NCBI GenBank assembly: GCA_013389115.1
Contig: JACADY010000043.1
Location: 17,731 to 81,730 of the forward strand
Direction: 5' to 3'
Source: Alphaproteobacteria bacterium
GTDB lineage: Bacteria; Pseudomonadota; Alphaproteobacteria; Micropepsales; Micropepsaceae
Length of the DNA: 64,000 bases
The notes beneath the pieces are model-generated. The model did no database searches. It was not told the origin of the DNA and was given only the letters and a program-made list of their open reading frames with translations. Below are positions 1 through 64,000 of this stretch, one piece after another (within the stretch, counting starts at the first letter, position 1; every line of letters starts with the position of its first letter). The position numbers were made by a program, and so were the translations under genes.

Positions 1-288
1 ACTTCATGCCCCCCACACTGACGCCCGCAAATGAACCCGAATTCTACTCAGCCAAATTGCCTAGTATGCCCTAGCCATCCCTTGGCAAACGGAGCGCGAG
101 TGATGCGCCACAACTGTGACACATTTCGCCTCAAACGCGAGTCTGGAGGACGCAAAATCTGTGCCCTACCCGCAACGTCTCGTCAGCCTTGCATGACTCG
201 CCTCCAGTCTCGAGCACAGGAATTAGCAATTGGTTAACTCGGGGACCGGAATGTGGCTGCCCGTTCATTGTGCAGTGCAAAATAGCGG

Positions 289-317
289 TTGACAGTTAGG
301 CAAGGACTGCCGATATT
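289..317 (+). promoter_or_regulatory. Sigma70-like promoter of the phasin gene
   Basis: TTGACA (289-294), 17-nt spacer, GATATT (312-317), upstream of the phasin ORF. Confidence 0.5.
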
Positions 318-322
318 CCAGG

Positions 323-341
323 CATGTTGCGGTGCAACATG
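323..341. promoter_or_regulatory. Candidate operator (PhaR-type) over the phasin transcription start
   Basis: Perfect inverted repeat CATGTTGC-GGT-GCAACATG containing a TGC-N3-GCA core, just downstream of the -10 element. Confidence 0.4.
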
Positions 342-446
342 AATCGCTCGGGCGCTCGCGCGGGCTTTCATCCGCACCGAGGAGTCCGGCGGCTGGCCGT
401 CCAGCATTTGTATTTCATGCGTCGCACCCACATCGGAGCACAGGTC

Positions 447-899
447 ATGGCACCCAAGACAAAGACTTTTGAAGCGAAGGAAACTTTCGAAGCGGCGTTC
501 AAGAATGGCTCAGAATCCATGAAGGACGCGTTCGAGAAAATGACGGCGGGGTTCGGCGATTTCGCCTCACTCAACCGTGAAAACGTCGAGGCTTTCGTGA
601 AGTCGGCGAACGCAGCGGCGAAGGGCATCGAGCAGATCAACAGCGAGCTGCTCGCCTTCTCGCGCCAGTCGATGGAAGACGGCGTTTCGGCGATGAAGAC
701 CATCATGGGCTCGAAGTCGCTGCAAGAAGCGATGGAAGCGCAGTCGGACTTCACGAAGACCGCGTTCGACGCTTATGTCTCGCAGATGTCGAAAATGGGC
801 GAGCTTTTCGTCAGCGCCACGCGCGATGCGATCGAGCCGATCAGCGGCCGCGTCAAGGCGACGATGGAAGTGATCCAGGCCGGCCGTCACGCGGCCTAA
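447..899 (+). CDS. Phasin family protein
   Basis: MAPKTKTFEAKETFEAAFKNGSESMKDAFEKMTAGFGDF... amphipathic helical phasin pattern; internal ATG at 447 preferred to the ORF-track start at 324. Confidence 0.85.
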   Translation: MAPKTKTFEAKETFEAAFKNGSESMKDAFEKMTAGFGDFASLNRENVEAFVKSANAAAKGIEQINSELLAFSRQSMEDGVSAMKTIMGSKSLQEAMEAQSDFTKTAFDAYVSQMSKMGELFVSATRDAIEPISGRVKATMEVIQAGRHAA

Positions 900-934
900 C
901 GGTCTGGCGGCATGACGCCGCCTGTTCAAGGATA

Positions 935-970
935 AGGCCCGGCTCTCAGGCGCCGGGCCTTTTTCTTTTC
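935..970 (+). terminator. Rho-independent terminator after phasin gene
   Basis: AAGGCCCGGC-tctcagg-CGCCGGGCCTTTTTCTTTT. Confidence 0.85.
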
Positions 971-971
971 A

Positions 972-1436
972 ATGGCTTGCGTCATCGCTTGCCTATTGGC
1001 GCAAAGCAGTTCTCCATGCGTGTTCATGGACGACGGCAAAATCATCGATTTCGCCACGCTTTGCCTGGGCCCAAAGCCCAATCAATTCCTCGTTGCACCC
1101 TCTGGGCTTTGTCCCCGCGCCAAGCCGCATCTTGCGGCGCCGCAATTTCATCTGCCGCCCGAGCGGGTGCGCGATGCCTTTCTGCGCGTCGCGGCGCATG
1201 AACCCCGTGTGCGGTTAACGGCTGAGCAGGCCTCGACACTCTCCTACACGTTTGTGCAGCGCAGCCTCGTGCTCCATTTTCCCGATATCATCAGCGTCCA
1301 ATTCTTCCCCGAGGGCGAAGGTTTCTCGACGCTCTCGGCCTATAGCCGCTCGGTTCACGGCTATTTCGATCTCGGCGCAAATGCGAAACGGGTGAAAGAC
1401 TGGCTTGCCAAAGTGCGGTCCGCTCTTGCACGCTGA
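972..1436 (+). CDS. DUF1499 family protein
   Basis: C-terminal pattern YTFVQRSLVLHFPDIISVQF...LSAYSRSVHGYFDLGANAKRVKDWL typical of DUF1499; start codon uncertain. Confidence 0.65.
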   Translation: MACVIACLLAQSSSPCVFMDDGKIIDFATLCLGPKPNQFLVAPSGLCPRAKPHLAAPQFHLPPERVRDAFLRVAAHEPRVRLTAEQASTLSYTFVQRSLVLHFPDIISVQFFPEGEGFSTLSAYSRSVHGYFDLGANAKRVKDWLAKVRSALAR

Positions 1437-1555
1437 TGACCTCGCAAACGGATGCGCTCTTTGAGTTGGCGAAAAACTTCATATTTAATCGCAAGACTGA
1501 TGAGCGTTGAGGGGCGAGACTCCTGTGACGCCCAACGCGCCAACCATTAGATGCG

Positions 1556-1882
1556 ATGACGAAACCAAATCAGGGAGACAATGAGGGAACCTCGACCGGC
1601 ATCGTCACCAAGACGAAGCCGAAGACGAAAAAGCCTTCCCTCTACAAGGTGCTGCTGCTCAACGACGACTACACGCCGATGGAGTTCGTCGTGCTGGTGT
1701 TGAAGCGGTTCTTCAACAAGGGGGAGGAAGACGCCTATCGGATCATGCTGCATGTCCATCGCAATGGTGTGGGGATATGCGGCGTCTTTACGTATGAGGT
1801 TGCAGAAACCAAGGTGACGCAGGTCATCGACTTTGCGCGCCGGCATCAGCATCCTCTTCAGTGCACGATGGAAAAGGAGTAG
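1556..1882 (+). CDS. clpS: ATP-dependent Clp protease adaptor ClpS
   Basis: [24 protein letters not shown]...GVCG-type core and [11 protein letters not shown]-terminus; immediately upstream of clpA. Confidence 0.97.
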
Positions 1883-1885
1883 CTC

Positions 1886-4203
<2,318 letters not shown>

Positions 4204-4207
<4 letters not shown>

Positions 4208-4728
4208 GCGAGCCCATCATCAGCCGCCGCTTGCGGCTGGAGGCGGCGACGGCGGCGATGATCGCGCTTGAGCTGACCATCCGGCCCGCGCTCTTTGCCT
4301 ATCTGCGCGTTGCCGAACCCGAGGATTGGCCGCCGCCGCTCAACGACGATGAGACGTTTCGCTATTTCGAGGATTCGTTGCGGGCCGATCCCGGTCTCAC
4401 GGGCTGGGCGTTCTGGTACGTGATCCTGCGTCATGAGGGCGGGGATGCGCTTGTGGGCACGGCAGGCTTCAAGGGCAAGCCCGATGCGGACGGCCTCGTC
4501 GATGTGGGCTATGCGATCCGGCCGCACTATCACCGGATGGGGATTGCCAGCGAAACCGTGGGGCTCCTCCTTTCCTGGGCGACGGCGCGCGGGGCGAGGT
4601 ATGTGATCGCCGAGACCTTCGCGGACCATGTGGCCTCGATCGGCGTCATGCGGAAGAACGGGCTTGCGTTCATTGGCGCGGGCGCAGAGCCCAATGTCGT
4701 GCGCTATGGACGCAGTCTTGTCGCCTGA
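4204..4728 (+). CDS. GNAT family N-acetyltransferase
   Basis: RRLRLEAATAAMIAL...VDVGYAIRPHYHRMGIASETVGLLLSWA GNAT motif. Confidence 0.85.
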
Positions 4729-4757
4729 AGGTGCTTCTTCCACTCCCTAAATGGCCG

Positions 4758-4789
4758 AAAGGCCGCCAGGGCGTCCCCCGGCGGCCTTT
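4758..4789. terminator. Bidirectional Rho-independent terminator
   Basis: Perfect 10-bp stem AAAGGCCGCC...GGCGGCCTTT; serves the GNAT gene (+) and the candidate micro-gene (-). Confidence 0.8.
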
Positions 4790-4831
4790 CCATTGCCTTT
4801 TTCCGCGTCAGCGGTTTTCGCCGTTACCGGC

Positions 4832-4897
4832 CTAGGCGCGGAATCCCTTAACGAGGGTCCAGGCCTTGCGCTCACACGGGGTATGACAATGAGACAC
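4832..4897 (-). CDS. Candidate micro-protein, 21 aa (MSHCHTPCERKAWTLVKGFRA), GTG start
   Basis: Not in ORF track. GTG start at 4897-4895 preceded by GAAAGGAGGTGATCCA; own promoter TTGCAT-N17-TAGTCT (minus strand, 4961-4933); terminator at 4758-4789. Confidence 0.5.
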   Translation of the reverse strand: MSHCHTPCERKAWTLVKGFRA

Positions 4898-4932
4898 TGG
4901 ATCACCTCCTTTCAATTGTTGAAACCGATTCC

Positions 4933-4961
4933 AGACTAGGGCGGTTCCTGCCGCGATGCAA
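4933..4961 (-). promoter_or_regulatory. Predicted promoter of the micro-gene
   Basis: Minus strand TTGCAT (4961-4956), 17-nt spacer, TAGTCT (4938-4933). Confidence 0.45.
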
Positions 4962-5165
4962 CAGTTCGACCGTGGCATCGTTAGCGAAAACCCAACCCGG
5001 GGTTCCCGCCCGTATCCGATTTATCCCACAAGTGACAATGGGTCTTAAGCTTTCCCCTTCGGTCAACGCCTTGGCCAGTTGAGGGAAGCGCGATGTGGGG
5101 AGGGGAGCAAAATTCTTGAAAACAATTCGCCAAATCCGGCCCTTTGCCGGGCGGCGTCGCCAGCC

Positions 5166-5585
5166 CTAATCGAGCGCCGCGATGATTCTCTCGGCAAAGG
5201 CCTTAAGTTTTTCGGGGTTTTCCATGGCGCGGGCATGGAGTTTGAGGTCGATGCCGGCCGCACGCGGAATGATGTGAAAGTGAATGTGGAAGACCGTCTG
5301 GCCGGCGGGGGTGCCGTTCAATTGCGCCAGCATGAGGCCCGGCGCGTCCATCGCCTTCTTGACCGCCTTTGCCACCTTCTGTGTGGTCATCATCAGCGCG
5401 GCCGCGGCCTCAGGCGACAGGTCATAGATGTTCTCCGCCGCTTCCTTGGGGATCACCAGCGTGTGGCCGTCGGCCTGGGGCATGATGTCCATAAAAGCGA
5501 GTGTGTGCGCATCCTCATAGACCTTCGCGCAGGGAAGCTCTCCGCGCAGGATCCTGGCGAAGACGTTGTTTGTGTCATAGGCCAT
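5166..5585 (-). CDS. HIT family protein
   Basis: HIT motif HIHFHIIPR; FARILRGELPCAKVYED N-terminus. Confidence 0.95.
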   Translation of the reverse strand: MAYDTNNVFARILRGELPCAKVYEDAHTLAFMDIMPQADGHTLVIPKEAAENIYDLSPEAAAALMMTTQKVAKAVKKAMDAPGLMLAQLNGTPAGQTVFHIHFHIIPRAAGIDLKLHARAMENPEKLKAFAERIIAALD

Positions 5586-5656
5586 TGTCGGTATCTCTCG
5601 AAAGGTTGCGGCGCATCCAGTCTAATCACGGCGCAGCAGTAAGGACAGGGCGGGTA

Positions 5657-6571
5657 ATGGGTGCTGGTGTGCGGATTGTTTCTCTCATTCCAAGCGCGAC
5701 GGAAATCGTTTGCGCGCTGGGTCTGCGTCAGTCGCTGGTGGGGCGCAGCCATGAGTGCGATTTCCCGGTCGATGTGGATGGCCTTCCCGCACTCACCCGC
5801 GCGCGGATTTCGCTCGCCGGCGACAGCGCGGCGATCTCGCGTTCGATGGCGCGGGCGCTGGAGGATGCGGTGGCGATCTATGAGGTGGATGCGCCGCTGC
5901 TGGACAGCCTCAGGCCCGATCTCATCGTCACGCAGGATCAATGCGAGGTATGCGCAGCCTCGCTCTTGCAAGTCGAAGCGGCGCTTTGCGCGCGCAGTGG
6001 GCGCGATGTGGCGATCGTGTCGCTGAAGCCGTCGAGTGTGGCGGAGGCGATGGACGACATCATGCGCGTCGGGCGGGCCGCCGGTATCGATGCCACGCCG
6101 CTCGTGACGCAGTTGCGGGCGCGGATGGCAGAGACCAGTGCCGTCACGAGCGCTCGACGGCCGCGGCTTCTCTATGTCGAGTGGATAGAGCCCATCATGG
6201 GGCCAGGATTGTGGACGCCGGAGTTGATCGCGATGGCTGGCGCTGAACCCGTCGGCGGTGTCGCGGGGCGGCATGCGCGCTGGCTCACCTGGGACGAGGT
6301 CGCGGCCGGCGATCCCGATCTCGTCGTGATCGCGCCATGCGGGTTTGACCTCGCACGCGGCATCGAAGAAAGCGCCGCCCTTCGGCGATCGCCGGTCTGG
6401 TGCAACTTGCGGGCGGTGCGCGAGGGGCGCGTCGCGGTCGCGGACGGCAACGCCTTTTTCAACCGTCCAGGTCCGCGCCTTGCGGAATCCCTCCAGATCC
6501 TGCGCGAAGTCGTGAGCGGGAGCGCCGGCCCTCATTTCGGCGTGAACTGGCGCTGGCTCGCTTCTGTTTAG
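5657..6571 (+). CDS. Cobalamin-binding / BtuF-like substrate-binding protein
   Basis: MGAGVRIVSLIPSATEIVCALGL...SHECDFP...VTQDQCEVCA; internal start 5657. No obvious signal peptide. Confidence 0.8.
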   Translation: MGAGVRIVSLIPSATEIVCALGLRQSLVGRSHECDFPVDVDGLPALTRARISLAGDSAAISRSMARALEDAVAIYEVDAPLLDSLRPDLIVTQDQCEVCAASLLQVEAALCARSGRDVAIVSLKPSSVAEAMDDIMRVGRAAGIDATPLVTQLRARMAETSAVTSARRPRLLYVEWIEPIMGPGLWTPELIAMAGAEPVGGVAGRHARWLTWDEVAAGDPDLVVIAPCGFDLARGIEESAALRRSPVWCNLRAVREGRVAVADGNAFFNRPGPRLAESLQILREVVSGSAGPHFGVNWRWLASV

Positions 6572-7731
6572 TCTTCACGACGATGCTTGAAGGGTCCGTG
6601 CGCGCTCAAGGTTTCGATTTCAGTATCGACGGCGGCGCGTTCCTCGCTCAGATATCGCGCGACCGCGCGGCGGAAGCCGGCATCCGCGATCCAATGCGCG
6701 GAATGGGTGGGCACGGGCATGTATCCCCGAGCGAGCTTGTGCAGTCCTTGCGCGCCCGCTTCGACGCGCGCAAGCCTGTGGGCGATGGCAAAATCGATCG
6801 CCTGATAGTAACAGGCCTCGAAATGCATGAAGGGGCGATCCTCGATCGCACCCCAATTGCGGCCGTAGAGCGTGTCCGCGCCAATGAGGTTGAGCGCGCC
6901 CGCGATGTATTGGCGCCCGCGTCTCACCAGCACCAGCAGCACGCGTTCGGGCATGGCTTCGCCCAGCATCGAGAAGAAGCTGCGCGTCAGATAGGGACGC
7001 CCCCATTTCTGGCTGCCGGTCGCGATATAGGCGGCGAAGAAGGCATCCCAGTGATGTTCCTTAAGGTCGCTGCCCGTGATCCACTCATAGGCAAGACCAT
7101 CGGCGCGCGCCCTTTCGCGCTCCTTCCTCAAGGTTTTGCGGCGCTGGGAGCTGAGCTCTCCCAGGAAGTCCGCGAATGTCCCATAGGCCTTGTTCTCGAA
7201 GTGGAATTGCTGATCGGTGCGCAGCAAGAAATCGGCTGCCTCGCAGACGGGCCATTCCCCCTCTTTGAGGAAATTGATGTGAATGCTGGAAAGGCGCGCT
7301 TTCTGCGCAAGCGCGATGAGGCCATGAAGCAGTCGCTTCCGCATCGCGTTATCGTCCGTACCCGGACGAATGAGAAGGCGCGGGCCGGGCACGGGCGTGA
7401 AGGGAACGGCGCAGAGGAGCTTTGGGTAATAGCGCCCGCCCGCGCGCTCATAGGCGTCGGCCCAATGATGATCGAACACATATTCGCCCTGCGAATGCGC
7501 CTTCAGATAAGTGGGGGCGCAGGCGAGCAGCGCTCCGTTCTGCTCGATCAGTGCATGTGCGGGCTTCCAACCCTGACGCGGCGTGGCAGAGCCGGATTGC
7601 TCACAGGCAAGCAGAAAGGCATGCGCGAGAAAGGGATTGAAGCGCGCGGGATCGGGGTTGGCACAGGCATCCCACTCGCTCGCGCGCACATCCTTGATGG
7701 CATCGATGGTACGAAACGCGGGTTCCGCCAC
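6568..7731 (-). CDS. GNAT/FemAB-like (peptidogalycan biosynthesis, DUF482-type) protein
   Basis: FLGELSSQRRKTLRKERERA...HINFLKEGEW...MHFEACYYQAIDFAI. Confidence 0.85.
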   Translation of the reverse strand: MAEPAFRTIDAIKDVRASEWDACANPDPARFNPFLAHAFLLACEQSGSATPRQGWKPAHALIEQNGALLACAPTYLKAHSQGEYVFDHHWADAYERAGGRYYPKLLCAVPFTPVPGPRLLIRPGTDDNAMRKRLLHGLIALAQKARLSSIHINFLKEGEWPVCEAADFLLRTDQQFHFENKAYGTFADFLGELSSQRRKTLRKERERARADGLAYEWITGSDLKEHHWDAFFAAYIATGSQKWGRPYLTRSFFSMLGEAMPERVLLVLVRRGRQYIAGALNLIGADTLYGRNWGAIEDRPFMHFEACYYQAIDFAIAHRLARVEAGAQGLHKLARGYMPVPTHSAHWIADAGFRRAVARYLSEERAAVDTEIETLSAHGPFKHRRED

Positions 7732-7733
7732 GG

Positions 7734-8201
7734 TCAGGCGATCTCGAACACCGCGTCGACCTCAACCGCGACGTTGCGGGGCAGGGAACCCGCGCCCACG
7801 GCAGCGCGGGCATGGCGGCCCACTTCGCCGAACACCGCCACCATCAAGTCGGAGGCGCCGTTCACGACCTCCGGGTGCTGGGTGAAGCCCGGCACCGCAT
7901 TCACAAAGCCCGTCAATTTCACGCAGCGCGTGACGCGATCAAGATCGCCGCCGCAGGCTTCACGCAGTTGCGCAAGGAGATTGATGGCGCATAGGCGGGC
8001 CGCGCTTTTCGCATCCTCAAGGCTGATCTCGGCGCCAACCTGGCCGACATATTCAAGGCCGCTGGGTCCAAGCGTGACCTGGCCCGAAAGGAAGATGAGC
8101 CTGCCCGCGATGACGAAGGGCACGTAGTTGGCAACAGGGCTGACGGGTTTGGGCAGGCTGAGGCCGAGTTCTGACAGGCGAGCATCGATGCGTCCGGGCA
8201 T
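7734..8201 (-). CDS. RidA family protein
   Basis: FVIAGRLIFLSGQVTLGP...NLLAQLREACGGDLDRVTRCVKLTGFV...RHARAAVGAGSLPRNVAVEVDAVFEI. Confidence 0.92.
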   Translation of the reverse strand: MPGRIDARLSELGLSLPKPVSPVANYVPFVIAGRLIFLSGQVTLGPSGLEYVGQVGAEISLEDAKSAARLCAINLLAQLREACGGDLDRVTRCVKLTGFVNAVPGFTQHPEVVNGASDLMVAVFGEVGRHARAAVGAGSLPRNVAVEVDAVFEIA

Positions 8202-8267
8202 TGGGGTTCCCTTGGGCTTTTTGGATTACCCTTGAGAATAGCCGAGGCCGGCCGCATTTGCGAGGCG

Positions 8268-9002
8268 TCAGGCGGATTGCCTCGCTGCGATTTCCGCGTC
8301 CGCCGCGCGCGAGGCCTGTCGCTGACGCTTGTTGCGGTACATGGCGCGATCGGCGCGGATCATCACATCCTCGGGCGAGACGCCGGGACTATAGGTGACA
8401 AAGCCGATGCTTGCCTTCATCGGGATCCGCAAGCCGTTATGGAGGATGCGGGCATTGTTGAGCGCGGCCGTCATGCGCGCGGCGCGCTTGCGGGTTCCTG
8501 AGGTTTCGCCGCGCACGAAGATGACCGCGAACTCATCGCCGCCGAGGCGGCCTATATGGTCAGTGGTGCGCACCTCCTGTCGCAGAATCCGCGCAGCCTC
8601 CTTCAGCACGGCATCGCCCGCGTCATGGCCGTGGGTGTCGTTGATGACCTTGAAGGAGTCCATGTCGATGACCGCGATCAGCCCATGCTCATGATGCCGG
8701 GTGGCGCTGGCCAGGGTGTGACCGAGCGCAGACAAGAAGCCGCGGCGATTGAGAACGCCCGTCAACTCGTCCGTCATGCACAGACGCTCAAGCTGCTCGA
8801 TGCGGCCGCTTTGCGCCAGGAGACGCTGTTCGGATTGCGCCGCAAACTCGATGATCTTCTCCATCAAGGCCCAGCTTCTCTGTGGCGAGGCGCCATCTTC
8901 GCGCATGGCGGTCCAAAGGTCCTCCGCCAGACCCGACAAGGGGGATGCGGGCGAGAACACCGTGTTAAGACGGATCGGTTTCGCAAGGCGCGGTTCAATC
9001 AT
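8268..9002 (-). CDS. GGDEF domain diguanylate cyclase
   Basis: MTDELTGVLNRRGFL...DMDSFKVINDTHGHDAGD...RLGGDEFAV; alternative upstream start at 9140. Confidence 0.92.
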   Translation of the reverse strand: MIEPRLAKPIRLNTVFSPASPLSGLAEDLWTAMREDGASPQRSWALMEKIIEFAAQSEQRLLAQSGRIEQLERLCMTDELTGVLNRRGFLSALGHTLASATRHHEHGLIAVIDMDSFKVINDTHGHDAGDAVLKEAARILRQEVRTTDHIGRLGGDEFAVIFVRGETSGTRKRAARMTAALNNARILHNGLRIPMKASIGFVTYSPGVSPEDVMIRADRAMYRNKRQRQASRAADAEIAARQSA

Positions 9003-9206
9003 GGAAATTACCGGAATGCAGCGGATCTCACATTTCCCATAAGCAACGGATGTGCCGCCCGTATCCCGTTGGAACGCTTCAGTTTCCACTCTGTACAAGT
9101 GGTCTTCAGGCAGAAACTGCCTAGTCCTTTCTGCCTTCATGGCGCCCCAAAAGCGCCTATTTGCTAGTATTTTATCAGGCTTGCGTCCGTTAAGATCGGA
9201 GGCATC

Positions 9207-10028
9207 GTGTCAAGCAGGTTCCCCATGAAGCTTCAAACCGTCAGTGTTTCCCTTGCGCTGTTTGCCTTTCTTGGCGCCGCCAACGCCGCGCCGGCAGCCG
9301 ATCTCTTGCCGCACCGGGCGTATTACGACATCCGGCTCAAGGATTCGCGATGGGGTTCGGGGATCAGTTCGCTGTCGGGCAAGCTTGTCGTCGAGTTCAA
9401 CAACACATGCGATGGCTATACGCTCAATCAGCGCTTCGTCACGCAGATGGGTGATTCTGAAGGCAATCTCACCGTCAGCGATCTGTGGCTGACGAGCTGG
9501 GAATCCGCCGATGGCAAGGCCTTCCGGTTCAATCTGAAAAACGAAGTGAACGGCACCGTGGTTGAGTCCTTTCAGGGCCGCGCGCGCGGCGGTCTTGTCT
9601 CCTATGAGGGCAACGACACGAAGGACGTGACGCTGCCGCGCGATGCCATCTTCCCGACCGAACACGCGGTTGATCTCATCGAGGCAGCGCTTGCCGGGGA
9701 CACTTTCGTCCAGCGCACGATCTTCGACGGATCGGGCGAGGGCGAAATTTACACCTCGTTTGCCACAATCGGGCGCGAACAGCCGCAGGACAAGCGCGCC
9801 AGCTCGCTTGAAGGTGTCGAGGGCGCAGAGGGCATCGATGCGCGCCATGTCTGGCCGGTGACGATCAGCTATTATCCCGTCACGAGCGAAGAGACGCTGC
9901 CAGAATACGAAGTGAGCTTCCTCATGTATGAGAACGGCGTTTCGAGCCATATGGTGCTCGATTATGGCGAGTTCTCGGTGACGGGCGCGCTGACCAAGAT
10001 TGAACCGCTGCCGAAGCCGAACTGCTAA
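9207..10028 (+). CDS. DUF1849 / EipB-type periplasmic cell-envelope protein
   Basis: Signal peptide, then DLLPHRAYYDIRLKDSR...NNTCDGYTLNQRFVT. Confidence 0.8.
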   Translation: MSSRFPMKLQTVSVSLALFAFLGAANAAPAADLLPHRAYYDIRLKDSRWGSGISSLSGKLVVEFNNTCDGYTLNQRFVTQMGDSEGNLTVSDLWLTSWESADGKAFRFNLKNEVNGTVVESFQGRARGGLVSYEGNDTKDVTLPRDAIFPTEHAVDLIEAALAGDTFVQRTIFDGSGEGEIYTSFATIGREQPQDKRASSLEGVEGAEGIDARHVWPVTISYYPVTSEETLPEYEVSFLMYENGVSSHMVLDYGEFSVTGALTKIEPLPKPNC

Positions 10029-11284
10029 GTCTGTTTGAAGCTACGGCCCTTGGCGATGATGGCATCGCCAAAGCGTTCGCGCAGTTTGTCGATGGCGCGT
10101 TCGGCCCTTGCGGCGCGGCCCTCATCCTTGTCGAGAAGGTCGGGCTGGTCGCATGCGTCGGCGGGCGAGAGCCCGGAAATCCCCACGCCAATGAGGCGGT
10201 ACGGCATGCCTTCTGCGCGCGAGACCAGCAGCGCATGCGCAACCTTGAAAATCTCACCGGCCAATTGGGTTGGGCGCTCGCTCGTGTGCCGTCGGGTTTC
10301 GGTGTGGAACTGCCTGTCCTTCAGCTTCAGCGTGACGATCTGGCCGCCGATGCCGGCCAGCTTGGCGCGTGCCGAGACGCGCTCGCATAGGCGCCAAAGC
10401 ACGGGCTCCAATTCTGCATGCTTGGCAAGGTCGTATTCAAAGGTCGTCTCGGCCGAAACGCTCTTGGCCGGCGCATGCGGCGTTACCCTTCGCGCATCCT
10501 GGCCGCGGGCAAGGGCGGCCATGTGTGGGCCTGACGGCCCCAGATCGCGCAGCAGCGTCTTGTCGTCGGCATCCTGCAACTGGCCAAGGGTTTGATAGCC
10601 GCGCGCGCTGAGCTTGCCTCCCGTCACCTTGCCGACGCCGAATATCGTCGAGATGGGACGCTCGCGCAGGAAGTCACGGGCTTCCTTGCGCCCGATGACG
10701 GCGAAGCCGCGCGGCTTGCGCAGGTCCGAGGCGACCTTGGCAAGGAACTTGTTGTAGGAAAGGCCTATCGACACGGTAATGCCGATGTCGCGCTCGATCT
10801 CCTTTGCGAGCCGCGCCAGAACGCGCGCGGGGCATTGCCCGTGGAGGCGGTCCGTTCCTGAAAGATCAAGAAAGGCCTCATCGAGCGACAGGGTCTCAAC
10901 GAGCGGCGTCAGCGCCTGCATGCGCGTGCGGATGGCGCGGGAGACGTCGCGGTACTTGGCCATGTTCGGCTTGATGACGACCGCGTCGGGACAGGCCTTC
11001 AGCGCCTTGAACATTGGCATGGCCGAGCGCACGCCATAGGTGCGCGCGACGTAACACGCGGTGGAGACAACGCCGCGGCGGCCGCCGCCGATGATGACGG
11101 GCCGATGGGCGAGGGCGGGATCATCGCGTTTTTCGACGGATGCATAGAAGGCATCGCAATCCAAATGGGCGATGGCGAGTGCATCCATCTCCTCATGGAA
11201 GAGGAGGCGGGGAGAGCCGCAGGCCGCGCATCGCCTCGCGCCGGGCGATGCGGGCGCAAGACAGTCGCGGCAAAAGCCGCTCAT
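10025..11284 (-). CDS. dinB: DNA polymerase IV with N-terminal zinc ribbon
   Basis: AIAHLDCDAFYASVEKRDDP...SLDEAFLDLSG; N-terminal CRDC...CAAC. Confidence 0.95.
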   Translation of the reverse strand: MSGFCRDCLAPASPGARRCAACGSPRLLFHEEMDALAIAHLDCDAFYASVEKRDDPALAHRPVIIGGGRRGVVSTACYVARTYGVRSAMPMFKALKACPDAVVIKPNMAKYRDVSRAIRTRMQALTPLVETLSLDEAFLDLSGTDRLHGQCPARVLARLAKEIERDIGITVSIGLSYNKFLAKVASDLRKPRGFAVIGRKEARDFLRERPISTIFGVGKVTGGKLSARGYQTLGQLQDADDKTLLRDLGPSGPHMAALARGQDARRVTPHAPAKSVSAETTFEYDLAKHAELEPVLWRLCERVSARAKLAGIGGQIVTLKLKDRQFHTETRRHTSERPTQLAGEIFKVAHALLVSRAEGMPYRLIGVGISGLSPADACDQPDLLDKDEGRAARAERAIDKLRERFGDAIIAKGRSFKQT

Positions 11285-12186
11285 GCGGATTGTTCCGGCC
11301 AAAGCCAGGCGGCACCGCGCACGCCGCTCGCATCGCCGTGCAGCGGCGGCAGGAGGCGGGTCGTCAGCGTGTCGGTGAAGGCATAGCGGGCAAGCAGCGG
11401 CGGCACATTCTCATAGAGCCGGCTCAAGTTGGACAGGCCGCCACCCAGCACAATCACGTCGGGATCAAGGATGTTGATGATGGTCGAGAGGGCACGTGCG
11501 AGGCGATCCTCATAGTGTGCAAGCAGGGACTGCGCGAGGCCGTCTCCTTGTTCGGCGCGCAGGGCGATGGTTTGCGGGGACAGGTCCTCGCCGATGATGT
11601 TCATCGCCATTTCGCAAAGCGCAGGGCCGGAGAGCCAGGCCTCGATGCAGCCGCGCTTGCGGCACCAGCAGGCGGGTCCCAGCCACTCATCCTTGCGCTG
11701 CCAGGGAAGGGGCGTGTGCCCCCATTCGCCGGCAATAGCGTTGTGTCCCAGATGCGGGCGTCCGCCCAGCACCAGGCCGCCAACGACACCGGTGCCAAGG
11801 ATCACGCCGAAGACGGCGCCGGCACCCATTCCCGCGCCATCGATGGCCTCGGAAAGCGCAAAGCAGTTCGCATCGTTCGCCAGCCGCACGGGCCTTGCCA
11901 GCGCGGCTTCGAGGTCCTTGTCGAGCGGTTTACCATTGAGGCAGGTCGAGTTCGCGTTCTTGATGGGCCCCGAAGCCGGGCTCAAGGTTCCTGGAATGCC
12001 GATGCCGACCGTGCCGCGCCTGCCGGTCGCGGTTTCAATGAGGCCGACAAGGCGGGCGATCGCTTCGATCGTTCCTTCATAGCGGCCTTGCGGGGTTGGG
12101 ATGCGACGGCGGTCAAGGACACGGCCATCCGCATCGATCGCGATGCCCTCAATCTTGGTGCCGCCAAGGTCGATGCCGATGCGCAT
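11281..12186 (-). CDS. ROK family sugar kinase
   Basis: MRIGIDLGGTKIEGIAID; CWCRKRGCIEAWLSGPAL zinc-binding ROK motif. Confidence 0.92.
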   Translation of the reverse strand: MRIGIDLGGTKIEGIAIDADGRVLDRRRIPTPQGRYEGTIEAIARLVGLIETATGRRGTVGIGIPGTLSPASGPIKNANSTCLNGKPLDKDLEAALARPVRLANDANCFALSEAIDGAGMGAGAVFGVILGTGVVGGLVLGGRPHLGHNAIAGEWGHTPLPWQRKDEWLGPACWCRKRGCIEAWLSGPALCEMAMNIIGEDLSPQTIALRAEQGDGLAQSLLAHYEDRLARALSTIINILDPDVIVLGGGLSNLSRLYENVPPLLARYAFTDTLTTRLLPPLHGDASGVRGAAWLWPEQSA

Positions 12187-12191
12187 GCGTT

Positions 12192-12845
12192 TCACGCCTT
12201 TCCTTGCAGTCGCGCACGAATCCAGGGCAGCGCCAAGGGCCATTCATCGATGCGGGCGTGAGCATCTGGCGCCTTGCCGACAAGGCCGCGCAGGCGCGGA
12301 TTGGCGACGAATTGCAGCCGGTGAACGTCCGGAAAGGCGGTGGCCGCGGAATTGTGGTGGTTCGGCAAGTCATCGATGAAAACGACGGGGCCGCCTGCCT
12401 TGCGTGCGATGCGGGCGATCGCGTCACCCTTCAGCCCGTCATTCTGGATGAGCGGGGCGGTGATGCCCGCAGCCTTCAAGTTCCGGGCGCGGTTCGCGAT
12501 GGCAGCGGCGGGCACGTTTGAGAGCACGAGGATCTGCGCGCCCACCTCCAGTTCACGCAGGGCATCCGCCGCTCCCTCGACGGGCCTGATGCTGTCGACC
12601 GCAAGGAAGAAATCCCTCAGCAATGTCTTGACCGTCGCGGCCGGCGCCCTCTCGCCCGTTGCCTGCTCGATCACGTTTCCGGTGATGGCAAAGGAAACAA
12701 GGTCAAGGAAATAGCCGCGCGATAGGAGATAGGTCTCCAAGGCTTCGATAAAGTGCAGCAATACCTCATCGGCATCGCTGATGATGAGGGGGCGTCCCGG
12801 TACAAGACGGGCGATCGCTTCGTCGAGGGTCAAGATGTCAACCAT
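12192..12845 (-). CDS. HAD-like hydrolase superfamily protein
   Basis: LIISDADEVLLHFIEALE ... LVLSNVP ... PVVFIDDLPNHH. Confidence 0.7.
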   Translation of the reverse strand: MVDILTLDEAIARLVPGRPLIISDADEVLLHFIEALETYLLSRGYFLDLVSFAITGNVIEQATGERAPAATVKTLLRDFFLAVDSIRPVEGAADALRELEVGAQILVLSNVPAAAIANRARNLKAAGITAPLIQNDGLKGDAIARIARKAGGPVVFIDDLPNHHNSAATAFPDVHRLQFVANPRLRGLVGKAPDAHARIDEWPLALPWIRARLQGKA

Positions 12846-13046
12846 GTGCACAAACGAGGCGGGTTCCGGCCGCCTTGTCAATGTTCTCTTAAAGCGTTGA
12901 GCCTAAAAGAGGACATGGATGGTCCGGTGTCCGGGCGCCGGGCCTTCGCAAGAATTGATTAAGGAAATTCCGGTCGAATGCCCAGGTAAGAGCCCTCGAG
13001 TCGCGGGCGGACCTGCGACACCGTTAAGACCGCTTAGGGGACTGGG

Positions 13047-13412
13047 ATGAGCAAGACCGTCTTGATCGTGGAAGACAATGATCTGAACATGAAGCTCTTC
13101 CATGATCTTCTGGATGCGAACGGCTATCGCACGCTCCAGACCAAGGACGGGCTCGAGGCGTTGGAGCTTGCGCGCGCGCACCGGCCGGACCTCATCTTGA
13201 TGGATATCCAGCTTCCCGAAGTCTCGGGGCTGGAAGTGACCAAGTGGCTCAAGGAAGACGACCAGTTGCGGGCGATCCCCGTCATCGCCGTCACCGCCTT
13301 TGCCATGAAGGGCGATGAAGAGAAAATCCGCGAAGGCGGTTGTGAGGCGTATTTGTCGAAGCCGATTTCGGTCGCCAATTTCCTCGATACCGTCAAGCGC
13401 TTCCTCGCGTGA
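13047..13412 (+). CDS. divK: Single-domain response regulator DivK
   Basis: [27 protein letters not shown]; precedes pleD. Confidence 0.95.
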
Positions 13413-13419
13413 GGGGTGA

Positions 13420-14796
13420 ATGACCGCCCGCGTCCTCGTCGTCGATGACATCGCCGCAAACGTCAAGCTTCTGGAAGCCAAGCTCTCCGCTGAATATTTC
13501 GATGTGATCACGGCATCCAACGGCATTGATGCCTTGTCGATCGTCGCGTCCCAGTCGCCAGACCTCATTCTGCTCGATGTCATGATGCCGGGCATGGACG
13601 GGTTCGAGGTGTGCCGGCGCATCAAGGGCAATCCGCAAAGCGCGCATATTCCCATCGTCATGGTGACGGCGCTCGATCAGCCCTCCGACAGGGTGACGGG
13701 GCTGCAAGCGGGCGCCGACGATTTTCTCACCAAGCCCGTCAACGACCTGTCGCTGTTCGCGCGGGTGAAGAGCCTCATTCGCCTCAAGATGATGACGGAC
13801 GAGTTGCGCATGCGCGAGGCAACAGGGCAGAGCCTCGGCGTGCTCGATGCGGGTGATGCGCTTGCAAGCGATGCCACGGCACCCGGCGGGCGCATTCTCG
13901 TCGTTGAAGACCGTGCGGCGCAGGCCGAGCGCCTGGAAGAAACGCTGATGCCGCCCAACGATGTGATCATCGAGGGCAATCCGACCGAGGCCCTTGTGCG
14001 GGCGCGGGGCGGGGACTTCGATCTCATCATCGTCAGCCTCTCCGTCCAGGGCTTTGACGGACTTCGCTTCTGCAGCCAATTGCGCTCGATCGAAGCGACG
14101 CGCTATGTGCCCGTTCTCGTCATCATCGAGGAGGGCGACACCAAGCGCCTGGCGCGCGCGCTCGAGCTTGGCGCCAACGACTATCTGATGCGCCCGGTCG
14201 ATCGAAACGAACTTATCGCCCGGGTGCGCACCCAGCTTCGCCGCAAGCGCTATTCCGACAAGCTGCGGCATAATTTCCAGCTCAGCCTGGAAATGGCGAT
14301 CACCGATCAGCTCACGGGGCTGCATAACCGGCGCTATATGCAGCGCCACCTCGCGACACTGCTTGAGAGCGCAGCGGCGACGCATAAACCCGTGTCGTTC
14401 CTCATCCTCGATATCGACTATTTCAAGTCGATCAACGACACCTATGGCCATGATGTCGGTGATCAGGTGCTGAAGCAGTTCGCCCAGCGCGTGGCCGCGA
14501 ATGTACGCGGCATCGACCTTGCCTGCCGGTATGGCGGGGAAGAGTTCGTCGTCGTCATGCCGGAGACTGATCTCTCCTTTGCCTACATGGTGGCCGAGCG
14601 GCTGCGCCAGCAAGTGGCGGACATGCCCTTCGCGATCAGCGTGCCACCGGGCAGCATCAATATCACGGTGTCGATCGGCGTTACCGCTTCTGAGGGGCCG
14701 CAAGAGACGGCCGAGGCGCTCTTGCGGCGCGCGGACCAGGCGCTCTACCGCGCCAAACGGGACGGTCGCAACCGGGTCATCTCGGACGCGGCTTGA
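13420..14796 (+). CDS. pleD: PleD family response regulator / diguanylate cyclase
   Basis: Two REC domains then GGDEF domain (YGGEEFVVVMP). Confidence 0.96.
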   Translation: MTARVLVVDDIAANVKLLEAKLSAEYFDVITASNGIDALSIVASQSPDLILLDVMMPGMDGFEVCRRIKGNPQSAHIPIVMVTALDQPSDRVTGLQAGADDFLTKPVNDLSLFARVKSLIRLKMMTDELRMREATGQSLGVLDAGDALASDATAPGGRILVVEDRAAQAERLEETLMPPNDVIIEGNPTEALVRARGGDFDLIIVSLSVQGFDGLRFCSQLRSIEATRYVPVLVIIEEGDTKRLARALELGANDYLMRPVDRNELIARVRTQLRRKRYSDKLRHNFQLSLEMAITDQLTGLHNRRYMQRHLATLLESAAATHKPVSFLILDIDYFKSINDTYGHDVGDQVLKQFAQRVAANVRGIDLACRYGGEEFVVVMPETDLSFAYMVAERLRQQVADMPFAISVPPGSINITVSIGVTASEGPQETAEALLRRADQALYRAKRDGRNRVISDAA

Positions 14797-14820
14797 GCCC
14801 GCGCTCCTTAAAACGCGAAA

Positions 14821-14850
14821 AACGCCCCGGGCTCATGGGCCGCGGGGCGT
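14821..14850 (-). terminator. Terminator for rpmG (and possibly pleD)
   Basis: ACGCCCCG...CGGGGCGT stem; minus-strand reading followed by TTTTT. Confidence 0.8.
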
Positions 14851-14876
14851 GGGCATTGCGAGGGCGGAAGACAACC

Positions 14877-15044
14877 CTATTTGATCTTGCCTTCCTTGAA
14901 ATCCACGTGCTTGCGCAGCACGGGGTCGTATTTGCGGACGGTCATCTTCTCGGTCATGGTGCGCGAGTTCTTCTTCGTCACATAGAAGAAGCCCGTCCCG
15001 GCCTCGCTATTGAGGCGGATCTTGATCGTGGTCGGTTTCGCCAT
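14877..15044 (-). CDS. rpmG: 50S ribosomal protein L33
   Basis: Not in ORF track (55 aa): [55 protein letters not shown]. Confidence 0.97.
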
Positions 15045-15125
15045 GGCGGCAGGCTCCTCATGAGGCCGGCATTCCGGCCCCGAGCTTGAAATGAGCGCGG
15101 TAACCTACTGATCGCCTCGCATCTG

Positions 15126-16307
15126 TCAAGCTTGGCGGGGCGCTTTCCTGGCAATTGCAATACGGTAAACGGCCAAAATCGTATAGGCGGCCGCCATGAC
15201 GCCCACCGCCAGGGCGAGGCCGTGGGGGTTCCACAGATCGATGGCGGCGCCCGCAATTCCTGGACCTAAGGTCGCTCCCAAGCCGTAAAGAAAGGCAAAG
15301 GCCGCGTTGGCAGCCGAGAGATCGGCCCCTTGGTGCTTTGATCCCAAATGCGCCAAGCCAATCGAGTAAAGCCCAACCACCACGCCTCCCCAGACAAAGA
15401 CAAGGACAAGGGAGGGAACAAGCGCGCCTCCCAGAAGGGGAAGAATGGCGGCGCCCGCAATGCCCACCATGCCGCATCCGGCAAGCACGATACGGCGGTC
15501 GGCCCGGTCGGCGATCCAGCCGATCAGGGGTTGCAGCAGCATGTTGCCAAGGCCCCAGGCGGTCATCAAGAGCACGGCCCGCGCCTCGCTGGTGCCCAAT
15601 CTCACGGTATAGACGGGCAGGAAATTGGTGATGGCGACTTCAAGCGCGCCATAGGTGAGCGCGGCAAAAGTCGCGATCGGCGAGAGCGCCAGAAAACGCC
15701 ACATCGCGCCGGGCGGTGTGTGCGCGATCGCGGGGATGTGCTGGCGCACGGCGAAGAGCGGCAAAGCGGCCGCCATGATGAGCGCGGCGCCAATGAGAAA
15801 GGGCTCCCAGCCTGTCGTGCCGACGCCCTGAATAATGATAGGGCCTGCCGCGAGGCCAGCGGAGAACAGCGAGGCATAGATGGTGATCGCGCGGCCGCGA
15901 ATGGCATTGTGCGCAATCTGGTTGATCCATAATTCGCTCGCAAGGAATAGGCCTTGCAACGCGGCGTTCAAGAGGAAGCGCAAGAGGAACCAGACGGCGA
16001 GGCTGTCGATGGCGCGAAAGGCGATGAGGGAGAATGCCGCGAGCGCATAGCAAGCAATCAGAAAGCGCATCGTGCCAAGCCGGGCGGCGATCGCGGGGAT
16101 GAGCGGCGTCACGATCAGCATCGCCACGGAGCCGAAGGTGGCATTGAGGCCGTTCATGAAACCGCTGACGCCGTTTCGCTCCATGATGATCGAGAGCAAG
16201 GGCAGCGACAGTCCCATGCCGATGCCATTGGCGAAGATGCAGGCATAGACGGCGGCAAAGCTGAACCACTGGCCGCGGGTCAGTCTCTGGCGGGCGAGGG
16301 CGCTCAT
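15126..16307 (-). CDS. MFS transporter
   Basis: Multi-pass membrane protein, MSALARQRLTRGQWFSFAAVYACIFANGIGMGLSLPLLSII... Confidence 0.88.
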   Translation of the reverse strand: MSALARQRLTRGQWFSFAAVYACIFANGIGMGLSLPLLSIIMERNGVSGFMNGLNATFGSVAMLIVTPLIPAIAARLGTMRFLIACYALAAFSLIAFRAIDSLAVWFLLRFLLNAALQGLFLASELWINQIAHNAIRGRAITIYASLFSAGLAAGPIIIQGVGTTGWEPFLIGAALIMAAALPLFAVRQHIPAIAHTPPGAMWRFLALSPIATFAALTYGALEVAITNFLPVYTVRLGTSEARAVLLMTAWGLGNMLLQPLIGWIADRADRRIVLAGCGMVGIAGAAILPLLGGALVPSLVLVFVWGGVVVGLYSIGLAHLGSKHQGADLSAANAAFAFLYGLGATLGPGIAGAAIDLWNPHGLALAVGVMAAAYTILAVYRIAIARKAPRQA

Positions 16308-16311
16308 GGGC

Positions 16312-16971
16312 TCACAGGAAGCGAGGGCGAGGGCGCCCGCCACGATAGGCGAAAAGCGGAATGCCGGCTTCCTCTCGGCCTGCGATACGTTCACGCACGC
16401 TGGCGAGCATGAATTCCGTCACATCGATGATCGGCAATCGCAGTGCCGCCTCGATGCTGAACCAGGCAAGATCGAGGAGCTCGCCCGAGCCACCCAAATT
16501 GCCCTCATCGCCTGCGGCCTCGGCAAGGAAGAAGCGCGCGTGGAAGCGGATCGGGCTTTGGGTGGGCGTGATCGCGCGGCCAAGGTAGCTGAGGCGGGAA
16601 TGGTCGGGCGCGATGCCTCGCTCGCGCCAGGGGCACCAAGTCTCCGGCGCCGCAGGCCCAGGATCGCCCGGGCTTGCCAAATGGAGCCCCGTCTCTTCCC
16701 AGGTCTCACGAATGGCCGCGGTTGCCAGCGCGCCTGCCAGCGCGGCAGAGCAGCCGCCGGCGCGCTGCAGGTCCTCGCGCGCGTGGGGCGTCAGCACGTT
16801 TCCTGGCATCACCTTCGCGTCTGCTTCATCCAGACGGCCACCCGGGAAGACAAAGGCGTCGGGAATAAAAGCGGCCTTGGGACGCCGGCGTCCCATCAAA
16901 ATCTCCGGTCCATCCTTGGCGCGGCGGAAAAGGATGAGGCTGGCGGCGTTGCTGGGGCGGACCGGCATCAC
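16312..16971 (-). CDS. NUDIX hydrolase
   Basis: FVFPGGRLDEAD...AAIRETWEETGLHLA Nudix box. Confidence 0.92.
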   Translation of the reverse strand: MMPVRPSNAASLILFRRAKDGPEILMGRRRPKAAFIPDAFVFPGGRLDEADAKVMPGNVLTPHAREDLQRAGGCSAALAGALATAAIRETWEETGLHLASPGDPGPAAPETWCPWRERGIAPDHSRLSYLGRAITPTQSPIRFHARFFLAEAAGDEGNLGGSGELLDLAWFSIEAALRLPIIDVTEFMLASVRERIAGREEAGIPLFAYRGGRPRPRFL

Positions 16972-17670
16972 TCAAAGCTCGCTCTCAAGCGGTTTGCCGC
17001 GCAGCACACGGAAGAAGGGCGTGGGGCGAGGAGACGCGGGATCGCTCGCATGCTTCTCGATTTCATCGATGACTCGGCGCGTGATCTCCGGCAGATCGGC
17101 GGCGCGGGCCTCCTCGATCGTCACCCATTTGATCGCCAGGAGCTCCGCGTTCTCGTCCTCGGGCGGGCGGTGCTCGGCGGCGATGTGGCTTGCATCGACC
17201 GTGAAAAAGCGTGCATCGAAACGGCGCGGCCGATAGGGCGGCGTGATCGCGCGGGCGATCAAGCGCAGTCCATCGAGGCTGGGGGTGACCCCGTAATCGA
17301 GAAAGGCCCGCCAGGATTCTCCCCGGGCGGGCGGGCGGGGGTGTCCCTTTTCCCCGATCAGGATGCCCGTTTCCTCAAAGGTTTCGCGGATCGCGGCAAG
17401 CGCCACGGCCTCCGGCTTGACGCTGGAAGCCTTTGCAAGCTTGGCACGCTCCTCTGACTTGAGGTTCCTTGCCGGCACGAGGAAGGAATCGTGCCGCTCG
17501 ATACGCCCGCCGGGAAAGACGATCTTGCCCGGCATGAAGGCATGGCCCTCATGCCGCTGGCCCATCAGGAGGCGCAACCGCCCCCCTTCACGGCGCTGGA
17601 TGATGAGCGTCGCCGCGTTCCTGATGCGTGGGGCCTTGGCTTGTTTTTCGTCGGGCGGCGTATCGAACAT
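16972..17670 (-). CDS. NUDIX hydrolase (tandem paralogue)
   Basis: IVFPGGRIERHD...AAIRETFEETGILIG Nudix box; directly abuts the previous gene. Confidence 0.92.
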   Translation of the reverse strand: MFDTPPDEKQAKAPRIRNAATLIIQRREGGRLRLLMGQRHEGHAFMPGKIVFPGGRIERHDSFLVPARNLKSEERAKLAKASSVKPEAVALAAIRETFEETGILIGEKGHPRPPARGESWRAFLDYGVTPSLDGLRLIARAITPPYRPRRFDARFFTVDASHIAAEHRPPEDENAELLAIKWVTIEEARAADLPEITRRVIDEIEKHASDPASPRPTPFFRVLRGKPLESEL

Positions 17671-17685
17671 GGTGCGAGAATAAGA

Positions 17686-17715
17686 AAACGCCCCGGGTTT
17701 GACCCCGGGGCGTTA
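17686..17715 (-). terminator. Terminator of the outer-membrane protein gene
   Basis: ACGCCCCGGGgtcaaaCCCGGGGCGT followed by TTTTCTTATT on the minus strand. Confidence 0.85.
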
Positions 17716-17748
17716 GATGTAACCTCAGGCGGGCCCTGAGGCGAGGGT

Positions 17749-18894
17749 TCATTCCTCTTCGCCGCCGAATGCAATCTCATAGGTGAGAAGAGCGGTGAAG
17801 AACTCGTCATCCGTGCCGGCATTGTCCTCGTAACCGCCGACGCCGAGATCGAGGCCGAGGCCAAAGTCAAAGGCATAGCCGGCGGAGAGCTGCCAGAACT
17901 CCTCATCGACATCGCCGCCGACATAGAGGCCGGGGTCCTCGGTGTCGCGATCGCCATAGACGGCCGCGACATTCCAGGGGCCGGCGGTAAGACCAAGTCC
18001 GAGCGTGAGGACCGATTGGTCTGCGCCTGGCGCGCTTGCCGCGTCGCCAAAGCCGACCGCGTCCTCGCTATGGGCCCATTCGACGACCGGCGTCAGCACG
18101 ACCCCATCTTCTTCATTGATGACGAAATCCCAGCTTGCCGCCAGGAGATAGGCGTCCTGGTCAGAGAGATCGCCTGCGCCACCCGCCTGGTGCATGAAGG
18201 CGCCGTGCAGGGTGAGGCCCTTAGCGCCAAAGGCATCGCTGAGGCCGGCATTGATGACGAAGTTGGACAAATCCTCGGTGTTGCCGATGCCGCCATCGGC
18301 TTCGTCGAGCTCGCCGCGGCTCTCAAAGGCGCTGTCCGACAGGAAGGTCGTATCGCGGAAAAAGGCCGAGCCGCCGATGAGGAATGTGCCCGCGCCGTCC
18401 GTTTCAATCTCTGCAGAGATACCAGCGCCGATGCGCTCGGTCACTTCCACATCCTCGGCGAACAGATCGCCAACGACGCCCGGCACCACATCGACCGCAT
18501 AGGCGAAGGCGGGCGTGAACTTGCCCAGCGTGATCGTCACGGGATCAAGCGCGATATCCGCCTTCAGCGTCTCAACAAAGAGGCCATGGTCCTCAAACGC
18601 GCGATCCTCGTAGGGATCGAGGTCCTCCACCGGTTCAAACACGAGACCGGCGGTGAAGGAGAGCCATTCATTCGCCTCCAGCACGAATTCGGGTTCGATC
18701 GTGAAATAGAGGTCGCTCGCCTCATTGCCGGGCGCCGTCGAATCATAGGTGTTGTCGTATTGCAGTTCGATCGGGATCACGCCGGAGAAGGCGGGATAAT
18801 CATGTTCGTGATCATGCGCGAACACTGTCGCAGGCGCCAAGCCAGCCAGAATCGCGGCGGTTGCGGCCGCGCCCCGCCATTCAAACCTTTTCAC
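17749..18894 (-). CDS. Acidic outer-membrane beta-barrel protein with His-rich mature N-terminus (LbtU-like porin class possible)
   Basis: Signal peptide ending VFA, then HDHEHDYPAFSGVI; alternating beta-strand pattern with FTAGLVFEP, ITLGKFTPAFAYAVD; terminal strand FTALLTYEIAFGGEEE. Confidence 0.65.
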   Translation of the reverse strand: MKRFEWRGAAATAAILAGLAPATVFAHDHEHDYPAFSGVIPIELQYDNTYDSTAPGNEASDLYFTIEPEFVLEANEWLSFTAGLVFEPVEDLDPYEDRAFEDHGLFVETLKADIALDPVTITLGKFTPAFAYAVDVVPGVVGDLFAEDVEVTERIGAGISAEIETDGAGTFLIGGSAFFRDTTFLSDSAFESRGELDEADGGIGNTEDLSNFVINAGLSDAFGAKGLTLHGAFMHQAGGAGDLSDQDAYLLAASWDFVINEEDGVVLTPVVEWAHSEDAVGFGDAASAPGADQSVLTLGLGLTAGPWNVAAVYGDRDTEDPGLYVGGDVDEEFWQLSAGYAFDFGLGLDLGVGGYEDNAGTDDEFFTALLTYEIAFGGEEE

Positions 18895-18985
18895 GTCACA
18901 TCTCCCCTCAATCCAAGAAAGTCACCGTTGCGAACCTTTTAAGCGAGGCGCGCGAAGTTGCAAGTGGTTCTCACATGCACAATCT

Positions 18986-19010
18986 GATAGTGATATACTA
19001 TAACATTATC
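18986..19010. promoter_or_regulatory. Candidate Zur box
   Basis: GATAGTGATATA-C-TATAACATTATC, 12-bp arms with 2 mismatches; right arm TATAACATT matches the Zur half-site. 92 bp upstream of the CDS start at 18894. Confidence 0.6.
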
Positions 19011-19031
19011 GGGCAGGGATATCGCAAGCCC

Positions 19032-21284
19032 TCATCGCCTGAGTTTTCGCGCAGGCTTGCCTTTTCGAGCCCCGGCCGGGCGAGAGGCGGATTTGCTTCC
19101 GCCCTCCACCAGGTCAAACCGCAGGCCGCCGGTGATGGGGGCCGCCTCCGCCAGCTTGACGCGCACGGTTTCTCCCAGGCGGTAGGTGAGGCGGGACCGC
19201 TCGCCGATGAGGGCGTGGAGGTTCTCATCGTGATGGAAATACTCGCCGCCCAGCGAACGCACCGGCACGAGGCCATCGGCCCCCGTTTCGGAGAGGCGGA
19301 CGAAAAGGCCGAAGCGGGTGACGCCGCTGATGCGTCCCTCGAACTCTGCGCCGATCCGGTCCTGCATGAAGGCGGCGATATAGCGGTCCTTGGCGTCGCG
19401 TTCGGCCGACATGGCGCGTCGCTCATGGCTAGAGACTTCCGAAGCGATCGAACCCAGGCGCTCGATCTCGCTGTCGCGAAGGCCATCCTCGCCCAGGTCA
19501 AAGGCGCGAATGAGCGCGCGATGGACGATGAGGTCGGCATAGCGGCGGATGGGCGAAGTGAAATGCGCATAGCGGCGCAAGTTCAAACCGAAATGGCCGA
19601 TATTGTCGGGTGTGTATTCGGCCTGAGCCTGCGTGCGCAGGACCACTTCGTTGATCATCGCGGCGTGGGGCGTCTTTGCCGCTTGTGCCAGGATGCGATT
19701 GAAGGCGGCGGGCTTCAGCACCTGGCCCTTCGCGAAGCTGATGCCGGAGGCGTCGAGCACCTTTGAGAGGCTTTCCAGCTTCTCGCGCGTCGGCTGGTCA
19801 TGGACACGGAAGATGAGCGGCATGGTGCGATGCTCGAGCGCCTCGGCCGCCGCCACATTCGCCTGGATCATGAACTCCTCGATGAGGCGCATCGATTCCA
19901 GCCGCTCGCGAAAGCGGATCGATTGCACCTGACCGTCGCTGCCCAGCTCGATCTTGTGCTCGGGCACATCGATCTCGAGCGGCCCGCGCGCGTCACGCGC
20001 CCTGGCTAGGATTTCATAGGCCCGCCAGAGCGGATCGAGCACGCGCTCAAGAATTGGCTTCGTTGCCGCATCGGACCTGCCGTCGCGCGCGGCCTGGACC
20101 TGCTGATAGGAAAGCTTGGCGGCCGAGCGCATCGTGCCGCGCACGAATTTGTGGTGGCGCTTCTTACCCTTCGCATCAAAGGTCATGCGTACCGCGAGGC
20201 AGGGGCGGTCGAGCCCCTCCTTCAATGAGCAGAGCTCGTTCGACAGGGCCTCGGGCAGCATCGGCTCGACGCGGTCGGGGAAATAGGCCGATACACCCCG
20301 GCGCAATGCCTCGCGATCAAGGGCGGAGCCCGGCGTTACGTAGTAACTGACATCGGCGATGGCGACATAGACGATGACACCGCCGGGATTGCGCGGGTCG
20401 TCATCCCTTTCGGCATAGACGGCATCATCGTGGTCGCGCGCATCGATGGGATCGATGGTGATAAGCGGAAGGGCGCGCAGATCCTCACGACCCTCGTGGC
20501 GCGCGGGCTTTGCCGCCTGCGCCTCGGCGAGCACGGCGGAGGGAAAGCGGTCGGGGATGCCATGTGCGTGGATGGCGATGAGGCTGATGACGCCAGGGGA
20601 TTCCAGATTGCCGAGGCATTCCTTCACCGTGGCGCGGGGCAGACCAAGGGCGCGGCCTGGCAATGGCGCGGCAAGCACGAGATCGCCCTCGCGCGCGCCG
20701 TTCTCATCGCCGCGCTCAACGATGAGCTCGATGCGAGACTTGCGGTCGACGGGCCGCACGCGCAAGGAATTGCCGACGCGCGCCAAGACGCCCAGCACGT
20801 GATGGGCGCTCTGGCCCAGGCGACGGATGAGCCGCGCCTCGAGCGTGCCGTCCTCCAGCTTCTCGATATGGGCGAGGATGCGGTCGCCGATGCCCATCGC
20901 GGGCAGGCTTTCGGCCTTGTCGCGTTCAGGGGCGACGACGATGCGGGGCGGCGGGTCTTCTCCCTGCCATTCGACAGGGCGGGCGAGAAGCTCGCCGTCG
21001 GTGTCGATATCGGCGATGGCGAGAACCATGATCTCTGACAGGTCGCCTGAGCGGGTGAGGCGCTTGCCGCGCCCGCGCTGGATAGCGCCTTCGCCCTCCA
21101 GCTCCTTGAGCATGACCTTGAGTGCGATACGCGCCGCCCCCTTGATGTTGAAGGCGCGCGCGATTTCGCGCTTGCCCGCCTCACCGGGATGCTCAGCGAG
21201 AAAATTGAGTACATCGTCCTTCGAAGGGAGGCCGTCGGCGTTGCGGGCCTTGGTCTTGGGCGCTCTTTTGGGCGGCCGTTTCAA
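19032..21284 (-). CDS. rnr: Ribonuclease R
   Basis: ITIDPIDARDHDDAVYAERD RNB domain, S1 domain, Lys/Arg-rich tail. Confidence 0.96.
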   Translation of the reverse strand: MKRPPKRAPKTKARNADGLPSKDDVLNFLAEHPGEAGKREIARAFNIKGAARIALKVMLKELEGEGAIQRGRGKRLTRSGDLSEIMVLAIADIDTDGELLARPVEWQGEDPPPRIVVAPERDKAESLPAMGIGDRILAHIEKLEDGTLEARLIRRLGQSAHHVLGVLARVGNSLRVRPVDRKSRIELIVERGDENGAREGDLVLAAPLPGRALGLPRATVKECLGNLESPGVISLIAIHAHGIPDRFPSAVLAEAQAAKPARHEGREDLRALPLITIDPIDARDHDDAVYAERDDDPRNPGGVIVYVAIADVSYYVTPGSALDREALRRGVSAYFPDRVEPMLPEALSNELCSLKEGLDRPCLAVRMTFDAKGKKRHHKFVRGTMRSAAKLSYQQVQAARDGRSDAATKPILERVLDPLWRAYEILARARDARGPLEIDVPEHKIELGSDGQVQSIRFRERLESMRLIEEFMIQANVAAAEALEHRTMPLIFRVHDQPTREKLESLSKVLDASGISFAKGQVLKPAAFNRILAQAAKTPHAAMINEVVLRTQAQAEYTPDNIGHFGLNLRRYAHFTSPIRRYADLIVHRALIRAFDLGEDGLRDSEIERLGSIASEVSSHERRAMSAERDAKDRYIAAFMQDRIGAEFEGRISGVTRFGLFVRLSETGADGLVPVRSLGGEYFHHDENLHALIGERSRLTYRLGETVRVKLAEAAPITGGLRFDLVEGGSKSASRPAGARKGKPARKLRR

Positions 21285-23947
21285 GAGGCAGCGGCTTTCT
21301 TTGGTTTGGACGATTTGGCCTTCGGTGCAGGCTTTGACGATTTCGCCGCCGCCTTTGCCGGCTTGGCGGTCTTTGCCGCAGGAGGGGTTTTCTTGCCGCC
21401 GGCCGATTTTGGCTTCGCGCCCGCCTTCTTGCCTTTGGCCGGCCCTGCTGCGGCGCGTGCCTCAAGAAGCGTCACCGCCTCCTCCAGCGTCACATTCGAC
21501 GGGTCGGCACCGCGCGGGATATTCGCATTGGTCGTGCCGTCCGAAACGTAAGGGCCATAGCGTCCCTCGAGCACGTTGACGACGGCTTCGGATTGCGGGT
21601 GCCTGCCAAGCTCTCGCAGGACCTTAGGCCCGCGCCGCTGAAAACCCTTCTTCTCTTTCTTCTCGGCAAGTACGGTAACCGCGCGGTTGATGCCGATCGT
21701 GAAGAGGTCTTCGAAGCCCTCGATATTGGCATAGGCGCCATCATGGGAGAGATAAGGCCCGAACCGCCCAAGCCCGGCAAGGATGGGCTTTTGCGTCTCC
21801 GGGTGAATGCCGATTTCGCGGGGCAAGGAGAGGAGGCGCAACGCGAGTTCAAGATCAACGCCTGCCGCATCGACGCCCTTGGGCAGGCCCGCGCGCTTGG
21901 GTTTCTCCCCATTCTCGCCCCCGTTGCCGCGCTGAATGTAGGGGCCGAAGCGGCCCGATTTCAGCGTGATCTCCTCCTGCGTCTCCGGGTCGATGCCCAG
22001 CACGCGGTCCTTTGCCGCTTCGCTGTCGCCATCCTGCACGTTGAGCGGCCGGGTGAAATTGCAGTTGGGATAGTTCGAGCAGCCAACGAAGGCGCCATAA
22101 CGGCCAAGCTTGAGGCTGAGGCGGCCATCCGCGCAATTGGGACAGCTTCGAGGATCCACGCCGTCCGCACGCGCAGGGAAGATGTGCGGCCCCAAGATCT
22201 GGTCGATCGCTTCCAGCACCTGGCTCACGCGCAGATCGCTGGTATTGGCGACTGCGCCGGTGAAGTCCTTCCAGAAGTCACGGAGGAGTTCACGCCAGCC
22301 AAGCTTTCCATCGGAGACGCGGTCGAGGCGCTCCTCCAGGTCTGCGGTGAAATCATACTCGACATATTTCTTGAAGAAGCTCGTCATAAAGGCGGTGACG
22401 AGGCGGCCCTTGTCTTCGGGCAGGAAGCGGTTCTTCTCCATGCGCACATAGGCGCGCTCGCGCAGCACCGAGAGAATGGAGGCATAGGTGGAGGGCCGGC
22501 CGATACCCAGCTCCTCCAGCTTTTTCACAAGGCTTGCCTCGGAGTAGCGCGGCGGCGGCTCGGTGAAATGCTGCGCGGCTTTTTCCTCGCGGCGCGCGGC
22601 CGTTTCTCCGACAGCGACCTTGGGCAGGCGGCCGCCATCTTCATCCTCTTCGTCGTCCCGGCCTTCCATGTAGAGCTTCAGGAAGCCGTCGAATAGCACG
22701 ACCGAGCCCGTCGCCCTCAGCGTGATCTTGTTGTCCGCGCTTGTGACATCGATCGTTGTGCGCTCGATATCGGCCGCCTCCATCTGGCAGGCGATGGTGC
22801 GCTTCCAGATGAGCTCATAGAGCGCGGCCAGTCCCTTATCCAGATAAGGCGCCACATCGGCCGGACGGCGCGCCGCATCGGTTGGACGGATGGCCTCATG
22901 CGCTTCTTGCGCATTGCGCACCTTGCTCTTGTACATGCGCGGCGAGCCGGGGAGATAGCGAGGCCCGAATTCCCTGCCGATGACGGCGCGCAACTCGGCG
23001 ACAGCCTCGGGCGCGAGATCGACGCCATCGGTACGCATATAGGTGATGAGGCCGACCGTCTCGCCCTTGATCTCGACACCTTCATAGAGCCGCTGGGCCA
23101 TCTGCATCGTCTGCTTGGCGGAGAGGCCGAGCTTGCGCGCCGCCTCCTGCTGCAAGGTCGAGGTGATGAAGGGCGGGGCGGGGTAGCGCTTACCGGGCTT
23201 GCTCTCGACCGCGGCGATCTTGAAACTGGCGGCGCGGATCTTCTCAAGCGCGCGCATCGCGGCCGCCTCGTTAGGAAGACCGAATTTGTCGAGCTTCGCG
23301 CCGTCAAGGACAAAGAGGCGGGTAGTGAAATCCTGGCCGCCCTCGCTACGGCAGAGGACTTCGATCGTCCAATATTCCTGGGCCTTGAAGGCCTCAATCT
23401 CCATTTCGCGCTCGACGATGAGGCGCAGCGCGACGGACTGGACGCGGCCGGCCGAGCGGGCGCCGGGCAATTTGCGCCAAAGCACGGGCGAAATCGTAAA
23501 ACCAACGAGATAGTCAAGGGCGCGGCGCGCGAGATAGGCGTCGACCAGCTCCTGGTCGATTTCGCGCGGATTGGCCATCGCCTCCTGCACGGCGGACTTG
23601 GTGATGGCGTTGAAGACGACACGCTCGACGGGCGTGCCCTTCAGGGCGCCCTTGGACTTCAGAATCTCAAGGACATGCCAGGAAATGGCCTCGCCCTCGC
23701 GGTCAGGGTCGGTCGCCAGGATCAGGCGGTCGGCGGTCTTGGCGGCGTCGGCCAGTTCCTTCAGACGCTTGGCGGATTTCGCATCCACTTCCCAGGACAT
23801 TTCGAAGTCCTTGTCGGGCAGGACAGAGCCATCCTTTGCCGGCAGGTCACGCACGTGCCCGTAGCTGGGGACGACGTGGTAGTCCTTCCCCAGATATTTG
23901 TTGATAGTCTTCGCCTTGGCAGGCGATTCAACGACGACAAGCTTCAT
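21281..23947 (-). CDS. topA: DNA topoisomerase I with Lys/Ala-rich C-terminal tail
   Basis: MKLVVVESPAKAKTINKYLGKDYHVVPSYGHVRDLP; zinc-finger and TopoC repeats. Confidence 0.97.
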   Translation of the reverse strand: MKLVVVESPAKAKTINKYLGKDYHVVPSYGHVRDLPAKDGSVLPDKDFEMSWEVDAKSAKRLKELADAAKTADRLILATDPDREGEAISWHVLEILKSKGALKGTPVERVVFNAITKSAVQEAMANPREIDQELVDAYLARRALDYLVGFTISPVLWRKLPGARSAGRVQSVALRLIVEREMEIEAFKAQEYWTIEVLCRSEGGQDFTTRLFVLDGAKLDKFGLPNEAAAMRALEKIRAASFKIAAVESKPGKRYPAPPFITSTLQQEAARKLGLSAKQTMQMAQRLYEGVEIKGETVGLITYMRTDGVDLAPEAVAELRAVIGREFGPRYLPGSPRMYKSKVRNAQEAHEAIRPTDAARRPADVAPYLDKGLAALYELIWKRTIACQMEAADIERTTIDVTSADNKITLRATGSVVLFDGFLKLYMEGRDDEEDEDGGRLPKVAVGETAARREEKAAQHFTEPPPRYSEASLVKKLEELGIGRPSTYASILSVLRERAYVRMEKNRFLPEDKGRLVTAFMTSFFKKYVEYDFTADLEERLDRVSDGKLGWRELLRDFWKDFTGAVANTSDLRVSQVLEAIDQILGPHIFPARADGVDPRSCPNCADGRLSLKLGRYGAFVGCSNYPNCNFTRPLNVQDGDSEAAKDRVLGIDPETQEEITLKSGRFGPYIQRGNGGENGEKPKRAGLPKGVDAAGVDLELALRLLSLPREIGIHPETQKPILAGLGRFGPYLSHDGAYANIEGFEDLFTIGINRAVTVLAEKKEKKGFQRRGPKVLRELGRHPQSEAVVNVLEGRYGPYVSDGTTNANIPRGADPSNVTLEEAVTLLEARAAAGPAKGKKAGAKPKSAGGKKTPPAAKTAKPAKAAAKSSKPAPKAKSSKPKKAAAS

Positions 23948-24243
23948 TGATCGGCATCTGAATGGGTTCGGGCGGGCGGCACGGTCCCTCAGCCATGGTT
24001 AAAACGGCGTCATGAAGGTGCCACCGGGTCCGTCAGGGGCGTGACCCTTGGCCGCTCCGTGTCATCCTGTCAACCTTTTCGCAGTCGCGAAGTTCAGGCG
24101 CGGTCGCTTCTCAGGGGTCAAGCCCACCGAGTTTTCTACTCGGCACTAACCAAAAGTTGCTCTATATGGCATGAAATACCTTCAAGTTGCACTTGTGGCA
24201 GCAGCGTGTTAATGGCCGTTCGTCCGTGATTTCATGGTTATCG

Positions 24244-24426
24244 ATGGATGAGATGGTTGAGGTTCCGCGCGATGGCACTTTCCCAAGCCGGGAGGAGGCC
24301 GTCTTCTATGTCTTTGAGGTGCTTGTTCAATTACGCCGCATCGCGGAAGGGGCGGAGAAGCCGTTTCTTGTCTATCTGATCGAGGTTGCCGCTACCGAAG
24401 CCTTGAAGGCCTCCGGCCGGGAATGA
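24244..24426 (+). CDS. Conserved-looking 60-aa hypothetical protein
   Basis: MDEMVEVPRDGTFPSREEAVFYVFEVLVQLRRIAEGAEKPFLVYLIEVAATEALKASGRE. Confidence 0.6.
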   Translation: MDEMVEVPRDGTFPSREEAVFYVFEVLVQLRRIAEGAEKPFLVYLIEVAATEALKASGRE

Positions 24427-24450
24427 AGCTTCCACCCGGCTATCCGCCGT

Positions 24451-25575
24451 CTAGATGCGCACAACGAGACGGCCGGATTGACGCAAGGCCAGACCGGCGA
24501 GTTCCAACTCCATGAGCGCGGCCATGATGGCGCCAGGCTCTGCCCCTAAGTCGCGGATAAGGTCATCGATCCCGATCGGGGTGGGGCTGAGGCGCTCAAG
24601 CAGGGTGTCGCGCAGGGATTCAGGCGCCGGCTCGTCATCGAAGGGGAGATATTCGTCCGCCTCTTCCGCGGCCGATTCCTGAAAGGCGGAGCCCATGACG
24701 GGCCGCAGCACCTGAAGGACATCGTCTGCGCTCTCCGTCAGTATCGCGCCCTGGCGGATGAGGTTGTTCGTGCCGCGACAGCGTGGATCGAGAGGCGAGC
24801 CGGGCACGGCAAAGACTTCGCGGCCCTGCTCGAGCGCAAAGCGCGCCGTGATAAGGGAACCGGAATTGAGCGCGGCCTCGGTCACGAGGACGCCTCGGGC
24901 GAGGCCCGAAATCAGACGATTGCGGCGGGGGAAGTGGTTGGCCGCCGGCGCGAAGCCGACGGGCATTTCCGAGACGATGGCGCCCCGCTCGGACAAGGCG
25001 GCATAAAGCGCCCGGTTCTCGGGGGGATAGATGTTGTCGACACCGCCCGCGAGGACGGCGATGGTTCCCGTTTCAAGGGCGCCCTTGTGCGCGGCGGTGT
25101 CGATGCCACGGGCCATGCCCGACACGACGCAGAGGCCTTCCCGCCCCAGATCGCCCGCGATCTCTCCAGCAAAGCGCAGGCCGAGGGCCGAGGCGTTGCG
25201 TGCGCCCACCATGGCTATCGACTCCCGTGCGAGGAATGCTGCATCGCCGCGCAGCGAGAGCATTGGCGGCGCGGGGTCGAGCGCGGCAAGGGCAGGGGGA
25301 TAGTCCGGCTCGCACAGGGCGATGAAGCGGACGCCGAGGCTGTCCGCCGCCTCCATCTCGCGCTCCACATCTTCACGGCTTGCCAGGTGAAGGGGCTGTC
25401 TGCGGCCTGCCCTTTGCGCGAGGCGAGGGACGGCGTCCAGCGCCGCCTCGGCGCTGCCAAAACGCTCGATGAGGGACTTGAAGGTCGCGGGGCCGATATT
25501 TTCCGAGCGGATGAGACGCAGCCATGCAAGGCGCTCCCGCGGCTCGAGGCGCTTGCGGGCGTTGATCTTCATCAA
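24451..25575 (-). CDS. dprA: DNA processing protein DprA
   Basis: IAMVGARNASALGLRFAGEIA...VVSGMARGIDTAAHKGAL Rossmann core. Confidence 0.95.
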   Translation of the reverse strand: MMKINARKRLEPRERLAWLRLIRSENIGPATFKSLIERFGSAEAALDAVPRLAQRAGRRQPLHLASREDVEREMEAADSLGVRFIALCEPDYPPALAALDPAPPMLSLRGDAAFLARESIAMVGARNASALGLRFAGEIAGDLGREGLCVVSGMARGIDTAAHKGALETGTIAVLAGGVDNIYPPENRALYAALSERGAIVSEMPVGFAPAANHFPRRNRLISGLARGVLVTEAALNSGSLITARFALEQGREVFAVPGSPLDPRCRGTNNLIRQGAILTESADDVLQVLRPVMGSAFQESAAEEADEYLPFDDEPAPESLRDTLLERLSPTPIGIDDLIRDLGAEPGAIMAALMELELAGLALRQSGRLVVRI

Positions 25576-25629
25576 AGCGTCCGTTCGCCGGTTCGGAGAT
25601 GAATATCCGCAGATAAAAGGAGGAAAACC

Positions 25630-25728
25630 ATGAGCGAGTTCGACATGATCTATCTAGGCCTCGTCATCGGCGGCATGACGGCGTTCAGCGTCGCGCTGGC
25701 GATCGTCAACGCCTTGACCGCGCGCTGA
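25630..25728 (+). CDS. 32-aa single-TM micro-protein
   Basis: Not in ORF track: MSEFDMIYLGLVIGGMTAFSVALAIVNALTAR preceded by AAAAGGAGGAAAACC. Confidence 0.6.
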   Translation: MSEFDMIYLGLVIGGMTAFSVALAIVNALTAR

Positions 25729-25735
25729 TCGCGCC

Positions 25736-26434
25736 TCACGTCTTGCGGCCGATCTTGGGCTCCTCGCCGCGTTGCAGGCGCGCGATATTGGCCCGGTGGG
25801 TCCACACGATGAGGAGCGCAAGAATGGCCGAGGCGGCCGCCACAAGGGGCTCTCCCATCAGCGCCAGATAGATCGGCGTCATCGCGGCGGCGATGAGCGC
25901 TGCGAGCGATGAAATGCGCGTGAGGGCAGCGACTGCGGCCCAGGTGGCGCAAGCCGCGAGCCCCGCCATCCAGTTCAACGCCAGCATGGTGCCAAGAAAG
26001 GTCGCAACGCCCTTGCCCCCGTTGAAGTTGAGCCATACGGGAAAGACATGGCCGGCAAAGGAGGCGATCGCCGCGATCACCGCCATGTCGGTGCCGCCCC
26101 AGGGGCTTCCTCCTAAAATCAGCGTCGGCAAGAGGCCATTGGCGATGAGAACGGCGAGCGCGCCCTTGCCCGAATCGCAAATGAGCGTCGCGAGCGCCAA
26201 GGGCCGGTTCCCCGTGCGCAAGACATTCGTCGCGCCGATATTGCCTGAGCCGATGGCCCGAATGTCGCCCAGACCCGCCATGCGGGTAAAGAGCAGGCCG
26301 AAGGGGATGGACCCCAGGAGATAACCGAGGATTCCAGCCGCCAGGTAGAAGACGACGGGCTGCGACCAGAGTTCCAATTGATCAGGGGAGGGTGGCACGG
26401 GCGTGATCCAGCGCGTCGTAGACAATGTGCCCAC
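25736..26434 (-). CDS. plsY: Glycerol-3-phosphate acyltransferase PlsY
   Basis: YLLGSIPFGLLFTR...GSGNIGATNVLRTG...FNGGKGVATFLG; true start probably further downstream. Confidence 0.95.
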   Translation of the reverse strand: MGTLSTTRWITPVPPSPDQLELWSQPVVFYLAAGILGYLLGSIPFGLLFTRMAGLGDIRAIGSGNIGATNVLRTGNRPLALATLICDSGKGALAVLIANGLLPTLILGGSPWGGTDMAVIAAIASFAGHVFPVWLNFNGGKGVATFLGTMLALNWMAGLAACATWAAVAALTRISSLAALIAAAMTPIYLALMGEPLVAAASAILALLIVWTHRANIARLQRGEEPKIGRKT

Positions 26435-27698
26435 CCACGATGGTCTTTATCACGCGGCCCTGCAAGCGCTGACCGTCAAATGGCTCATTCTTCGATCGCG
26501 ATAGGGAAATGTCACGGTTCACGACCCAAGGCTTATCTGCATCGAATAGGACGAGGTCGGCCGGAGCCCCCTTTGTCAGGCGCCCGCCCGGCAACCGGAA
26601 GAGACGCGCCGGGTTCAGGGTCAGTCGCGCGAAAAGGGCGGGCAGCGACACGGACCCGTTCCGTGCAAGGCTGAGCGATGCGGCGAGCAGGGTCTCAAGC
26701 CCGGTGCCGCCAAAGGCCGCCTGGGCAAAGGGCAGGCGCTTGTTTTCCGGCGGCTGTGGATCGTGGCCGGAAGTGATGATGTCGACCGTGCCGTCCGCCA
26801 CACCCTCGATGAGGGCGAGGCGATCCATTTCTGAGCGCAAGGGCGGCATCAGCTTGCGGAAGGTGAGATAGGTGCCGATGTCGTGCTCGTTGAGGCCCAA
26901 ATGCGCCGCCGTCGTCGCGCAGGTGACGGGCAGGCCCTTCTTCTTTGCCCGTGCGATCGCCTGCACCGACTCCGCGCAGCTGATGGGGCTGATATGGACT
27001 CGGGCGCCCGTCAGCTCGGCCAGGCGCAGGTCGCGGTCGACCGCGATTGCCTCAGCCGCGACGGGCAACCCCGAAAGCCCCAGCCGCGTCGCCATCTCGC
27101 CCGCGTTCATCTGGCCGGTCATCGTCGGCTCGGCGGGAAACGTCTCGACGAGCAAATCAAAGTCGCGTGCATAGGTCATCGCCCGGCGCAGGATCTGGGC
27201 GTTCGCGACGGCGCCAAGGCCTTGCGTGAAGCCGACGGCGCCCGCCTCCGCCAAGAGGCCCATCTCGGTCATGCTCTCGCCCTTGAGACCCTTGGTCAGC
27301 GCCGCCATGGGGTAGACATACGTCTTGGCCGTATCGCGCGCGCGGCGCAGGAGAAAATCGACCAGCGCCACGTCGTCGATGACGGGCTCGGTGTTGGGCA
27401 TCACAACCATGGCAGTGACGCCGCCCGAGACCGCCGCCTCACTGGCGCTTGAAAGGGTCTCGCGGTGCTCACTGCCGGGTTCGCCCGTGAAGACGCGTGA
27501 ATCGACGAGGCCGGGGGCAAGGATAAGGCCTTGGGTATCTAGAACCACGGCATCCGGTGGGAGCGCATCGCTGAACAGCCTTGGGCCTTGATCGGCGATG
27601 AGGCCGTCCTTTATGAGCAGCGCGCCCGTATCCTCGCTCTCCTTTTCGGGGTCGACGAGCGTAGCGTTGAGAAAGGCGATGGGGCGCGCCTGCGTCAT
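26382..27698 (-). CDS. pyrC: Dihydroorotase / amidohydrolase
   Basis: [29 protein letters not shown]...[14 protein letters not shown]; upstream pyrB overlaps by ATGA. Confidence 0.9.
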
Positions 27699-28672
27699 CG
27701 GTTCCTCAGCATGGTTTCACGGTTGTGCGCGAGCGCGACGAGCACTGCCATACGCGCGGCGACACCCATCTCCACCTGCTCCTGGATCAGGCTGCGCTCG
27801 GTATGGTCGGCGATGGCGGAATCGATTTCGACGCCGCGATTCATCGGGCCTGGGTGCATGACAAGCGCGCCGGGCTTCGCATAGCTCAGCTTTTTCGCGT
27901 CCAGGCCGTAATAGTGGAAATACTCGCGCGTCGAGGGCAGGAAGGCGCCCGCCATGCGTTCCATTTGAAGCCGCAACATCATCACGATGTCGCAACCCTT
28001 TAATCCCTCACGCATATCCGTAAATACCCCGACGCCTAGCTTGTCGATCCCCGTGGGCAAGAGCGTGGCCGGACCAATCACATGAACATGTGCTCCCAAC
28101 TTATTGAGAAGATAAATGTTCGAGCGTGCGACACGGCTGTGCAGGATGTCGCCGCAGATGGCGATGCGCAGGCCCTCAATGCGGCCCAGGCGGCGGCGGA
28201 TGGTGAGGGCATCGAGGAGGGCCTGGGTCGGATGCTCATGCGCGCCATCGCCGGCGTTCACGACGCTGCAATCCACCTTGCGGGCAAGGAGCGCGACGGC
28301 GCCTGAATCCTGATGGCGGATGATGAGAATATCGGGCCGCATCGCGTTCAGCGTCACGGCCGTGTCGATGAGCGTCTCGCCCTTGCGGATCGAGGACATG
28401 GCGATCGACATGTTGAGGACATCGGCGCCGAGGCGCTTGCCGGCGAGCTCGAACGAGCTTTGCGTGCGGGTCGAGGCCTCGAAGAAAAGGTTGACGAGCG
28501 TGCGGCCGCGCAAAAGCGGGTGCTGCTTCTCGGTCTGGCGGCCGACATCGACATAGGATTCGGCCAGATCGAGGAGGCCGAGGATTTCCTCGCGCGAGAG
28601 GTCCTCAATGCCCAGGAGGTGCTGGCGGTCGGGGGCCAGCGGAAAGGCTTGGCGGGGCGATTCGGGCGTCAT
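27695..28672 (-). CDS. pyrB: Aspartate carbamoyltransferase catalytic subunit
   Basis: [27 protein letters not shown]...[12 protein letters not shown]...[11 protein letters not shown]. Confidence 0.97.
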
Positions 28673-28721
28673 CTCGAGCGGGGCTTATAGGACCCCGCGC
28701 GCCATGCGGCAAGCGGGGATG

Positions 28722-29636
28722 TCACCCGGGCGCCAGAAGAGAGATGACAAGCGGCAGGGTCAACATCGCGCCAAGGGTTGTCGCGGTGATCAGATTGGCC
28801 ATCAGCGGTGCATCGCCGCCCAGTTGCCGGGCAAGGATATAGGCCGAGGTCGCCGTCGGCGTGCCGCCGCAAATGACCGCGACCGCCATCGCCGTTCCCT
28901 CGACTCCGAAGAGCTTGCAGGCGCCCAGCATCAGCGCAGGCATGAGCAGCAGGCGCATGGCGGAGGCGGCGCTGATAACGATCACACTTGAGCGCGCGGC
29001 GGCCAAGTCAAGGCTCGCCCCGACCGCGAGGAGGCCCAAAGGCACCGCCGCCGTGCCGATCAGGCGGGCGGTGTCGAAGAGGGAGGCCGGCACCGGCAGG
29101 GCTGCGCCATTCACTATGATGCCGGCAGCGCAGCCGATCAGGAGCGGGTTGGTGAGGAGGAGCCGGCCCATCTCGGCCAGCGCGACCGGCTGACCGCTTG
29201 CCGTGCGGGTGACGACATAGACGCAGAGTAGGTTGGCAAGGGGAACGAGGACGCCAAAGCTGACCGCCGCAAGGGCAAGCCCGGGCTTGCCATAAAGACT
29301 GCCAATGGCCGCGAGGGCAACGAAGCCGTTCCAGCGCACTGTTGTCTGAAAGAAGCTCGAAAACTGGCGGCCGCTCAAGCCCAGGATCGGCCAGAGCGCA
29401 TAGGTGAGGAGGGCCATGCAGGCGACGGCACCGATGAGTGCCAACGTCATCGGGCCGATGTCGTAGCCTTCCAGATTGCCTCCGGCGATGGTCGAGAAGA
29501 GAAAGCAGGGGAAGATGACGAAATAGGTCACTTGCTCCATCAGCGGCCAGAACGCATCGCCTGGAAAGCCGATGCGCCGCAGCCCGTGACCGAGCGCGAT
29601 CACGAGAAAGACGGGTATCAGCGCCTCAATGATCAT
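28722..29636 (-). CDS. AEC family transporter
   Basis: MIIEALIPVFLVIALGHGLRRIGF multi-TM auxin-efflux-carrier pattern. Confidence 0.88.
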   Translation of the reverse strand: MIIEALIPVFLVIALGHGLRRIGFPGDAFWPLMEQVTYFVIFPCFLFSTIAGGNLEGYDIGPMTLALIGAVACMALLTYALWPILGLSGRQFSSFFQTTVRWNGFVALAAIGSLYGKPGLALAAVSFGVLVPLANLLCVYVVTRTASGQPVALAEMGRLLLTNPLLIGCAAGIIVNGAALPVPASLFDTARLIGTAAVPLGLLAVGASLDLAAARSSVIVISAASAMRLLLMPALMLGACKLFGVEGTAMAVAVICGGTPTATSAYILARQLGGDAPLMANLITATTLGAMLTLPLVISLLAPG

Positions 29637-29642
29637 CCAGCA

Positions 29643-30956
29643 TCAGGCCGCATCGATGATGCGCTCGGGCGCGATTTCCTCCAGCGTCTTGCGCGAAGGC
29701 TCGGGCAGGAAGGGCACGAAGAGGATGGAGAGCGGTCCGACCGCGAGGAGCGCCGTATTCGCGGCCGCGTGGCTGCCCAGGGCATTGAAAATTTGTCCCT
29801 GAAGGGCAAGGCCGATGGCGCCTGCAATGATCCACAGCAGCAGGCGCACGGCGCTTGCGGTCGAGCGATAGGAGGTGGGGAATAATTCCGCGCCGAAGGC
29901 GGCGAGGATCACATCGGCGGCGAAATAAAAGAAGATGCCGATGATGAAGCCCGCAATCGCAAGGGTGGGCGTTGGCGCATTGTAGAAGGTCATCAAGCCG
30001 GCAACGAGGCCGAGGCAGGCGATGACGAAGACACCGCGCCGCCCGACCCTGTCGCTGAGCAGTCCGGCCACAAAATTGCCGATAATGGCGATGCCGCCGC
30101 CCGCGATGATGACGATGGTGACGCCGCCGGGGGTGATGCCATGCGCCTCCTGCATGTGCTTGGAGATCATGAGGAAGGGGGCGGCGATGGCAAAGCCCAA
30201 GGGAAAGAGGGCGGCGGCGAGAAGAGCGAGGCGGCCCGGATATTGCCTGAGGAGGAACATGGCGGGCTCCAGCCAGTCGCGCATCGTATGTGTCTGGTGC
30301 ATTCGGCTCGTCGCATAGTTCTCGAAACGCCGTGTCTCAACGAGGCGGCGGCGCAAGAATGCCAGAACGAAGAGCGGGACCGCACCCAGGATGTAAAGAT
30401 AGCGCCAGCCATCCTCGAGCGGCCCTAAGAGGCCATAGGCGATGGCCGCGACGCCGCCGCCCAGGCCGCCCAAGGCGCCGATCATGCCGATCGCCCAGCC
30501 GCGTGCCTTTTCGTCGAACTCCTCGGCGATGACGACGATGCACAGCATGTCCTCGGCATAGGCGAACATGCGCACGAAAAGCTGGAACCCGGTGAGCTGG
30601 GCGTGGCTTTGCGAAAATCCCGTCAGCATCGTGAAAATGGCCGAGCCGAGGATGGTCACCATCAACAGACGGCGGCGGCCGAACCTGTCGGCCAGCATCG
30701 AGACGAAGACCGCCGGAACGATTCCCAAGCGGAAAATCGCATTCGTGAGCGCGATCTCATCTTCCGGGATCCTCAGGTCGGCCTGAATCTGTTTCAGCGC
30801 CATGCCGAACATCGTCAGATCATAGGCGGCGATCATCGCCGCGATGCCGACCAGCCACATGATGCGCATATGGGCGAGCGGGATGGGAACCGGTGGGCGC
30901 AAGGATCGGGGCAGCCAGGCGAGCCTGGCCATGGGCACATGCGATGCTTCGTTCAT
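29643..30956 (-). CDS. MFS transporter
   Basis: 12-TM pattern; RLGIVPAVFVSMLADRFGRRRLLM; RTASAVRLLLWIIAGAIG. Confidence 0.9.
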   Translation of the reverse strand: MNEASHVPMARLAWLPRSLRPPVPIPLAHMRIMWLVGIAAMIAAYDLTMFGMALKQIQADLRIPEDEIALTNAIFRLGIVPAVFVSMLADRFGRRRLLMVTILGSAIFTMLTGFSQSHAQLTGFQLFVRMFAYAEDMLCIVVIAEEFDEKARGWAIGMIGALGGLGGGVAAIAYGLLGPLEDGWRYLYILGAVPLFVLAFLRRRLVETRRFENYATSRMHQTHTMRDWLEPAMFLLRQYPGRLALLAAALFPLGFAIAAPFLMISKHMQEAHGITPGGVTIVIIAGGGIAIIGNFVAGLLSDRVGRRGVFVIACLGLVAGLMTFYNAPTPTLAIAGFIIGIFFYFAADVILAAFGAELFPTSYRSTASAVRLLLWIIAGAIGLALQGQIFNALGSHAAANTALLAVGPLSILFVPFLPEPSRKTLEEIAPERIIDAA

Positions 30957-30962
30957 ACGCCG

Positions 30963-31448
30963 TCACTCTCCCTGTGTGGCTGGGCCATTGTGCCTCAGCC
31001 AATCCAACGCCCCTTGCAGGATGTAGCTTGCCGCCATCTTGTCCACGAGTTCGGCGCGGCGGCGTCTTGAGGTATCCGCCTCCAGCAACGTGCGCGTGAC
31101 GGCCATTGTCGAGAGGCGCTCATCCCAGAACGCCACCTTGAGGGGAGAATGTTTCGCGAGATTACGGGCGAAGGCCCGCGCGGACTGGGCTGCGGGGCCT
31201 TCCGAGCCGTCCATGTTGAGGGGAAGGCCGATCACGAGACCGGTGACGGCATTTTTCTGCACCAGGGCAAGGAGCGTCTTCACATCCTCGGTAAACTTGG
31301 TGCGCCGGATGGTCTCCAGCGGCGAGGCGATCGTCCGGGCGACATCGGAAAGGGCAAGACCGATCGTCTTTTCGCCGAGGTCAAGGCCCATAAGCCGGCC
31401 ATGCCGGCCTGCCTCCCGTGCCAGCGCGAGGAGGTCATCGCGGCTCAC
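30963..31448 (-). CDS. ruvX: Holliday junction resolvase RuvX/YqgF
   Basis: [19 protein letters not shown]...[15 protein letters not shown]...[11 protein letters not shown]. Confidence 0.96.
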
Positions 31449-31569
31449 GTCCTTACAATCTCGCGGGGCGCCATGGGCAGGCGGAGGTTCTCGTCAGTCA
31501 TCGGTTTCTTGCCATGTGTCCCAAGGGTTGCTAGCAAGTCTTATCCCTTGCCTTCAATAAGCGGAACCC

Positions 31570-31857
31570 ATGTCCGTCGATAAAGACACGGTAATGCGCG
31601 TGGCGCGGCTCGCCCGCATTGCCATTCCCGAAGACCGCGTTCTCCCCATGGCCGAGGAACTCAACCGCATTCTTGCGTGGGTGGAACAACTCAACAGCGT
31701 CGACACCTCCGGTGTCGAGCCGCTGACGAGCGTCGTCAAAATGGATCTCAAGCGCCGCGCGGACAAAGTGACCGATGGCGGCTATGCCGGCGACCTCATG
31801 GCCAATGCGCCGTTGTCGGAAGACAATTTCTTCGCTGTGCCGAAGGTGGTTGAATAG
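31570..31857 (+). CDS. gatC: Asp/Glu-tRNA amidotransferase subunit GatC
   Basis: [15 protein letters not shown]...[23 protein letters not shown]. Confidence 0.97.
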
Positions 31858-31862
31858 ACGCC

Positions 31863-33347
31863 ATGACCGATCTCACCTCGCTGAGCCTTGCGGAGGCCCG
31901 TGATGGCATTCGCGCCCGCGCATTTTCAGCAGTCGAACTGACCCAAGCGCATTTGCGCAGCATGGAGGCCGCGCGCGCGCTCAATGCCTTCATCACCGAA
32001 ACACCCCAGCATGCCTTAGCGATGGCGCGCGAGGCAGATGGGCGCGTGGCGGAGGGCAATCTCGGCGCGCTCGAGGGCCTGCCGCTTGGCATCAAGGATC
32101 TCTTCTGCACGCGCGGTGTCCTCACGACTGCGGCGAGTCATATTCTTCATGGCTTCAAGCCTCCTTACGAATCGACCGTCACCGCCAATCTCTGGCGTGC
32201 GGGCGCGGTGATGCTGGGCAAGCTCAATCTCGATGAGTTCGCGATGGGCTCGTCCAACGAGACTTCCTATTACGGTCCTGTCCTTTCGCCCTGGCGGCGG
32301 CGGGGATCAAATGTCGATCTCGTACCGGGGGGCTCATCCGGTGGATCGGCCGCCGCCGTTGCGGCCGAGCTTTGCCTCGGCGCGACAGGCACGGACACGG
32401 GCGGCTCCATCCGCCAGCCCGCCGCGGTTGCCGGCATTTGCGGGATCAAGCCCACCTATGGGCGCGTGTCGCGCTGGGGCATCGTCGCCTTTGCCTCCTC
32501 GCTCGATCAGGCGGGGCCGATGGCGCGAACGGTAAAGGACTGCGCGATCCTCTTGAAGGCGATGGCGGGGCATGACCCCAAGGATTCGACCTGCGCCAAT
32601 ATCGGCGTTCCCGACTATGAAAAGGCGCTGACCCGCGACGTCAGGGGGTTGCGGGTCGGCATACCGAGGGAGTACCGCATCGACGGCACGCCCGTCGAGA
32701 TCGATGCACTGTGGGCGCGCGGCGCGCAGTGGCTGCGCGATGCGGGCGCGGAGATCATCGAGGTCTCATTACCCCACACGCAGTATGCGCTCGCCGCCTA
32801 TTACATCGTCGCGCCCGCCGAAGCCTCTTCCAATCTGGCGCGGTATGACGGGGTGCGCTTCGGACTGCGCGAGGCGGGGAGCGACATCACCGATATGTAT
32901 GAGAAGACCCGCGCGGCCGGCTTTGGGCGGGAGGTGCAGCGGCGCATTCTCATCGGCACCTATGTGCTCTCGGCCGGCTATTACGATGCCTATTATCTCA
33001 AGGCACAGCGCGTGCGCTCGCTCATCAAGCGCGACTTCGAACAGGCGTTCGAGAAGGTCGATGTGCTGCTCACGCCCACGGCGCCGGGCCCTGCCTTCGG
33101 GATCGGCGAGAAGAGCGATGACCCCATCTCGATGTATCTCAACGATGTGTTCACGGTGACGGTCAATCTCGCCGGGTTGCCGGGCATGTCAGTGCCCGCG
33201 GGGCTCTCGGCGGAGGGCTTGCCGCTGGGGCTGCAGGTCATCGGCAGGCCGTTCGATGAGGAGACGGTGTTGCGCACCTGCTCGTTCCTGGAAGAGGCGG
33301 CCGCCTTCAAGGCAAAACCCGAAGCGTGGTGGAGGGCGGTGGCATGA
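31863..33347 (+). CDS. gatA: Asp/Glu-tRNA amidotransferase subunit GatA
   Basis: Amidase signature [33 protein letters not shown]. Confidence 0.98.
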
Positions 33348-34828
33348 GCGCGGGCGAAGGGCGCAACGGCGCCGTCATCGAGGGAACGACGGGGCCTTGG
33401 GAAATCGTTATCGGCATCGAGGTGCATGCGCAGGTTTCCTCGCGCGCGAAGCTGTTCTCAGGGGCCGCGACGGCCTTTGGCGCGGAGCCGAACTCGCAAG
33501 TCTCGCTCGTCGATGCGGCGATGCCAGGGATGTTGCCCGTCATTAACGAATACTGCGTCGAGCAGGCGGTGCGCACGGGGCTCGGGCTCAAGGCGCAGAT
33601 CAACCGCGTCTCGGTGTTCGACCGGAAGAACTATTTCTATCCCGATCTTCCGGCCGGCTATCAGATCTCGCAGTACAAGAGCCCGATCGTGGGCGAGGGC
33701 GAGATCCTCATCGACATGCCGGGCGGCGAGACGATCAGGGTTGGCATCGAGCGGCTCCATCTCGAACAGGATGCGGGCAAGAGCCTGCACGATCAGCATC
33801 CCTCGCTTTCCTATGTCGATCTCAACCGCGCGGGGGTCGCGCTGATGGAGATCGTCTCCAGGCCTGACATGCGCTCGGCGGAGGAGGCGGCTGCCTATGT
33901 GCGCAAGCTGCGCGCGATCCTGCGCTATCTTGGCACCTGCGATGGCAACATGGAGCAGGGCTCCATGCGCGCGGACGTCAACGTCTCTGTGCGCCGGCCG
34001 GGCGCGCCCTATGGCACACGCTGCGAGATCAAGAACGTCAATTCGCTCCGCTTCATCCAGCAGGCGGTCGAGTACGAAGCGCGCCGGCAAGTCGATGTGA
34101 TCGAGGCGGGCGGCACGATCCGGCAGGAGACACGGCTTTTCGATTCCCGCAAGGGCGAGACACGCTCGATGCGATCGAAGGAAGAAGCGCATGATTACCG
34201 CTACTTCCCTGATCCCGATCTCCTTCCGCTTGAACTCGATCTGGCCTTCATTGAGACGATACGCGCCTCACTACCCGAGCTGCCGGATGCAAAGAGGGCG
34301 CGCTTCATGCGCGATTTCGGGCTCTCCGCCTATGACGCTGGTGTCATGGTTTCGGAAAAGGAAACGGCGGACTACTTCGAAGCAGTCTCGAAGGGGCGCG
34401 ATGCCAAGGCGGCGGCGAACTGGATCATGGGCGACCTGTTTGCCCATTTGAACAAGGCGGGACTTGAGATTTCCGCCTCGCCCGTCAGCGCGGACAATCT
34501 GGGGCGCATGCTCGATCTCATTGCGGACGGCACGATTTCGGGGCGCATCGCCAAGGATGTGTTCGTGATCATGGTCGAGACGGGCGGGGATCCGGCGCGC
34601 ATCGTCGATGAACGGGGACTGCGCCAGGTGACGGACAGCTCGGCCATCGAAGCGGCCGTCGATGCCGTCATCGCGGAGAACGCGGCCAAGGTCGAAGAGC
34701 TGAAAACGAAGCCCACCATGCTTGGCTGGTTCGTCGGCCAGGTGATGAAGAAAACGGGCGGCAAGGCGAATCCGCAGGCCGTGAACGAGGTCCTCAAAGC
34801 CAAGCTCGCCCATGTCCTGGGCGGTTGA
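33344..34828 (+). CDS. gatB: Asp/Glu-tRNA amidotransferase subunit GatB
   Basis: [22 protein letters not shown]...[18 protein letters not shown]-type core. Confidence 0.98.
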
Positions 34829-35099
34829 AAAGGCCCCACGATTCGTGTGATTCGCTGCTCTCAAGACAAATTTTGCGCTGGCGCGGCGAAATTGGACCTT
34901 GACGGGAGAAATCATCCGTCCGCTGATGATCAGCGCGAGCGCCTTATTTTTCCTTGGGTTTAACGCGACCGTCCGAATCGCGGGCGACGGGGGTTTTCCC
35001 ATGGTTGCAATTCGTTAGCGATCAACGTCATATTTTCCACATCACGCGATGGGCCGTTGCGCGTCGCGATAACATGAAGTTTCAAGGAGTCACTCTCTC

Positions 35100-35270
35100 A
35101 TGCCTGTTACGACAAAGAAGAAGACGACGACGACTGCGAAGAAGGCCCCGGCGAAGAAGGCGGCGGTGAAGAAGCCGACCGTGAAGAAGGCCGCGGCGAA
35201 GAAGCCGGCTGCGAAGCAGACAGCCGCGAAGAAGACGACGACGAAGAAGACGGCCGCTGCGAAGAAGTAA
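35100..35270 (+). CDS. Histone H1-like Lys/Ala/Thr-rich small basic protein (56 aa)
   Basis: Not in ORF track: MPVTTKKKTTTTAKKAPAKKAAVKKPTVKKAAAKKPAAKQTAAKKTTTKKTAAAKK; SD AAGGAG upstream. Confidence 0.75.
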   Translation: MPVTTKKKTTTTAKKAPAKKAAVKKPTVKKAAAKKPAAKQTAAKKTTTKKTAAAKK

Positions 35271-35285
35271 GCAGGCCGATCATCC

Positions 35286-36209
35286 ATGGCTCGGGCCGCG
35301 GCCTCGTCCGCTGGTAAACGCAAAAGCCGGTCGACAGCCGCGGCCAAGCCTCCTCGTCCGACGAAAAGTCATGAAGGCACCGGCGCCGCCCTAACCCTGA
35401 AGGCGGCGGGAAAAAAGAAACAAGCAGAACCTAAGAAAACGGGAGCGGCCGCCAAGGCCGCCGCAGCCAAGGGCGTTGCCGTCAAGGCCGACTTGGGCAA
35501 GGGCACAGCCACCGCGGCGCGCGAGCGCGGCGCCAAGCTAAAAAGCACCAAACCGATCGAGGTTTACTATTGGCCGACACCCAATGGGTGGAAGGTCTCC
35601 ATCATGCTGGAGGAATGCGGGCTTCCTTACGTGCTCAAGCCCGTCAACATCGAGCGGGGAGAGCAGGACGACGCGGACTTCCTCAAACTGTCACCCAACG
35701 GGCGCATCCCGGCGATCCTTGATCCCGCCGGGCCGGGGGGCAAGGCGCTCGCGATCTTCGAATCGGGTGCGATCCTTCAGTATCTCGGCCGCAAATCAGG
35801 CCGCTTCTATCCCAAAGACGAGCGGCTTCGCTGCGAAACCGAGCAGTGGCTCTTCTGGCAGATGAGCAGTCTTGGTCCCATGGCGGGACAGGCCCAGCAT
35901 TTCCGGAACTTCGCGCCGGAGAAGATCGCCTATGCGGTCGAGCGCTATACGCATGAAGTACACAGGCTTTACAGCGTGATGGCCCGGCGCCTCCAGGACC
36001 GCGACTTTCTCGCCGGCCCTTTCACGATCGCCGACATCGCTTGCGTCGGCTGGATTATGCGTCACCAGATGCAGGGTCAAAGTCTCGAGGAGTTTCCCGC
36101 GCTCAAGGCTTGGCATGCACGCATGCTGGCCCGGCCGGGCGTGCAGCGCGGGCTGGCAGTGGGCGCCGATTTGCGAGGGGTCAATCTCGATGCGCGCGGG
36201 CGCCTTTAA
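35286..36209 (+). CDS. Glutathione S-transferase (YghU/Ure2-like) with ~90-aa Lys/Ala-rich N-terminal extension
   Basis: GST fold begins at residue 91 (IEVYYWPTPNGWKVSIMLEECGLPY); residues 1-90 are low-complexity and basic. Confidence 0.88.
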   Translation: MARAAASSAGKRKSRSTAAAKPPRPTKSHEGTGAALTLKAAGKKKQAEPKKTGAAAKAAAAKGVAVKADLGKGTATAARERGAKLKSTKPIEVYYWPTPNGWKVSIMLEECGLPYVLKPVNIERGEQDDADFLKLSPNGRIPAILDPAGPGGKALAIFESGAILQYLGRKSGRFYPKDERLRCETEQWLFWQMSSLGPMAGQAQHFRNFAPEKIAYAVERYTHEVHRLYSVMARRLQDRDFLAGPFTIADIACVGWIMRHQMQGQSLEEFPALKAWHARMLARPGVQRGLAVGADLRGVNLDARGRL

Positions 36210-36420
36210 CGCGCCTTTGTGCAGCGCAAACGCGCTCTGGCGAGGACTTCCTCGCAAACTATTGAGTTAACGAAGTATTTCCTCTTCGTTTACTGCGTAT
36301 TCAGGCATCCCGTTCACGATGCACTCAGCGTGAATTCAGTTTTCACGTTTTGGGGCAACGTGGGTGCAGATCCGGTCATTGCGTCAATACCGGATGAGCC
36401 CGCATCGGGAGGATGGGGCT

Positions 36421-36720
36421 ATGGCCTACATCGATACGCAATCGATTGCGATCTTTGAAGAACAAGCGCGCCTGGGCAATCCGACGGCGCTTTACTCACT
36501 TGGTATCGCCTATTCAACGGGCCAGGGCGTCGAGATGGACTATGTGGCCGCCCACAAATTCTTCAACCTCGCCGCCATGCGCGGCTCGATGGAGGCGCGC
36601 GGCATGCGGGCCGAGATCAGCCGCGAGATGACACGCGAGCAGATCGCCGAGGCGCAGCGACAGGCCCGCGCGTGGCTTTTGCCCATCATCCAAGAAGACG
36701 GCGCGATCCGGGTCGCTTGA
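36421..36720 (+). CDS. Sel1-repeat-like small protein
   Basis: ALYSLGIAYSTGQGVEMDYVAAHKFFNLAAMRGSMEA Sel1 motif; start 36421 with SD GGGAGGA. Confidence 0.8.
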   Translation: MAYIDTQSIAIFEEQARLGNPTALYSLGIAYSTGQGVEMDYVAAHKFFNLAAMRGSMEARGMRAEISREMTREQIAEAQRQARAWLLPIIQEDGAIRVA

Positions 36721-36773
36721 AGCAACTGGCAATCGGCCATTAAACTGGTTGGCCGTTTGACCAAGGTTGCGCC

Positions 36774-37577
36774 ATGAGTGCTCCGCGATCGAAACGTTCC
36801 TCTGGGGTCCTGCTCAGCGAGCAGCGCGGCCCCGTCTTGACTTTAAGCCTCAATCGGCTGGCGCAGAACAATACACTCAACCAGGAGCTCCGGCAGGCGC
36901 TGCTGGGTGCGCTTAGCCAGGCCAAGTCCAACAGCGAGATCCGCGCCGTCATCCTCACAGGGGAGGGCGAGGAGACATTCTGCTCCGGGCTTGATTTGCC
37001 TGAACTTGCCGCGCTCACACCGTTTGAGGTGGAAGCGGTCGCCCTTGAAGTGCGCAAAATCCATGAAGCACTTCTTGCCCTTGATGTCCCGACAATCGCC
37101 GTCATCAAGGGCGCCTGTATCGGGTCGGGACTCGAGCTTGCGCTTCATTGCGACATCCGGCTCGCCCGCTCGGACGCGCGCTTCGCCTTTCCGGGGGTGG
37201 GTCTTGGGATCACGCCAGGGGGTGGTTCGGTCCAGCGTCTCGTTCAGCTCGCAGGCGGCGGCGCGGCGCACAGTCTTTTCCTCACCGGCAGCGTCATCAA
37301 CGCCGAGCGGGCGTTCAGCCTGGGGCTGCTCATGAGCGTCATTCCACCGGGGAATTTCGCCGAGGCGCTGCGCGAGTTCCTCGACTACATCGTTTCGCTG
37401 CCCCCGCTCGCGGTCAAGGAAATCAAGGTGCTCCTGCGCGCAGCGCTCGCGATGGAGAGCGCGGAGATCGTCGCCCAAGGGGCGGCGGCCCTGCGGCGCT
37501 GCTTTGAGGACGGGACGATCTCGGAACGCCTGCGCCAGCTCTATGCCGGGCCTGCGCCAGGCACGACACTGCATTAG
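36774..37577 (+). CDS. Enoyl-CoA hydratase/isomerase family protein
   Basis: VILTGEGEETFCSGLDLPEL...KGACIGSGLELALHCDIRLARSDARFAFPGVGLGITPGGG. Confidence 0.93.
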   Translation: MSAPRSKRSSGVLLSEQRGPVLTLSLNRLAQNNTLNQELRQALLGALSQAKSNSEIRAVILTGEGEETFCSGLDLPELAALTPFEVEAVALEVRKIHEALLALDVPTIAVIKGACIGSGLELALHCDIRLARSDARFAFPGVGLGITPGGGSVQRLVQLAGGGAAHSLFLTGSVINAERAFSLGLLMSVIPPGNFAEALREFLDYIVSLPPLAVKEIKVLLRAALAMESAEIVAQGAAALRRCFEDGTISERLRQLYAGPAPGTTLH

Positions 37578-38440
37578 GCGCGATCAATCCCGCCCAGGAA
37601 CGCGTCGATCGCGTCGATCGCCTCTTCCTCATCGAGGAAAGGGGCGTGGCCGCGCGCCTTGACCTCCACCGATTTCAGGTCGGGCCTTGCCTCGTGCATG
37701 CGGGCAAGGATGCCGGGCGAGAGGAGGTCGGAGTTCTCGCCCCTGACGACGAGGGTCGGGGTTGGCGCCATGGCCTTGAAGACGGCCCAAGGATCCGCGC
37801 CTCCCGCTTCGCCCGCAGCGGCGGCCTCGCGGATGGCATCGCCGATGCGGGTGTCATAATCGAGCCGGGGGCGGCCTCTTTCGTCGCGAAAGGTCGAACG
37901 GGCAAAGCGCATCCAGCCCGCCTCATCGAGCGCGAACATGGGGGCGTTCAGGGATTTGACGAGACGCACCGCGTCCTCCCAGCTTTCGGGTTCCGCGATC
38001 CGGCCGGCATAGCCAAGGATGCGCGCTATGCCCTCGGGCGCCAGTTCGGGGCCGATATCGTTCAGGACGATCCCGGCGACCGCCGCCGGGCGCATGACGG
38101 CCATGCCCGATGCGATGAGGCCTCCGCGCGAGGTGCCGATGATGATGACCCGCTCGAGCCGTTCCGCCGCCATCAACGCAAAGACATCGGCGATCTCAAC
38201 CGGGATCGCATAGTTCTTGTAGTTGGGGTCGTAGGCAGAGCGCCCCCGGCCCCTCAAATCGGGCGCGATGACACGGCGCGTCTTCGCCAGGTGCGCGGCG
38301 ATGCCTTCGAAATCCTTCGAATTGCGCGTGAGGCCGGGCAGGCAGAGCACCGGAGTGAGCGCGTCGTGCGCGGCCGCATAGTCCCGAAAATAGAGCGCCA
38401 GACCATCGCCCGCACGATAGGTTGCTTCCCGATAGGACAC
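37574..38440 (-). CDS. Alpha/beta hydrolase
   Basis: VLCLPGLTRNSKDFEGIA...IIGTSRGGLIASGMA nucleophile elbow; ARGHAPFLDEEEAI. Confidence 0.92.
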   Translation of the reverse strand: MSYREATYRAGDGLALYFRDYAAAHDALTPVLCLPGLTRNSKDFEGIAAHLAKTRRVIAPDLRGRGRSAYDPNYKNYAIPVEIADVFALMAAERLERVIIIGTSRGGLIASGMAVMRPAAVAGIVLNDIGPELAPEGIARILGYAGRIAEPESWEDAVRLVKSLNAPMFALDEAGWMRFARSTFRDERGRPRLDYDTRIGDAIREAAAAGEAGGADPWAVFKAMAPTPTLVVRGENSDLLSPGILARMHEARPDLKSVEVKARGHAPFLDEEEAIDAIDAFLGGIDRA

Positions 38441-38490
38441 GGCGCTTCCCCTTCAATCAATCCCACAAGTGCCACTCAAGAGGGGAGAGC

Positions 38491-40707
38491 TTAGGAATTA
38501 GGGTCCGGTTTGGGAATGGGCCGAATGAGCGGTTCGGCCGCTTCCAGCGGGCCTGACGTTTCGCCTTCCGTGCGATCCGGCGCCGGCGCCGGGACAGGAA
38601 CGGATGGGGAAGGCGAGGCCGATAGGGGCAGGGCCGTCTCCTCGGGCTCAAAGGGGCCGCCAATTCTTGGCGGCGGCGCGCTGGAGCCGCGATAGAGGTC
38701 ACCCATGAGGCTCAACGGCACCTCCGCGCGGGCGAGCCGTGCGCGATAGATCTGCGTGTTCTCCAGCACGCGCTGGACATAGTTGCGCGTCTCGGAGAAT
38801 GGGATCTGCTCGATCCAGTCGATGGGATCAACGCCATTGCGCGGGTCGCCATACTCGCCGATCCACTGCCGCACGCGTCCGGCCCCGGCATTGTAGGCCG
38901 CGATCGTGAGGATGTAGGAACCGTCAAAGCTCGCCAGAAGATCGGACAGGTGAGCCATTCCGATCGACATGTTGTAGGTGGCATCGCCTATGAGCTTGTT
39001 GCGATGGTAGTCGACGCCGTGACGCCTAGCCGTCTGACGCGCCGTCTCGGGAAGGAGCTGCATGATGCCTTGGGCATTGGCCCCGGATACGGCCATCGGA
39101 TCGAATTCGCTTTCCTGCCGGGAAAGGCCAAGGACGAGCGCCGGCTCAGGCGGGGTGCCGCGGCCGCGATACTTGGGCACGCTCAAGACGGGATAGGCAT
39201 AGGCGAGGACCGAAATCTGCTTTTGCATCGCGCGCTTGGCGACGCGGATCGCCAGCTCAGGGTGACCCAGTTCGCGCATCAACTCGGCGAGCAGGGCATA
39301 GGTTTCCCGCGATTCCGCGACATCGGCGAAATGCAGTGCAAAAACGCGCACATATTCTTCGGCGCCGATGCGGTTGAGGAGGCGAATGGCGGCGGCCAGT
39401 TCCTCGGCATTGAAGGATTTGCGGCTGGCGCCTGTGTCGATGCGCTCATCGTTGATGGCAAAGCGGCCCTTGGGCTTGAGCGCGATGAGCGCGAGCTGGC
39501 CATAAAAGGTCTCGGGGAAGCGCGCCGCGGCGCCGTAGGCGGCCATGGCGCCAGGCTTGTCGCCGGTGCGCTCCAAGGCGCGGGCCAACCAGTAATTGGC
39601 GCGGGCGAGGCTGATCGGATAGGTGACGCCACTCTTCAGGCGCTGGAAATGGCCTTGCGCCTTTTGCGCATCGTTGAGAAAGCGCAAGGCGATCCAGCCG
39701 GCCAGGAACTCGGCTTCGGCGAAGTTGACGCCCGCGGTGAGGCCGTGGCCGGCCACCATGTCATAGGCCTTGGAGAATTGCCGGTTCTCGATCGCGTTGC
39801 GCGCCTGGATGTTGCGCTCCTTCCACCAGTCCTCCGGCCGGCGGAGCGCTTGAGGCGAGGAGGGAGCCGACAAGATCAGCGGCCAGGCCTCCGGGTCGCG
39901 CCCCTTGAGGCGGCTATAGCGGGCCCGATCGAAAAGGAGGCCTGAATCGGCCCGCAGGGATTGCGGCACAAGCGAGATCGCGGTTTCGGCACCACGGACA
40001 TTCGTCGCCAGCTTGATGCGTGCCTCGGCCAGTTTGCGGGCGTCGCTATCGATCGTGCTCATGAGCCGTTGCGCCGCGGCACGTTCATCGTCCCAGAGCA
40101 GGCGGTCGATACGCAGCGCGTTGATCTGGGGCGTCAGCACCTCCCTATAGCGCGACAGCAATTCCTTTTCGCGCGCGGCCGTGAACGTGCCATCGATCCA
40201 GCCTTCCTGGATGAGCTGCACGCCACGTGCCCGCTCACCCTTGGCGAGGAGCGCCTCACCCAGCTTGACCTTGCCGTCGGGCGAGGAGGGCTCACGCCCC
40301 TTGAACCAGGCGATCACCTGATCGGGCTCAAGGGTGGTGGGGAGCTGGCGTTCGGCATTGCGCCGCATCTTCTCGATGCGCGGCCAGCCGGGCGAGGATT
40401 CGATAAAGCGCGAAATCTCGCCATAGGGTGCGATCGAGTTGTCGGCCGCGTAATAGCGCCAGCGCACGATCTTGGCCGCGAGGGGATCGTCCATCTGACC
40501 GGCAAAGGCGAGCGCCGCGCTCCAGTCGTAACGCGCGGCCGCCTCAAAGGCGCTTTCAAGCAGGGCAGTGTCGCTCTTCGCCACCTTCATGATGGGCGGC
40601 TTTGAACGCGGCACTGGCTCCGGCGCCGTCGTCGCGCCAAAGGCAATCGACGGCACGAGCGCCAACAGCCCCGCCACTACCGCCCCTTTCACGATCATGC
40701 GCCCCAT
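38491..40707 (-). CDS. Soluble lytic murein transglycosylase (Slt family)
   Basis: LGLSRQESEFDPMAVSGANAQGIMQLLPETARQTA...YILTIAAYNAGAGRVRQWI. Confidence 0.93.
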   Translation of the reverse strand: MGRMIVKGAVVAGLLALVPSIAFGATTAPEPVPRSKPPIMKVAKSDTALLESAFEAAARYDWSAALAFAGQMDDPLAAKIVRWRYYAADNSIAPYGEISRFIESSPGWPRIEKMRRNAERQLPTTLEPDQVIAWFKGREPSSPDGKVKLGEALLAKGERARGVQLIQEGWIDGTFTAAREKELLSRYREVLTPQINALRIDRLLWDDERAAAQRLMSTIDSDARKLAEARIKLATNVRGAETAISLVPQSLRADSGLLFDRARYSRLKGRDPEAWPLILSAPSSPQALRRPEDWWKERNIQARNAIENRQFSKAYDMVAGHGLTAGVNFAEAEFLAGWIALRFLNDAQKAQGHFQRLKSGVTYPISLARANYWLARALERTGDKPGAMAAYGAAARFPETFYGQLALIALKPKGRFAINDERIDTGASRKSFNAEELAAAIRLLNRIGAEEYVRVFALHFADVAESRETYALLAELMRELGHPELAIRVAKRAMQKQISVLAYAYPVLSVPKYRGRGTPPEPALVLGLSRQESEFDPMAVSGANAQGIMQLLPETARQTARRHGVDYHRNKLIGDATYNMSIGMAHLSDLLASFDGSYILTIAAYNAGAGRVRQWIGEYGDPRNGVDPIDWIEQIPFSETRNYVQRVLENTQIYRARLARAEVPLSLMGDLYRGSSAPPPRIGGPFEPEETALPLSASPSPSVPVPAPAPDRTEGETSGPLEAAEPLIRPIPKPDPNS

Positions 40708-40923
40708 TCGCACTCCGCCGCTCATCGCGCCATGCCCCAGACATGCCAAACTTGTTTTAGGCAGCAATGTTTAAGGAAGCTAGCCTCTGAGCGTTGCTGT
40801 CCCACAACTTATTCAAAGGTTCGGCCGTTTGCCTTTCCATTGCCTTGTTGGCTCACTAGAGTCCGCTCCCGCCTTCGCGGGCACAAGCTTTTCGGGAAAG
40901 CGCTCGCGATTCCTTCGTTTGTC

Positions 40924-40966
40924 GCGCTTTCTGCCGAAAACCGGTGGCCACTTTTCGGGAAAGCGC
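40924..40966. repeat. Palindromic intergenic repeat copy 1
   Basis: GCGCTTTCtgCCGAAAAccggtggccacTTTTCGGgaAAGCGC; CTTTTCGGGAAAGCGCT also present at 40888-40904. Confidence 0.6.
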
Positions 40967-41006
40967 TTTATTGTTCGCGCAGATTCCAGTCTGAAAGGCC
41001 TTCACC

Positions 41007-41903
41007 ATGGCGTTCGCGCCACACCAGATCCACGGTTCCATCGTTGCCCTCATCACCCCCTTCCGGGACGGTAAGGTTGACGAAGATGCCTTTGCACGTT
41101 TCGTCACGTGGCAGATTGCCGAGGGGACGCACGGTCTTGTGCCGACCGGCACGACGGGCGAAAGCCCGACCCTCAGCCATGATGAGCACAAGCGCGTGGT
41201 GGAACTATGCATCAAAGCCGCCAAGGGCCGGGTGCCGGTGATCGCGGGAACGGGCTCCAATTCGACCGAGGAGGCGATCGAGCTCACCCGGCATGCAAAA
41301 TCGGCCGGGGCCGATGCGGCGCTCGTCGTTACCCCCTACTACAACAAGCCGACGCAGGAAGGGCTCTACCTTCACTATAAGGCGATCTGCGAGGCGGTTG
41401 AGCTGCCTGTCTTCATCTACAACATTCCCGCCCGCAGCGTCGTTGACATGTCTGTGGAGACGATGGCGCGCCTCTCGCGCATCAAGGGCATCGTGGGCGT
41501 CAAGGATGCAACCGCCAATCTTGCGCGCGTGAGCCAGCAACGTCTGGCGGCGGGACAAGACTTCGTTCAGCTCTCAGGCGAGGACGCAACGGCGCTCGGC
41601 TTCAATGCTCATGGCGGCCGGGGCTGCATCTCCGTCACGGCAAACGTGGCGCCAAGGCTGTGCGCCCGCTTTCAGGAGGCTTGCCTGAAAGGAGATTATG
41701 CGGCCGCGCTGGCGATCCAGGATCAGCTGATGCCGCTCCACGATGCGCTGTTCATCGAATCCAATCCCGGGCCGGTCAAGTATGCGGCGAGCCTGCTTCG
41801 GCTATGCGGCGCCGAAACGCGGCTGCCCCTCGCGCCCATTTCGGAGGCCACGAAGGCGCGGGTCGCCAAGGCCCTTGAACAGGCTGGAATAAGCGCCACC
41901 TGA
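41007..41903 (+). CDS. dapA: 4-hydroxy-tetrahydrodipicolinate synthase
   Basis: [19 protein letters not shown]...[14 protein letters not shown]...VYNIPARS-type core, [12 protein letters not shown]. Confidence 0.97.
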
Positions 41904-41908
41904 TCGCA

Positions 41909-42385
41909 ATGGCCAAGAAAAAAGACGATTCCGCCATCAAGGTGGTCGCAGACAACCGGAAGGCGCGGTTCAACTATGCGATCGATGACTCGGTCGAGGC
42001 GGGCATTCAGCTCCTCGGCACGGAGGTGAAGGCGCTGCGCGGCGGCCATGCGACGATTGCTGAATCCTACGCGCAGGCGAAGGACGGCGAGATCGTGCTC
42101 ATCAACGCCTATATTCCTGAATATGAAGGCGGAAATCGCTTCAACCATGAGACGCGCCGGCCCCGCCGGTTGTTGCTGCATCGCCGGCAAATCGCGCAAC
42201 TCTCGCAGGCCGTCCAGCGTGAAGGCATGACGCTCATTCCGCTGAAGCTCTATTTCAATGAGAAGGGCCGGGCCAAGGTGCAGCTCGGGCTCGCGCGGGG
42301 CAAAAAGCTGCACGACAAGCGCGAGACGGAAAAGTCCCGCGACTGGCAGCGCGACAAGGCGCGGCTGATGCGCATGAAAGGGTAG
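41909..42385 (+). CDS. smpB: SsrA-binding protein SmpB
   Basis: [40 protein letters not shown]. Confidence 0.98.
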
Positions 42386-42389
42386 GCTC

Positions 42390-43061
42390 ATGGCCAGCAG
42401 CGATGACCCAGACGATGAAGGCAAGATCAAGGACAAGCTGATCCAGTCCAAGGAGAAATGGGCGCGGGAGGGTCGGCTCCTGACGGGCCGCCCGGACAAG
42501 GTGAAGGCGAACCGGCTGCCGCCCGGACAGCGGGAGGTGAAGAACTGGCCCGTCCTTGACCTCGGCGTTCAACCCAATATCCCCAAGGATATCTGGCGGC
42601 TGCGGATCGAGGGTCTTGTTGAGAACCCTGTGACGTGGAATTTCGAGGCCTTCATGGCCCAGCCGCAATCCGATTTCGTCTCGGATATTCATTGCGTGAC
42701 GGCCTGGAGCCGGTTCGATAATCGCTGGCAGGGGGTCTCCTCGGCCCATATTCTTGAGACCGTGCGGCCGAAGGCGGAAGCGCGTCACGTCGTCTTCCAT
42801 TCCTCAGATGGCTATACGACGAATGTCTCGCTTCCCGTTTTTGCTGAGGCGAACGTGCTTCTTGCGCATTCCTGGGAAGGCGCTCCCCTGACGCGCGAGC
42901 ATGGCGGGCCGGTCCGGGTCGTCATTCCCGATTGGTATTTCTGGAAAAGTGCCAAGTGGGTGACGCGGATCGTCTTTCTCGCCGAGGACAGGCCAGGCTT
43001 CTGGGAGACGCGCGGCTATCACAACGAAGGCGATCCCTGGAGCGAAGAACGCTATGGCTGA
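42390..43061 (+). CDS. Sulfite oxidase-like (molybdopterin) oxidoreductase
   Basis: SDIHCVTAWSRFDNRWQGVS Moco-ligand Cys motif; no signal peptide. Confidence 0.9.
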   Translation: MASSDDPDDEGKIKDKLIQSKEKWAREGRLLTGRPDKVKANRLPPGQREVKNWPVLDLGVQPNIPKDIWRLRIEGLVENPVTWNFEAFMAQPQSDFVSDIHCVTAWSRFDNRWQGVSSAHILETVRPKAEARHVVFHSSDGYTTNVSLPVFAEANVLLAHSWEGAPLTREHGGPVRVVIPDWYFWKSAKWVTRIVFLAEDRPGFWETRGYHNEGDPWSEERYG

Positions 43062-43119
43062 GGGTTAGCAGGGCATATCTTCAATGAATATCGCCGCGCC
43101 ACTCTCTCTTTGTATTGTC

Positions 43120-43186
43120 GCAACGTTTACGCGGAAAACCGGTGCCATCCCCGCCGTTGCGGGGACATGCTTTTTGCGCACGTTGC
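43120..43186. repeat. Palindromic intergenic repeat copy 2
   Basis: GCAACGTttacGCGgAAAAccggt...CCCCGCCgttGCGGGGA...TTTTtGCGcACGTTGC. Confidence 0.5.
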
Positions 43187-43201
43187 TCTGACTGCTGGGC
43201 T

Positions 43202-43855
43202 CTAACTGCTGGCTTCCAGCCGCGCGCGGATGTCCTTAAACACGTCCTCGAACTTCTTGGCCGTCAGCCTGCCCGTGTTCGTGTTGTAGCGCGAACAATG
43301 AAAACTATCGATGAGGAGGAGCCCGCCCGCCAGTTCGTGAACGGCGCCATGGGCGAAGGGCGCCGCCTTCAGCTTTACCCCCAGAACGGCGCAGACGCTC
43401 TCATGCGCGATGCGGCCAAGGGCAAGCACGATCCTGAGGCGCGGAAGCTGGGCCAAGCGATAGGCGAGGAATTGCCGGCAGGTGGCGATTTCCGCCCGTT
43501 CGGGCTTGTTCTGCGGGGGCACGCAGCGCACGGCATTGGTAATGAGCGTATCGATGAGCGTGAGACCGTCATCCGCGCGCTCCGCATAGGTGCCGCGGGC
43601 AAAGCCATATGCGAGGAGCGTGGCGTAGAGAAGCTGTCCGGCGAAGTCGCCGGTGAAGGGGCGGCCGGTGCGGTTGGCGCCGCGCAAGCCCGGGGCGAGG
43701 CCCACGATGGCCAGCCGGGCCTTTTCCTCGCCAAAGGAGGGAACGGCGCCGTTGAACCAGTCCGGCTCGGCAGCAGAGTTTTCCAGCCTGAAGGCGGCAA
43801 GGCGAGGGCAGAGGCCGCAATCCTTCGGCGGCTCGGCCGGGGCTTGCGGGCGCAC
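43202..43855 (-). CDS. Uracil-DNA glycosylase, family 5 (UdgB-like)
   Basis: GLAPGLRGANRTGRPFTGDFAG and HCSRYNTNTGRLT motifs. Confidence 0.85.
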   Translation of the reverse strand: MRPQAPAEPPKDCGLCPRLAAFRLENSAAEPDWFNGAVPSFGEEKARLAIVGLAPGLRGANRTGRPFTGDFAGQLLYATLLAYGFARGTYAERADDGLTLIDTLITNAVRCVPPQNKPERAEIATCRQFLAYRLAQLPRLRIVLALGRIAHESVCAVLGVKLKAAPFAHGAVHELAGGLLLIDSFHCSRYNTNTGRLTAKKFEDVFKDIRARLEASS

Positions 43856-44437
43856 CTAGCGCTCGTCGGTGGCGCGGTCGCCGTTGACGTAAGACTGCGT
43901 GCGCTGGTTCGGTTCACGCGCGATGAAGGGGCGCAGGTCGTCAAGCTCGATGAACATGTCGGCCTGGCGGCGCAAATCGTCGGACACCATGGGCGGGGAG
44001 GAGCGGATGGTGGAGACGACGCTGACGCGGCGACCCTTGCGCTGGAGCGCCTCCACGAGGCGGCGGAAGTCGCCGTCGCCCGAGAAAATGATGAGGTGAT
44101 CGACGGTCTCGGCCATTTCCATGGCATCGATCGCAAGCTCGATGTCCATGTTGCCCTTCACCTTCCGGCGGCCGAGCGCGTCGGTATATTCCTTCACCGG
44201 CTTCGTCACCATCGTGTAGCCGTTATAGTCGAGCCAATCGATCAGCGGGCGGATGGGCGAGTACTCCTCGCTCTCGGCCAATGCCGTGTAGTAGAAGGCG
44301 CGAACGAGCACGCCACGCTTGCCGAACTCGGTCAGCAGCTTCTTATAGTCGATGTCGAAGCCAAGCGCCTTGGCCGCGCCGTAGAGGTTGGAGCCGTCAA
44401 TGAAAATGGCGGTTCGCTCTTGGGGATAAAATCGCAT
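43856..44437 (-). CDS. NYN domain (LabA/DUF88) protein
   Basis: ERTAIFIDGSNLYGAAKALGFDIDYKKLL...VKGNMDIELAIDAMEMAETVDHLIIFSGDGDF; internal start 44437. Confidence 0.93.
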   Translation of the reverse strand: MRFYPQERTAIFIDGSNLYGAAKALGFDIDYKKLLTEFGKRGVLVRAFYYTALAESEEYSPIRPLIDWLDYNGYTMVTKPVKEYTDALGRRKVKGNMDIELAIDAMEMAETVDHLIIFSGDGDFRRLVEALQRKGRRVSVVSTIRSSPPMVSDDLRRQADMFIELDDLRPFIAREPNQRTQSYVNGDRATDER

Positions 44438-44551
44438 CGTACTATCTCCGTCATCTGAAATGCGTCGGGGGGTATTTCCAAGAAGGATGTGGTTTGCCCT
44501 AATGACGTTCTCAAGCCAAGCACGTTGTTCTCGTGTCTGTGGGAGGCGCAA

Positions 44552-45052
44552 ATGAACGCGCAGGCGATCATCGCGCTCGGCGCCAATTTGCCCTCCGAAG
44601 TCGGGGCTCCCGCTCAGACACTGCGATCCGCTCTCAATCGCCTCGCTGGGCGCGTGAACGTGCGCGCCGTCTCGCGGTTCTATGCGACGCCCGCCTTTCC
44701 GCCCTCTGATCAGCCGCCCTTCGTCAATGCGGCGGCGCTCATTGAAACCGCGCTTTCGCCCCACGCGCTCCTTGATCTCTGCCTGGACACCGAAGCCGCG
44801 TTCGGGCGCGAGCGGCGTGTCAGTTGGGGCCCGCGGACACTTGACCTCGACCTCATCGACTATGGCGGACTGGTCTTGCGCGAGGAACGGCTGACCCTGC
44901 CACACCCTTCGGCAAGTTCGCGGGATTTCGTCCTCGTCCCGATCCGGGACATTGCGCCGGCGTGGCGGCATCCCGGGACAGGGGAGGAGATCGGCCAACT
45001 CCTGGAAAAGCTGGGTGTGAGGGGACTTGCGCTTGCACTAGAGATGGATTAA
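44552..45052 (+). CDS. folK: 2-amino-4-hydroxy-6-hydroxymethyldihydropteridine diphosphokinase
   Basis: IIALGANLPSEVGAPAQTL...WGPRTLDLDLIDYGG...LPHPSASSRDFVLVPI. Confidence 0.95.
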   Translation: MNAQAIIALGANLPSEVGAPAQTLRSALNRLAGRVNVRAVSRFYATPAFPPSDQPPFVNAAALIETALSPHALLDLCLDTEAAFGRERRVSWGPRTLDLDLIDYGGLVLREERLTLPHPSASSRDFVLVPIRDIAPAWRHPGTGEEIGQLLEKLGVRGLALALEMD

Positions 45053-45088
45053 TCAGATTGTTTCCAAACTCGCTTGAAGGAGCTGCCG

Positions 45089-45472
45089 ATGGCGCGTGTC
45101 ACGGTCGAAGATTGCGTGGACAAGATCCCAAACCGGTTCGAACTGGTGCTGGTCGCCGCGCATCGCGCCCGTGCGCTTTCAGCCGGGGCGGCGCCGCTCG
45201 TCGATCGCGACAACGACAAGAATCCGGTCGTCTCGCTGCGTGAGATCGCGGCGGAGGAACTCACGCCGCCCGAACTGCACGAGGAGCTGGTGAAGAGCCT
45301 TCAGCGCCATTCGCAGATCGAGGAAGTGCCGAGCCTCAGCCCGCTCGTCACGGAAGCCGAAGACGTCATCGAGGACGTCAAAATGTCGGAAGAGGATTTC
45401 CTTCGCGCCATCAGCGTGGAGACCGAGCGCCGCGAAGAGGCGGAGGATGATTCCGGCGAAGGGGATCTTTAA
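45089..45472 (+). CDS. rpoZ: RNA polymerase omega subunit
   Basis: [33 protein letters not shown]. Confidence 0.98.
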
Positions 45473-45547
45473 GCCACCCAGTCCGGCGCGAAACGCATCC
45501 GGCTTTGGTCTGTCTCCTCCCGCCCGGCGCGGGACCAATCGCGCGCG

Positions 45548-47689
45548 ATGCTGCAGGCAGGTCTTGCCATGATGCGGCAGTATGAGCTCGTCGAGCGCGT
45601 CAAATCCTATGACCCTGATGCCGATGAGGCGCTGCTCAATCGCGCCTATGTGTTCTCCATGAAGGCGCATGGAACGCAAACGCGCGCGTCGGGCGATCCT
45701 TATTTTTCCCACCCGCTCGAGGTTGCGGGGATCCTGACAGACCTCAAGCTCGATACCGCCTCGATCGTGACGGGACTCCTTCACGATACGATCGAGGACA
45801 CCGCCACAAGCTACGAAGACATCGAACGCAGTTTCGGGCCGGAGATCGCGCAGCTCGTCGATGGCGTAACGAAGCTCGGCAAGCTCGAATTGGTATCGGA
45901 GCGCACGAAGGACGCGGAGAATTTCCGCAAGCTCCTCCTTGCGATGTCGAACGATATTCGCGTGCTGCTCGTCAAACTTGCGGACCGCCTGCACAACATG
46001 CGCACGCTGAGCTTCATCCCGCGGCCGGAAAAGCGCCGGCGCATCGCCGAGGAGACGATGGAAATCTATGCGCCTCTGGCGGGGCGCATGGGTATGCAGG
46101 ACGTACGCGAGGAACTGGAAGACCTCGCCTTTAGCGAGCTCAATCCGGACGCCCGGGAATCGATCATCAAGCGCCTCGAATTCCTGCGCGCGGAATCGGG
46201 CGACCGGGTGACGAAGGTCACCGACACGATCAAGCCCACACTCGCCAACGAAGGCGTCGAAGCCTGGGTGACGGGGCGGCTCAAGCGGCCCTTCTCGATC
46301 TGGAAGAAGATGGAAGAGAAGAGCATCTCGTTCGAGCAGCTCTCCGATATTTTCGCATTCCGGATCGTCGTTGAAGATGTTCTTGACTGCTATCGCGCGC
46401 TCGGTGTTCTCCACACGCAATGGTCGACCGTGCCCGGGCGCTTCAAGGATTATATCTCGACACCCAAGCCGAACAATTACCGCTCGATCCACACGACCAT
46501 CATCGGCCCTGAGAAGTCGCGCGTCGAAATCCAGATCCGCACGAAGGAAATGGATGAAGTGGCCGAGCGCGGCGTCGCGGCGCACTGGGCCTATAAGGAC
46601 AAGACGCGCGGGACACTGCCGGGGAGCCCCTATGCGTGGCTGCGCTCGCTCGTCGACATGATCGAGCAGGGGGATGCGCCGGAAGAGTTTCTTGAACACA
46701 CGAAACTCGAACTCTTTCAGGATCAAGTCTTCTGCTTCACACCCAAAGGCGCACTCATCACGCTGCCGCGTGGCGCCACGCCGATCGATTTTGCCTATGC
46801 GGTGCATACGGAGCTGGGGAACACCTGTGTCGGTGCGAAGGTGAACGGACGGCACGCACCGCTGCGCACCGTCTTGCGCAATGGCGATGAGGTGCAGATC
46901 CTCACCTCAAAGGCGCAGGTGCCTTCGGCGGCCTGGGAGGGCTTCGTCGCAACCGGCAAGGCGCGCGCCGCGATCCGTCGCTTCATCCGCAATGCCCAGC
47001 GCGGCGAACATATCCGCCTTGGCCGCAGTATCCTTGAAAAGGCGATGGCGGATGATGGCGAAACCTATGCCGACAAGGCGATCGAAGGCGCGGTCAGGCG
47101 CTTCAAGATGGGCAAGGGCGAAGACCTGCTCGCCGCGGTGGGCAACGGCACGCTGAAGGCCATCGATGTCGTCGATGCCATATTCCCCGGCAAGAAGCGC
47201 GACCGGCGCCCCTCCGGCGATCGCGGGCAGCCGCAGAGCCGCATTCCGATCAAGGGCCTCATTCCAGGGCTTGCCTATCACATCGCGGCCTGCTGCCATC
47301 CGCTGCCCGGGGATCGCATCGTCGGCATCATGGAGCCGGGAAAGGGCGTCACCGTCCATACCATCGACTGCGATTCGCTCGAGGCTCACCAGCAGGAACC
47401 GGAATTGTGGCTCGATCTTGGATGGGAGGCGCATGCGAGCGAGGCGCAAATTTCCGTCGGACGGATCGTCGTCGATCTGAAAAATGAGCCTGGTGCATTG
47501 GCGCAGCTCACGCTGGCGATCGCCAAGGCGAATGGCAATATCAGCAATTTGCGGATCACCGAGCGCAATCCCGCCTTCTTTCAGTTCATCGTCGATATCG
47601 AGGTGAACGATGCCAAGCACCTCACCAACCTCATGTCGGCCCTGAGGGCTTCGCCGCTCGTTGCGAGCGTTGATCGCGTGAAGGGCTGA
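45548..47689 (+). CDS. RelA/SpoT (Rsh) bifunctional (p)ppGpp synthetase/hydrolase
   Basis: HD domain GLLHDTIEDTATSYEDIE, synthetase, TGS and ACT domains; downstream of rpoZ. Confidence 0.97.
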   Translation: MLQAGLAMMRQYELVERVKSYDPDADEALLNRAYVFSMKAHGTQTRASGDPYFSHPLEVAGILTDLKLDTASIVTGLLHDTIEDTATSYEDIERSFGPEIAQLVDGVTKLGKLELVSERTKDAENFRKLLLAMSNDIRVLLVKLADRLHNMRTLSFIPRPEKRRRIAEETMEIYAPLAGRMGMQDVREELEDLAFSELNPDARESIIKRLEFLRAESGDRVTKVTDTIKPTLANEGVEAWVTGRLKRPFSIWKKMEEKSISFEQLSDIFAFRIVVEDVLDCYRALGVLHTQWSTVPGRFKDYISTPKPNNYRSIHTTIIGPEKSRVEIQIRTKEMDEVAERGVAAHWAYKDKTRGTLPGSPYAWLRSLVDMIEQGDAPEEFLEHTKLELFQDQVFCFTPKGALITLPRGATPIDFAYAVHTELGNTCVGAKVNGRHAPLRTVLRNGDEVQILTSKAQVPSAAWEGFVATGKARAAIRRFIRNAQRGEHIRLGRSILEKAMADDGETYADKAIEGAVRRFKMGKGEDLLAAVGNGTLKAIDVVDAIFPGKKRDRRPSGDRGQPQSRIPIKGLIPGLAYHIAACCHPLPGDRIVGIMEPGKGVTVHTIDCDSLEAHQQEPELWLDLGWEAHASEAQISVGRIVVDLKNEPGALAQLTLAIAKANGNISNLRITERNPAFFQFIVDIEVNDAKHLTNLMSALRASPLVASVDRVKG

Positions 47690-47691
47690 TC

Positions 47692-48252
47692 GTGGCGGAG
47701 GCGGCGCCCCTGGATGTAATCGCGCTCAGGCTTGTGCGGGTGTCGCAGCTCTTCAACGTGCTTGATCCAGCGCCCTTCCACGAAAAGGACCTCGACCCGG
47801 AGGCCGACCGCTTCATCTTCGAATGGGCGCAGGACATCGCCGATCGCCCCTTCCGGCTGCAGATCGAATTGCCACAGGCCGAACTCGAACAGCCGCTTTC
47901 GGGCTCGATCGAGGACGCCGTGCATCACCATTTTGCCGAACGCTATCGCTCGGAACGGCGCAAATTGCGGCACGAATTCTGGCGCGGCCGAATAAGCCTT
48001 CTCATCGGACTCTCGTTCCTTGCCGGCTGTCTCCTGCTGCGCCAGCTTGTGATCTCGCTGGGGCATGGGCCGGTCTATGAGATCCTCTCGGAGGGCTTGC
48101 TCATCATCGGGTGGGTCGCTATGTGGGGACCGGTTGAGATCTTTCTTTACGGCTGGTGGCCGATCGCTGGAAATTGCCGCCTGTTGTCGCGTCTTGCGGT
48201 GGTTCCCATCTCGCTTAAAATTTCTGGAACAACGAGGCCCGCAAATCCATGA
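47692..48252 (+). CDS. Conserved membrane protein of unknown function
   Basis: GTG start; [22 protein letters not shown] and [31 protein letters not shown] segments; between rsh and pyrE. Confidence 0.75.
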
Positions 48253-48857
48253 CGCCTGAACAAGTGCTGGGTGAGTTTCGCAAGAGTGGTGCGCTTCTCT
48301 CAGGGCATTTCATTCTCTCTTCCGGCCGGCACAGCGATACGTTCCTGCAAAAGGCGCTGGTCTTTCAGTATCCCAAGCGGACCGCAAAGCTCTGCAAGGC
48401 GTTGGCGGCCAAGATCCTTCAATCCGTGAAGGGACCCATCGATGCGATCGTGTCGCCCGCGGTCGGCGCGATCATCCCGGGTTATGAGCTTGCGCGCGCC
48501 ATGAACGTGCCGGCGCTCTATGTGGAGCGCGAGGACGGTCAGTTTCATCTCCGGCGGGGCTTCACCCTTGAAAAAGGCGCGCGCGTGCTCGTCATGGAGG
48601 ACATCGTCACGACTGGCCTCTCCTCACGCGAATGCATCGAGGCGATCAAGGCGACGGGCGCCAAGGTCGTCGCGGCCGCATGCCTCATCGACCGGTCGGG
48701 GGGGAAGGCGAGACTGGGCGTGAAGCTGATTTCACTCGCCCGGCTCAGCTTGCCAAGCTGGGAGGCCAACAAGTTGCCCGCGCATCTCAAAGATATTCCG
48801 GCCGTGAAGCCGGGCAGTCGCCATCTGACTGGCGATATGGTGGGGAGGCCGGCATGA
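48249..48857 (+). CDS. pyrE: Orotate phosphoribosyltransferase
   Basis: [26 protein letters not shown] motif; [15 protein letters not shown]. Confidence 0.97.
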
Positions 48858-49612
48858 GTTTTCCCCCCGCCTTGCGGCTCGGCGTCAATATCGACCATGT
48901 CGCGACGATCAGGAACGCGCGGGGTGGGCGGCATCCGGATCCCTTGCGGGCGGCTCTCATGGCCGCCGAGGCCGGCGCGGACGGCATTACGGCCCATTTG
49001 CGCGAGGATCGGCGCCACATCTCTGATGAGGACATCGCCAAGCTCGCGCGGGAAATCGACCGGCCGCTCAACCTTGAAATGGCGGCGACGGAGGAGATGC
49101 TGCGCATCGCTCTTCAGGCCAAGCCGCACGCCGTCTGCCTCGTGCCCGAGCGGCGCGAGGAGCGCACGACCGAGGGCGGGCTCGATGCCTCTGGACAGCA
49201 CAATCACCTCGCGCCGTTCATCCGCGCCTTGCGCGAGGCAGACATTCGCGTCTCGCTGTTCATCGAAGCCAATCCCGTTCAGCTTGACGCCGCAAAGGCG
49301 CTCGGCGCGCAAGTTGTCGAGCTTCACACGGGTGCCTACTGCGAGGCTGCGGCCCATGGTCAAATTCAGGAGCGGGACGCGGCTCTTGCCCGTATCGTCG
49401 CGGCGGCCGGGCGTGCGGCGGCGCTTGGGCTTGAGGTCCATGCGGGACATGGGCTCTCCTATGACACGGTGCAGCCGATCGCTGCCATTGGGCAGATCGT
49501 CGAGCTCAATATCGGGCACTTCATCATCGGCGAGGCGATCTTCACCGGGCTCAAACCCGCCATCGAACAAATGCGCCGGCTGATGGATGAGGCGCGGGCC
49601 GGGGTCACATGA
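48854..49612 (+). CDS. pdxJ: Pyridoxine 5'-phosphate synthase
   Basis: [50 protein letters not shown]. Confidence 0.98.
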
Positions 49613-50028
49613 TCATCGGGATCGGCAGCGATCTCATCGACATCAGGCGGGTGGAAAAGACGCTTGAGCGCTTTGGTTCTCGCTTCATCAACCGTATTTT
49701 CACGGAAACGGAACGGGCAAAGTCCGAAGGGCGGCGGCTGCGCGCGGCCAGCTATGCCAAGCGGTTTGCCGCAAAGGAAGCCTGTTCCAAGGCCCTCGGA
49801 ACGGGGTTCCGCAGGGGCGTCTTCTGGCGCGACATGGGGGTCATCAATCTCAAATCTGGCAAGCCGACCATGGCGTTAACGGGCGGGGCCTTCATCCGGC
49901 TGCAGGAGCTGACGCCGCCTGGCATGACGGCGCAGATCGATCTTTCGATCACGGATGATTTTCCCCTCGCGCAGGCCATCGTTATCATTTCGGCCGTTGC
50001 CGCGATGCCACCCCTCTCGCGCCATTGA
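49609..50028 (+). CDS. acpS: Holo-[acyl-carrier-protein] synthase
   Basis: [35 protein letters not shown]...[17 protein letters not shown]. Confidence 0.97.
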
Positions 50029-50128
50029 GGTAACGGAGTTTTCATTGGCTTGACTCAGCTTGCGAGCGAAGATTTCCATCGACCAATGGTTAGGGCCCGA
50101 TCCCCGCGGCCCCACGAGTGGATCGGCG

Positions 50129-50926
50129 ATGTCACAGGGTCCTGAAATACCGGCTGCCAGCGAGGCAACCGTCCATCATCCGCACTGGCAGGAGACCGCC
50201 AGGGAGCTGATCAAGACGATCGCCATCGCGCTTGGCATTGCGCTCGTCATCCGCACCTTCCTGTTCCAGCCGTTCAACATCCCCTCGGGGTCGATGGAAG
50301 ACACGCTGCTCGTTGGCGATTATCTGTTCGTCTCGAAATACACCTATGGCTATAGCCGCCATTCCTTCCCCTATAGTCTCGCGCCGTTCGAGGGGCGCGT
50401 CTTTGGCAGCGCGCCCAAGCGGGGAGACGTCGTCGTCTTCCGCCTGCCGTCCAATACGCAAGTCGATTACATCAAGCGCGTGATCGGGCTGCCCGGCGAC
50501 CGGATCCAGATGCGTGAGGGTATCCTCTACATCAACGATGAGGCGGCAAAGGTCGAGCAGGTCGGCGAATATGTGAAGCGGGGGGCGCAGGGCCAGGTGG
50601 TCCAGCGCGTCGCCAAGTATCGTGAGACCCTGCCGGACGGATTTACCCACTATATTCTTGAAATCTCTTCCCACTCCCCGACCGACAACACGCGCGAGTT
50701 CGTGGTTCCGACTGGCCACTACTTCATGATGGGCGACAATCGGGACGATTCGACCGACAGCCGGGTGTCACCGGAGCGGGACGGCGTCGGCTTCGTTCCT
50801 GCCGAAAACCTTGTCGGGCGGGCAGAAATCATATTCTTCTCCACCAATGGCAATGCGCGTCTCTGGGAAATCTGGAAGTGGCCGTGGGCGATCCGCTACG
50901 ACCGGCTCTTCACAGGCGTCGAGTGA
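50129..50926 (+). CDS. lepB: Signal peptidase I
   Basis: FNIPSGSMEDTLLVGDYLFVSKYTYGYS...YIKRVIGLPGDRIQMREG...MGDNRDDSTDSR. Confidence 0.97.
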   Translation: MSQGPEIPAASEATVHHPHWQETARELIKTIAIALGIALVIRTFLFQPFNIPSGSMEDTLLVGDYLFVSKYTYGYSRHSFPYSLAPFEGRVFGSAPKRGDVVVFRLPSNTQVDYIKRVIGLPGDRIQMREGILYINDEAAKVEQVGEYVKRGAQGQVVQRVAKYRETLPDGFTHYILEISSHSPTDNTREFVVPTGHYFMMGDNRDDSTDSRVSPERDGVGFVPAENLVGRAEIIFFSTNGNARLWEIWKWPWAIRYDRLFTGVE

Positions 50927-50933
50927 CCCTTCA

Positions 50934-51614
50934 GTGCTGAAGGCGCTCGAAGCGCGCCTTGGCCACACATTCTCAGATCCTGACCGTCTTGCGGTCGCAC
51001 TCACCCATGCCAGCCTCGGCGGCGAGGTGACGTATGAGCGCATGGAGTTTCTGGGCGATCGGGTGCTGGGGCTCCTCATCGCTGAAATCCTGCTCGAGCG
51101 CGACACGCAGGCCAGCGAAGGCGCGCTGGCGCCGCGGCTCAACGCACTCGTTCGCAAGGAAACCTGCGCCCGCGTTGCACGCGAGACGGGCATCGCCGAG
51201 GCGGTCCGCGTTTCGGGCTCCGAGCGCGATCCTGCTGGCCCCAAGACCGAGAATGTCCTTGCCGATGCGTGTGAAGCCGTGATCGCGGCCCTCTATCTCG
51301 ATGGTGGGCTCGGCGCGGCACGCCACTTCGTGCGCGAGGCCTGGCACGGCATTCTTCAGGAAGTCCAGGCGGATATGCGCGACCCCAAGACCTTGCTGCA
51401 GGAATGGTCGCAAGGGCGCGAGGGCGGCGCGCGCGGGACGCCCGTCTACACGATGACCGGCCGATCGGGCCCCGATCATGCCCCCGTTTTCACGGTCGAG
51501 GTCTCTCTCCCCGGGCTGCCAGTTGCGCAGGGCCGGGGCCGGTCAAAGCGGGAGGCCGAACAGGATGCCGCGCGCGCGCTCCTTGCGTCCACCGCAAAGA
51601 AGCCCCAAACCTAG
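50934..51614 (+). CDS. rnc: Ribonuclease III
   Basis: ERMEFLGDRVLGLLIAEILL...LADACEAVIAALYLDGG; GTG start at 50934 likely. Confidence 0.97.
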   Translation: MLKALEARLGHTFSDPDRLAVALTHASLGGEVTYERMEFLGDRVLGLLIAEILLERDTQASEGALAPRLNALVRKETCARVARETGIAEAVRVSGSERDPAGPKTENVLADACEAVIAALYLDGGLGAARHFVREAWHGILQEVQADMRDPKTLLQEWSQGREGGARGTPVYTMTGRSGPDHAPVFTVEVSLPGLPVAQGRGRSKREAEQDAARALLASTAKKPQT

Positions 51615-51618
51615 ATAC

Positions 51619-52560
51619 ATGAGCGACAACACAGCGACGCGATGCGGATTTGCCGCCATCATCGGCGCCCCCAACGCGGGCAAGTCGACCCTCGTCAACC
51701 GGCTTACCGGCACCAAGGTTTCGATCGTCAGCCCCAAGGTGCAGACGACGCGCACCCGCGTGCGCGGCATCATGATGGCTGGCGAGGCGCAGGCCGTGCT
51801 CGTCGATACGCCCGGCATTTTCGCACCCAAGCGCAAGCTCGATGAGGCGATGGTGAGCGCGGCGTTGGAAGGCGCAAGCGAGGCCGATGTCACCGTGCTC
51901 GTCGTCGATGCCGCCTCGCTCGCGGCGCATTCGGGTGGCCGGGCGGCGGAGGAGACACGCGCCATCATCGCCAAGCTCAAGGAGAGCAAACGCGACATCC
52001 TGCTCGTGCTCAACAAGATTGATCTGATGAAGCCGCCACAGCTTCTGGCGCTCGCGGCCGACTTGAACGCGTCCAACATCTTTGTTGAGACCTTCATGGT
52101 CTCGGCCGAGACGAGCGATGGCGTCGCAGCGCTGTCGCAGGCCATCGCGCGGCGGATGCCGCTTGGTCCCTGGCTCTATCCGCCCGATCAGGCGGCGGAT
52201 CTGCCGCAGCGGCTGCTTGCGGCGGAGATCACGCGGGAAAAGCTTTTCCTGCGCCTGCACGATGAACTGCCCTATGCCTCCACGGTCGAAACCGATTCCT
52301 GGTCTCAGCAGAAGGATGGCTCGGCGCGGATCGAGCAGACGATCTTCGTTGAGCGCGACAGCCAGAAGGCCATCGTGATCGGGAAGGGCGGTCAAAGCCT
52401 GAAGCAGATTGGCGCGAGCGCACGGGTCGAGATGACTTCCTTGTTCGGGCATCCGGTGCATCTCTTCCTCTTTGTGAAGGTGCGGCCGAACTGGGCGGAG
52501 GAGCCGGCGCGTTTCCGCGAGATGGGCCTTGCCTTCCCCAAGGCGCCACGGCGCGGCTGA
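51619..52560 (+). CDS. era: GTPase Era
   Basis: GFAAIIGAPNAGKSTLVNRLTGTKVSIVSPKVQTTR; KH domain. Confidence 0.98.
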   Translation: MSDNTATRCGFAAIIGAPNAGKSTLVNRLTGTKVSIVSPKVQTTRTRVRGIMMAGEAQAVLVDTPGIFAPKRKLDEAMVSAALEGASEADVTVLVVDAASLAAHSGGRAAEETRAIIAKLKESKRDILLVLNKIDLMKPPQLLALAADLNASNIFVETFMVSAETSDGVAALSQAIARRMPLGPWLYPPDQAADLPQRLLAAEITREKLFLRLHDELPYASTVETDSWSQQKDGSARIEQTIFVERDSQKAIVIGKGGQSLKQIGASARVEMTSLFGHPVHLFLFVKVRPNWAEEPARFREMGLAFPKAPRRG

Positions 52561-52561
52561 C

Positions 52562-53317
52562 ATGGAGTGGCAGGACAACGCCCTCATCCTTTCGGTGCGG
52601 CCGTTTCAGGAGACGGGCGTCATTCTCGAACTCATGTCGCGCCTGCATGGCCGGCATCTGGGCCTGGTGCGCGGCGGCGTTGGACGTGCGCTGCGGGGTG
52701 TGCTTCAGCCCGGCAATGGCGTCATGGCCTCCTGGCGGGCAAGGCTTGCCGATCAGCTTGGATCCTTCCAGGTCGAACTGACAGAGGAACGGGCGTCCGA
52801 CTTCCTGCACTCGCCGCTGCTGCTGGCGGGGCTGCAATCGGCTGCTTGCGTGCTTTCAGGCGCGCTGCCCGAGCGGGAGGCGCATGAGCCGGCCTATCTC
52901 GGCCTCACCGCTCTTCTCGATGCGGCGCGGGTGACGCGCGAATCCGATTGGGCCGGACTCTATGTGATGTGGGAGATGGGGCTCTTGTCGGAACTGGGCT
53001 TCGGGCTTGATCTGTCGCGCTGTACGGTCACGGGAGCGATGGATGATCTGACGCATGTCTCGCCGCGCACCGGGCGGGCCGTGTCGCGCGCGGCGGCGGC
53101 CCCTTATGCGGAGAAGCTGCTGAGGCTGCCCGCCTTTCTGCTGGGGCGGCAGGCCGGCGAGATCACCCCCGGCGACATCAGGGACGGATTGATGCTGACC
53201 GGTCATTTCCTCGAGCGCCATGTGCTGTGGCCGCATGAAAAACCACTGCCGCCCGTGCGGGCACGGCTTGCCGAGCTTGCCGCGGCAGGACCAGCGCCGG
53301 GTGCCGAATCGCGTTAG
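52562..53317 (+). CDS. recO: DNA repair protein RecO
   Basis: MEWQDNALILSVRPFQETGVILELMSRLHGRHLGLVRGG. Confidence 0.96.
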   Translation: MEWQDNALILSVRPFQETGVILELMSRLHGRHLGLVRGGVGRALRGVLQPGNGVMASWRARLADQLGSFQVELTEERASDFLHSPLLLAGLQSAACVLSGALPEREAHEPAYLGLTALLDAARVTRESDWAGLYVMWEMGLLSELGFGLDLSRCTVTGAMDDLTHVSPRTGRAVSRAAAAPYAEKLLRLPAFLLGRQAGEITPGDIRDGLMLTGHFLERHVLWPHEKPLPPVRARLAELAAAGPAPGAESR

Positions 53318-53329
53318 GACACGGGTACC

Positions 53330-55561
53330 ATGACGAAACTGCCGACACCCCCCAAAGACGACGACATTCGCGATGAGCCGCTGGCTGGCGCCTTGGGCGA
53401 GCGCTATCTCGCCTATGCGCTCTCAACGATCATGCACCGGGCGCTGCCCGATGTGCGCGATGGGCTGAAGCCCGTGCAGCGGCGGATCATCCACGCGATG
53501 CGCGTGCTGGGGCTTGATCCCAACACCGCCTTCAAGAAATGCGCGCGGGTCGTCGGCGATGTGATCGGCAAGTTCCACCCCCATGGCGATAGCGCCGTCT
53601 ATGACGCGCTTGTCCGCCTTGCGCAGGATTTCGCGCAGCGTTATCCGCTGATCGAGGGTCAGGGCAATTTCGGCAATATCGACGGCGATAACGCCGCCGC
53701 CTATCGCTACACCGAAGCGCGGATGACGGTGCCGGCGACGCTTCTGCTCGAGGGGCTCGATGAAGACGCGGTCGATTTCAAGGCCACCTACAATGGCGAA
53801 GAGGAAGAGCCCGTCGTCCTTCCTGCCGGCTTTCCCAATCTGCTCGCCAATGGCGTGACGGGCATCGCCGTCGGTATGGCAACCAGCATTCCGCCGCATA
53901 ATGTGGCGGAAATCTGCGAGGCGCTGCTGCACCTCATCAAGACGCCCAACGCGCGCGATGAGACGCTGCTGCAATACGTCAAAGGCCCCGATTTTCCAAC
54001 GGGCGGCCTCATCGTCGAGACGCCAGAGGCGATCGCGGAGGCCTATCGAACTGGAAAGGGCGGGTTCCGCGTGCGGGCGCGCTGGTCGCGGGAAGAGGCG
54101 GGGGCGCGCGGGGGCTATCAGATCGTCGTCACCGAGATTCCCTATCAGGTGCAGAAATCAAAGCTGATCGAGCGGATCGCAATGCTGATCATCGAGAAGA
54201 AGGTTCCGCTTCTCGATGACGTGCGCGATGAATCGGCCGAGGACGTTCGGATCGTGCTCGTGCCCAAGTCGCGCAATGTCGAGGCTGAAGTGCTGATGGA
54301 GCAATTGTTCCGGCTGTCCGAACTCGAAGTGCGCTTCGCGCTCAACATGAACGTGCTCGATGGCGGTATCAATCCACGCGTCATGAGCTTGAAAGAGGTC
54401 TTGCGCGCCTATCTTGATCACCGGCGCGAGGTGCTGGGACGGCGCTCGCGGTTCCAGCTGCAGAAGATCGAGCGGCGGATCGAGGTGCTGGAGGGCTATC
54501 TCGCCGTCTATCTCAACCTCGATAAGGTGATCAAAATCATCCGGGAGGAGGATGAGCCCAAGCCCAAGCTGATGGCCGCGTTCACGCTGAGCGAGGTGCA
54601 GGCCGAAGCCATTCTCAACATGCGTCTTCGCTCCTTGCGCAAGCTTGAGGAGATGGAGATCCGAAAGGAGCATGCGGGGCAGAAGAAGGATGCGGCGGCC
54701 CTTCGCAAGCTGCTCGGATCGGACGAGCTGCAATGGGAGAAGATCAGCGGTGAAGTCAGGGCCTTGCGCGACCAGTTCGGACCCAAGACCGCGCTTGGCA
54801 AGCGCCGCTCGGTGCTCGGCACCGCGCCCGCGATCGAGGACGTGCCGCTCGAGGCCATGATCGAGAAGGAGCCGATCACCGTCATCTGCTCGCAAAAGGG
54901 CTGGATCCGCGCGATGAAGGGTCATCGCGATCCGGCCGAAGAGGTCTCCTACAAGGAAGGCGATAGGGGCAAATTCTGGATCAGGGCCGAGACGAGCGAC
55001 AAGCTGGTGCTGTTCGCCACCAATGGCCGCTTCTATACGCTTGATTGCAGCAAACTGCCCGGCGGGCGCGGCATGGGCGAGCCCGTGCGGCTGATGATCG
55101 ATCTTACGGAAGAGGACGACATCGTCGATCTTTTCGTGCATCAGCCGGGGCGTGAGCTGCTCGTCGCCTCGACGACTGGACACGGCTTCCGCGTGCCGGA
55201 GGAGGAGGTGCTCGCATCCAAGCGGGGCGGCAAGCAGATCGTCTCGGTTCCCGATGGGGCGGAGGCCTGTGTCTGTGCGCCCGTGCTTGGCGATCATGTC
55301 GCGCTTATCGGCGACAATCGCAAGCTGCTCATCTTCAAACTGTCCGATGTGCCGCAAATGGCCAAGGGTAAGGGCGTCTTGCTGCAGCGCTATAAGGATG
55401 GCGGGCTTTGCGATGCCAAATGCTTTGCGATGGCGGAGGGGTTGAGAGATCCCAACGGGCGCACGTGGGCAAAGGCCGATCTTGCCGAATGTATCGGCGC
55501 GCGCGGTCAAACGGGCCGGCTTGCGCCCAAGGGATTCCCGAAGAACAACCGCCTGAAGTGA
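53330..55561 (+). CDS. parC: DNA topoisomerase IV subunit A
   Basis: [37 protein letters not shown]...RMTVPA. Confidence 0.97.
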
Positions 55562-55565
55562 GACG

Positions 55566-56072
55566 TCAAGGCGCTGCCACGGTGAAGGTGTGGGCGCCTT
55601 GGGTGCCCCAGTATTCGACGCGCAGCTCATACGTGCCAGCCGAGAAGCGGCGGGCATCGAGGGGGAGGGTGAACTCCTCCGATGTCTGCCGGCCCGGATC
55701 CAATGTCGCAATCATGGGAACGGCGGCGCAGTCTTCCTTCTCAAGCTTGCCTTGCACGAAGCGGCCGTCGCCCGGGGTGATGACAAGCCAGCGGAAGATG
55801 CGGCAGGGATCGGCGATGTTCAGGTCCACTGGCACGCGGGACTGATTGAGAAGCGTCACCTTAAGGGTCAGCGGCATCTCGCCCTCAGCCGGCAGCGTGA
55901 GGGATGCCGGGGCCTCGATGAGCACCTTCACCTTGTCCTCGCCGATGCTCTCGGGGTTGTAGGATACATACCATGCGATGCTGGCGACAATGCCGAACAC
56001 CATGACGATGCGGATCAGGGCCTGGCGCCAGTCGTTCTGGGCGGAGGGTGTGGGATCAGAGTTTCCTGGCAT
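55566..56072 (-). CDS. Membrane-anchored beta-rich protein of unknown function in TRAP operon
   Basis: MPGNSDPTPSAQNDWRQALIRIVMVFGIVASIAWYVSYNP TM anchor, then Ig-like strands; starts 2 nt after dctM stop. Confidence 0.65.
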   Translation of the reverse strand: MPGNSDPTPSAQNDWRQALIRIVMVFGIVASIAWYVSYNPESIGEDKVKVLIEAPASLTLPAEGEMPLTLKVTLLNQSRVPVDLNIADPCRIFRWLVITPGDGRFVQGKLEKEDCAAVPMIATLDPGRQTSEEFTLPLDARRFSAGTYELRVEYWGTQGAHTFTVAAP

Positions 56073-56074
56073 TT

Positions 56075-57658
56075 CTAATTCATCACTCCGGGCAGCCAGG
56101 TTGCGAGCCCGGGCCAAACAGACAGCAGCAACAGCATCAAGAGCTGCAGCAGGACAAAGGGCATGACGCCGAGATAGATGTCCGACGTCTTCACCTCCGG
56201 CGGCGCCACGCCGCGCAGGTAGAAGAGCGCGAAGCCGAAGGGCGGCGTCAAGAACGATGTTTGCAGGTTCATCGCGAACATGACACCGAGCCATACCGGA
56301 TCGAAGCCCATCGCGAGCAGGATGGGCGAGACGATCGGCACGACGATGAAGATGATCTCGATGAAGTCGATGAAGAAGCCAAGCAGAAACATCACCAGCA
56401 TCACCGCCGCGATTGCGCCGACTTCGCCGCCGGGCAGGCCTGTCAGCCATTCATGGATCGTGTCGTCTCCGCCCAGCCCGCGGAACACGATGCTGAAGAC
56501 AGCGGCGCCGATGAGGATCATGAAGACCATGGCGGTGATCTGTGCGGTTTCATCGCCCACTGCGCGCAGCACGCCCGATCGCCAGAGGCGCAAGAGGCTG
56601 ATCAGCGTGCCATAGAGGAGAAGCACGCAACAAGAGAGCGCGGCAAGGACCGCGATGCCGTCGGTCAAGGGGATGTTCACACGGGCAAGGCGCAAATCGA
56701 AGGCACGCGTGAGGATGATGAGCCCCAGCGTTGCGGCACCCGCAAGGAGGACAGGCGCGCGTCCCTTGTGGATTGAGTGCGAGGGGCCGGCTCGATAGCC
56801 CGCGAGCAGGGTCGCGCCGAGCGCGCCCAAGGCGGCCGCTTCGGTTGGCGTTGCTATGCCAAGAAGGATGGAGCCAAGGACCGCGATGATCAGGATCGCG
56901 GGCGCGACCAGCGCTTCGAGTGCGCGGGCGATGGTGCGGCCATTCTTGTCCGTCTCTGGTAGCGGCAGGGCGGGCGATGTGTGGGGCGCGATGATCGCCA
57001 GCGCGATCTGATAGACGATATAGAGGCCGACGAGCACGAGACCGGGAATGAGGGCGCCGGCGAAGAGGTCTCCGACGGTGACGGTATCGGGCGCGAAAAT
57101 ACCCTTGGCGAGCTGGGCCTGCTGATAGGCCGAGGCGATGGTGTCGCCGAGCAGCACGAGCACGATCGAGGGCGGAATGATCTGTCCGAGTGTGCCCGAG
57201 GCCGCGATGGCACCCGCCGCGAGCCTGCGGCTATAGCCATAGCGCAACATGGTGGGCAGCGAGAGCAGCCCCATCGTCACCACGGTTGCGCCGACGATAC
57301 CGGTCGAGGCGGCCAGGAGCGCACCCACGACGAAGACGGAGATGCCTAGTCCGCCAGGAAGCCTGCCGAAAAGGCGGCCCATCGATTCCAGCAGGTCTTC
57401 CGCCACGCGCGAACGCTCGAGCATCACGCCCATGAAGACGAAGAGCGGCACGGCGATGAGGACATCGTTCTGTGTCGTGGCAAAGATGCGCGAGGGCAGG
57501 GCGCTCAAGAAATTGAGGTCGAAGATGCCGAGCGCATAGCCCAGCAGCGCAAAGCCAAGCGCGGTGCCGGCCAGTGTCAGCGCGACGGGATAGCCCATCA
57601 GCAGAAGCACGCAGAGCACGGCGAACATCAACAGGTCGATAATGTCGTTGATCGCCAT
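56075..57658 (-). CDS. TRAP transporter large permease (DctM)
   Basis: DIIDLLMFAVLCVLLLMGYPVALTLAGTALGF...AVPLFVFMGVMLERS; 527 aa, longer than a typical DctM. Confidence 0.93.
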   Translation of the reverse strand: MAINDIIDLLMFAVLCVLLLMGYPVALTLAGTALGFALLGYALGIFDLNFLSALPSRIFATTQNDVLIAVPLFVFMGVMLERSRVAEDLLESMGRLFGRLPGGLGISVFVVGALLAASTGIVGATVVTMGLLSLPTMLRYGYSRRLAAGAIAASGTLGQIIPPSIVLVLLGDTIASAYQQAQLAKGIFAPDTVTVGDLFAGALIPGLVLVGLYIVYQIALAIIAPHTSPALPLPETDKNGRTIARALEALVAPAILIIAVLGSILLGIATPTEAAALGALGATLLAGYRAGPSHSIHKGRAPVLLAGAATLGLIILTRAFDLRLARVNIPLTDGIAVLAALSCCVLLLYGTLISLLRLWRSGVLRAVGDETAQITAMVFMILIGAAVFSIVFRGLGGDDTIHEWLTGLPGGEVGAIAAVMLVMFLLGFFIDFIEIIFIVVPIVSPILLAMGFDPVWLGVMFAMNLQTSFLTPPFGFALFYLRGVAPPEVKTSDIYLGVMPFVLLQLLMLLLLSVWPGLATWLPGVMN

Positions 57659-57662
57659 CGTC

Positions 57663-58301
57663 TCAGACTCTGCGGGCGTCGTCAGCGGGCAAGGGCGCTC
57701 GTCCCAGCAGGCGCAATAGACCCTGGGCGACGAGCGAGAGGCCCTGGAGATAGAGGAGAGCGGCAAAAACGAGGATCATGGATTTCAGCAGGAAGATCGC
57801 CTCTATGCCGCTCGTCTCGCGCGAGCCTTCGAAATTGGCCCAGGATTGCGCGACATAGGGGAAGGAAACAAAAAAGAGCAGAATGGCAACGGGGAAGAGC
57901 ATCAAATAGGCGCCGGTGAGATTGATCCATTCCTTCGCGGCGGGCGGCGCTGCGCGATAGAGAATATCGACCCGCACATGACCGTCCTTCAGTAGCGTGT
58001 AGGCAGCGCCCGCCAGGAACAGCGTTCCGTGCAGATAGAGCATCGCTTCCTGCGCGAAGACCGAGCCAAGCCCAAAGGCATAGCGGGCAACGACAATGGC
58101 CGTCTGGAGCAACACCATGAAAAGCGCGAACCAGGCGATCGTGCGCCCGATGCCGGTGTTTACCGCATCGATGACGCGATTGATGGCCGCAAGCCCGGCC
58201 GTGCCGTCCTTGCGCCCTGCCGCGATTGCCGCGAGAAAGAGCGGGAGGAGCGTCACTGCCCCGGCCGCCCAAAGATAAGGGATGAGATAGGCGCGGATCA
58301 T
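57663..58301 (-). CDS. TRAP transporter small permease (DctQ)
   Basis: Four-TM DctQ pattern, MLYLHGTLFLAGAAYTLLKDGHVRVDILY. Confidence 0.92.
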   Translation of the reverse strand: MIRAYLIPYLWAAGAVTLLPLFLAAIAAGRKDGTAGLAAINRVIDAVNTGIGRTIAWFALFMVLLQTAIVVARYAFGLGSVFAQEAMLYLHGTLFLAGAAYTLLKDGHVRVDILYRAAPPAAKEWINLTGAYLMLFPVAILLFFVSFPYVAQSWANFEGSRETSGIEAIFLLKSMILVFAALLYLQGLSLVAQGLLRLLGRAPLPADDARRV

Positions 58302-58325
58302 CTCGCCCTCATCCTCAGCCGGGCC

Positions 58326-59414
58326 TCACTCATAGGGGAAGTCAAGGCGGCGGGCGGCGAGATAGTCCTCATCGGCCGCTTCCGTCCAGGGCCGTAGCGC
58401 CCTTCTTGCGGCGATGTAGCTTTGATAGACGCGCGCCGTCAGCTCATCGGAGGCGGCAGCCTCCTTCAGGACTTCGCCGGCCACCGCACCCAATGCCTTC
58501 AGGATTTCCTCGCTGAAACGGCGGACCTGTACGCCGTGCTCGCCCGTCAGGGTCTGGAGGGCGGGGCCGCTATGCATCGTGATGTCGGCGAAGGTGAATG
58601 AATCCTCGGCCATTGCGGCGGACTGGATGATGGCGCGCTGTGCCTGTGTCAGTTCGTTCCAGACCTGCAGATTGACCCCCAGCGCGAGCGAGGCACCCGG
58701 CTCATGAATGCCCGGGATGTAGTAATTCTTCGCGACGCGGTAAAAGCCAAAGGCGAGGTCATTCCACGGACCGATCCATTCGGTTGCGTCAATGGTTCCG
58801 TTCTGCAGGGCGGGAAAGATGTCTCCGCCCGGCAGTGCCACGATGTTGACGCCAAGCCGACGGAAGGTCTCGCCGCCAAGACCCGGCATGCGCATCTTGA
58901 GGCCCTTCAGATCCTCGAGCGTATTGATCTCACGGGTGAACCAGCCCCCCAGCTGAACGCCCGTGTTGGCGCACGGCATGGCCTTGACATTGAACTTGGC
59001 GGAAAGCTCATCCCAGAGCGCCTGACCGCCGCCATGATAGATCCAGGCATTGAACTCCGCCGCCGTCAGACCAAAGGGCACGGTGGTGAAAAAGTTGAAG
59101 GCCTGGCTCTTGCCCTGCCAATAATATTCGGCCGCGTGGTACATGTCGGCGGCGCCTGTCCCGACCGCATCGAGGCATTCGAAGGCGCCGACGAGTTCGC
59201 CTGCGGCATAGACCTTGATGTCGAGCTGGCCGTCGGTTGCCTCGGTCACACGCTTGGCGAAACGCTCCGCCCCGACGCCCGGTCCTGGAAAGTTCTTGGG
59301 CCAGGCCGTGACGAGTCTCAAAGTGCGCTGGCCCGTGGCGATGGCGGGCGTGGCGATGGCGGCGGTGCCGGCGCATGCAGCAGCGGCAGCCCGCAAGAAA
59401 TTGCGGCGTTTCAT
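58326..59414 (-). CDS. TRAP transporter substrate-binding protein (TakP-like DctP)
   Basis: Tat-like signal MKRRNFLRAAAAACAG; ATEWIGPWNDLAFGFYRVAKNYYIPGIHEPG. Confidence 0.92.
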   Translation of the reverse strand: MKRRNFLRAAAAACAGTAAIATPAIATGQRTLRLVTAWPKNFPGPGVGAERFAKRVTEATDGQLDIKVYAAGELVGAFECLDAVGTGAADMYHAAEYYWQGKSQAFNFFTTVPFGLTAAEFNAWIYHGGGQALWDELSAKFNVKAMPCANTGVQLGGWFTREINTLEDLKGLKMRMPGLGGETFRRLGVNIVALPGGDIFPALQNGTIDATEWIGPWNDLAFGFYRVAKNYYIPGIHEPGASLALGVNLQVWNELTQAQRAIIQSAAMAEDSFTFADITMHSGPALQTLTGEHGVQVRRFSEEILKALGAVAGEVLKEAAASDELTARVYQSYIAARRALRPWTEAADEDYLAARRLDFPYE

Positions 59415-59464
59415 GGTCGCGTTCCTCCCCCTCATCCCTGCGGGCTATCGCAGGGGCATTGTTC

Positions 59465-60253
59465 TTATCGCTCCTTTAGGGGGCGCCAGCCGTCGGATGT
59501 CAACGCCTCCAGGGGGGCAAAACGCGCTTTATAGCTCATCTTCCGGCAGCCCTCGACCAGATAGCCGAGATAGACATAAGGAAGGCCGCGCGCGCGGGCC
59601 TGCTCGATATGGTCGAGCACCATGAAGGTGCCAAGGCTGCGATCCTCGGCGGCCGTATCGAAAAAGCTGTAGACCATGGAGAGGCCGTCGCCCAGTACAT
59701 CGGTCAGGGCCGCCGCCTTCAGCACACCAGGTTCTCCCCCTGCGGTCGCAACGCGATACTCGGCAAGGTGGGTCTTGACGGAGGAATCCTCCACCATGGC
59801 CACGAAGTCGAACATGTTCATCTCGGACATGCCGCCGCCCTTGTGGCGCAGGTCGAGATATTGACGCAGGAGAAGATACTGCTCTTCCGTCGCCCAGGGA
59901 TCCACGACACTGACGGCGAGGTCGCTGTTGCGCGCAATCACCCGGCGCTGATTCTTCGAGGGCTCAAAGGCGTCAACGAGGATGCGCACCGAAACACAGG
60001 CCGAACAGCCCTCACAAGCGGGGCGATAGGCGATGTTCTGGCTGCGGCGAAACCCGGCATGGGTGAGCGTATCGTTCAGCGTGCACGCCTGATCACCTGC
60101 AAGGCGCGTGAAAACCTTGCGCTCCTGCTTACCCGGCAGATAGGGGCAGGGGGCAGGCTGTGTCAGGTAGAATTGCGGAATCCTTGGATTGAATTGCTCT
60201 GTCAATCCGTCCTCCCAGCGGCGCTTTGGGAGGATTTGATACCAATTCCACAA
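59465..60253 (-). CDS. bpt: Aspartate/glutamate leucyltransferase (arginyltransferase family)
   Basis: QFYLTQPAPCPYLPGKQERKVFTRL...GFRRSQNIAYRPACEGCSACVSVRI; start may be TTG at 60205. Confidence 0.95.
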   Translation of the reverse strand: MWNWYQILPKRRWEDGLTEQFNPRIPQFYLTQPAPCPYLPGKQERKVFTRLAGDQACTLNDTLTHAGFRRSQNIAYRPACEGCSACVSVRILVDAFEPSKNQRRVIARNSDLAVSVVDPWATEEQYLLLRQYLDLRHKGGGMSEMNMFDFVAMVEDSSVKTHLAEYRVATAGGEPGVLKAAALTDVLGDGLSMVYSFFDTAAEDRSLGTFMVLDHIEQARARGLPYVYLGYLVEGCRKMSYKARFAPLEALTSDGWRPLKER

Positions 60254-60285
60254 AAAAGGCGATGCGGTCGGGCCGCAATTTTTTC

Positions 60286-61194
60286 TTATGGTTCGTAGCC
60301 CGGCGGCAATGGCGGTGCCTCGCCCAGCAACACGATGCTGATGCGCCGGTTAGAGGAGGCGAAGGGATCATCGGGCAACAGCGGCTCTGATCCCGCCTTG
60401 CCCGAAACCTGGAAGATTCTGTCAGCGGGGACACCCGCCTCCATCAAGACGCGGCGCGCCGCGTTGGCGCGGTCGCTTGAGAGTTCCCAATTGGAATAGC
60501 CGTCGGCCCGTTCGAAGGGCGCGCCGTCGGTGTGGCCGCTGATGGTGATGCGATTGGGCAGCTTCATGATGACCTGCGCTACCTCGCGCAGCAGACGCTG
60601 CGTGCGATCGAGCGGCTCGGAGCCGCCCGGCGCGAACATGGGGCGGCCTTCCTGATCGACGATCTGGATGCGCAGGCCCTCGGGCGTCTGGTCAATCATG
60701 ATGTGTTTGGAAAGCTCTGCGAAATCCGGCAGGTCCTGCATCGCTTGACGCAGCGAGACCTCGGCGCGCTCGAATTCGCGCTTGTCCTGTTCGGAGATGC
60801 CGCTGCTGAGGCCGGCGTCTTCGCTTGCCGAGTCGCTTTGCGCGTTGGCGTCGGACTGACCATCGGCTGCCTGGCCGCCGGGGTTGGGCGGAGACATGCG
60901 CATCACCACCGCGACGGAGCCGCCGCTGCGTGCGCCCTCCTCGCCAAAGACGGTACCGCCCATGATGCCGCCGGAGCCGCTGGTCGTCCGGGAGAGACTG
61001 GCGGGCGCGAAATAGTCCGCGATGCCGCGCTTCTGTTCCGGCGTCGTCGTATTGATGAGCCACATCAACAGGAAGAACGCCATCATGGCGGTCACGAAGT
61101 CGGCATAGGCGACCTTCCAGGCACCGCCGTGATGCCCTTCGCCGCCACCCTTCTTCACACGCTTGATAATGATCGGCGCGTCGTTGTTGGCCAT
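60286..61194 (-). CDS. motB: Flagellar motor protein MotB
   Basis: AWKVAYADFVTAMMAFFLLMWLINTTTPEQKRGIADYF and OmpA domain ISGHTDGAPFERADGYSNWELSSDRANAARRVL. Confidence 0.93.
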   Translation of the reverse strand: MANNDAPIIIKRVKKGGGEGHHGGAWKVAYADFVTAMMAFFLLMWLINTTTPEQKRGIADYFAPASLSRTTSGSGGIMGGTVFGEEGARSGGSVAVVMRMSPPNPGGQAADGQSDANAQSDSASEDAGLSSGISEQDKREFERAEVSLRQAMQDLPDFAELSKHIMIDQTPEGLRIQIVDQEGRPMFAPGGSEPLDRTQRLLREVAQVIMKLPNRITISGHTDGAPFERADGYSNWELSSDRANAARRVLMEAGVPADRIFQVSGKAGSEPLLPDDPFASSNRRISIVLLGEAPPLPPGYEP

Positions 61195-61297
61195 GCCCCC
61201 GAATACCCATACGCGACGTACATTTGACGCAGTCCGCCGCTTGTTTACTTTCAGGGCGATCATTGGCGTAGCGGCGTAAAGGCGCCGTTAAGAGGGA

Positions 61298-61807
61298 GTG
61301 GACGCAATGTCCCAGGATGGGCGGCAGTTCAGGAATGCGCTTGGTTGCTTTGCGACGGGCGTTTGCGTCGTCACAACCAAGGACGGCGCTTCTGGCGGCA
61401 TCGGCCTCACCATCAACTCTTTCACCTCCGTTTCACTCGATCCGCCGCTCGTGCTGTGGTGTCTTGACAAATCTTCCGACCGGTTCGCCACCTTTACCCA
61501 GGCCGACCGCTTCTGCATTCATGTGCTCGATGAGAGGGCCAGGGAAGCCTCGCAGCGCCTGGCCCGCAAGGGCGGCGGGGTGCTGGAGATCGACGAGTTT
61601 GCGCAGGATGTGAGCGGGCTACCCATTCTTAACCATGCCCTTGCGCATTTCGTGTGCGAGCGGCATGCCGTTCACGATGCTGGCGATCACGTCATCATTC
61701 TGGGGGCGGTGCGGGATTTCAGCAGCGCGGCGTCAGGAAGACCGCTCGTCTATTTCCGCGGAGCCTACCGAATGCTTGAAGCCTTTGAGCCAGGAGAAAA
61801 TCCGTGA
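61298..61807 (+). CDS. Flavin reductase family protein
   Basis: FRNALGCFATGVCVVTTKD...GLTINSFTSVSLDPPLVLWCLDKSS. Confidence 0.94.
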   Translation: MDAMSQDGRQFRNALGCFATGVCVVTTKDGASGGIGLTINSFTSVSLDPPLVLWCLDKSSDRFATFTQADRFCIHVLDERAREASQRLARKGGGVLEIDEFAQDVSGLPILNHALAHFVCERHAVHDAGDHVIILGAVRDFSSAASGRPLVYFRGAYRMLEAFEPGENP

Positions 61808-62667
61808 GCGTCCCCGTTGCATTTCTGGGTCTTGGCGTCATGGGATTTCCCATGGCGGGCCACTTGAAGACGAAGGGACACGATGTGACCGTGTTCAACC
61901 GTTCGCCGGAGAAAGCCGCGCGCTGGCAGAGCCTCTATGGCGGTCACACAGCGCCCGGCATCGCGCAGGCCGTCGGGGGCGCGCGGGTCGTCTTTGCCTG
62001 TGTGGGTAACGATGCCGATACGCGGGAGGTTGCTCTGTCGGCCTTCGCCGCGATGGCGCCCGGCGGGATCTATGTGGATCACACCACCGCCTCGGCGCGG
62101 GTGGCAAAGGAATTGGCCGAGACCGCAAAGGCGCGCGGCGTCGGCTTCCTCGATGCGCCCGTTTCGGGGGGGCAGGCCGGCGCCGAAAAAGGCCTCTTGA
62201 CGATTATGTGCGGGGGCGAGGCCGAGGTCTATGCCCGAGCCGAGCCGCTCATGAACGCCTATGCGCGCAGCGTGCGGCTGTTGGGCGAGGCCGGAAGCGG
62301 ACAGCTCACCAAGATGGTCAATCAGATCTGCATCGCGGGTCTCATCCAGGCGCTGGCCGAGGGGATGCATTTCGCCAAGGCCGTCGGGCTCGATGCGCAG
62401 GCGGTCGTTGATGTGATCGCGAAAGGCGCCGCGCAATCCTGGCAGATGGACAACCGGGCGCTCAGCATGATCGAGGGGCGGTTCGACTTTGGCTTTGCGG
62501 TCGAATGGATGCGCAAGGATCTCTCGATCTGCCTCGAAGCGGCGCGGGAGGCGGGGGCGCAGCTTCCTGTCACTGCGCTTGTCGACCAGTTCTATGCCGA
62601 TGTTGAGGCGATGGGCGGCAGGCGCTGGGACACATCGAGCCTGATGGCGCGGTTGAAGGCGCGATAG
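61804..62667 (+). CDS. 3-hydroxyisobutyrate dehydrogenase family NAD(P)-dependent oxidoreductase
   Basis: VAFLGLGVMGFPMAGHLKTKGHDVTVFNRSPEKA...FLDAPVSGGQAGAEKGLLTIMCGG. Confidence 0.95.
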   Translation: MSVPVAFLGLGVMGFPMAGHLKTKGHDVTVFNRSPEKAARWQSLYGGHTAPGIAQAVGGARVVFACVGNDADTREVALSAFAAMAPGGIYVDHTTASARVAKELAETAKARGVGFLDAPVSGGQAGAEKGLLTIMCGGEAEVYARAEPLMNAYARSVRLLGEAGSGQLTKMVNQICIAGLIQALAEGMHFAKAVGLDAQAVVDVIAKGAAQSWQMDNRALSMIEGRFDFGFAVEWMRKDLSICLEAAREAGAQLPVTALVDQFYADVEAMGGRRWDTSSLMARLKAR

Positions 62668-62674
62668 GGCCTAT

Positions 62675-63154
62675 TCAGCTCCGCGGCTTTGCGAGCAGGT
62701 CCCGGATCTCACGCAGGACGGCCAGTTCCTCGGGCGGGGCGGCAGGCGGCGCCTCGGGCTCCTCGCGCTTCAGTCGGTTGATCTGCTTCACGAGCAGGAA
62801 GATCACGAACGCGACGATGAGAAAGCTGATACAGGCATTCAAGAACTTACCGTAGGCGATGACGACGTGCCCTGCTTCCTGCGCCCCCTTCAGCGTGTCG
62901 AAGGTCTTGGCGGCGTCCGGCGCCGCGCTGCCCGCCGCCTCAGCCGCCGCGATCGCCGCCTGATTGGTGAGGGTGGTGAGATCGATGAAGAAGTTCGAGA
63001 AATCGATCCCGCCCATCAGGAAGCCCAGAGGCGGCATCAGGATATCGTTGACGAGCGAGGTGACGATCGCGGTGAAAGCCGCGCCGATGATGACGCCGAC
63101 GGCGAGGTCGATCACGTTGCCCTTGACCGCGAAATCCCTGAATTCTTTCAGCAT
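62675..63154 (-). CDS. mscL: Large-conductance mechanosensitive channel
   Basis: [44 protein letters not shown]. Confidence 0.97.
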
Positions 63155-63244
63155 CGGCAGCTCCTTGCGCGCGAATCTGCGTCCAGCTTCGCACCGGCCG
63201 GGCGCTTGTTACAATCGCTTCGACTTCTCCGGCCTCATGAGACG

Positions 63245-63793
63245 TCAAACCCTTTCCAGTTTTTCGAAGGGGCCGTCGGGCAAAGTGATGCCGATCGTAT
63301 CGCCGGGGCGGACGAGCCCGCCACGGATCACAATACCCATCACCCCGGCTTTGCGGATCAACTCTCCCTGCGGCGTGCGGTCGAGCACTGCGCTCATCAG
63401 CCCTGTTTGGTAGTCGTCGAGCTGTTTGCAGGGATTGCGCAGTCCGGTGACTTCGACAACCGCCTCGCTGCCGAGGGTCAGCCTTGTGCCACGCGGGAGA
63501 TTCAGCAGTGCTACGCCGCGCGTCGTGATGTTCTCGCCCAGGATACCGGGACCGACTCGAAAGCCCTTCGTGATGAGTTCACGGTGAAGTTCCTCGTGAA
63601 TGAGGTGCACCTGGCGCAAATTCGGCTGGGTTGGATCGGCCGCGACGCGTGAGCGATGCTTGACTCTTTCACCGCAATGGGCATCGCCTTCGACCCCCTG
63701 TCCCATGAGAAGCGTGATGACCTCGACGCACAGCTTAGAGAAAGCATGCGTTTCGCTCCTGCAAACCGCTGTCACAAGGCCAAGCGAGGCCAT
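63245..63793 (-). CDS. MOSC domain-containing protein
   Basis: VEGDAHCGERVKHRSRV...LGENITTRGVALLNLPRGTRL...LRNPCKQLD. Confidence 0.9.
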   Translation of the reverse strand: MASLGLVTAVCRSETHAFSKLCVEVITLLMGQGVEGDAHCGERVKHRSRVAADPTQPNLRQVHLIHEELHRELITKGFRVGPGILGENITTRGVALLNLPRGTRLTLGSEAVVEVTGLRNPCKQLDDYQTGLMSAVLDRTPQGELIRKAGVMGIVIRGGLVRPGDTIGITLPDGPFEKLERV

Positions 63794-63887
63794 CGCGTTC
63801 TCCGTCGTTCTTTCTCCGATGGCCCGTCCTCAAGCCCTGCAACGAACCCGCCGACGCAGGGCCTGCTTTTCCTGGAGTTGCTCTAGC

Positions 63888-64000
63888 TGTGAGCTTTCAG
63901 TAGGTTGTCCATTCGGTCCCGACCGAGGAAGCTGAGGTTGCGAAGCTTCAGTGTCCAAGGGAGGACCGAATGGACATCCACAAGAATGCCCGCCTGACGC
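63888..64000 (+). mobile_element. IS481-family insertion sequence, left end and start of transposase (truncated by window edge)
   Basis: TGTGAGCTTTCAGTAGGTTGT terminal sequence after a CTAG target (63883-63886); ORF from 63970 begins MDIHKNARLT, like IS481 transposases (MNxHKxARLT). Confidence 0.85.

Follow-up and report, generated by a model that had tools for sequence, protein, structure and literature searches.

Just upstream of a 21-codon open reading frame on the minus strand of a 64,000-nt stretch of alphaproteobacterial DNA (family Micropepsaceae; hereafter the window) lies a leader complementary over 17 nt to the 3′ tail of 16S rRNA, which raises the question of what so small a unit, and so long a match to the ribosome, are for. 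A sequence-only reading of the locus had proposed a self-contained micro-gene with its own promoter and terminator, specifying either a highly translated micro-protein or an RNA that binds the anti-Shine-Dalgarno (anti-SD) sequence of the 30S subunit. The whole element occupies window positions 4760-4921(-), and all of the components named in that reading can be read directly in the sequence where it had put them. The parts of the element are:

4961-4956, minus strand: TTGCAT of a promoter-like sequence, followed by a 17-nt spacer and TAGTCT at 4938-4933; read in the sequence
about 4922-4926, minus strand: predicted RNA 5′ end, placed from the promoter-like sequence at 4933..4961
4918..4921, minus strand: CAAC box, the 5′ end of the Rfam model; from the Rfam model match
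4897..4913, minus strand: extended SD, GAAAGGAGGUGAUCCAG, which complements the whole single-stranded 16S 3′ tail; from the sequence
4832..4897, minus strand: micro-ORF, GTG...TAG, 21 codons, MSHCHTPCERKAWTLVKGFRA, with the TAG stop at 4834-4832
4897..4903, minus strand: 5′ strand of helix H1, GAUCCAG (SD flank and start-codon base); from covariation
4856..4862, minus strand: 3′ strand of helix H1, CUGGACC, inside the ORF; from covariation, with 5 contiguous pairs in this genome
4885..4891, minus strand: 5′ strand of helix P1, CAUUGUC (codons 3-5); from the Rfam model, covariation and fold
4791..4797, minus strand: 3′ strand of helix P1, GGCAAUG, directly before the terminator hairpin; from the Rfam model, covariation and fold
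4758..4789, minus strand: terminator-like hairpin with a GGCCGCC/GGCGGCC core; from the sequence and fold

The view of a self-contained unit with a super-strong SD and genuine start and stop codons is borne out, and its conservation is class-wide. Among relatives the −35/−10-like sequences are weakly conserved at a similar distance, and CAAC is found mostly about 7-12 nt upstream of AGGAGG. The proposed terminator stands in part: the 10-bp stem is present as an inverted repeat (4789-4780 / 4767-4758), but no U-run follows it on the minus strand, which has UUU only at the stem end. On the plus strand (window 4758-4799) the same hairpin is followed by CCATTGCCTTTTT, and it may also be usable as a terminator for the convergent clpS-clpA-GNAT side. 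The window RNA folds with z = -5.2, and the predicted fold contains P1, without H1.

The 17-nt match, GAAAGGAGGTGATCCAG at 4913-4897(-), ends on the first G of the GTG start (4897-4895). The host MAG, which is incomplete, has no 16S gene, and the sole CTGGATCACCTCCTTTC in it is the micro-gene locus itself. However, GGCTGGATCACCTCCTTTC is present in two genomes of the same family, and because the stretch read in one of these is the 16S 3′ end (...CCTGCGGCTGGATCACCTCCTTTCTAAGG), the proposed complement is right. In the standard rRNA fold helix 45 ends at ...GCGGCT, so that GAAAGGAGGTGATCC spans essentially the whole single-stranded 16S tail. The motif occurs otherwise once in the host genome, as a 1-mismatch site. 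The predicted duplex between the leader and the 16S tail reaches -35 kcal/mol with flanks included, relative to -9 to -20 for the shorter SDs tried; moreover, an SD of any kind precedes only 24.6% of Caulobacter genes (PMC4117421), which makes that of this element exceptional. A 17-nt identity to the 16S complement could also be the trace of a decayed or antisense 16S rRNA fragment, an origin raised in the sequence-only reading, and this can be dismissed with near certainty. The match stops at 17 nt, where 16S goes on with GGC, there is no 16S similarity beyond the 3′ tail, the Rfam search reported no rRNA in the window, and the element is conserved as a unit of its own.

The peptide had not been recognised from the sequence, yet the element belongs to a described family. 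Against Rfam RF01867 (CC2171, a Caulobacter sRNA), window 4760-4921(-) aligns over model positions 1-159 of 159 and scores 78.1 bits, the cut-off being 75 (E 2.6e-14 over the window). The micro-gene is real, and is a member of the known sRNA family CC2171. A literature search found no paper on CC2171 function, and one for MSHCH matched only unrelated text. At a threshold of E up to 0.001 the model gives matches in 26 of 41 relatives and in 85 of the 387 genomes taken from the class; a few weak ones, which lack the SD (L025, L028, L029), are taken as false. Of the same 387 genomes, 78 contain the DNA motif AGGAGGTGATCNNRTGTC and none contains it reversed which, together with the Rfam score and the fold z, shows that the element is not a chance occurrence. 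In a sample of the phylum the motif was found in 28 of 51 Alphaproteobacteria vs 5 of 149 other Proteobacteria, the latter five having spacers (AT, TG) untypical of the family, and in a contig scan with at least 120 motif stretches, all titles naming a lineage below phylum were alphaproteobacterial.

Relatives retain a near-complete complement to the 16S tail, an ATG or GTG start, a terminator-like hairpin and, almost always, an ORF of 14-36 codons, usually in one copy per genome. Invariance of the motif among relatives found by the motif is by construction, whereas the set found by the covariance model is independent of it; the extended SD is near-invariant in that set also, and true members in which the exact string is missing still have GAAAGGAGGTG, GAUC being replaced by GGUC or GACC. 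The hairpin is present in 167 of 174 relatives by a loose criterion: of 12 composition-shuffled controls per clade, 4-7 satisfy it as well. The Bradyrhizobium, Sphingomonadales and Rhodobacteraceae forms are missed by the RF01867 model at its cut-off.

Comparison of the micro-ORFs shows that start, frame and stop are conserved, and that the peptide mostly is not. ORF length is 14 codons for Bradyrhizobium, 18 for Rhodobacteraceae and almost all Sphingomonadales, and 20-26 for the MSHC group to which the window belongs; the MSSD and MSSE groups mostly have 22-26, other members have as many as 36, and two exceptional ORFs have 56 and 59. In six clades all copies lie within 14-36 codons, vs about 25% of first-order shuffles. 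The Rhodobacteraceae stop at codon 18 in 18 of 18 cases using TGA, TAG and TAA, with no TGG (P 0.001), and in the MSHC group 38 of 45 sequences share a single phase for the distance from the start to the H1 partner (P 2e-12, with relatedness not yet allowed for), so that insertions and deletions keep the frame. Synonymous-biased conservation, proposed earlier as a check, was not found: most clades have omega values of 0.77-1.5 or higher, MSSE at 0.52 (nine sequences) being the exception, and in the clades compared changes are not in excess at third positions. An N-terminal MS-H/S motif is shared, peptides are unalike between orders with motifs that do not carry over, and the micro-peptide has no match in Pfam or NCBIfam.

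Such residues as are conserved are explained mostly by RNA helices. In the MSHC group the conserved Trp codon is the end of CUGG, and the preceding codon ends in C in 43 of 46 sequences vs 35% of other codons; CUGG is also found in other reading frames. This strand pairs with CCAG, which takes in the first base of GTG, and partners follow the spacer as CCAG-CTGG (39/47), CCTG-CAGG (4/6), CCGA-TCGG (14/17) and CCAA-TTGG (7/15). Class-wide, spacer and partner agree in 70 of 100 dereplicated sequences vs 38.5±4.1 when permuted, with none of 5000 permutations as high, the permutation tests leaving relatedness partly in. We regard this spacer-specific test as decisive relative to a generic search for downstream SD-complementary stretches, which gave a clear signal in Rhodobacteraceae, MSSD and Bradyrhizobium alone. 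In a 28-sequence alignment, 86.5% of the cells in H1, P1 (CAUUGUC/GACAAUG) and P1b (CCGCGGUC/GACCGCGG) are paired vs 25-46% when the strands are slid, and the three helices have 20 double-changed cells vs 8.2±2.4 when shuffled. The micro-protein proposed from the sequence (Cys-x3-Cys, basic C-terminus) is thus disfavoured, both by omega values that in most clades lie close to 1 or higher and by the coincidence of conserved residues with helices.

P1 links codons 3-5 with the base of the terminator, and H1 crosses both P1 and P1b; since H1 and P1 cross, they must form either a pseudoknot or alternating helices. The consensus of the H1 3′ strand in relatives, CUGGAUC, reads the same as a portion of the 16S tail. 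In Rhodobacteraceae an SD partner, a CACCUCCUU-like strand, is located after the stop. Downstream CACCUCCUU, CAUCUCCUU or CGGAUCACCUCC at Rhodobacteraceae loci such as L064 and L074, and at one of Rhodospirillaceae (L120), resemble internal copies of the 16S anti-SD.

Taken as a whole, these comparisons suggest that ribosomes must bind and translate a tiny frame while the peptide hardly matters. The selection on start, frame and stop, the mostly unselected peptide and the placing of the start site within a covarying helix fit an ORF with a regulatory role, through which the translating ribosome remodels the RNA, and the element is probably an RNA switch that responds to ribosomes, not a new micro-protein gene. 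The best explanation of its observed anatomy, homology, conserved start, frame and stop, largely unconstrained peptide and covarying H1 and P1 is a free-standing, ribosome-gated RNA of roughly 165 nt with a micro-ORF, to which we give a probability of about 0.5. With no ribosome bound, H1 would hold the SD flank and start codon (GAUC-NN-R paired with the strand inside the ORF), and codons 3-5 could pair with the terminator base through P1. The SD would stay partly accessible, giving the 16S tail a toehold, and the tail, having the same letters as the CUGGAUC consensus of the H1 3′ strand, could displace that strand by toehold exchange. The ribosome would then read the 14-36 codon frame, its sequence nearly free and its frame and stop fixed, so that it would always clear and remodel the same RNA segments. 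We infer the toehold displacement and the open and closed states from these sequence relationships, and an output in trans, by base-pairing or RNA turnover, from the finding of no conserved gene downstream on the same transcript. Several points stand against a gated RNA: the predicted fold of the window RNA is without H1, H1 has only 5 contiguous pairs here, H1 and P1 cross, permutation removes relatedness only in part, Rhodobacteraceae have an SD partner after the stop, and omega in MSSE is about 0.5 (9 sequences). A broader proposal is tentative, and on balance we doubt it: a class-wide, trans-acting sensor of ribosome availability, in which the 16S tail would be the input strand in toehold exchange with the same-letter internal strand, and translation of a sequence-neutral ORF would set the state of an RNA that then acts on other transcripts.

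Among the alternatives, a functional micro-protein of 14-36 aa, with RNA structure only tuning its expression, is unlikely, though it would account for the conserved start, frame and stop, the strong SD, the shared MS-H/S motif and the low omega of MSSE. Ribosome profiling in Caulobacter also showed two formerly predicted ncRNAs, unnamed in the main text, to be translated (PMC4117421). It fits poorly with the omega values of the other clades and their lack of third-position excess, with peptides that are unalike between orders and absent from Pfam and NCBIfam, and with conserved residues that track the helices. Somewhat less likely again is an RNA whose 15-17 nt complement sequesters free 30S subunits and dampens initiation globally, which would follow from the coverage of the whole single-stranded tail, the strength of the predicted duplex against other SDs and the scarcity of SDs in Caulobacter (PMC4117421). 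A sponge, however, could do without a conserved frame, a conserved stop or a start-codon helix, and there is usually one copy per genome. The earlier suggestion of an RNA binding the 30S anti-SD is therefore compatible with the near-invariant complement, but as pure titration it leaves the conserved frame and stop unexplained.

It is improbable that the element is an ordinary trans-acting sRNA with an incidental ORF. Its filing as an sRNA in Rfam, stable fold and terminator hairpin would all be expected of one, but not its frame-keeping indels, fixed ORF length and exchange of stop codons. The least credible of these four is a leader or attenuator of a downstream gene, for which the architectural resemblance to the Sinorhizobium meliloti duf1127_1 uORF leader (PMC12218461) argues. 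The window neighbours are HIT and GNAT, of which the downstream gene, GNAT, is convergent; those of relatives differ and include a Vut_1 transporter, a class IV aminotransferase, acetyl-CoA synthetase, LysR, RNase R-like and others, in a rough survey with ORFs called by a simple rule. No conserved same-strand downstream gene was found in the window or these relatives, and a motif scan near 178 loci gave no DUF1127-like ORF and one unrelated match. The differing neighbours and lack of DUF1127 adjacency, together with the element's own terminator hairpin, argue against a leader.

The proposed ribosome-gated RNA has its closest tested precedent, by analogy of logic, in that same duf1127_1 leader. 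Its transcript starts about 30 nt before a short ORF, a 29-aa uORF whose ribosome binding site is hairpinned with early codons; the leader depends on translation of at least 14 codons but not on the peptide, senses ribosome availability and appears also as an sRNA (PMC12218461). For the element here, a start site hairpinned with early codons and a role for the RNA rather than the peptide are suggested by comparison of relatives. The S. meliloti leader, however, acts by cis attenuation, presumably through Rho, of a DUF1127 gene and without an intrinsic terminator, whereas the element described here is stand-alone, has a terminator hairpin and no DUF1127 neighbour that we found; the likeness is one of architecture and logic. 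The element matches the full CC2171 model above its cut-off and shares with it the 5′ motif, the P1 helix and a terminator hairpin, but the family is filed as an sRNA, and the conserved ORF, full 16S-tail complement as SD, crossing H1 and class-wide spread go further. In Staphylococcus aureus SD pairing is extended toward the start codon by bases after GGAGG and is used with weak start codons (PMC13009471); there it amounts to two extra pairs in many mRNAs, and here to about 15-17 pairs in one RNA with an internal competitor strand. The dual-function rnTrpL/peTrpL of S. meliloti is likewise a small alphaproteobacterial RNA, with a 14-aa ORF, but is a leaderless trp attenuator with a functional peptide and no super-SD (PMC10117765).

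What is new here is the conserved start, frame and stop largely without peptide constraint, the covarying H1 that crosses P1, and the differing neighbours. An orphan sRNA family can thereby be re-read as an RNA, spread across the class, that conserves its translation but not its peptide and provides a natural example of SD pairing close to the maximum in bacteria that mostly lack SDs. The proposed ribosome sensor, which has no downstream gene, is directly testable. The conserved Trp also cautions that apparent peptide motifs can be RNA helices.

Several further copies and matches were noted. The same super-SD precedes an ORF of 56-59 aa (MSHGASPVVAALFGLAALLTAG...) in L128, from Azospirillum sp. 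B21, and in a similar copy, L178; this ORF resembles a membrane or signal peptide and may be a genuine small protein that starts here. Four small (1.4-Mb) genomes of one family, f8 (G031, G165, G263, G343), have AGGAGGTGATCTGATGTC matches that are possibly the SD of an ordinary gene or a divergent copy. In Inquilinus limosus, L112:7753-7804 has an Rfam match to whalefall-1 RNA above the cut-off.

Follow-up and report, generated by a model that had tools for sequence, protein, structure and literature searches.

A putative Zur-repressed, TonB-independent porin and its zinc- and iron-linked relatives in Alphaproteobacteria

The locus and its Zur box

The window (the whole stretch of DNA analysed, 64,000 nucleotides of a draft alphaproteobacterial genome) carries on its minus strand a gene for a predicted outer-membrane porin, with the following features.

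17687..17714, minus strand: intrinsic terminator with an 11-bp stem and a T-rich tail (fold z = -3.7)
17749..18894, minus strand: porin gene, 381 aa, GTG start (from the open reading frame and its translation)
18436..18516, minus strand: L3-like constriction loop, residues 127-153, strands 5-6 (from the strand order in the model and the alignment)
18799..18816, minus strand: mature N-terminus HDHEHD, a candidate zinc-ligand tail on the periplasmic side (from the sequence)
18817..18894, minus strand: signal peptide, residues 1-26, ending VFA (read by eye; unstructured and of low confidence in the model)
18902..18909, minus strand: Shine-Dalgarno-like GAGGGGAG, 7 nt before the GTG (from the sequence)
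18991..19005, minus strand: Zur box core TGTTATAGTATATCA, a 7-1-7 dyad with one mismatch to TGTTATAnTATAACA; the extended 25-bp dyad spans 18986-19010

The product starts with MKRFEWRGAAATAAILAGLAPATVFA, followed after the cleavage site by HDHEHDYPAFSG. Both the signal peptide ending in VFA and the mature start HDHEHD, as given in a preliminary description of this DNA, are present in the translated reading frame; the cleavage site was judged by eye only, without a signal-peptide program. The ribosome-binding site GAGGGGAG is rated good. The rnr gene, co-directional with the porin gene, ends 137 bp upstream, and two NUDIX genes lie downstream. The first of these begins past the terminator, a GC-rich hairpin (17714-17687) that is located 3′ of the porin stop codon and followed by TTCTTATTCT; this arrangement agrees with the proposal of a monocistronic gene with a strong terminator.

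The full palindrome at 18986-19010 reads GATAGTGATATACTATAACATTATC. Its 15-bp core is the sole site in the window with at most three mismatches to TGTTATAnTATAACA; shuffled sequences lead one to expect 0.06 such sites, and none with one mismatch or fewer. In Sinorhizobium fredii, the Zur box is a 15-bp 7-1-7 palindrome, as shown by EMSA (PMC7029138), and Paracoccus Zur binds a similar 15-bp motif (PMC5387054). The dyad had been placed 92 bp upstream of the gene; the closeness holds, but the distance to the GTG at 18894 is 91 bp when counted from the 25-bp dyad.

The draft genome (2.79 Mb) was scanned by a mismatch-limited pattern search with a reversed control pattern and no weight matrix. Two sites have at most two mismatches, namely the porin box, which is the best, and TGTTATAACGTAACA on contig 37, immediately 5′ of znuC-znuB-znuA; at this threshold, the control pattern gave no site in the whole draft genome. 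At up to three mismatches the scan is uninformative (4 real versus 12 control sites), and since the real pattern is not enriched there, it is the two best sites that carry the argument for a Zur box. With the draft only 88% complete, additional Zur sites may have escaped the scan. The expectation that a Zur pattern would pick out znuCBA and the porin gene together was thus met, as was the assignment of the dyad to the Zur pattern, its core being one mismatch from TGTTATAnTATAACA and the best site genome-wide. Three FUR-family proteins are encoded in the genome. The one on contig 15 has best PDB matches that include 4mtd (E. coli Zur; 5e-26) and 7dh7 (5e-34), and is, judged by these matches, Zur.

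The same-genus orthologue in RI_48 lies in the same block as the window gene (topA-rnr-[box]-porin-NUDIX-NUDIX-MFS), and the two best sites in that genome, each with one mismatch, are again those of znuC and the porin. A missing palindrome upstream of orthologues would have counted against the original proposal; the RI_48 orthologue is boxed. In a two-sequence promoter alignment the boxes are out of register. The box is therefore conserved in presence, not in position, being closer to the start codon in the orthologue.

Predicted fold, acidity and the histidine-rich tail

The AlphaFold2 model (29 sequences; pLDDT 83, pTM 0.82) is an open 16-stranded barrel. It begins at residue 35, with about nine residues preceding the first strand, and there is no plug domain; TonB coupling is therefore not expected. 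In porins, a long loop (L3) folds into the pore. In the model, strands 5 and 6 are joined by a long loop (residues 127-153); this L3-like stretch lies within the most conserved, acidic region of the family (GDLFAEDVEVT, then ERIG). The closest folds in the PDB are those of general porins (OmpK36, TM about 0.6) and of substrate-specific channels (chitoporin, Occ family). A barrel model cannot show ion selectivity.

The match to Pfam Porin_4 (PF13609) is borderline, at 27.1 bits for a cut-off of 27; no NCBIfam model matched the protein, searching PDB sequences with the profile of the family returned nothing specific, and a profile search gave no match to the TonB-receptor family. The protein is predicted to belong to the general 16-stranded porin fold class, borderline to Porin_4, and the earlier idea of a TonB-independent outer-membrane channel is supported in so far as the predicted fold is open and lacks a plug. 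Two other classes were considered. A ZnuD-type TonB-dependent receptor is ruled out by the length of 381 aa, the 16 modelled strands and the absence of both an N-terminal plug and a TonB-receptor match. The suggested comparison with LbtU-family porins found no support: NF033652 (cut-off 90 bits) does not match the porin, and only a sub-cut-off match of 16.5 bits occurs elsewhere in the genome.

With 39 Asp and 34 Glu among its 355 residues, the mature protein (pI 4.05) is indeed very acidic, as had been remarked. As a zinc signature, this acidity (73/355) fails; iron-linked relatives (see the next section) are equally acidic, with a mean pI of 4.15 versus 4.96 for Zur-linked ones, and the trait is family-wide.

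The HDHEHD segment had been interpreted as a zinc hook. Both termini of a 16-stranded porin barrel face the periplasm, so that the segment would sit at the mouth of the pore on the periplasmic side and away from the cell surface. It is absent from the direct orthologue, where the C-terminus is His-rich instead (FGEEHHH). A tail with at least three His among the 25 residues that precede the barrel is present in 5/15 Zur-linked homologues, compared with 0/22 iron-linked and 1/34 other ones (Fisher p = 0.0012). Since this enrichment spans only about two lineages, the association with Zur is merely suggestive. What can be retained of the hook is that His-rich N-terminal tails recur among Zur-linked members; they are not universal, and their location would be periplasmic.

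Zinc- and iron-type contexts in the family

Of 385 genomes sampled from the class, 45 have homologues; 30 named loci also yielded them, with Sneathiellales, Rhodobiaceae, Roseovarius and Hwanghaeella among the taxa represented. Only 8/29 family members match Porin_4 at E ≤ 0.1, and relatives on plasmids are annotated as ‘porin’ or ‘hypothetical protein’ only. The zinc/iron-linked family has a conserved core of its own (RxFxDHGL...GKFxPxFG...ERIG); it is an unnamed alphaproteobacterial family without a specific Pfam or NCBIfam model. Single homologues at L054, L040 and L035 come from records assigned to cyanobacteria (Leptolyngbya and a filamentous isolate) and to Oceanobacillus, and may reflect alphaproteobacterial contamination or transfer.

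Genomic contexts were taken from 76 porin loci (1.15 Mb). About 16 relatives are Zur-linked, either by a box just 5′ of the gene or by the porin being the last gene of a znuCBA or znuA operon. A box lies directly 5′ of the window gene, the RI_48 orthologue, the homologue in a Sneathiellales genome, and those at L116, L117, L118, L119 and L121. At L116 the porin follows zur-znuC-znuB, with znuA divergent, and at L117 it is divergent from a znuA. The order znuC-znuB-znuA-porin is found at L096, L106, L110, L111, L131 and L133, and znuA-porin at L103 and L124; all of these porin-terminal operons except that at L106 have a Zur box with at most two mismatches at the operon head. Across the 76 loci, 18 sites have at most two mismatches, versus none for the control pattern. 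Half of these (9/18) are located no more than 300 bp upstream of a porin, in regions that together make up 1.9% of the sequence (binomial P = 1.5e-11, with the reservation that related loci are not fully independent). In six genomes with a Zur-linked porin, 12/15 sites with no more than one mismatch are at genes for Zur-linked porins, znu, zur, ZnuA-family or DUF1007-NicO proteins. The genomes G202, G298 and G374 were judged on such sites and their neighbours, because at up to two mismatches the control pattern outnumbers the real one there.

A second type of context is found at 23 loci, where the porin is in or beside a cluster of imelysin, di-haem oxidoreductase, imelysin and DUF1513 genes (Pfam-checked; L019, L028-L033, L035, L036, L041, L042, L047, L048, L053, L085, L088-L090, L097, L099-L101 and L105). 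An imelysin-cluster porin is annotated in L152 and L153. Imelysin-like proteins have been implicated in iron uptake (PMC3143127). A role in iron is likely, since the Phaeobacter cluster additionally contains genes for HemP, a (2Fe-2S)-binding protein and bacterioferritin. The open-access literature yielded no account of an outer-membrane porin that belongs to this presumed iron system. These sister porins differ from the window porin in their iron-type context, in having no Zur box at the porin, and in lacking a His-rich tail; only one iron-type locus is boxed at all, and that box is 8.5 kb away. Zur-linked and iron-type contexts are almost never mixed among the relatives, and the remaining ones (35/72 tree rows) have neither.

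On a maximum-likelihood tree of 72 rows, built by a quick method and with several deep branches unresolved, separating the Zur-linked rows from all others takes six label changes (shuffled mean 13; 0/500 shuffles as low), and two changes suffice when only Zur-linked and iron-linked rows are compared. Three genomes (G001, G168, G374) have one copy of each kind. The small number of changes and the occurrence of both kinds within single genomes suggest old, metal-specific porin lineages, not random placement. A single Zur-linked member, L020 / L027 from Sneathiellales, groups with the iron-type rows. Within about 230 bp upstream of this gene there is a Zur box and, nearer the gene, a Fur-like AT-rich dyad TGATAGTCATTCTCATTATTA recognised by eye; given these two elements and its place on the tree, it may be dually regulated.

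A proposed zinc entry route and its alternatives

In the preferred reading, which is given a probability of roughly three in four, the product is a TonB-independent porin, repressed by Zur, through which the zinc permeability of the outer membrane rises during zinc starvation; Zur binding and zinc permeation are both inferred. Zn-loaded Zur on the dyad at 18991-19005 would, by strong inference, block transcription of the porin gene, and a drop in zinc would derepress it together with znuCBA. The open barrel with its acidic constriction loop is inferred to allow passive diffusion of Zn2+ or small zinc complexes into the periplasm, where His-rich ZnuA would act as a sink, binding zinc for delivery to ZnuBC. 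That the HDHEHD tail aids this handover to ZnuA is speculation.

Control by Zur had been proposed from the window alone, and is backed by the genome scan, by boxes at the same-genus orthologue and at distant homologues, and by porins that come last in Zur-boxed znu operons. Although neither expression nor binding data exist, the gene is very probably switched on at low zinc, because its box is the same as that of the zinc importer and because its relatives lie within zinc-import operons or, in the sister branch, next to genes for iron uptake. Sequence comparison shows the box, the fact that znuCBA shares it, the porin class, and the presence of relatives in operons with znu genes; a general porin could, however, be Zur-controlled for another reason. 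A broader hypothesis, on which the odds seem even, is that the family has split into metal-dedicated lineages, one tied to Zur and ZnuABC and the other to imelysin/di-haem oxidoreductase iron systems, each serving as a TonB-independent gate; the zinc lineage would repeatedly have gained a His-rich tail on the periplasmic side, from which ZnuA receives zinc.

The substrate might not be free Zn2+. A Zur-controlled, substrate-specific channel for a secreted zincophore or an organic zinc complex, with the His tail stripping zinc at the periplasmic mouth, would be in keeping with fold matches that include chitoporin and the Occ family beside general porins, and with the possibility that the imelysins beside the iron-linked sisters act on iron species, not free ions. 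It is nevertheless unlikely; no metallophore genes were seen adjoining the porin gene or its Zur-linked homologues in the stretches examined. There is still less to recommend a non-conducting scavenger or store, with a barrel that binds zinc either on the surface or within the periplasm. The 73 acidic residues among 355 and the HDHEHD start would suit such a role, but the same acidity in the iron-linked relatives (mean pI 4.15), a model that is that of an ordinary open porin, and repression by zinc, which favours import over storage, all argue against it. Of the two functions first suggested, ‘scavenger’ is thus less likely than ‘entry channel’, with the proviso that zinc transport itself is inferred.

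It is also conceivable, if only just, that a different FUR-family regulator (of Fur, Mur or Irr type) occupies the dyad and that the porin serves iron or manganese. The genome has three FUR-family genes, sister porin lineages occur in iron-type clusters, and Zur-boxed L020/L027 has the Fur-like AT-rich sequence nearer its start (by eye). Against this, the genome has no further close site except that at znuCBA, other genomes carry the same sequence at zur, znu and ZnuA genes, and the sequence matches the 15-bp 7-1-7 Zur box of S. fredii (PMC7029138).

Zinc entry across the outer membrane is usually ascribed to unspecific porins or to TonB-dependent receptors. ZnuD-type TonB-dependent receptors are 22-stranded and plugged. 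ZnuD and Caulobacter ZnuK, ZnuL and ZnuM, Zur-controlled TonB-dependent receptors for zinc (PMC4176598, PMC6103462), resemble the window porin in their link to Zur and in the outer-membrane zinc acquisition inferred for it; the window model, in contrast, has 16 strands and no plug. A table of Zur regulons lists TonB-dependent receptors as the outer-membrane members in Alphaproteobacteria (PMC6103462). The siderophore porin LbtU, like the window porin in the preferred reading, is a TonB-independent outer-membrane barrel for a metal, but differs in both metal and regulator. The general Gram-negative porins of Porin_4 share the predicted fold class, with only a borderline match.

Zinc-regulated porins and metal-dedicated channels are already known, the examples being MspD and MnoP, respectively. 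MnoP needs no TonB receptor and is controlled by Mur. In Bradyrhizobium japonicum it is the outer-membrane channel for manganese (cited in PMC6011978); if the proposed function holds, the window porin too is an alphaproteobacterial outer-membrane metal channel, but one for zinc, not manganese. Mycobacterium smegmatis induces MspD when starved of zinc or when zur is deleted, and the protein has been implicated in outer-membrane zinc entry (PMC13098993). It is likewise a TonB-independent porin linked to zinc starvation and Zur, but of the mycobacterial MspA type and highly similar to MspA, whereas the window porin is a predicted 16-stranded Gram-negative one, members of whose family occur within or next to znu operons. 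Nothing on this porin family, on its placement in znu operons or on its iron-linked sister lineage was found in the open-access literature, which mostly excludes subscription journals; this absence is no proof. If true, a Zur-controlled porin within znu operons would amount to a dedicated passive zinc gate in Gram-negatives. The zinc- and iron-wired paralogues of one family, sometimes in one genome, would also make metal selectivity in porins testable by comparing paralogues, loops and tails.

Zur boxes were also observed at other genes. In the window's own genome, a gene for an OmpA-like outer-membrane protein (L017, G000:C37, 8272-9396, plus strand) is transcribed divergently from znuC, with the Zur box in the intergenic region between them. 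At L139 (G161:C10:5895), a perfect box lies 5′ of a gene for a secreted protein (ORF from 1922) whose N-terminus is coiled-coil-like; the protein matches no Pfam family and may be a further unnamed envelope protein under zinc control. At corresponding positions in L136 (G202:C1:66819) and L150 (G374:C1:861869), a Zur-like box with one mismatch is situated between divergent genes for a response regulator and a GTP cyclohydrolase II-like protein (by eye). Finally, a perfect box precedes DUF1007 and NicO-family genes (Pfam-confirmed) at L137 (G298:C1:693358), an arrangement that presumably resembles that of the ZevAB zinc importer.
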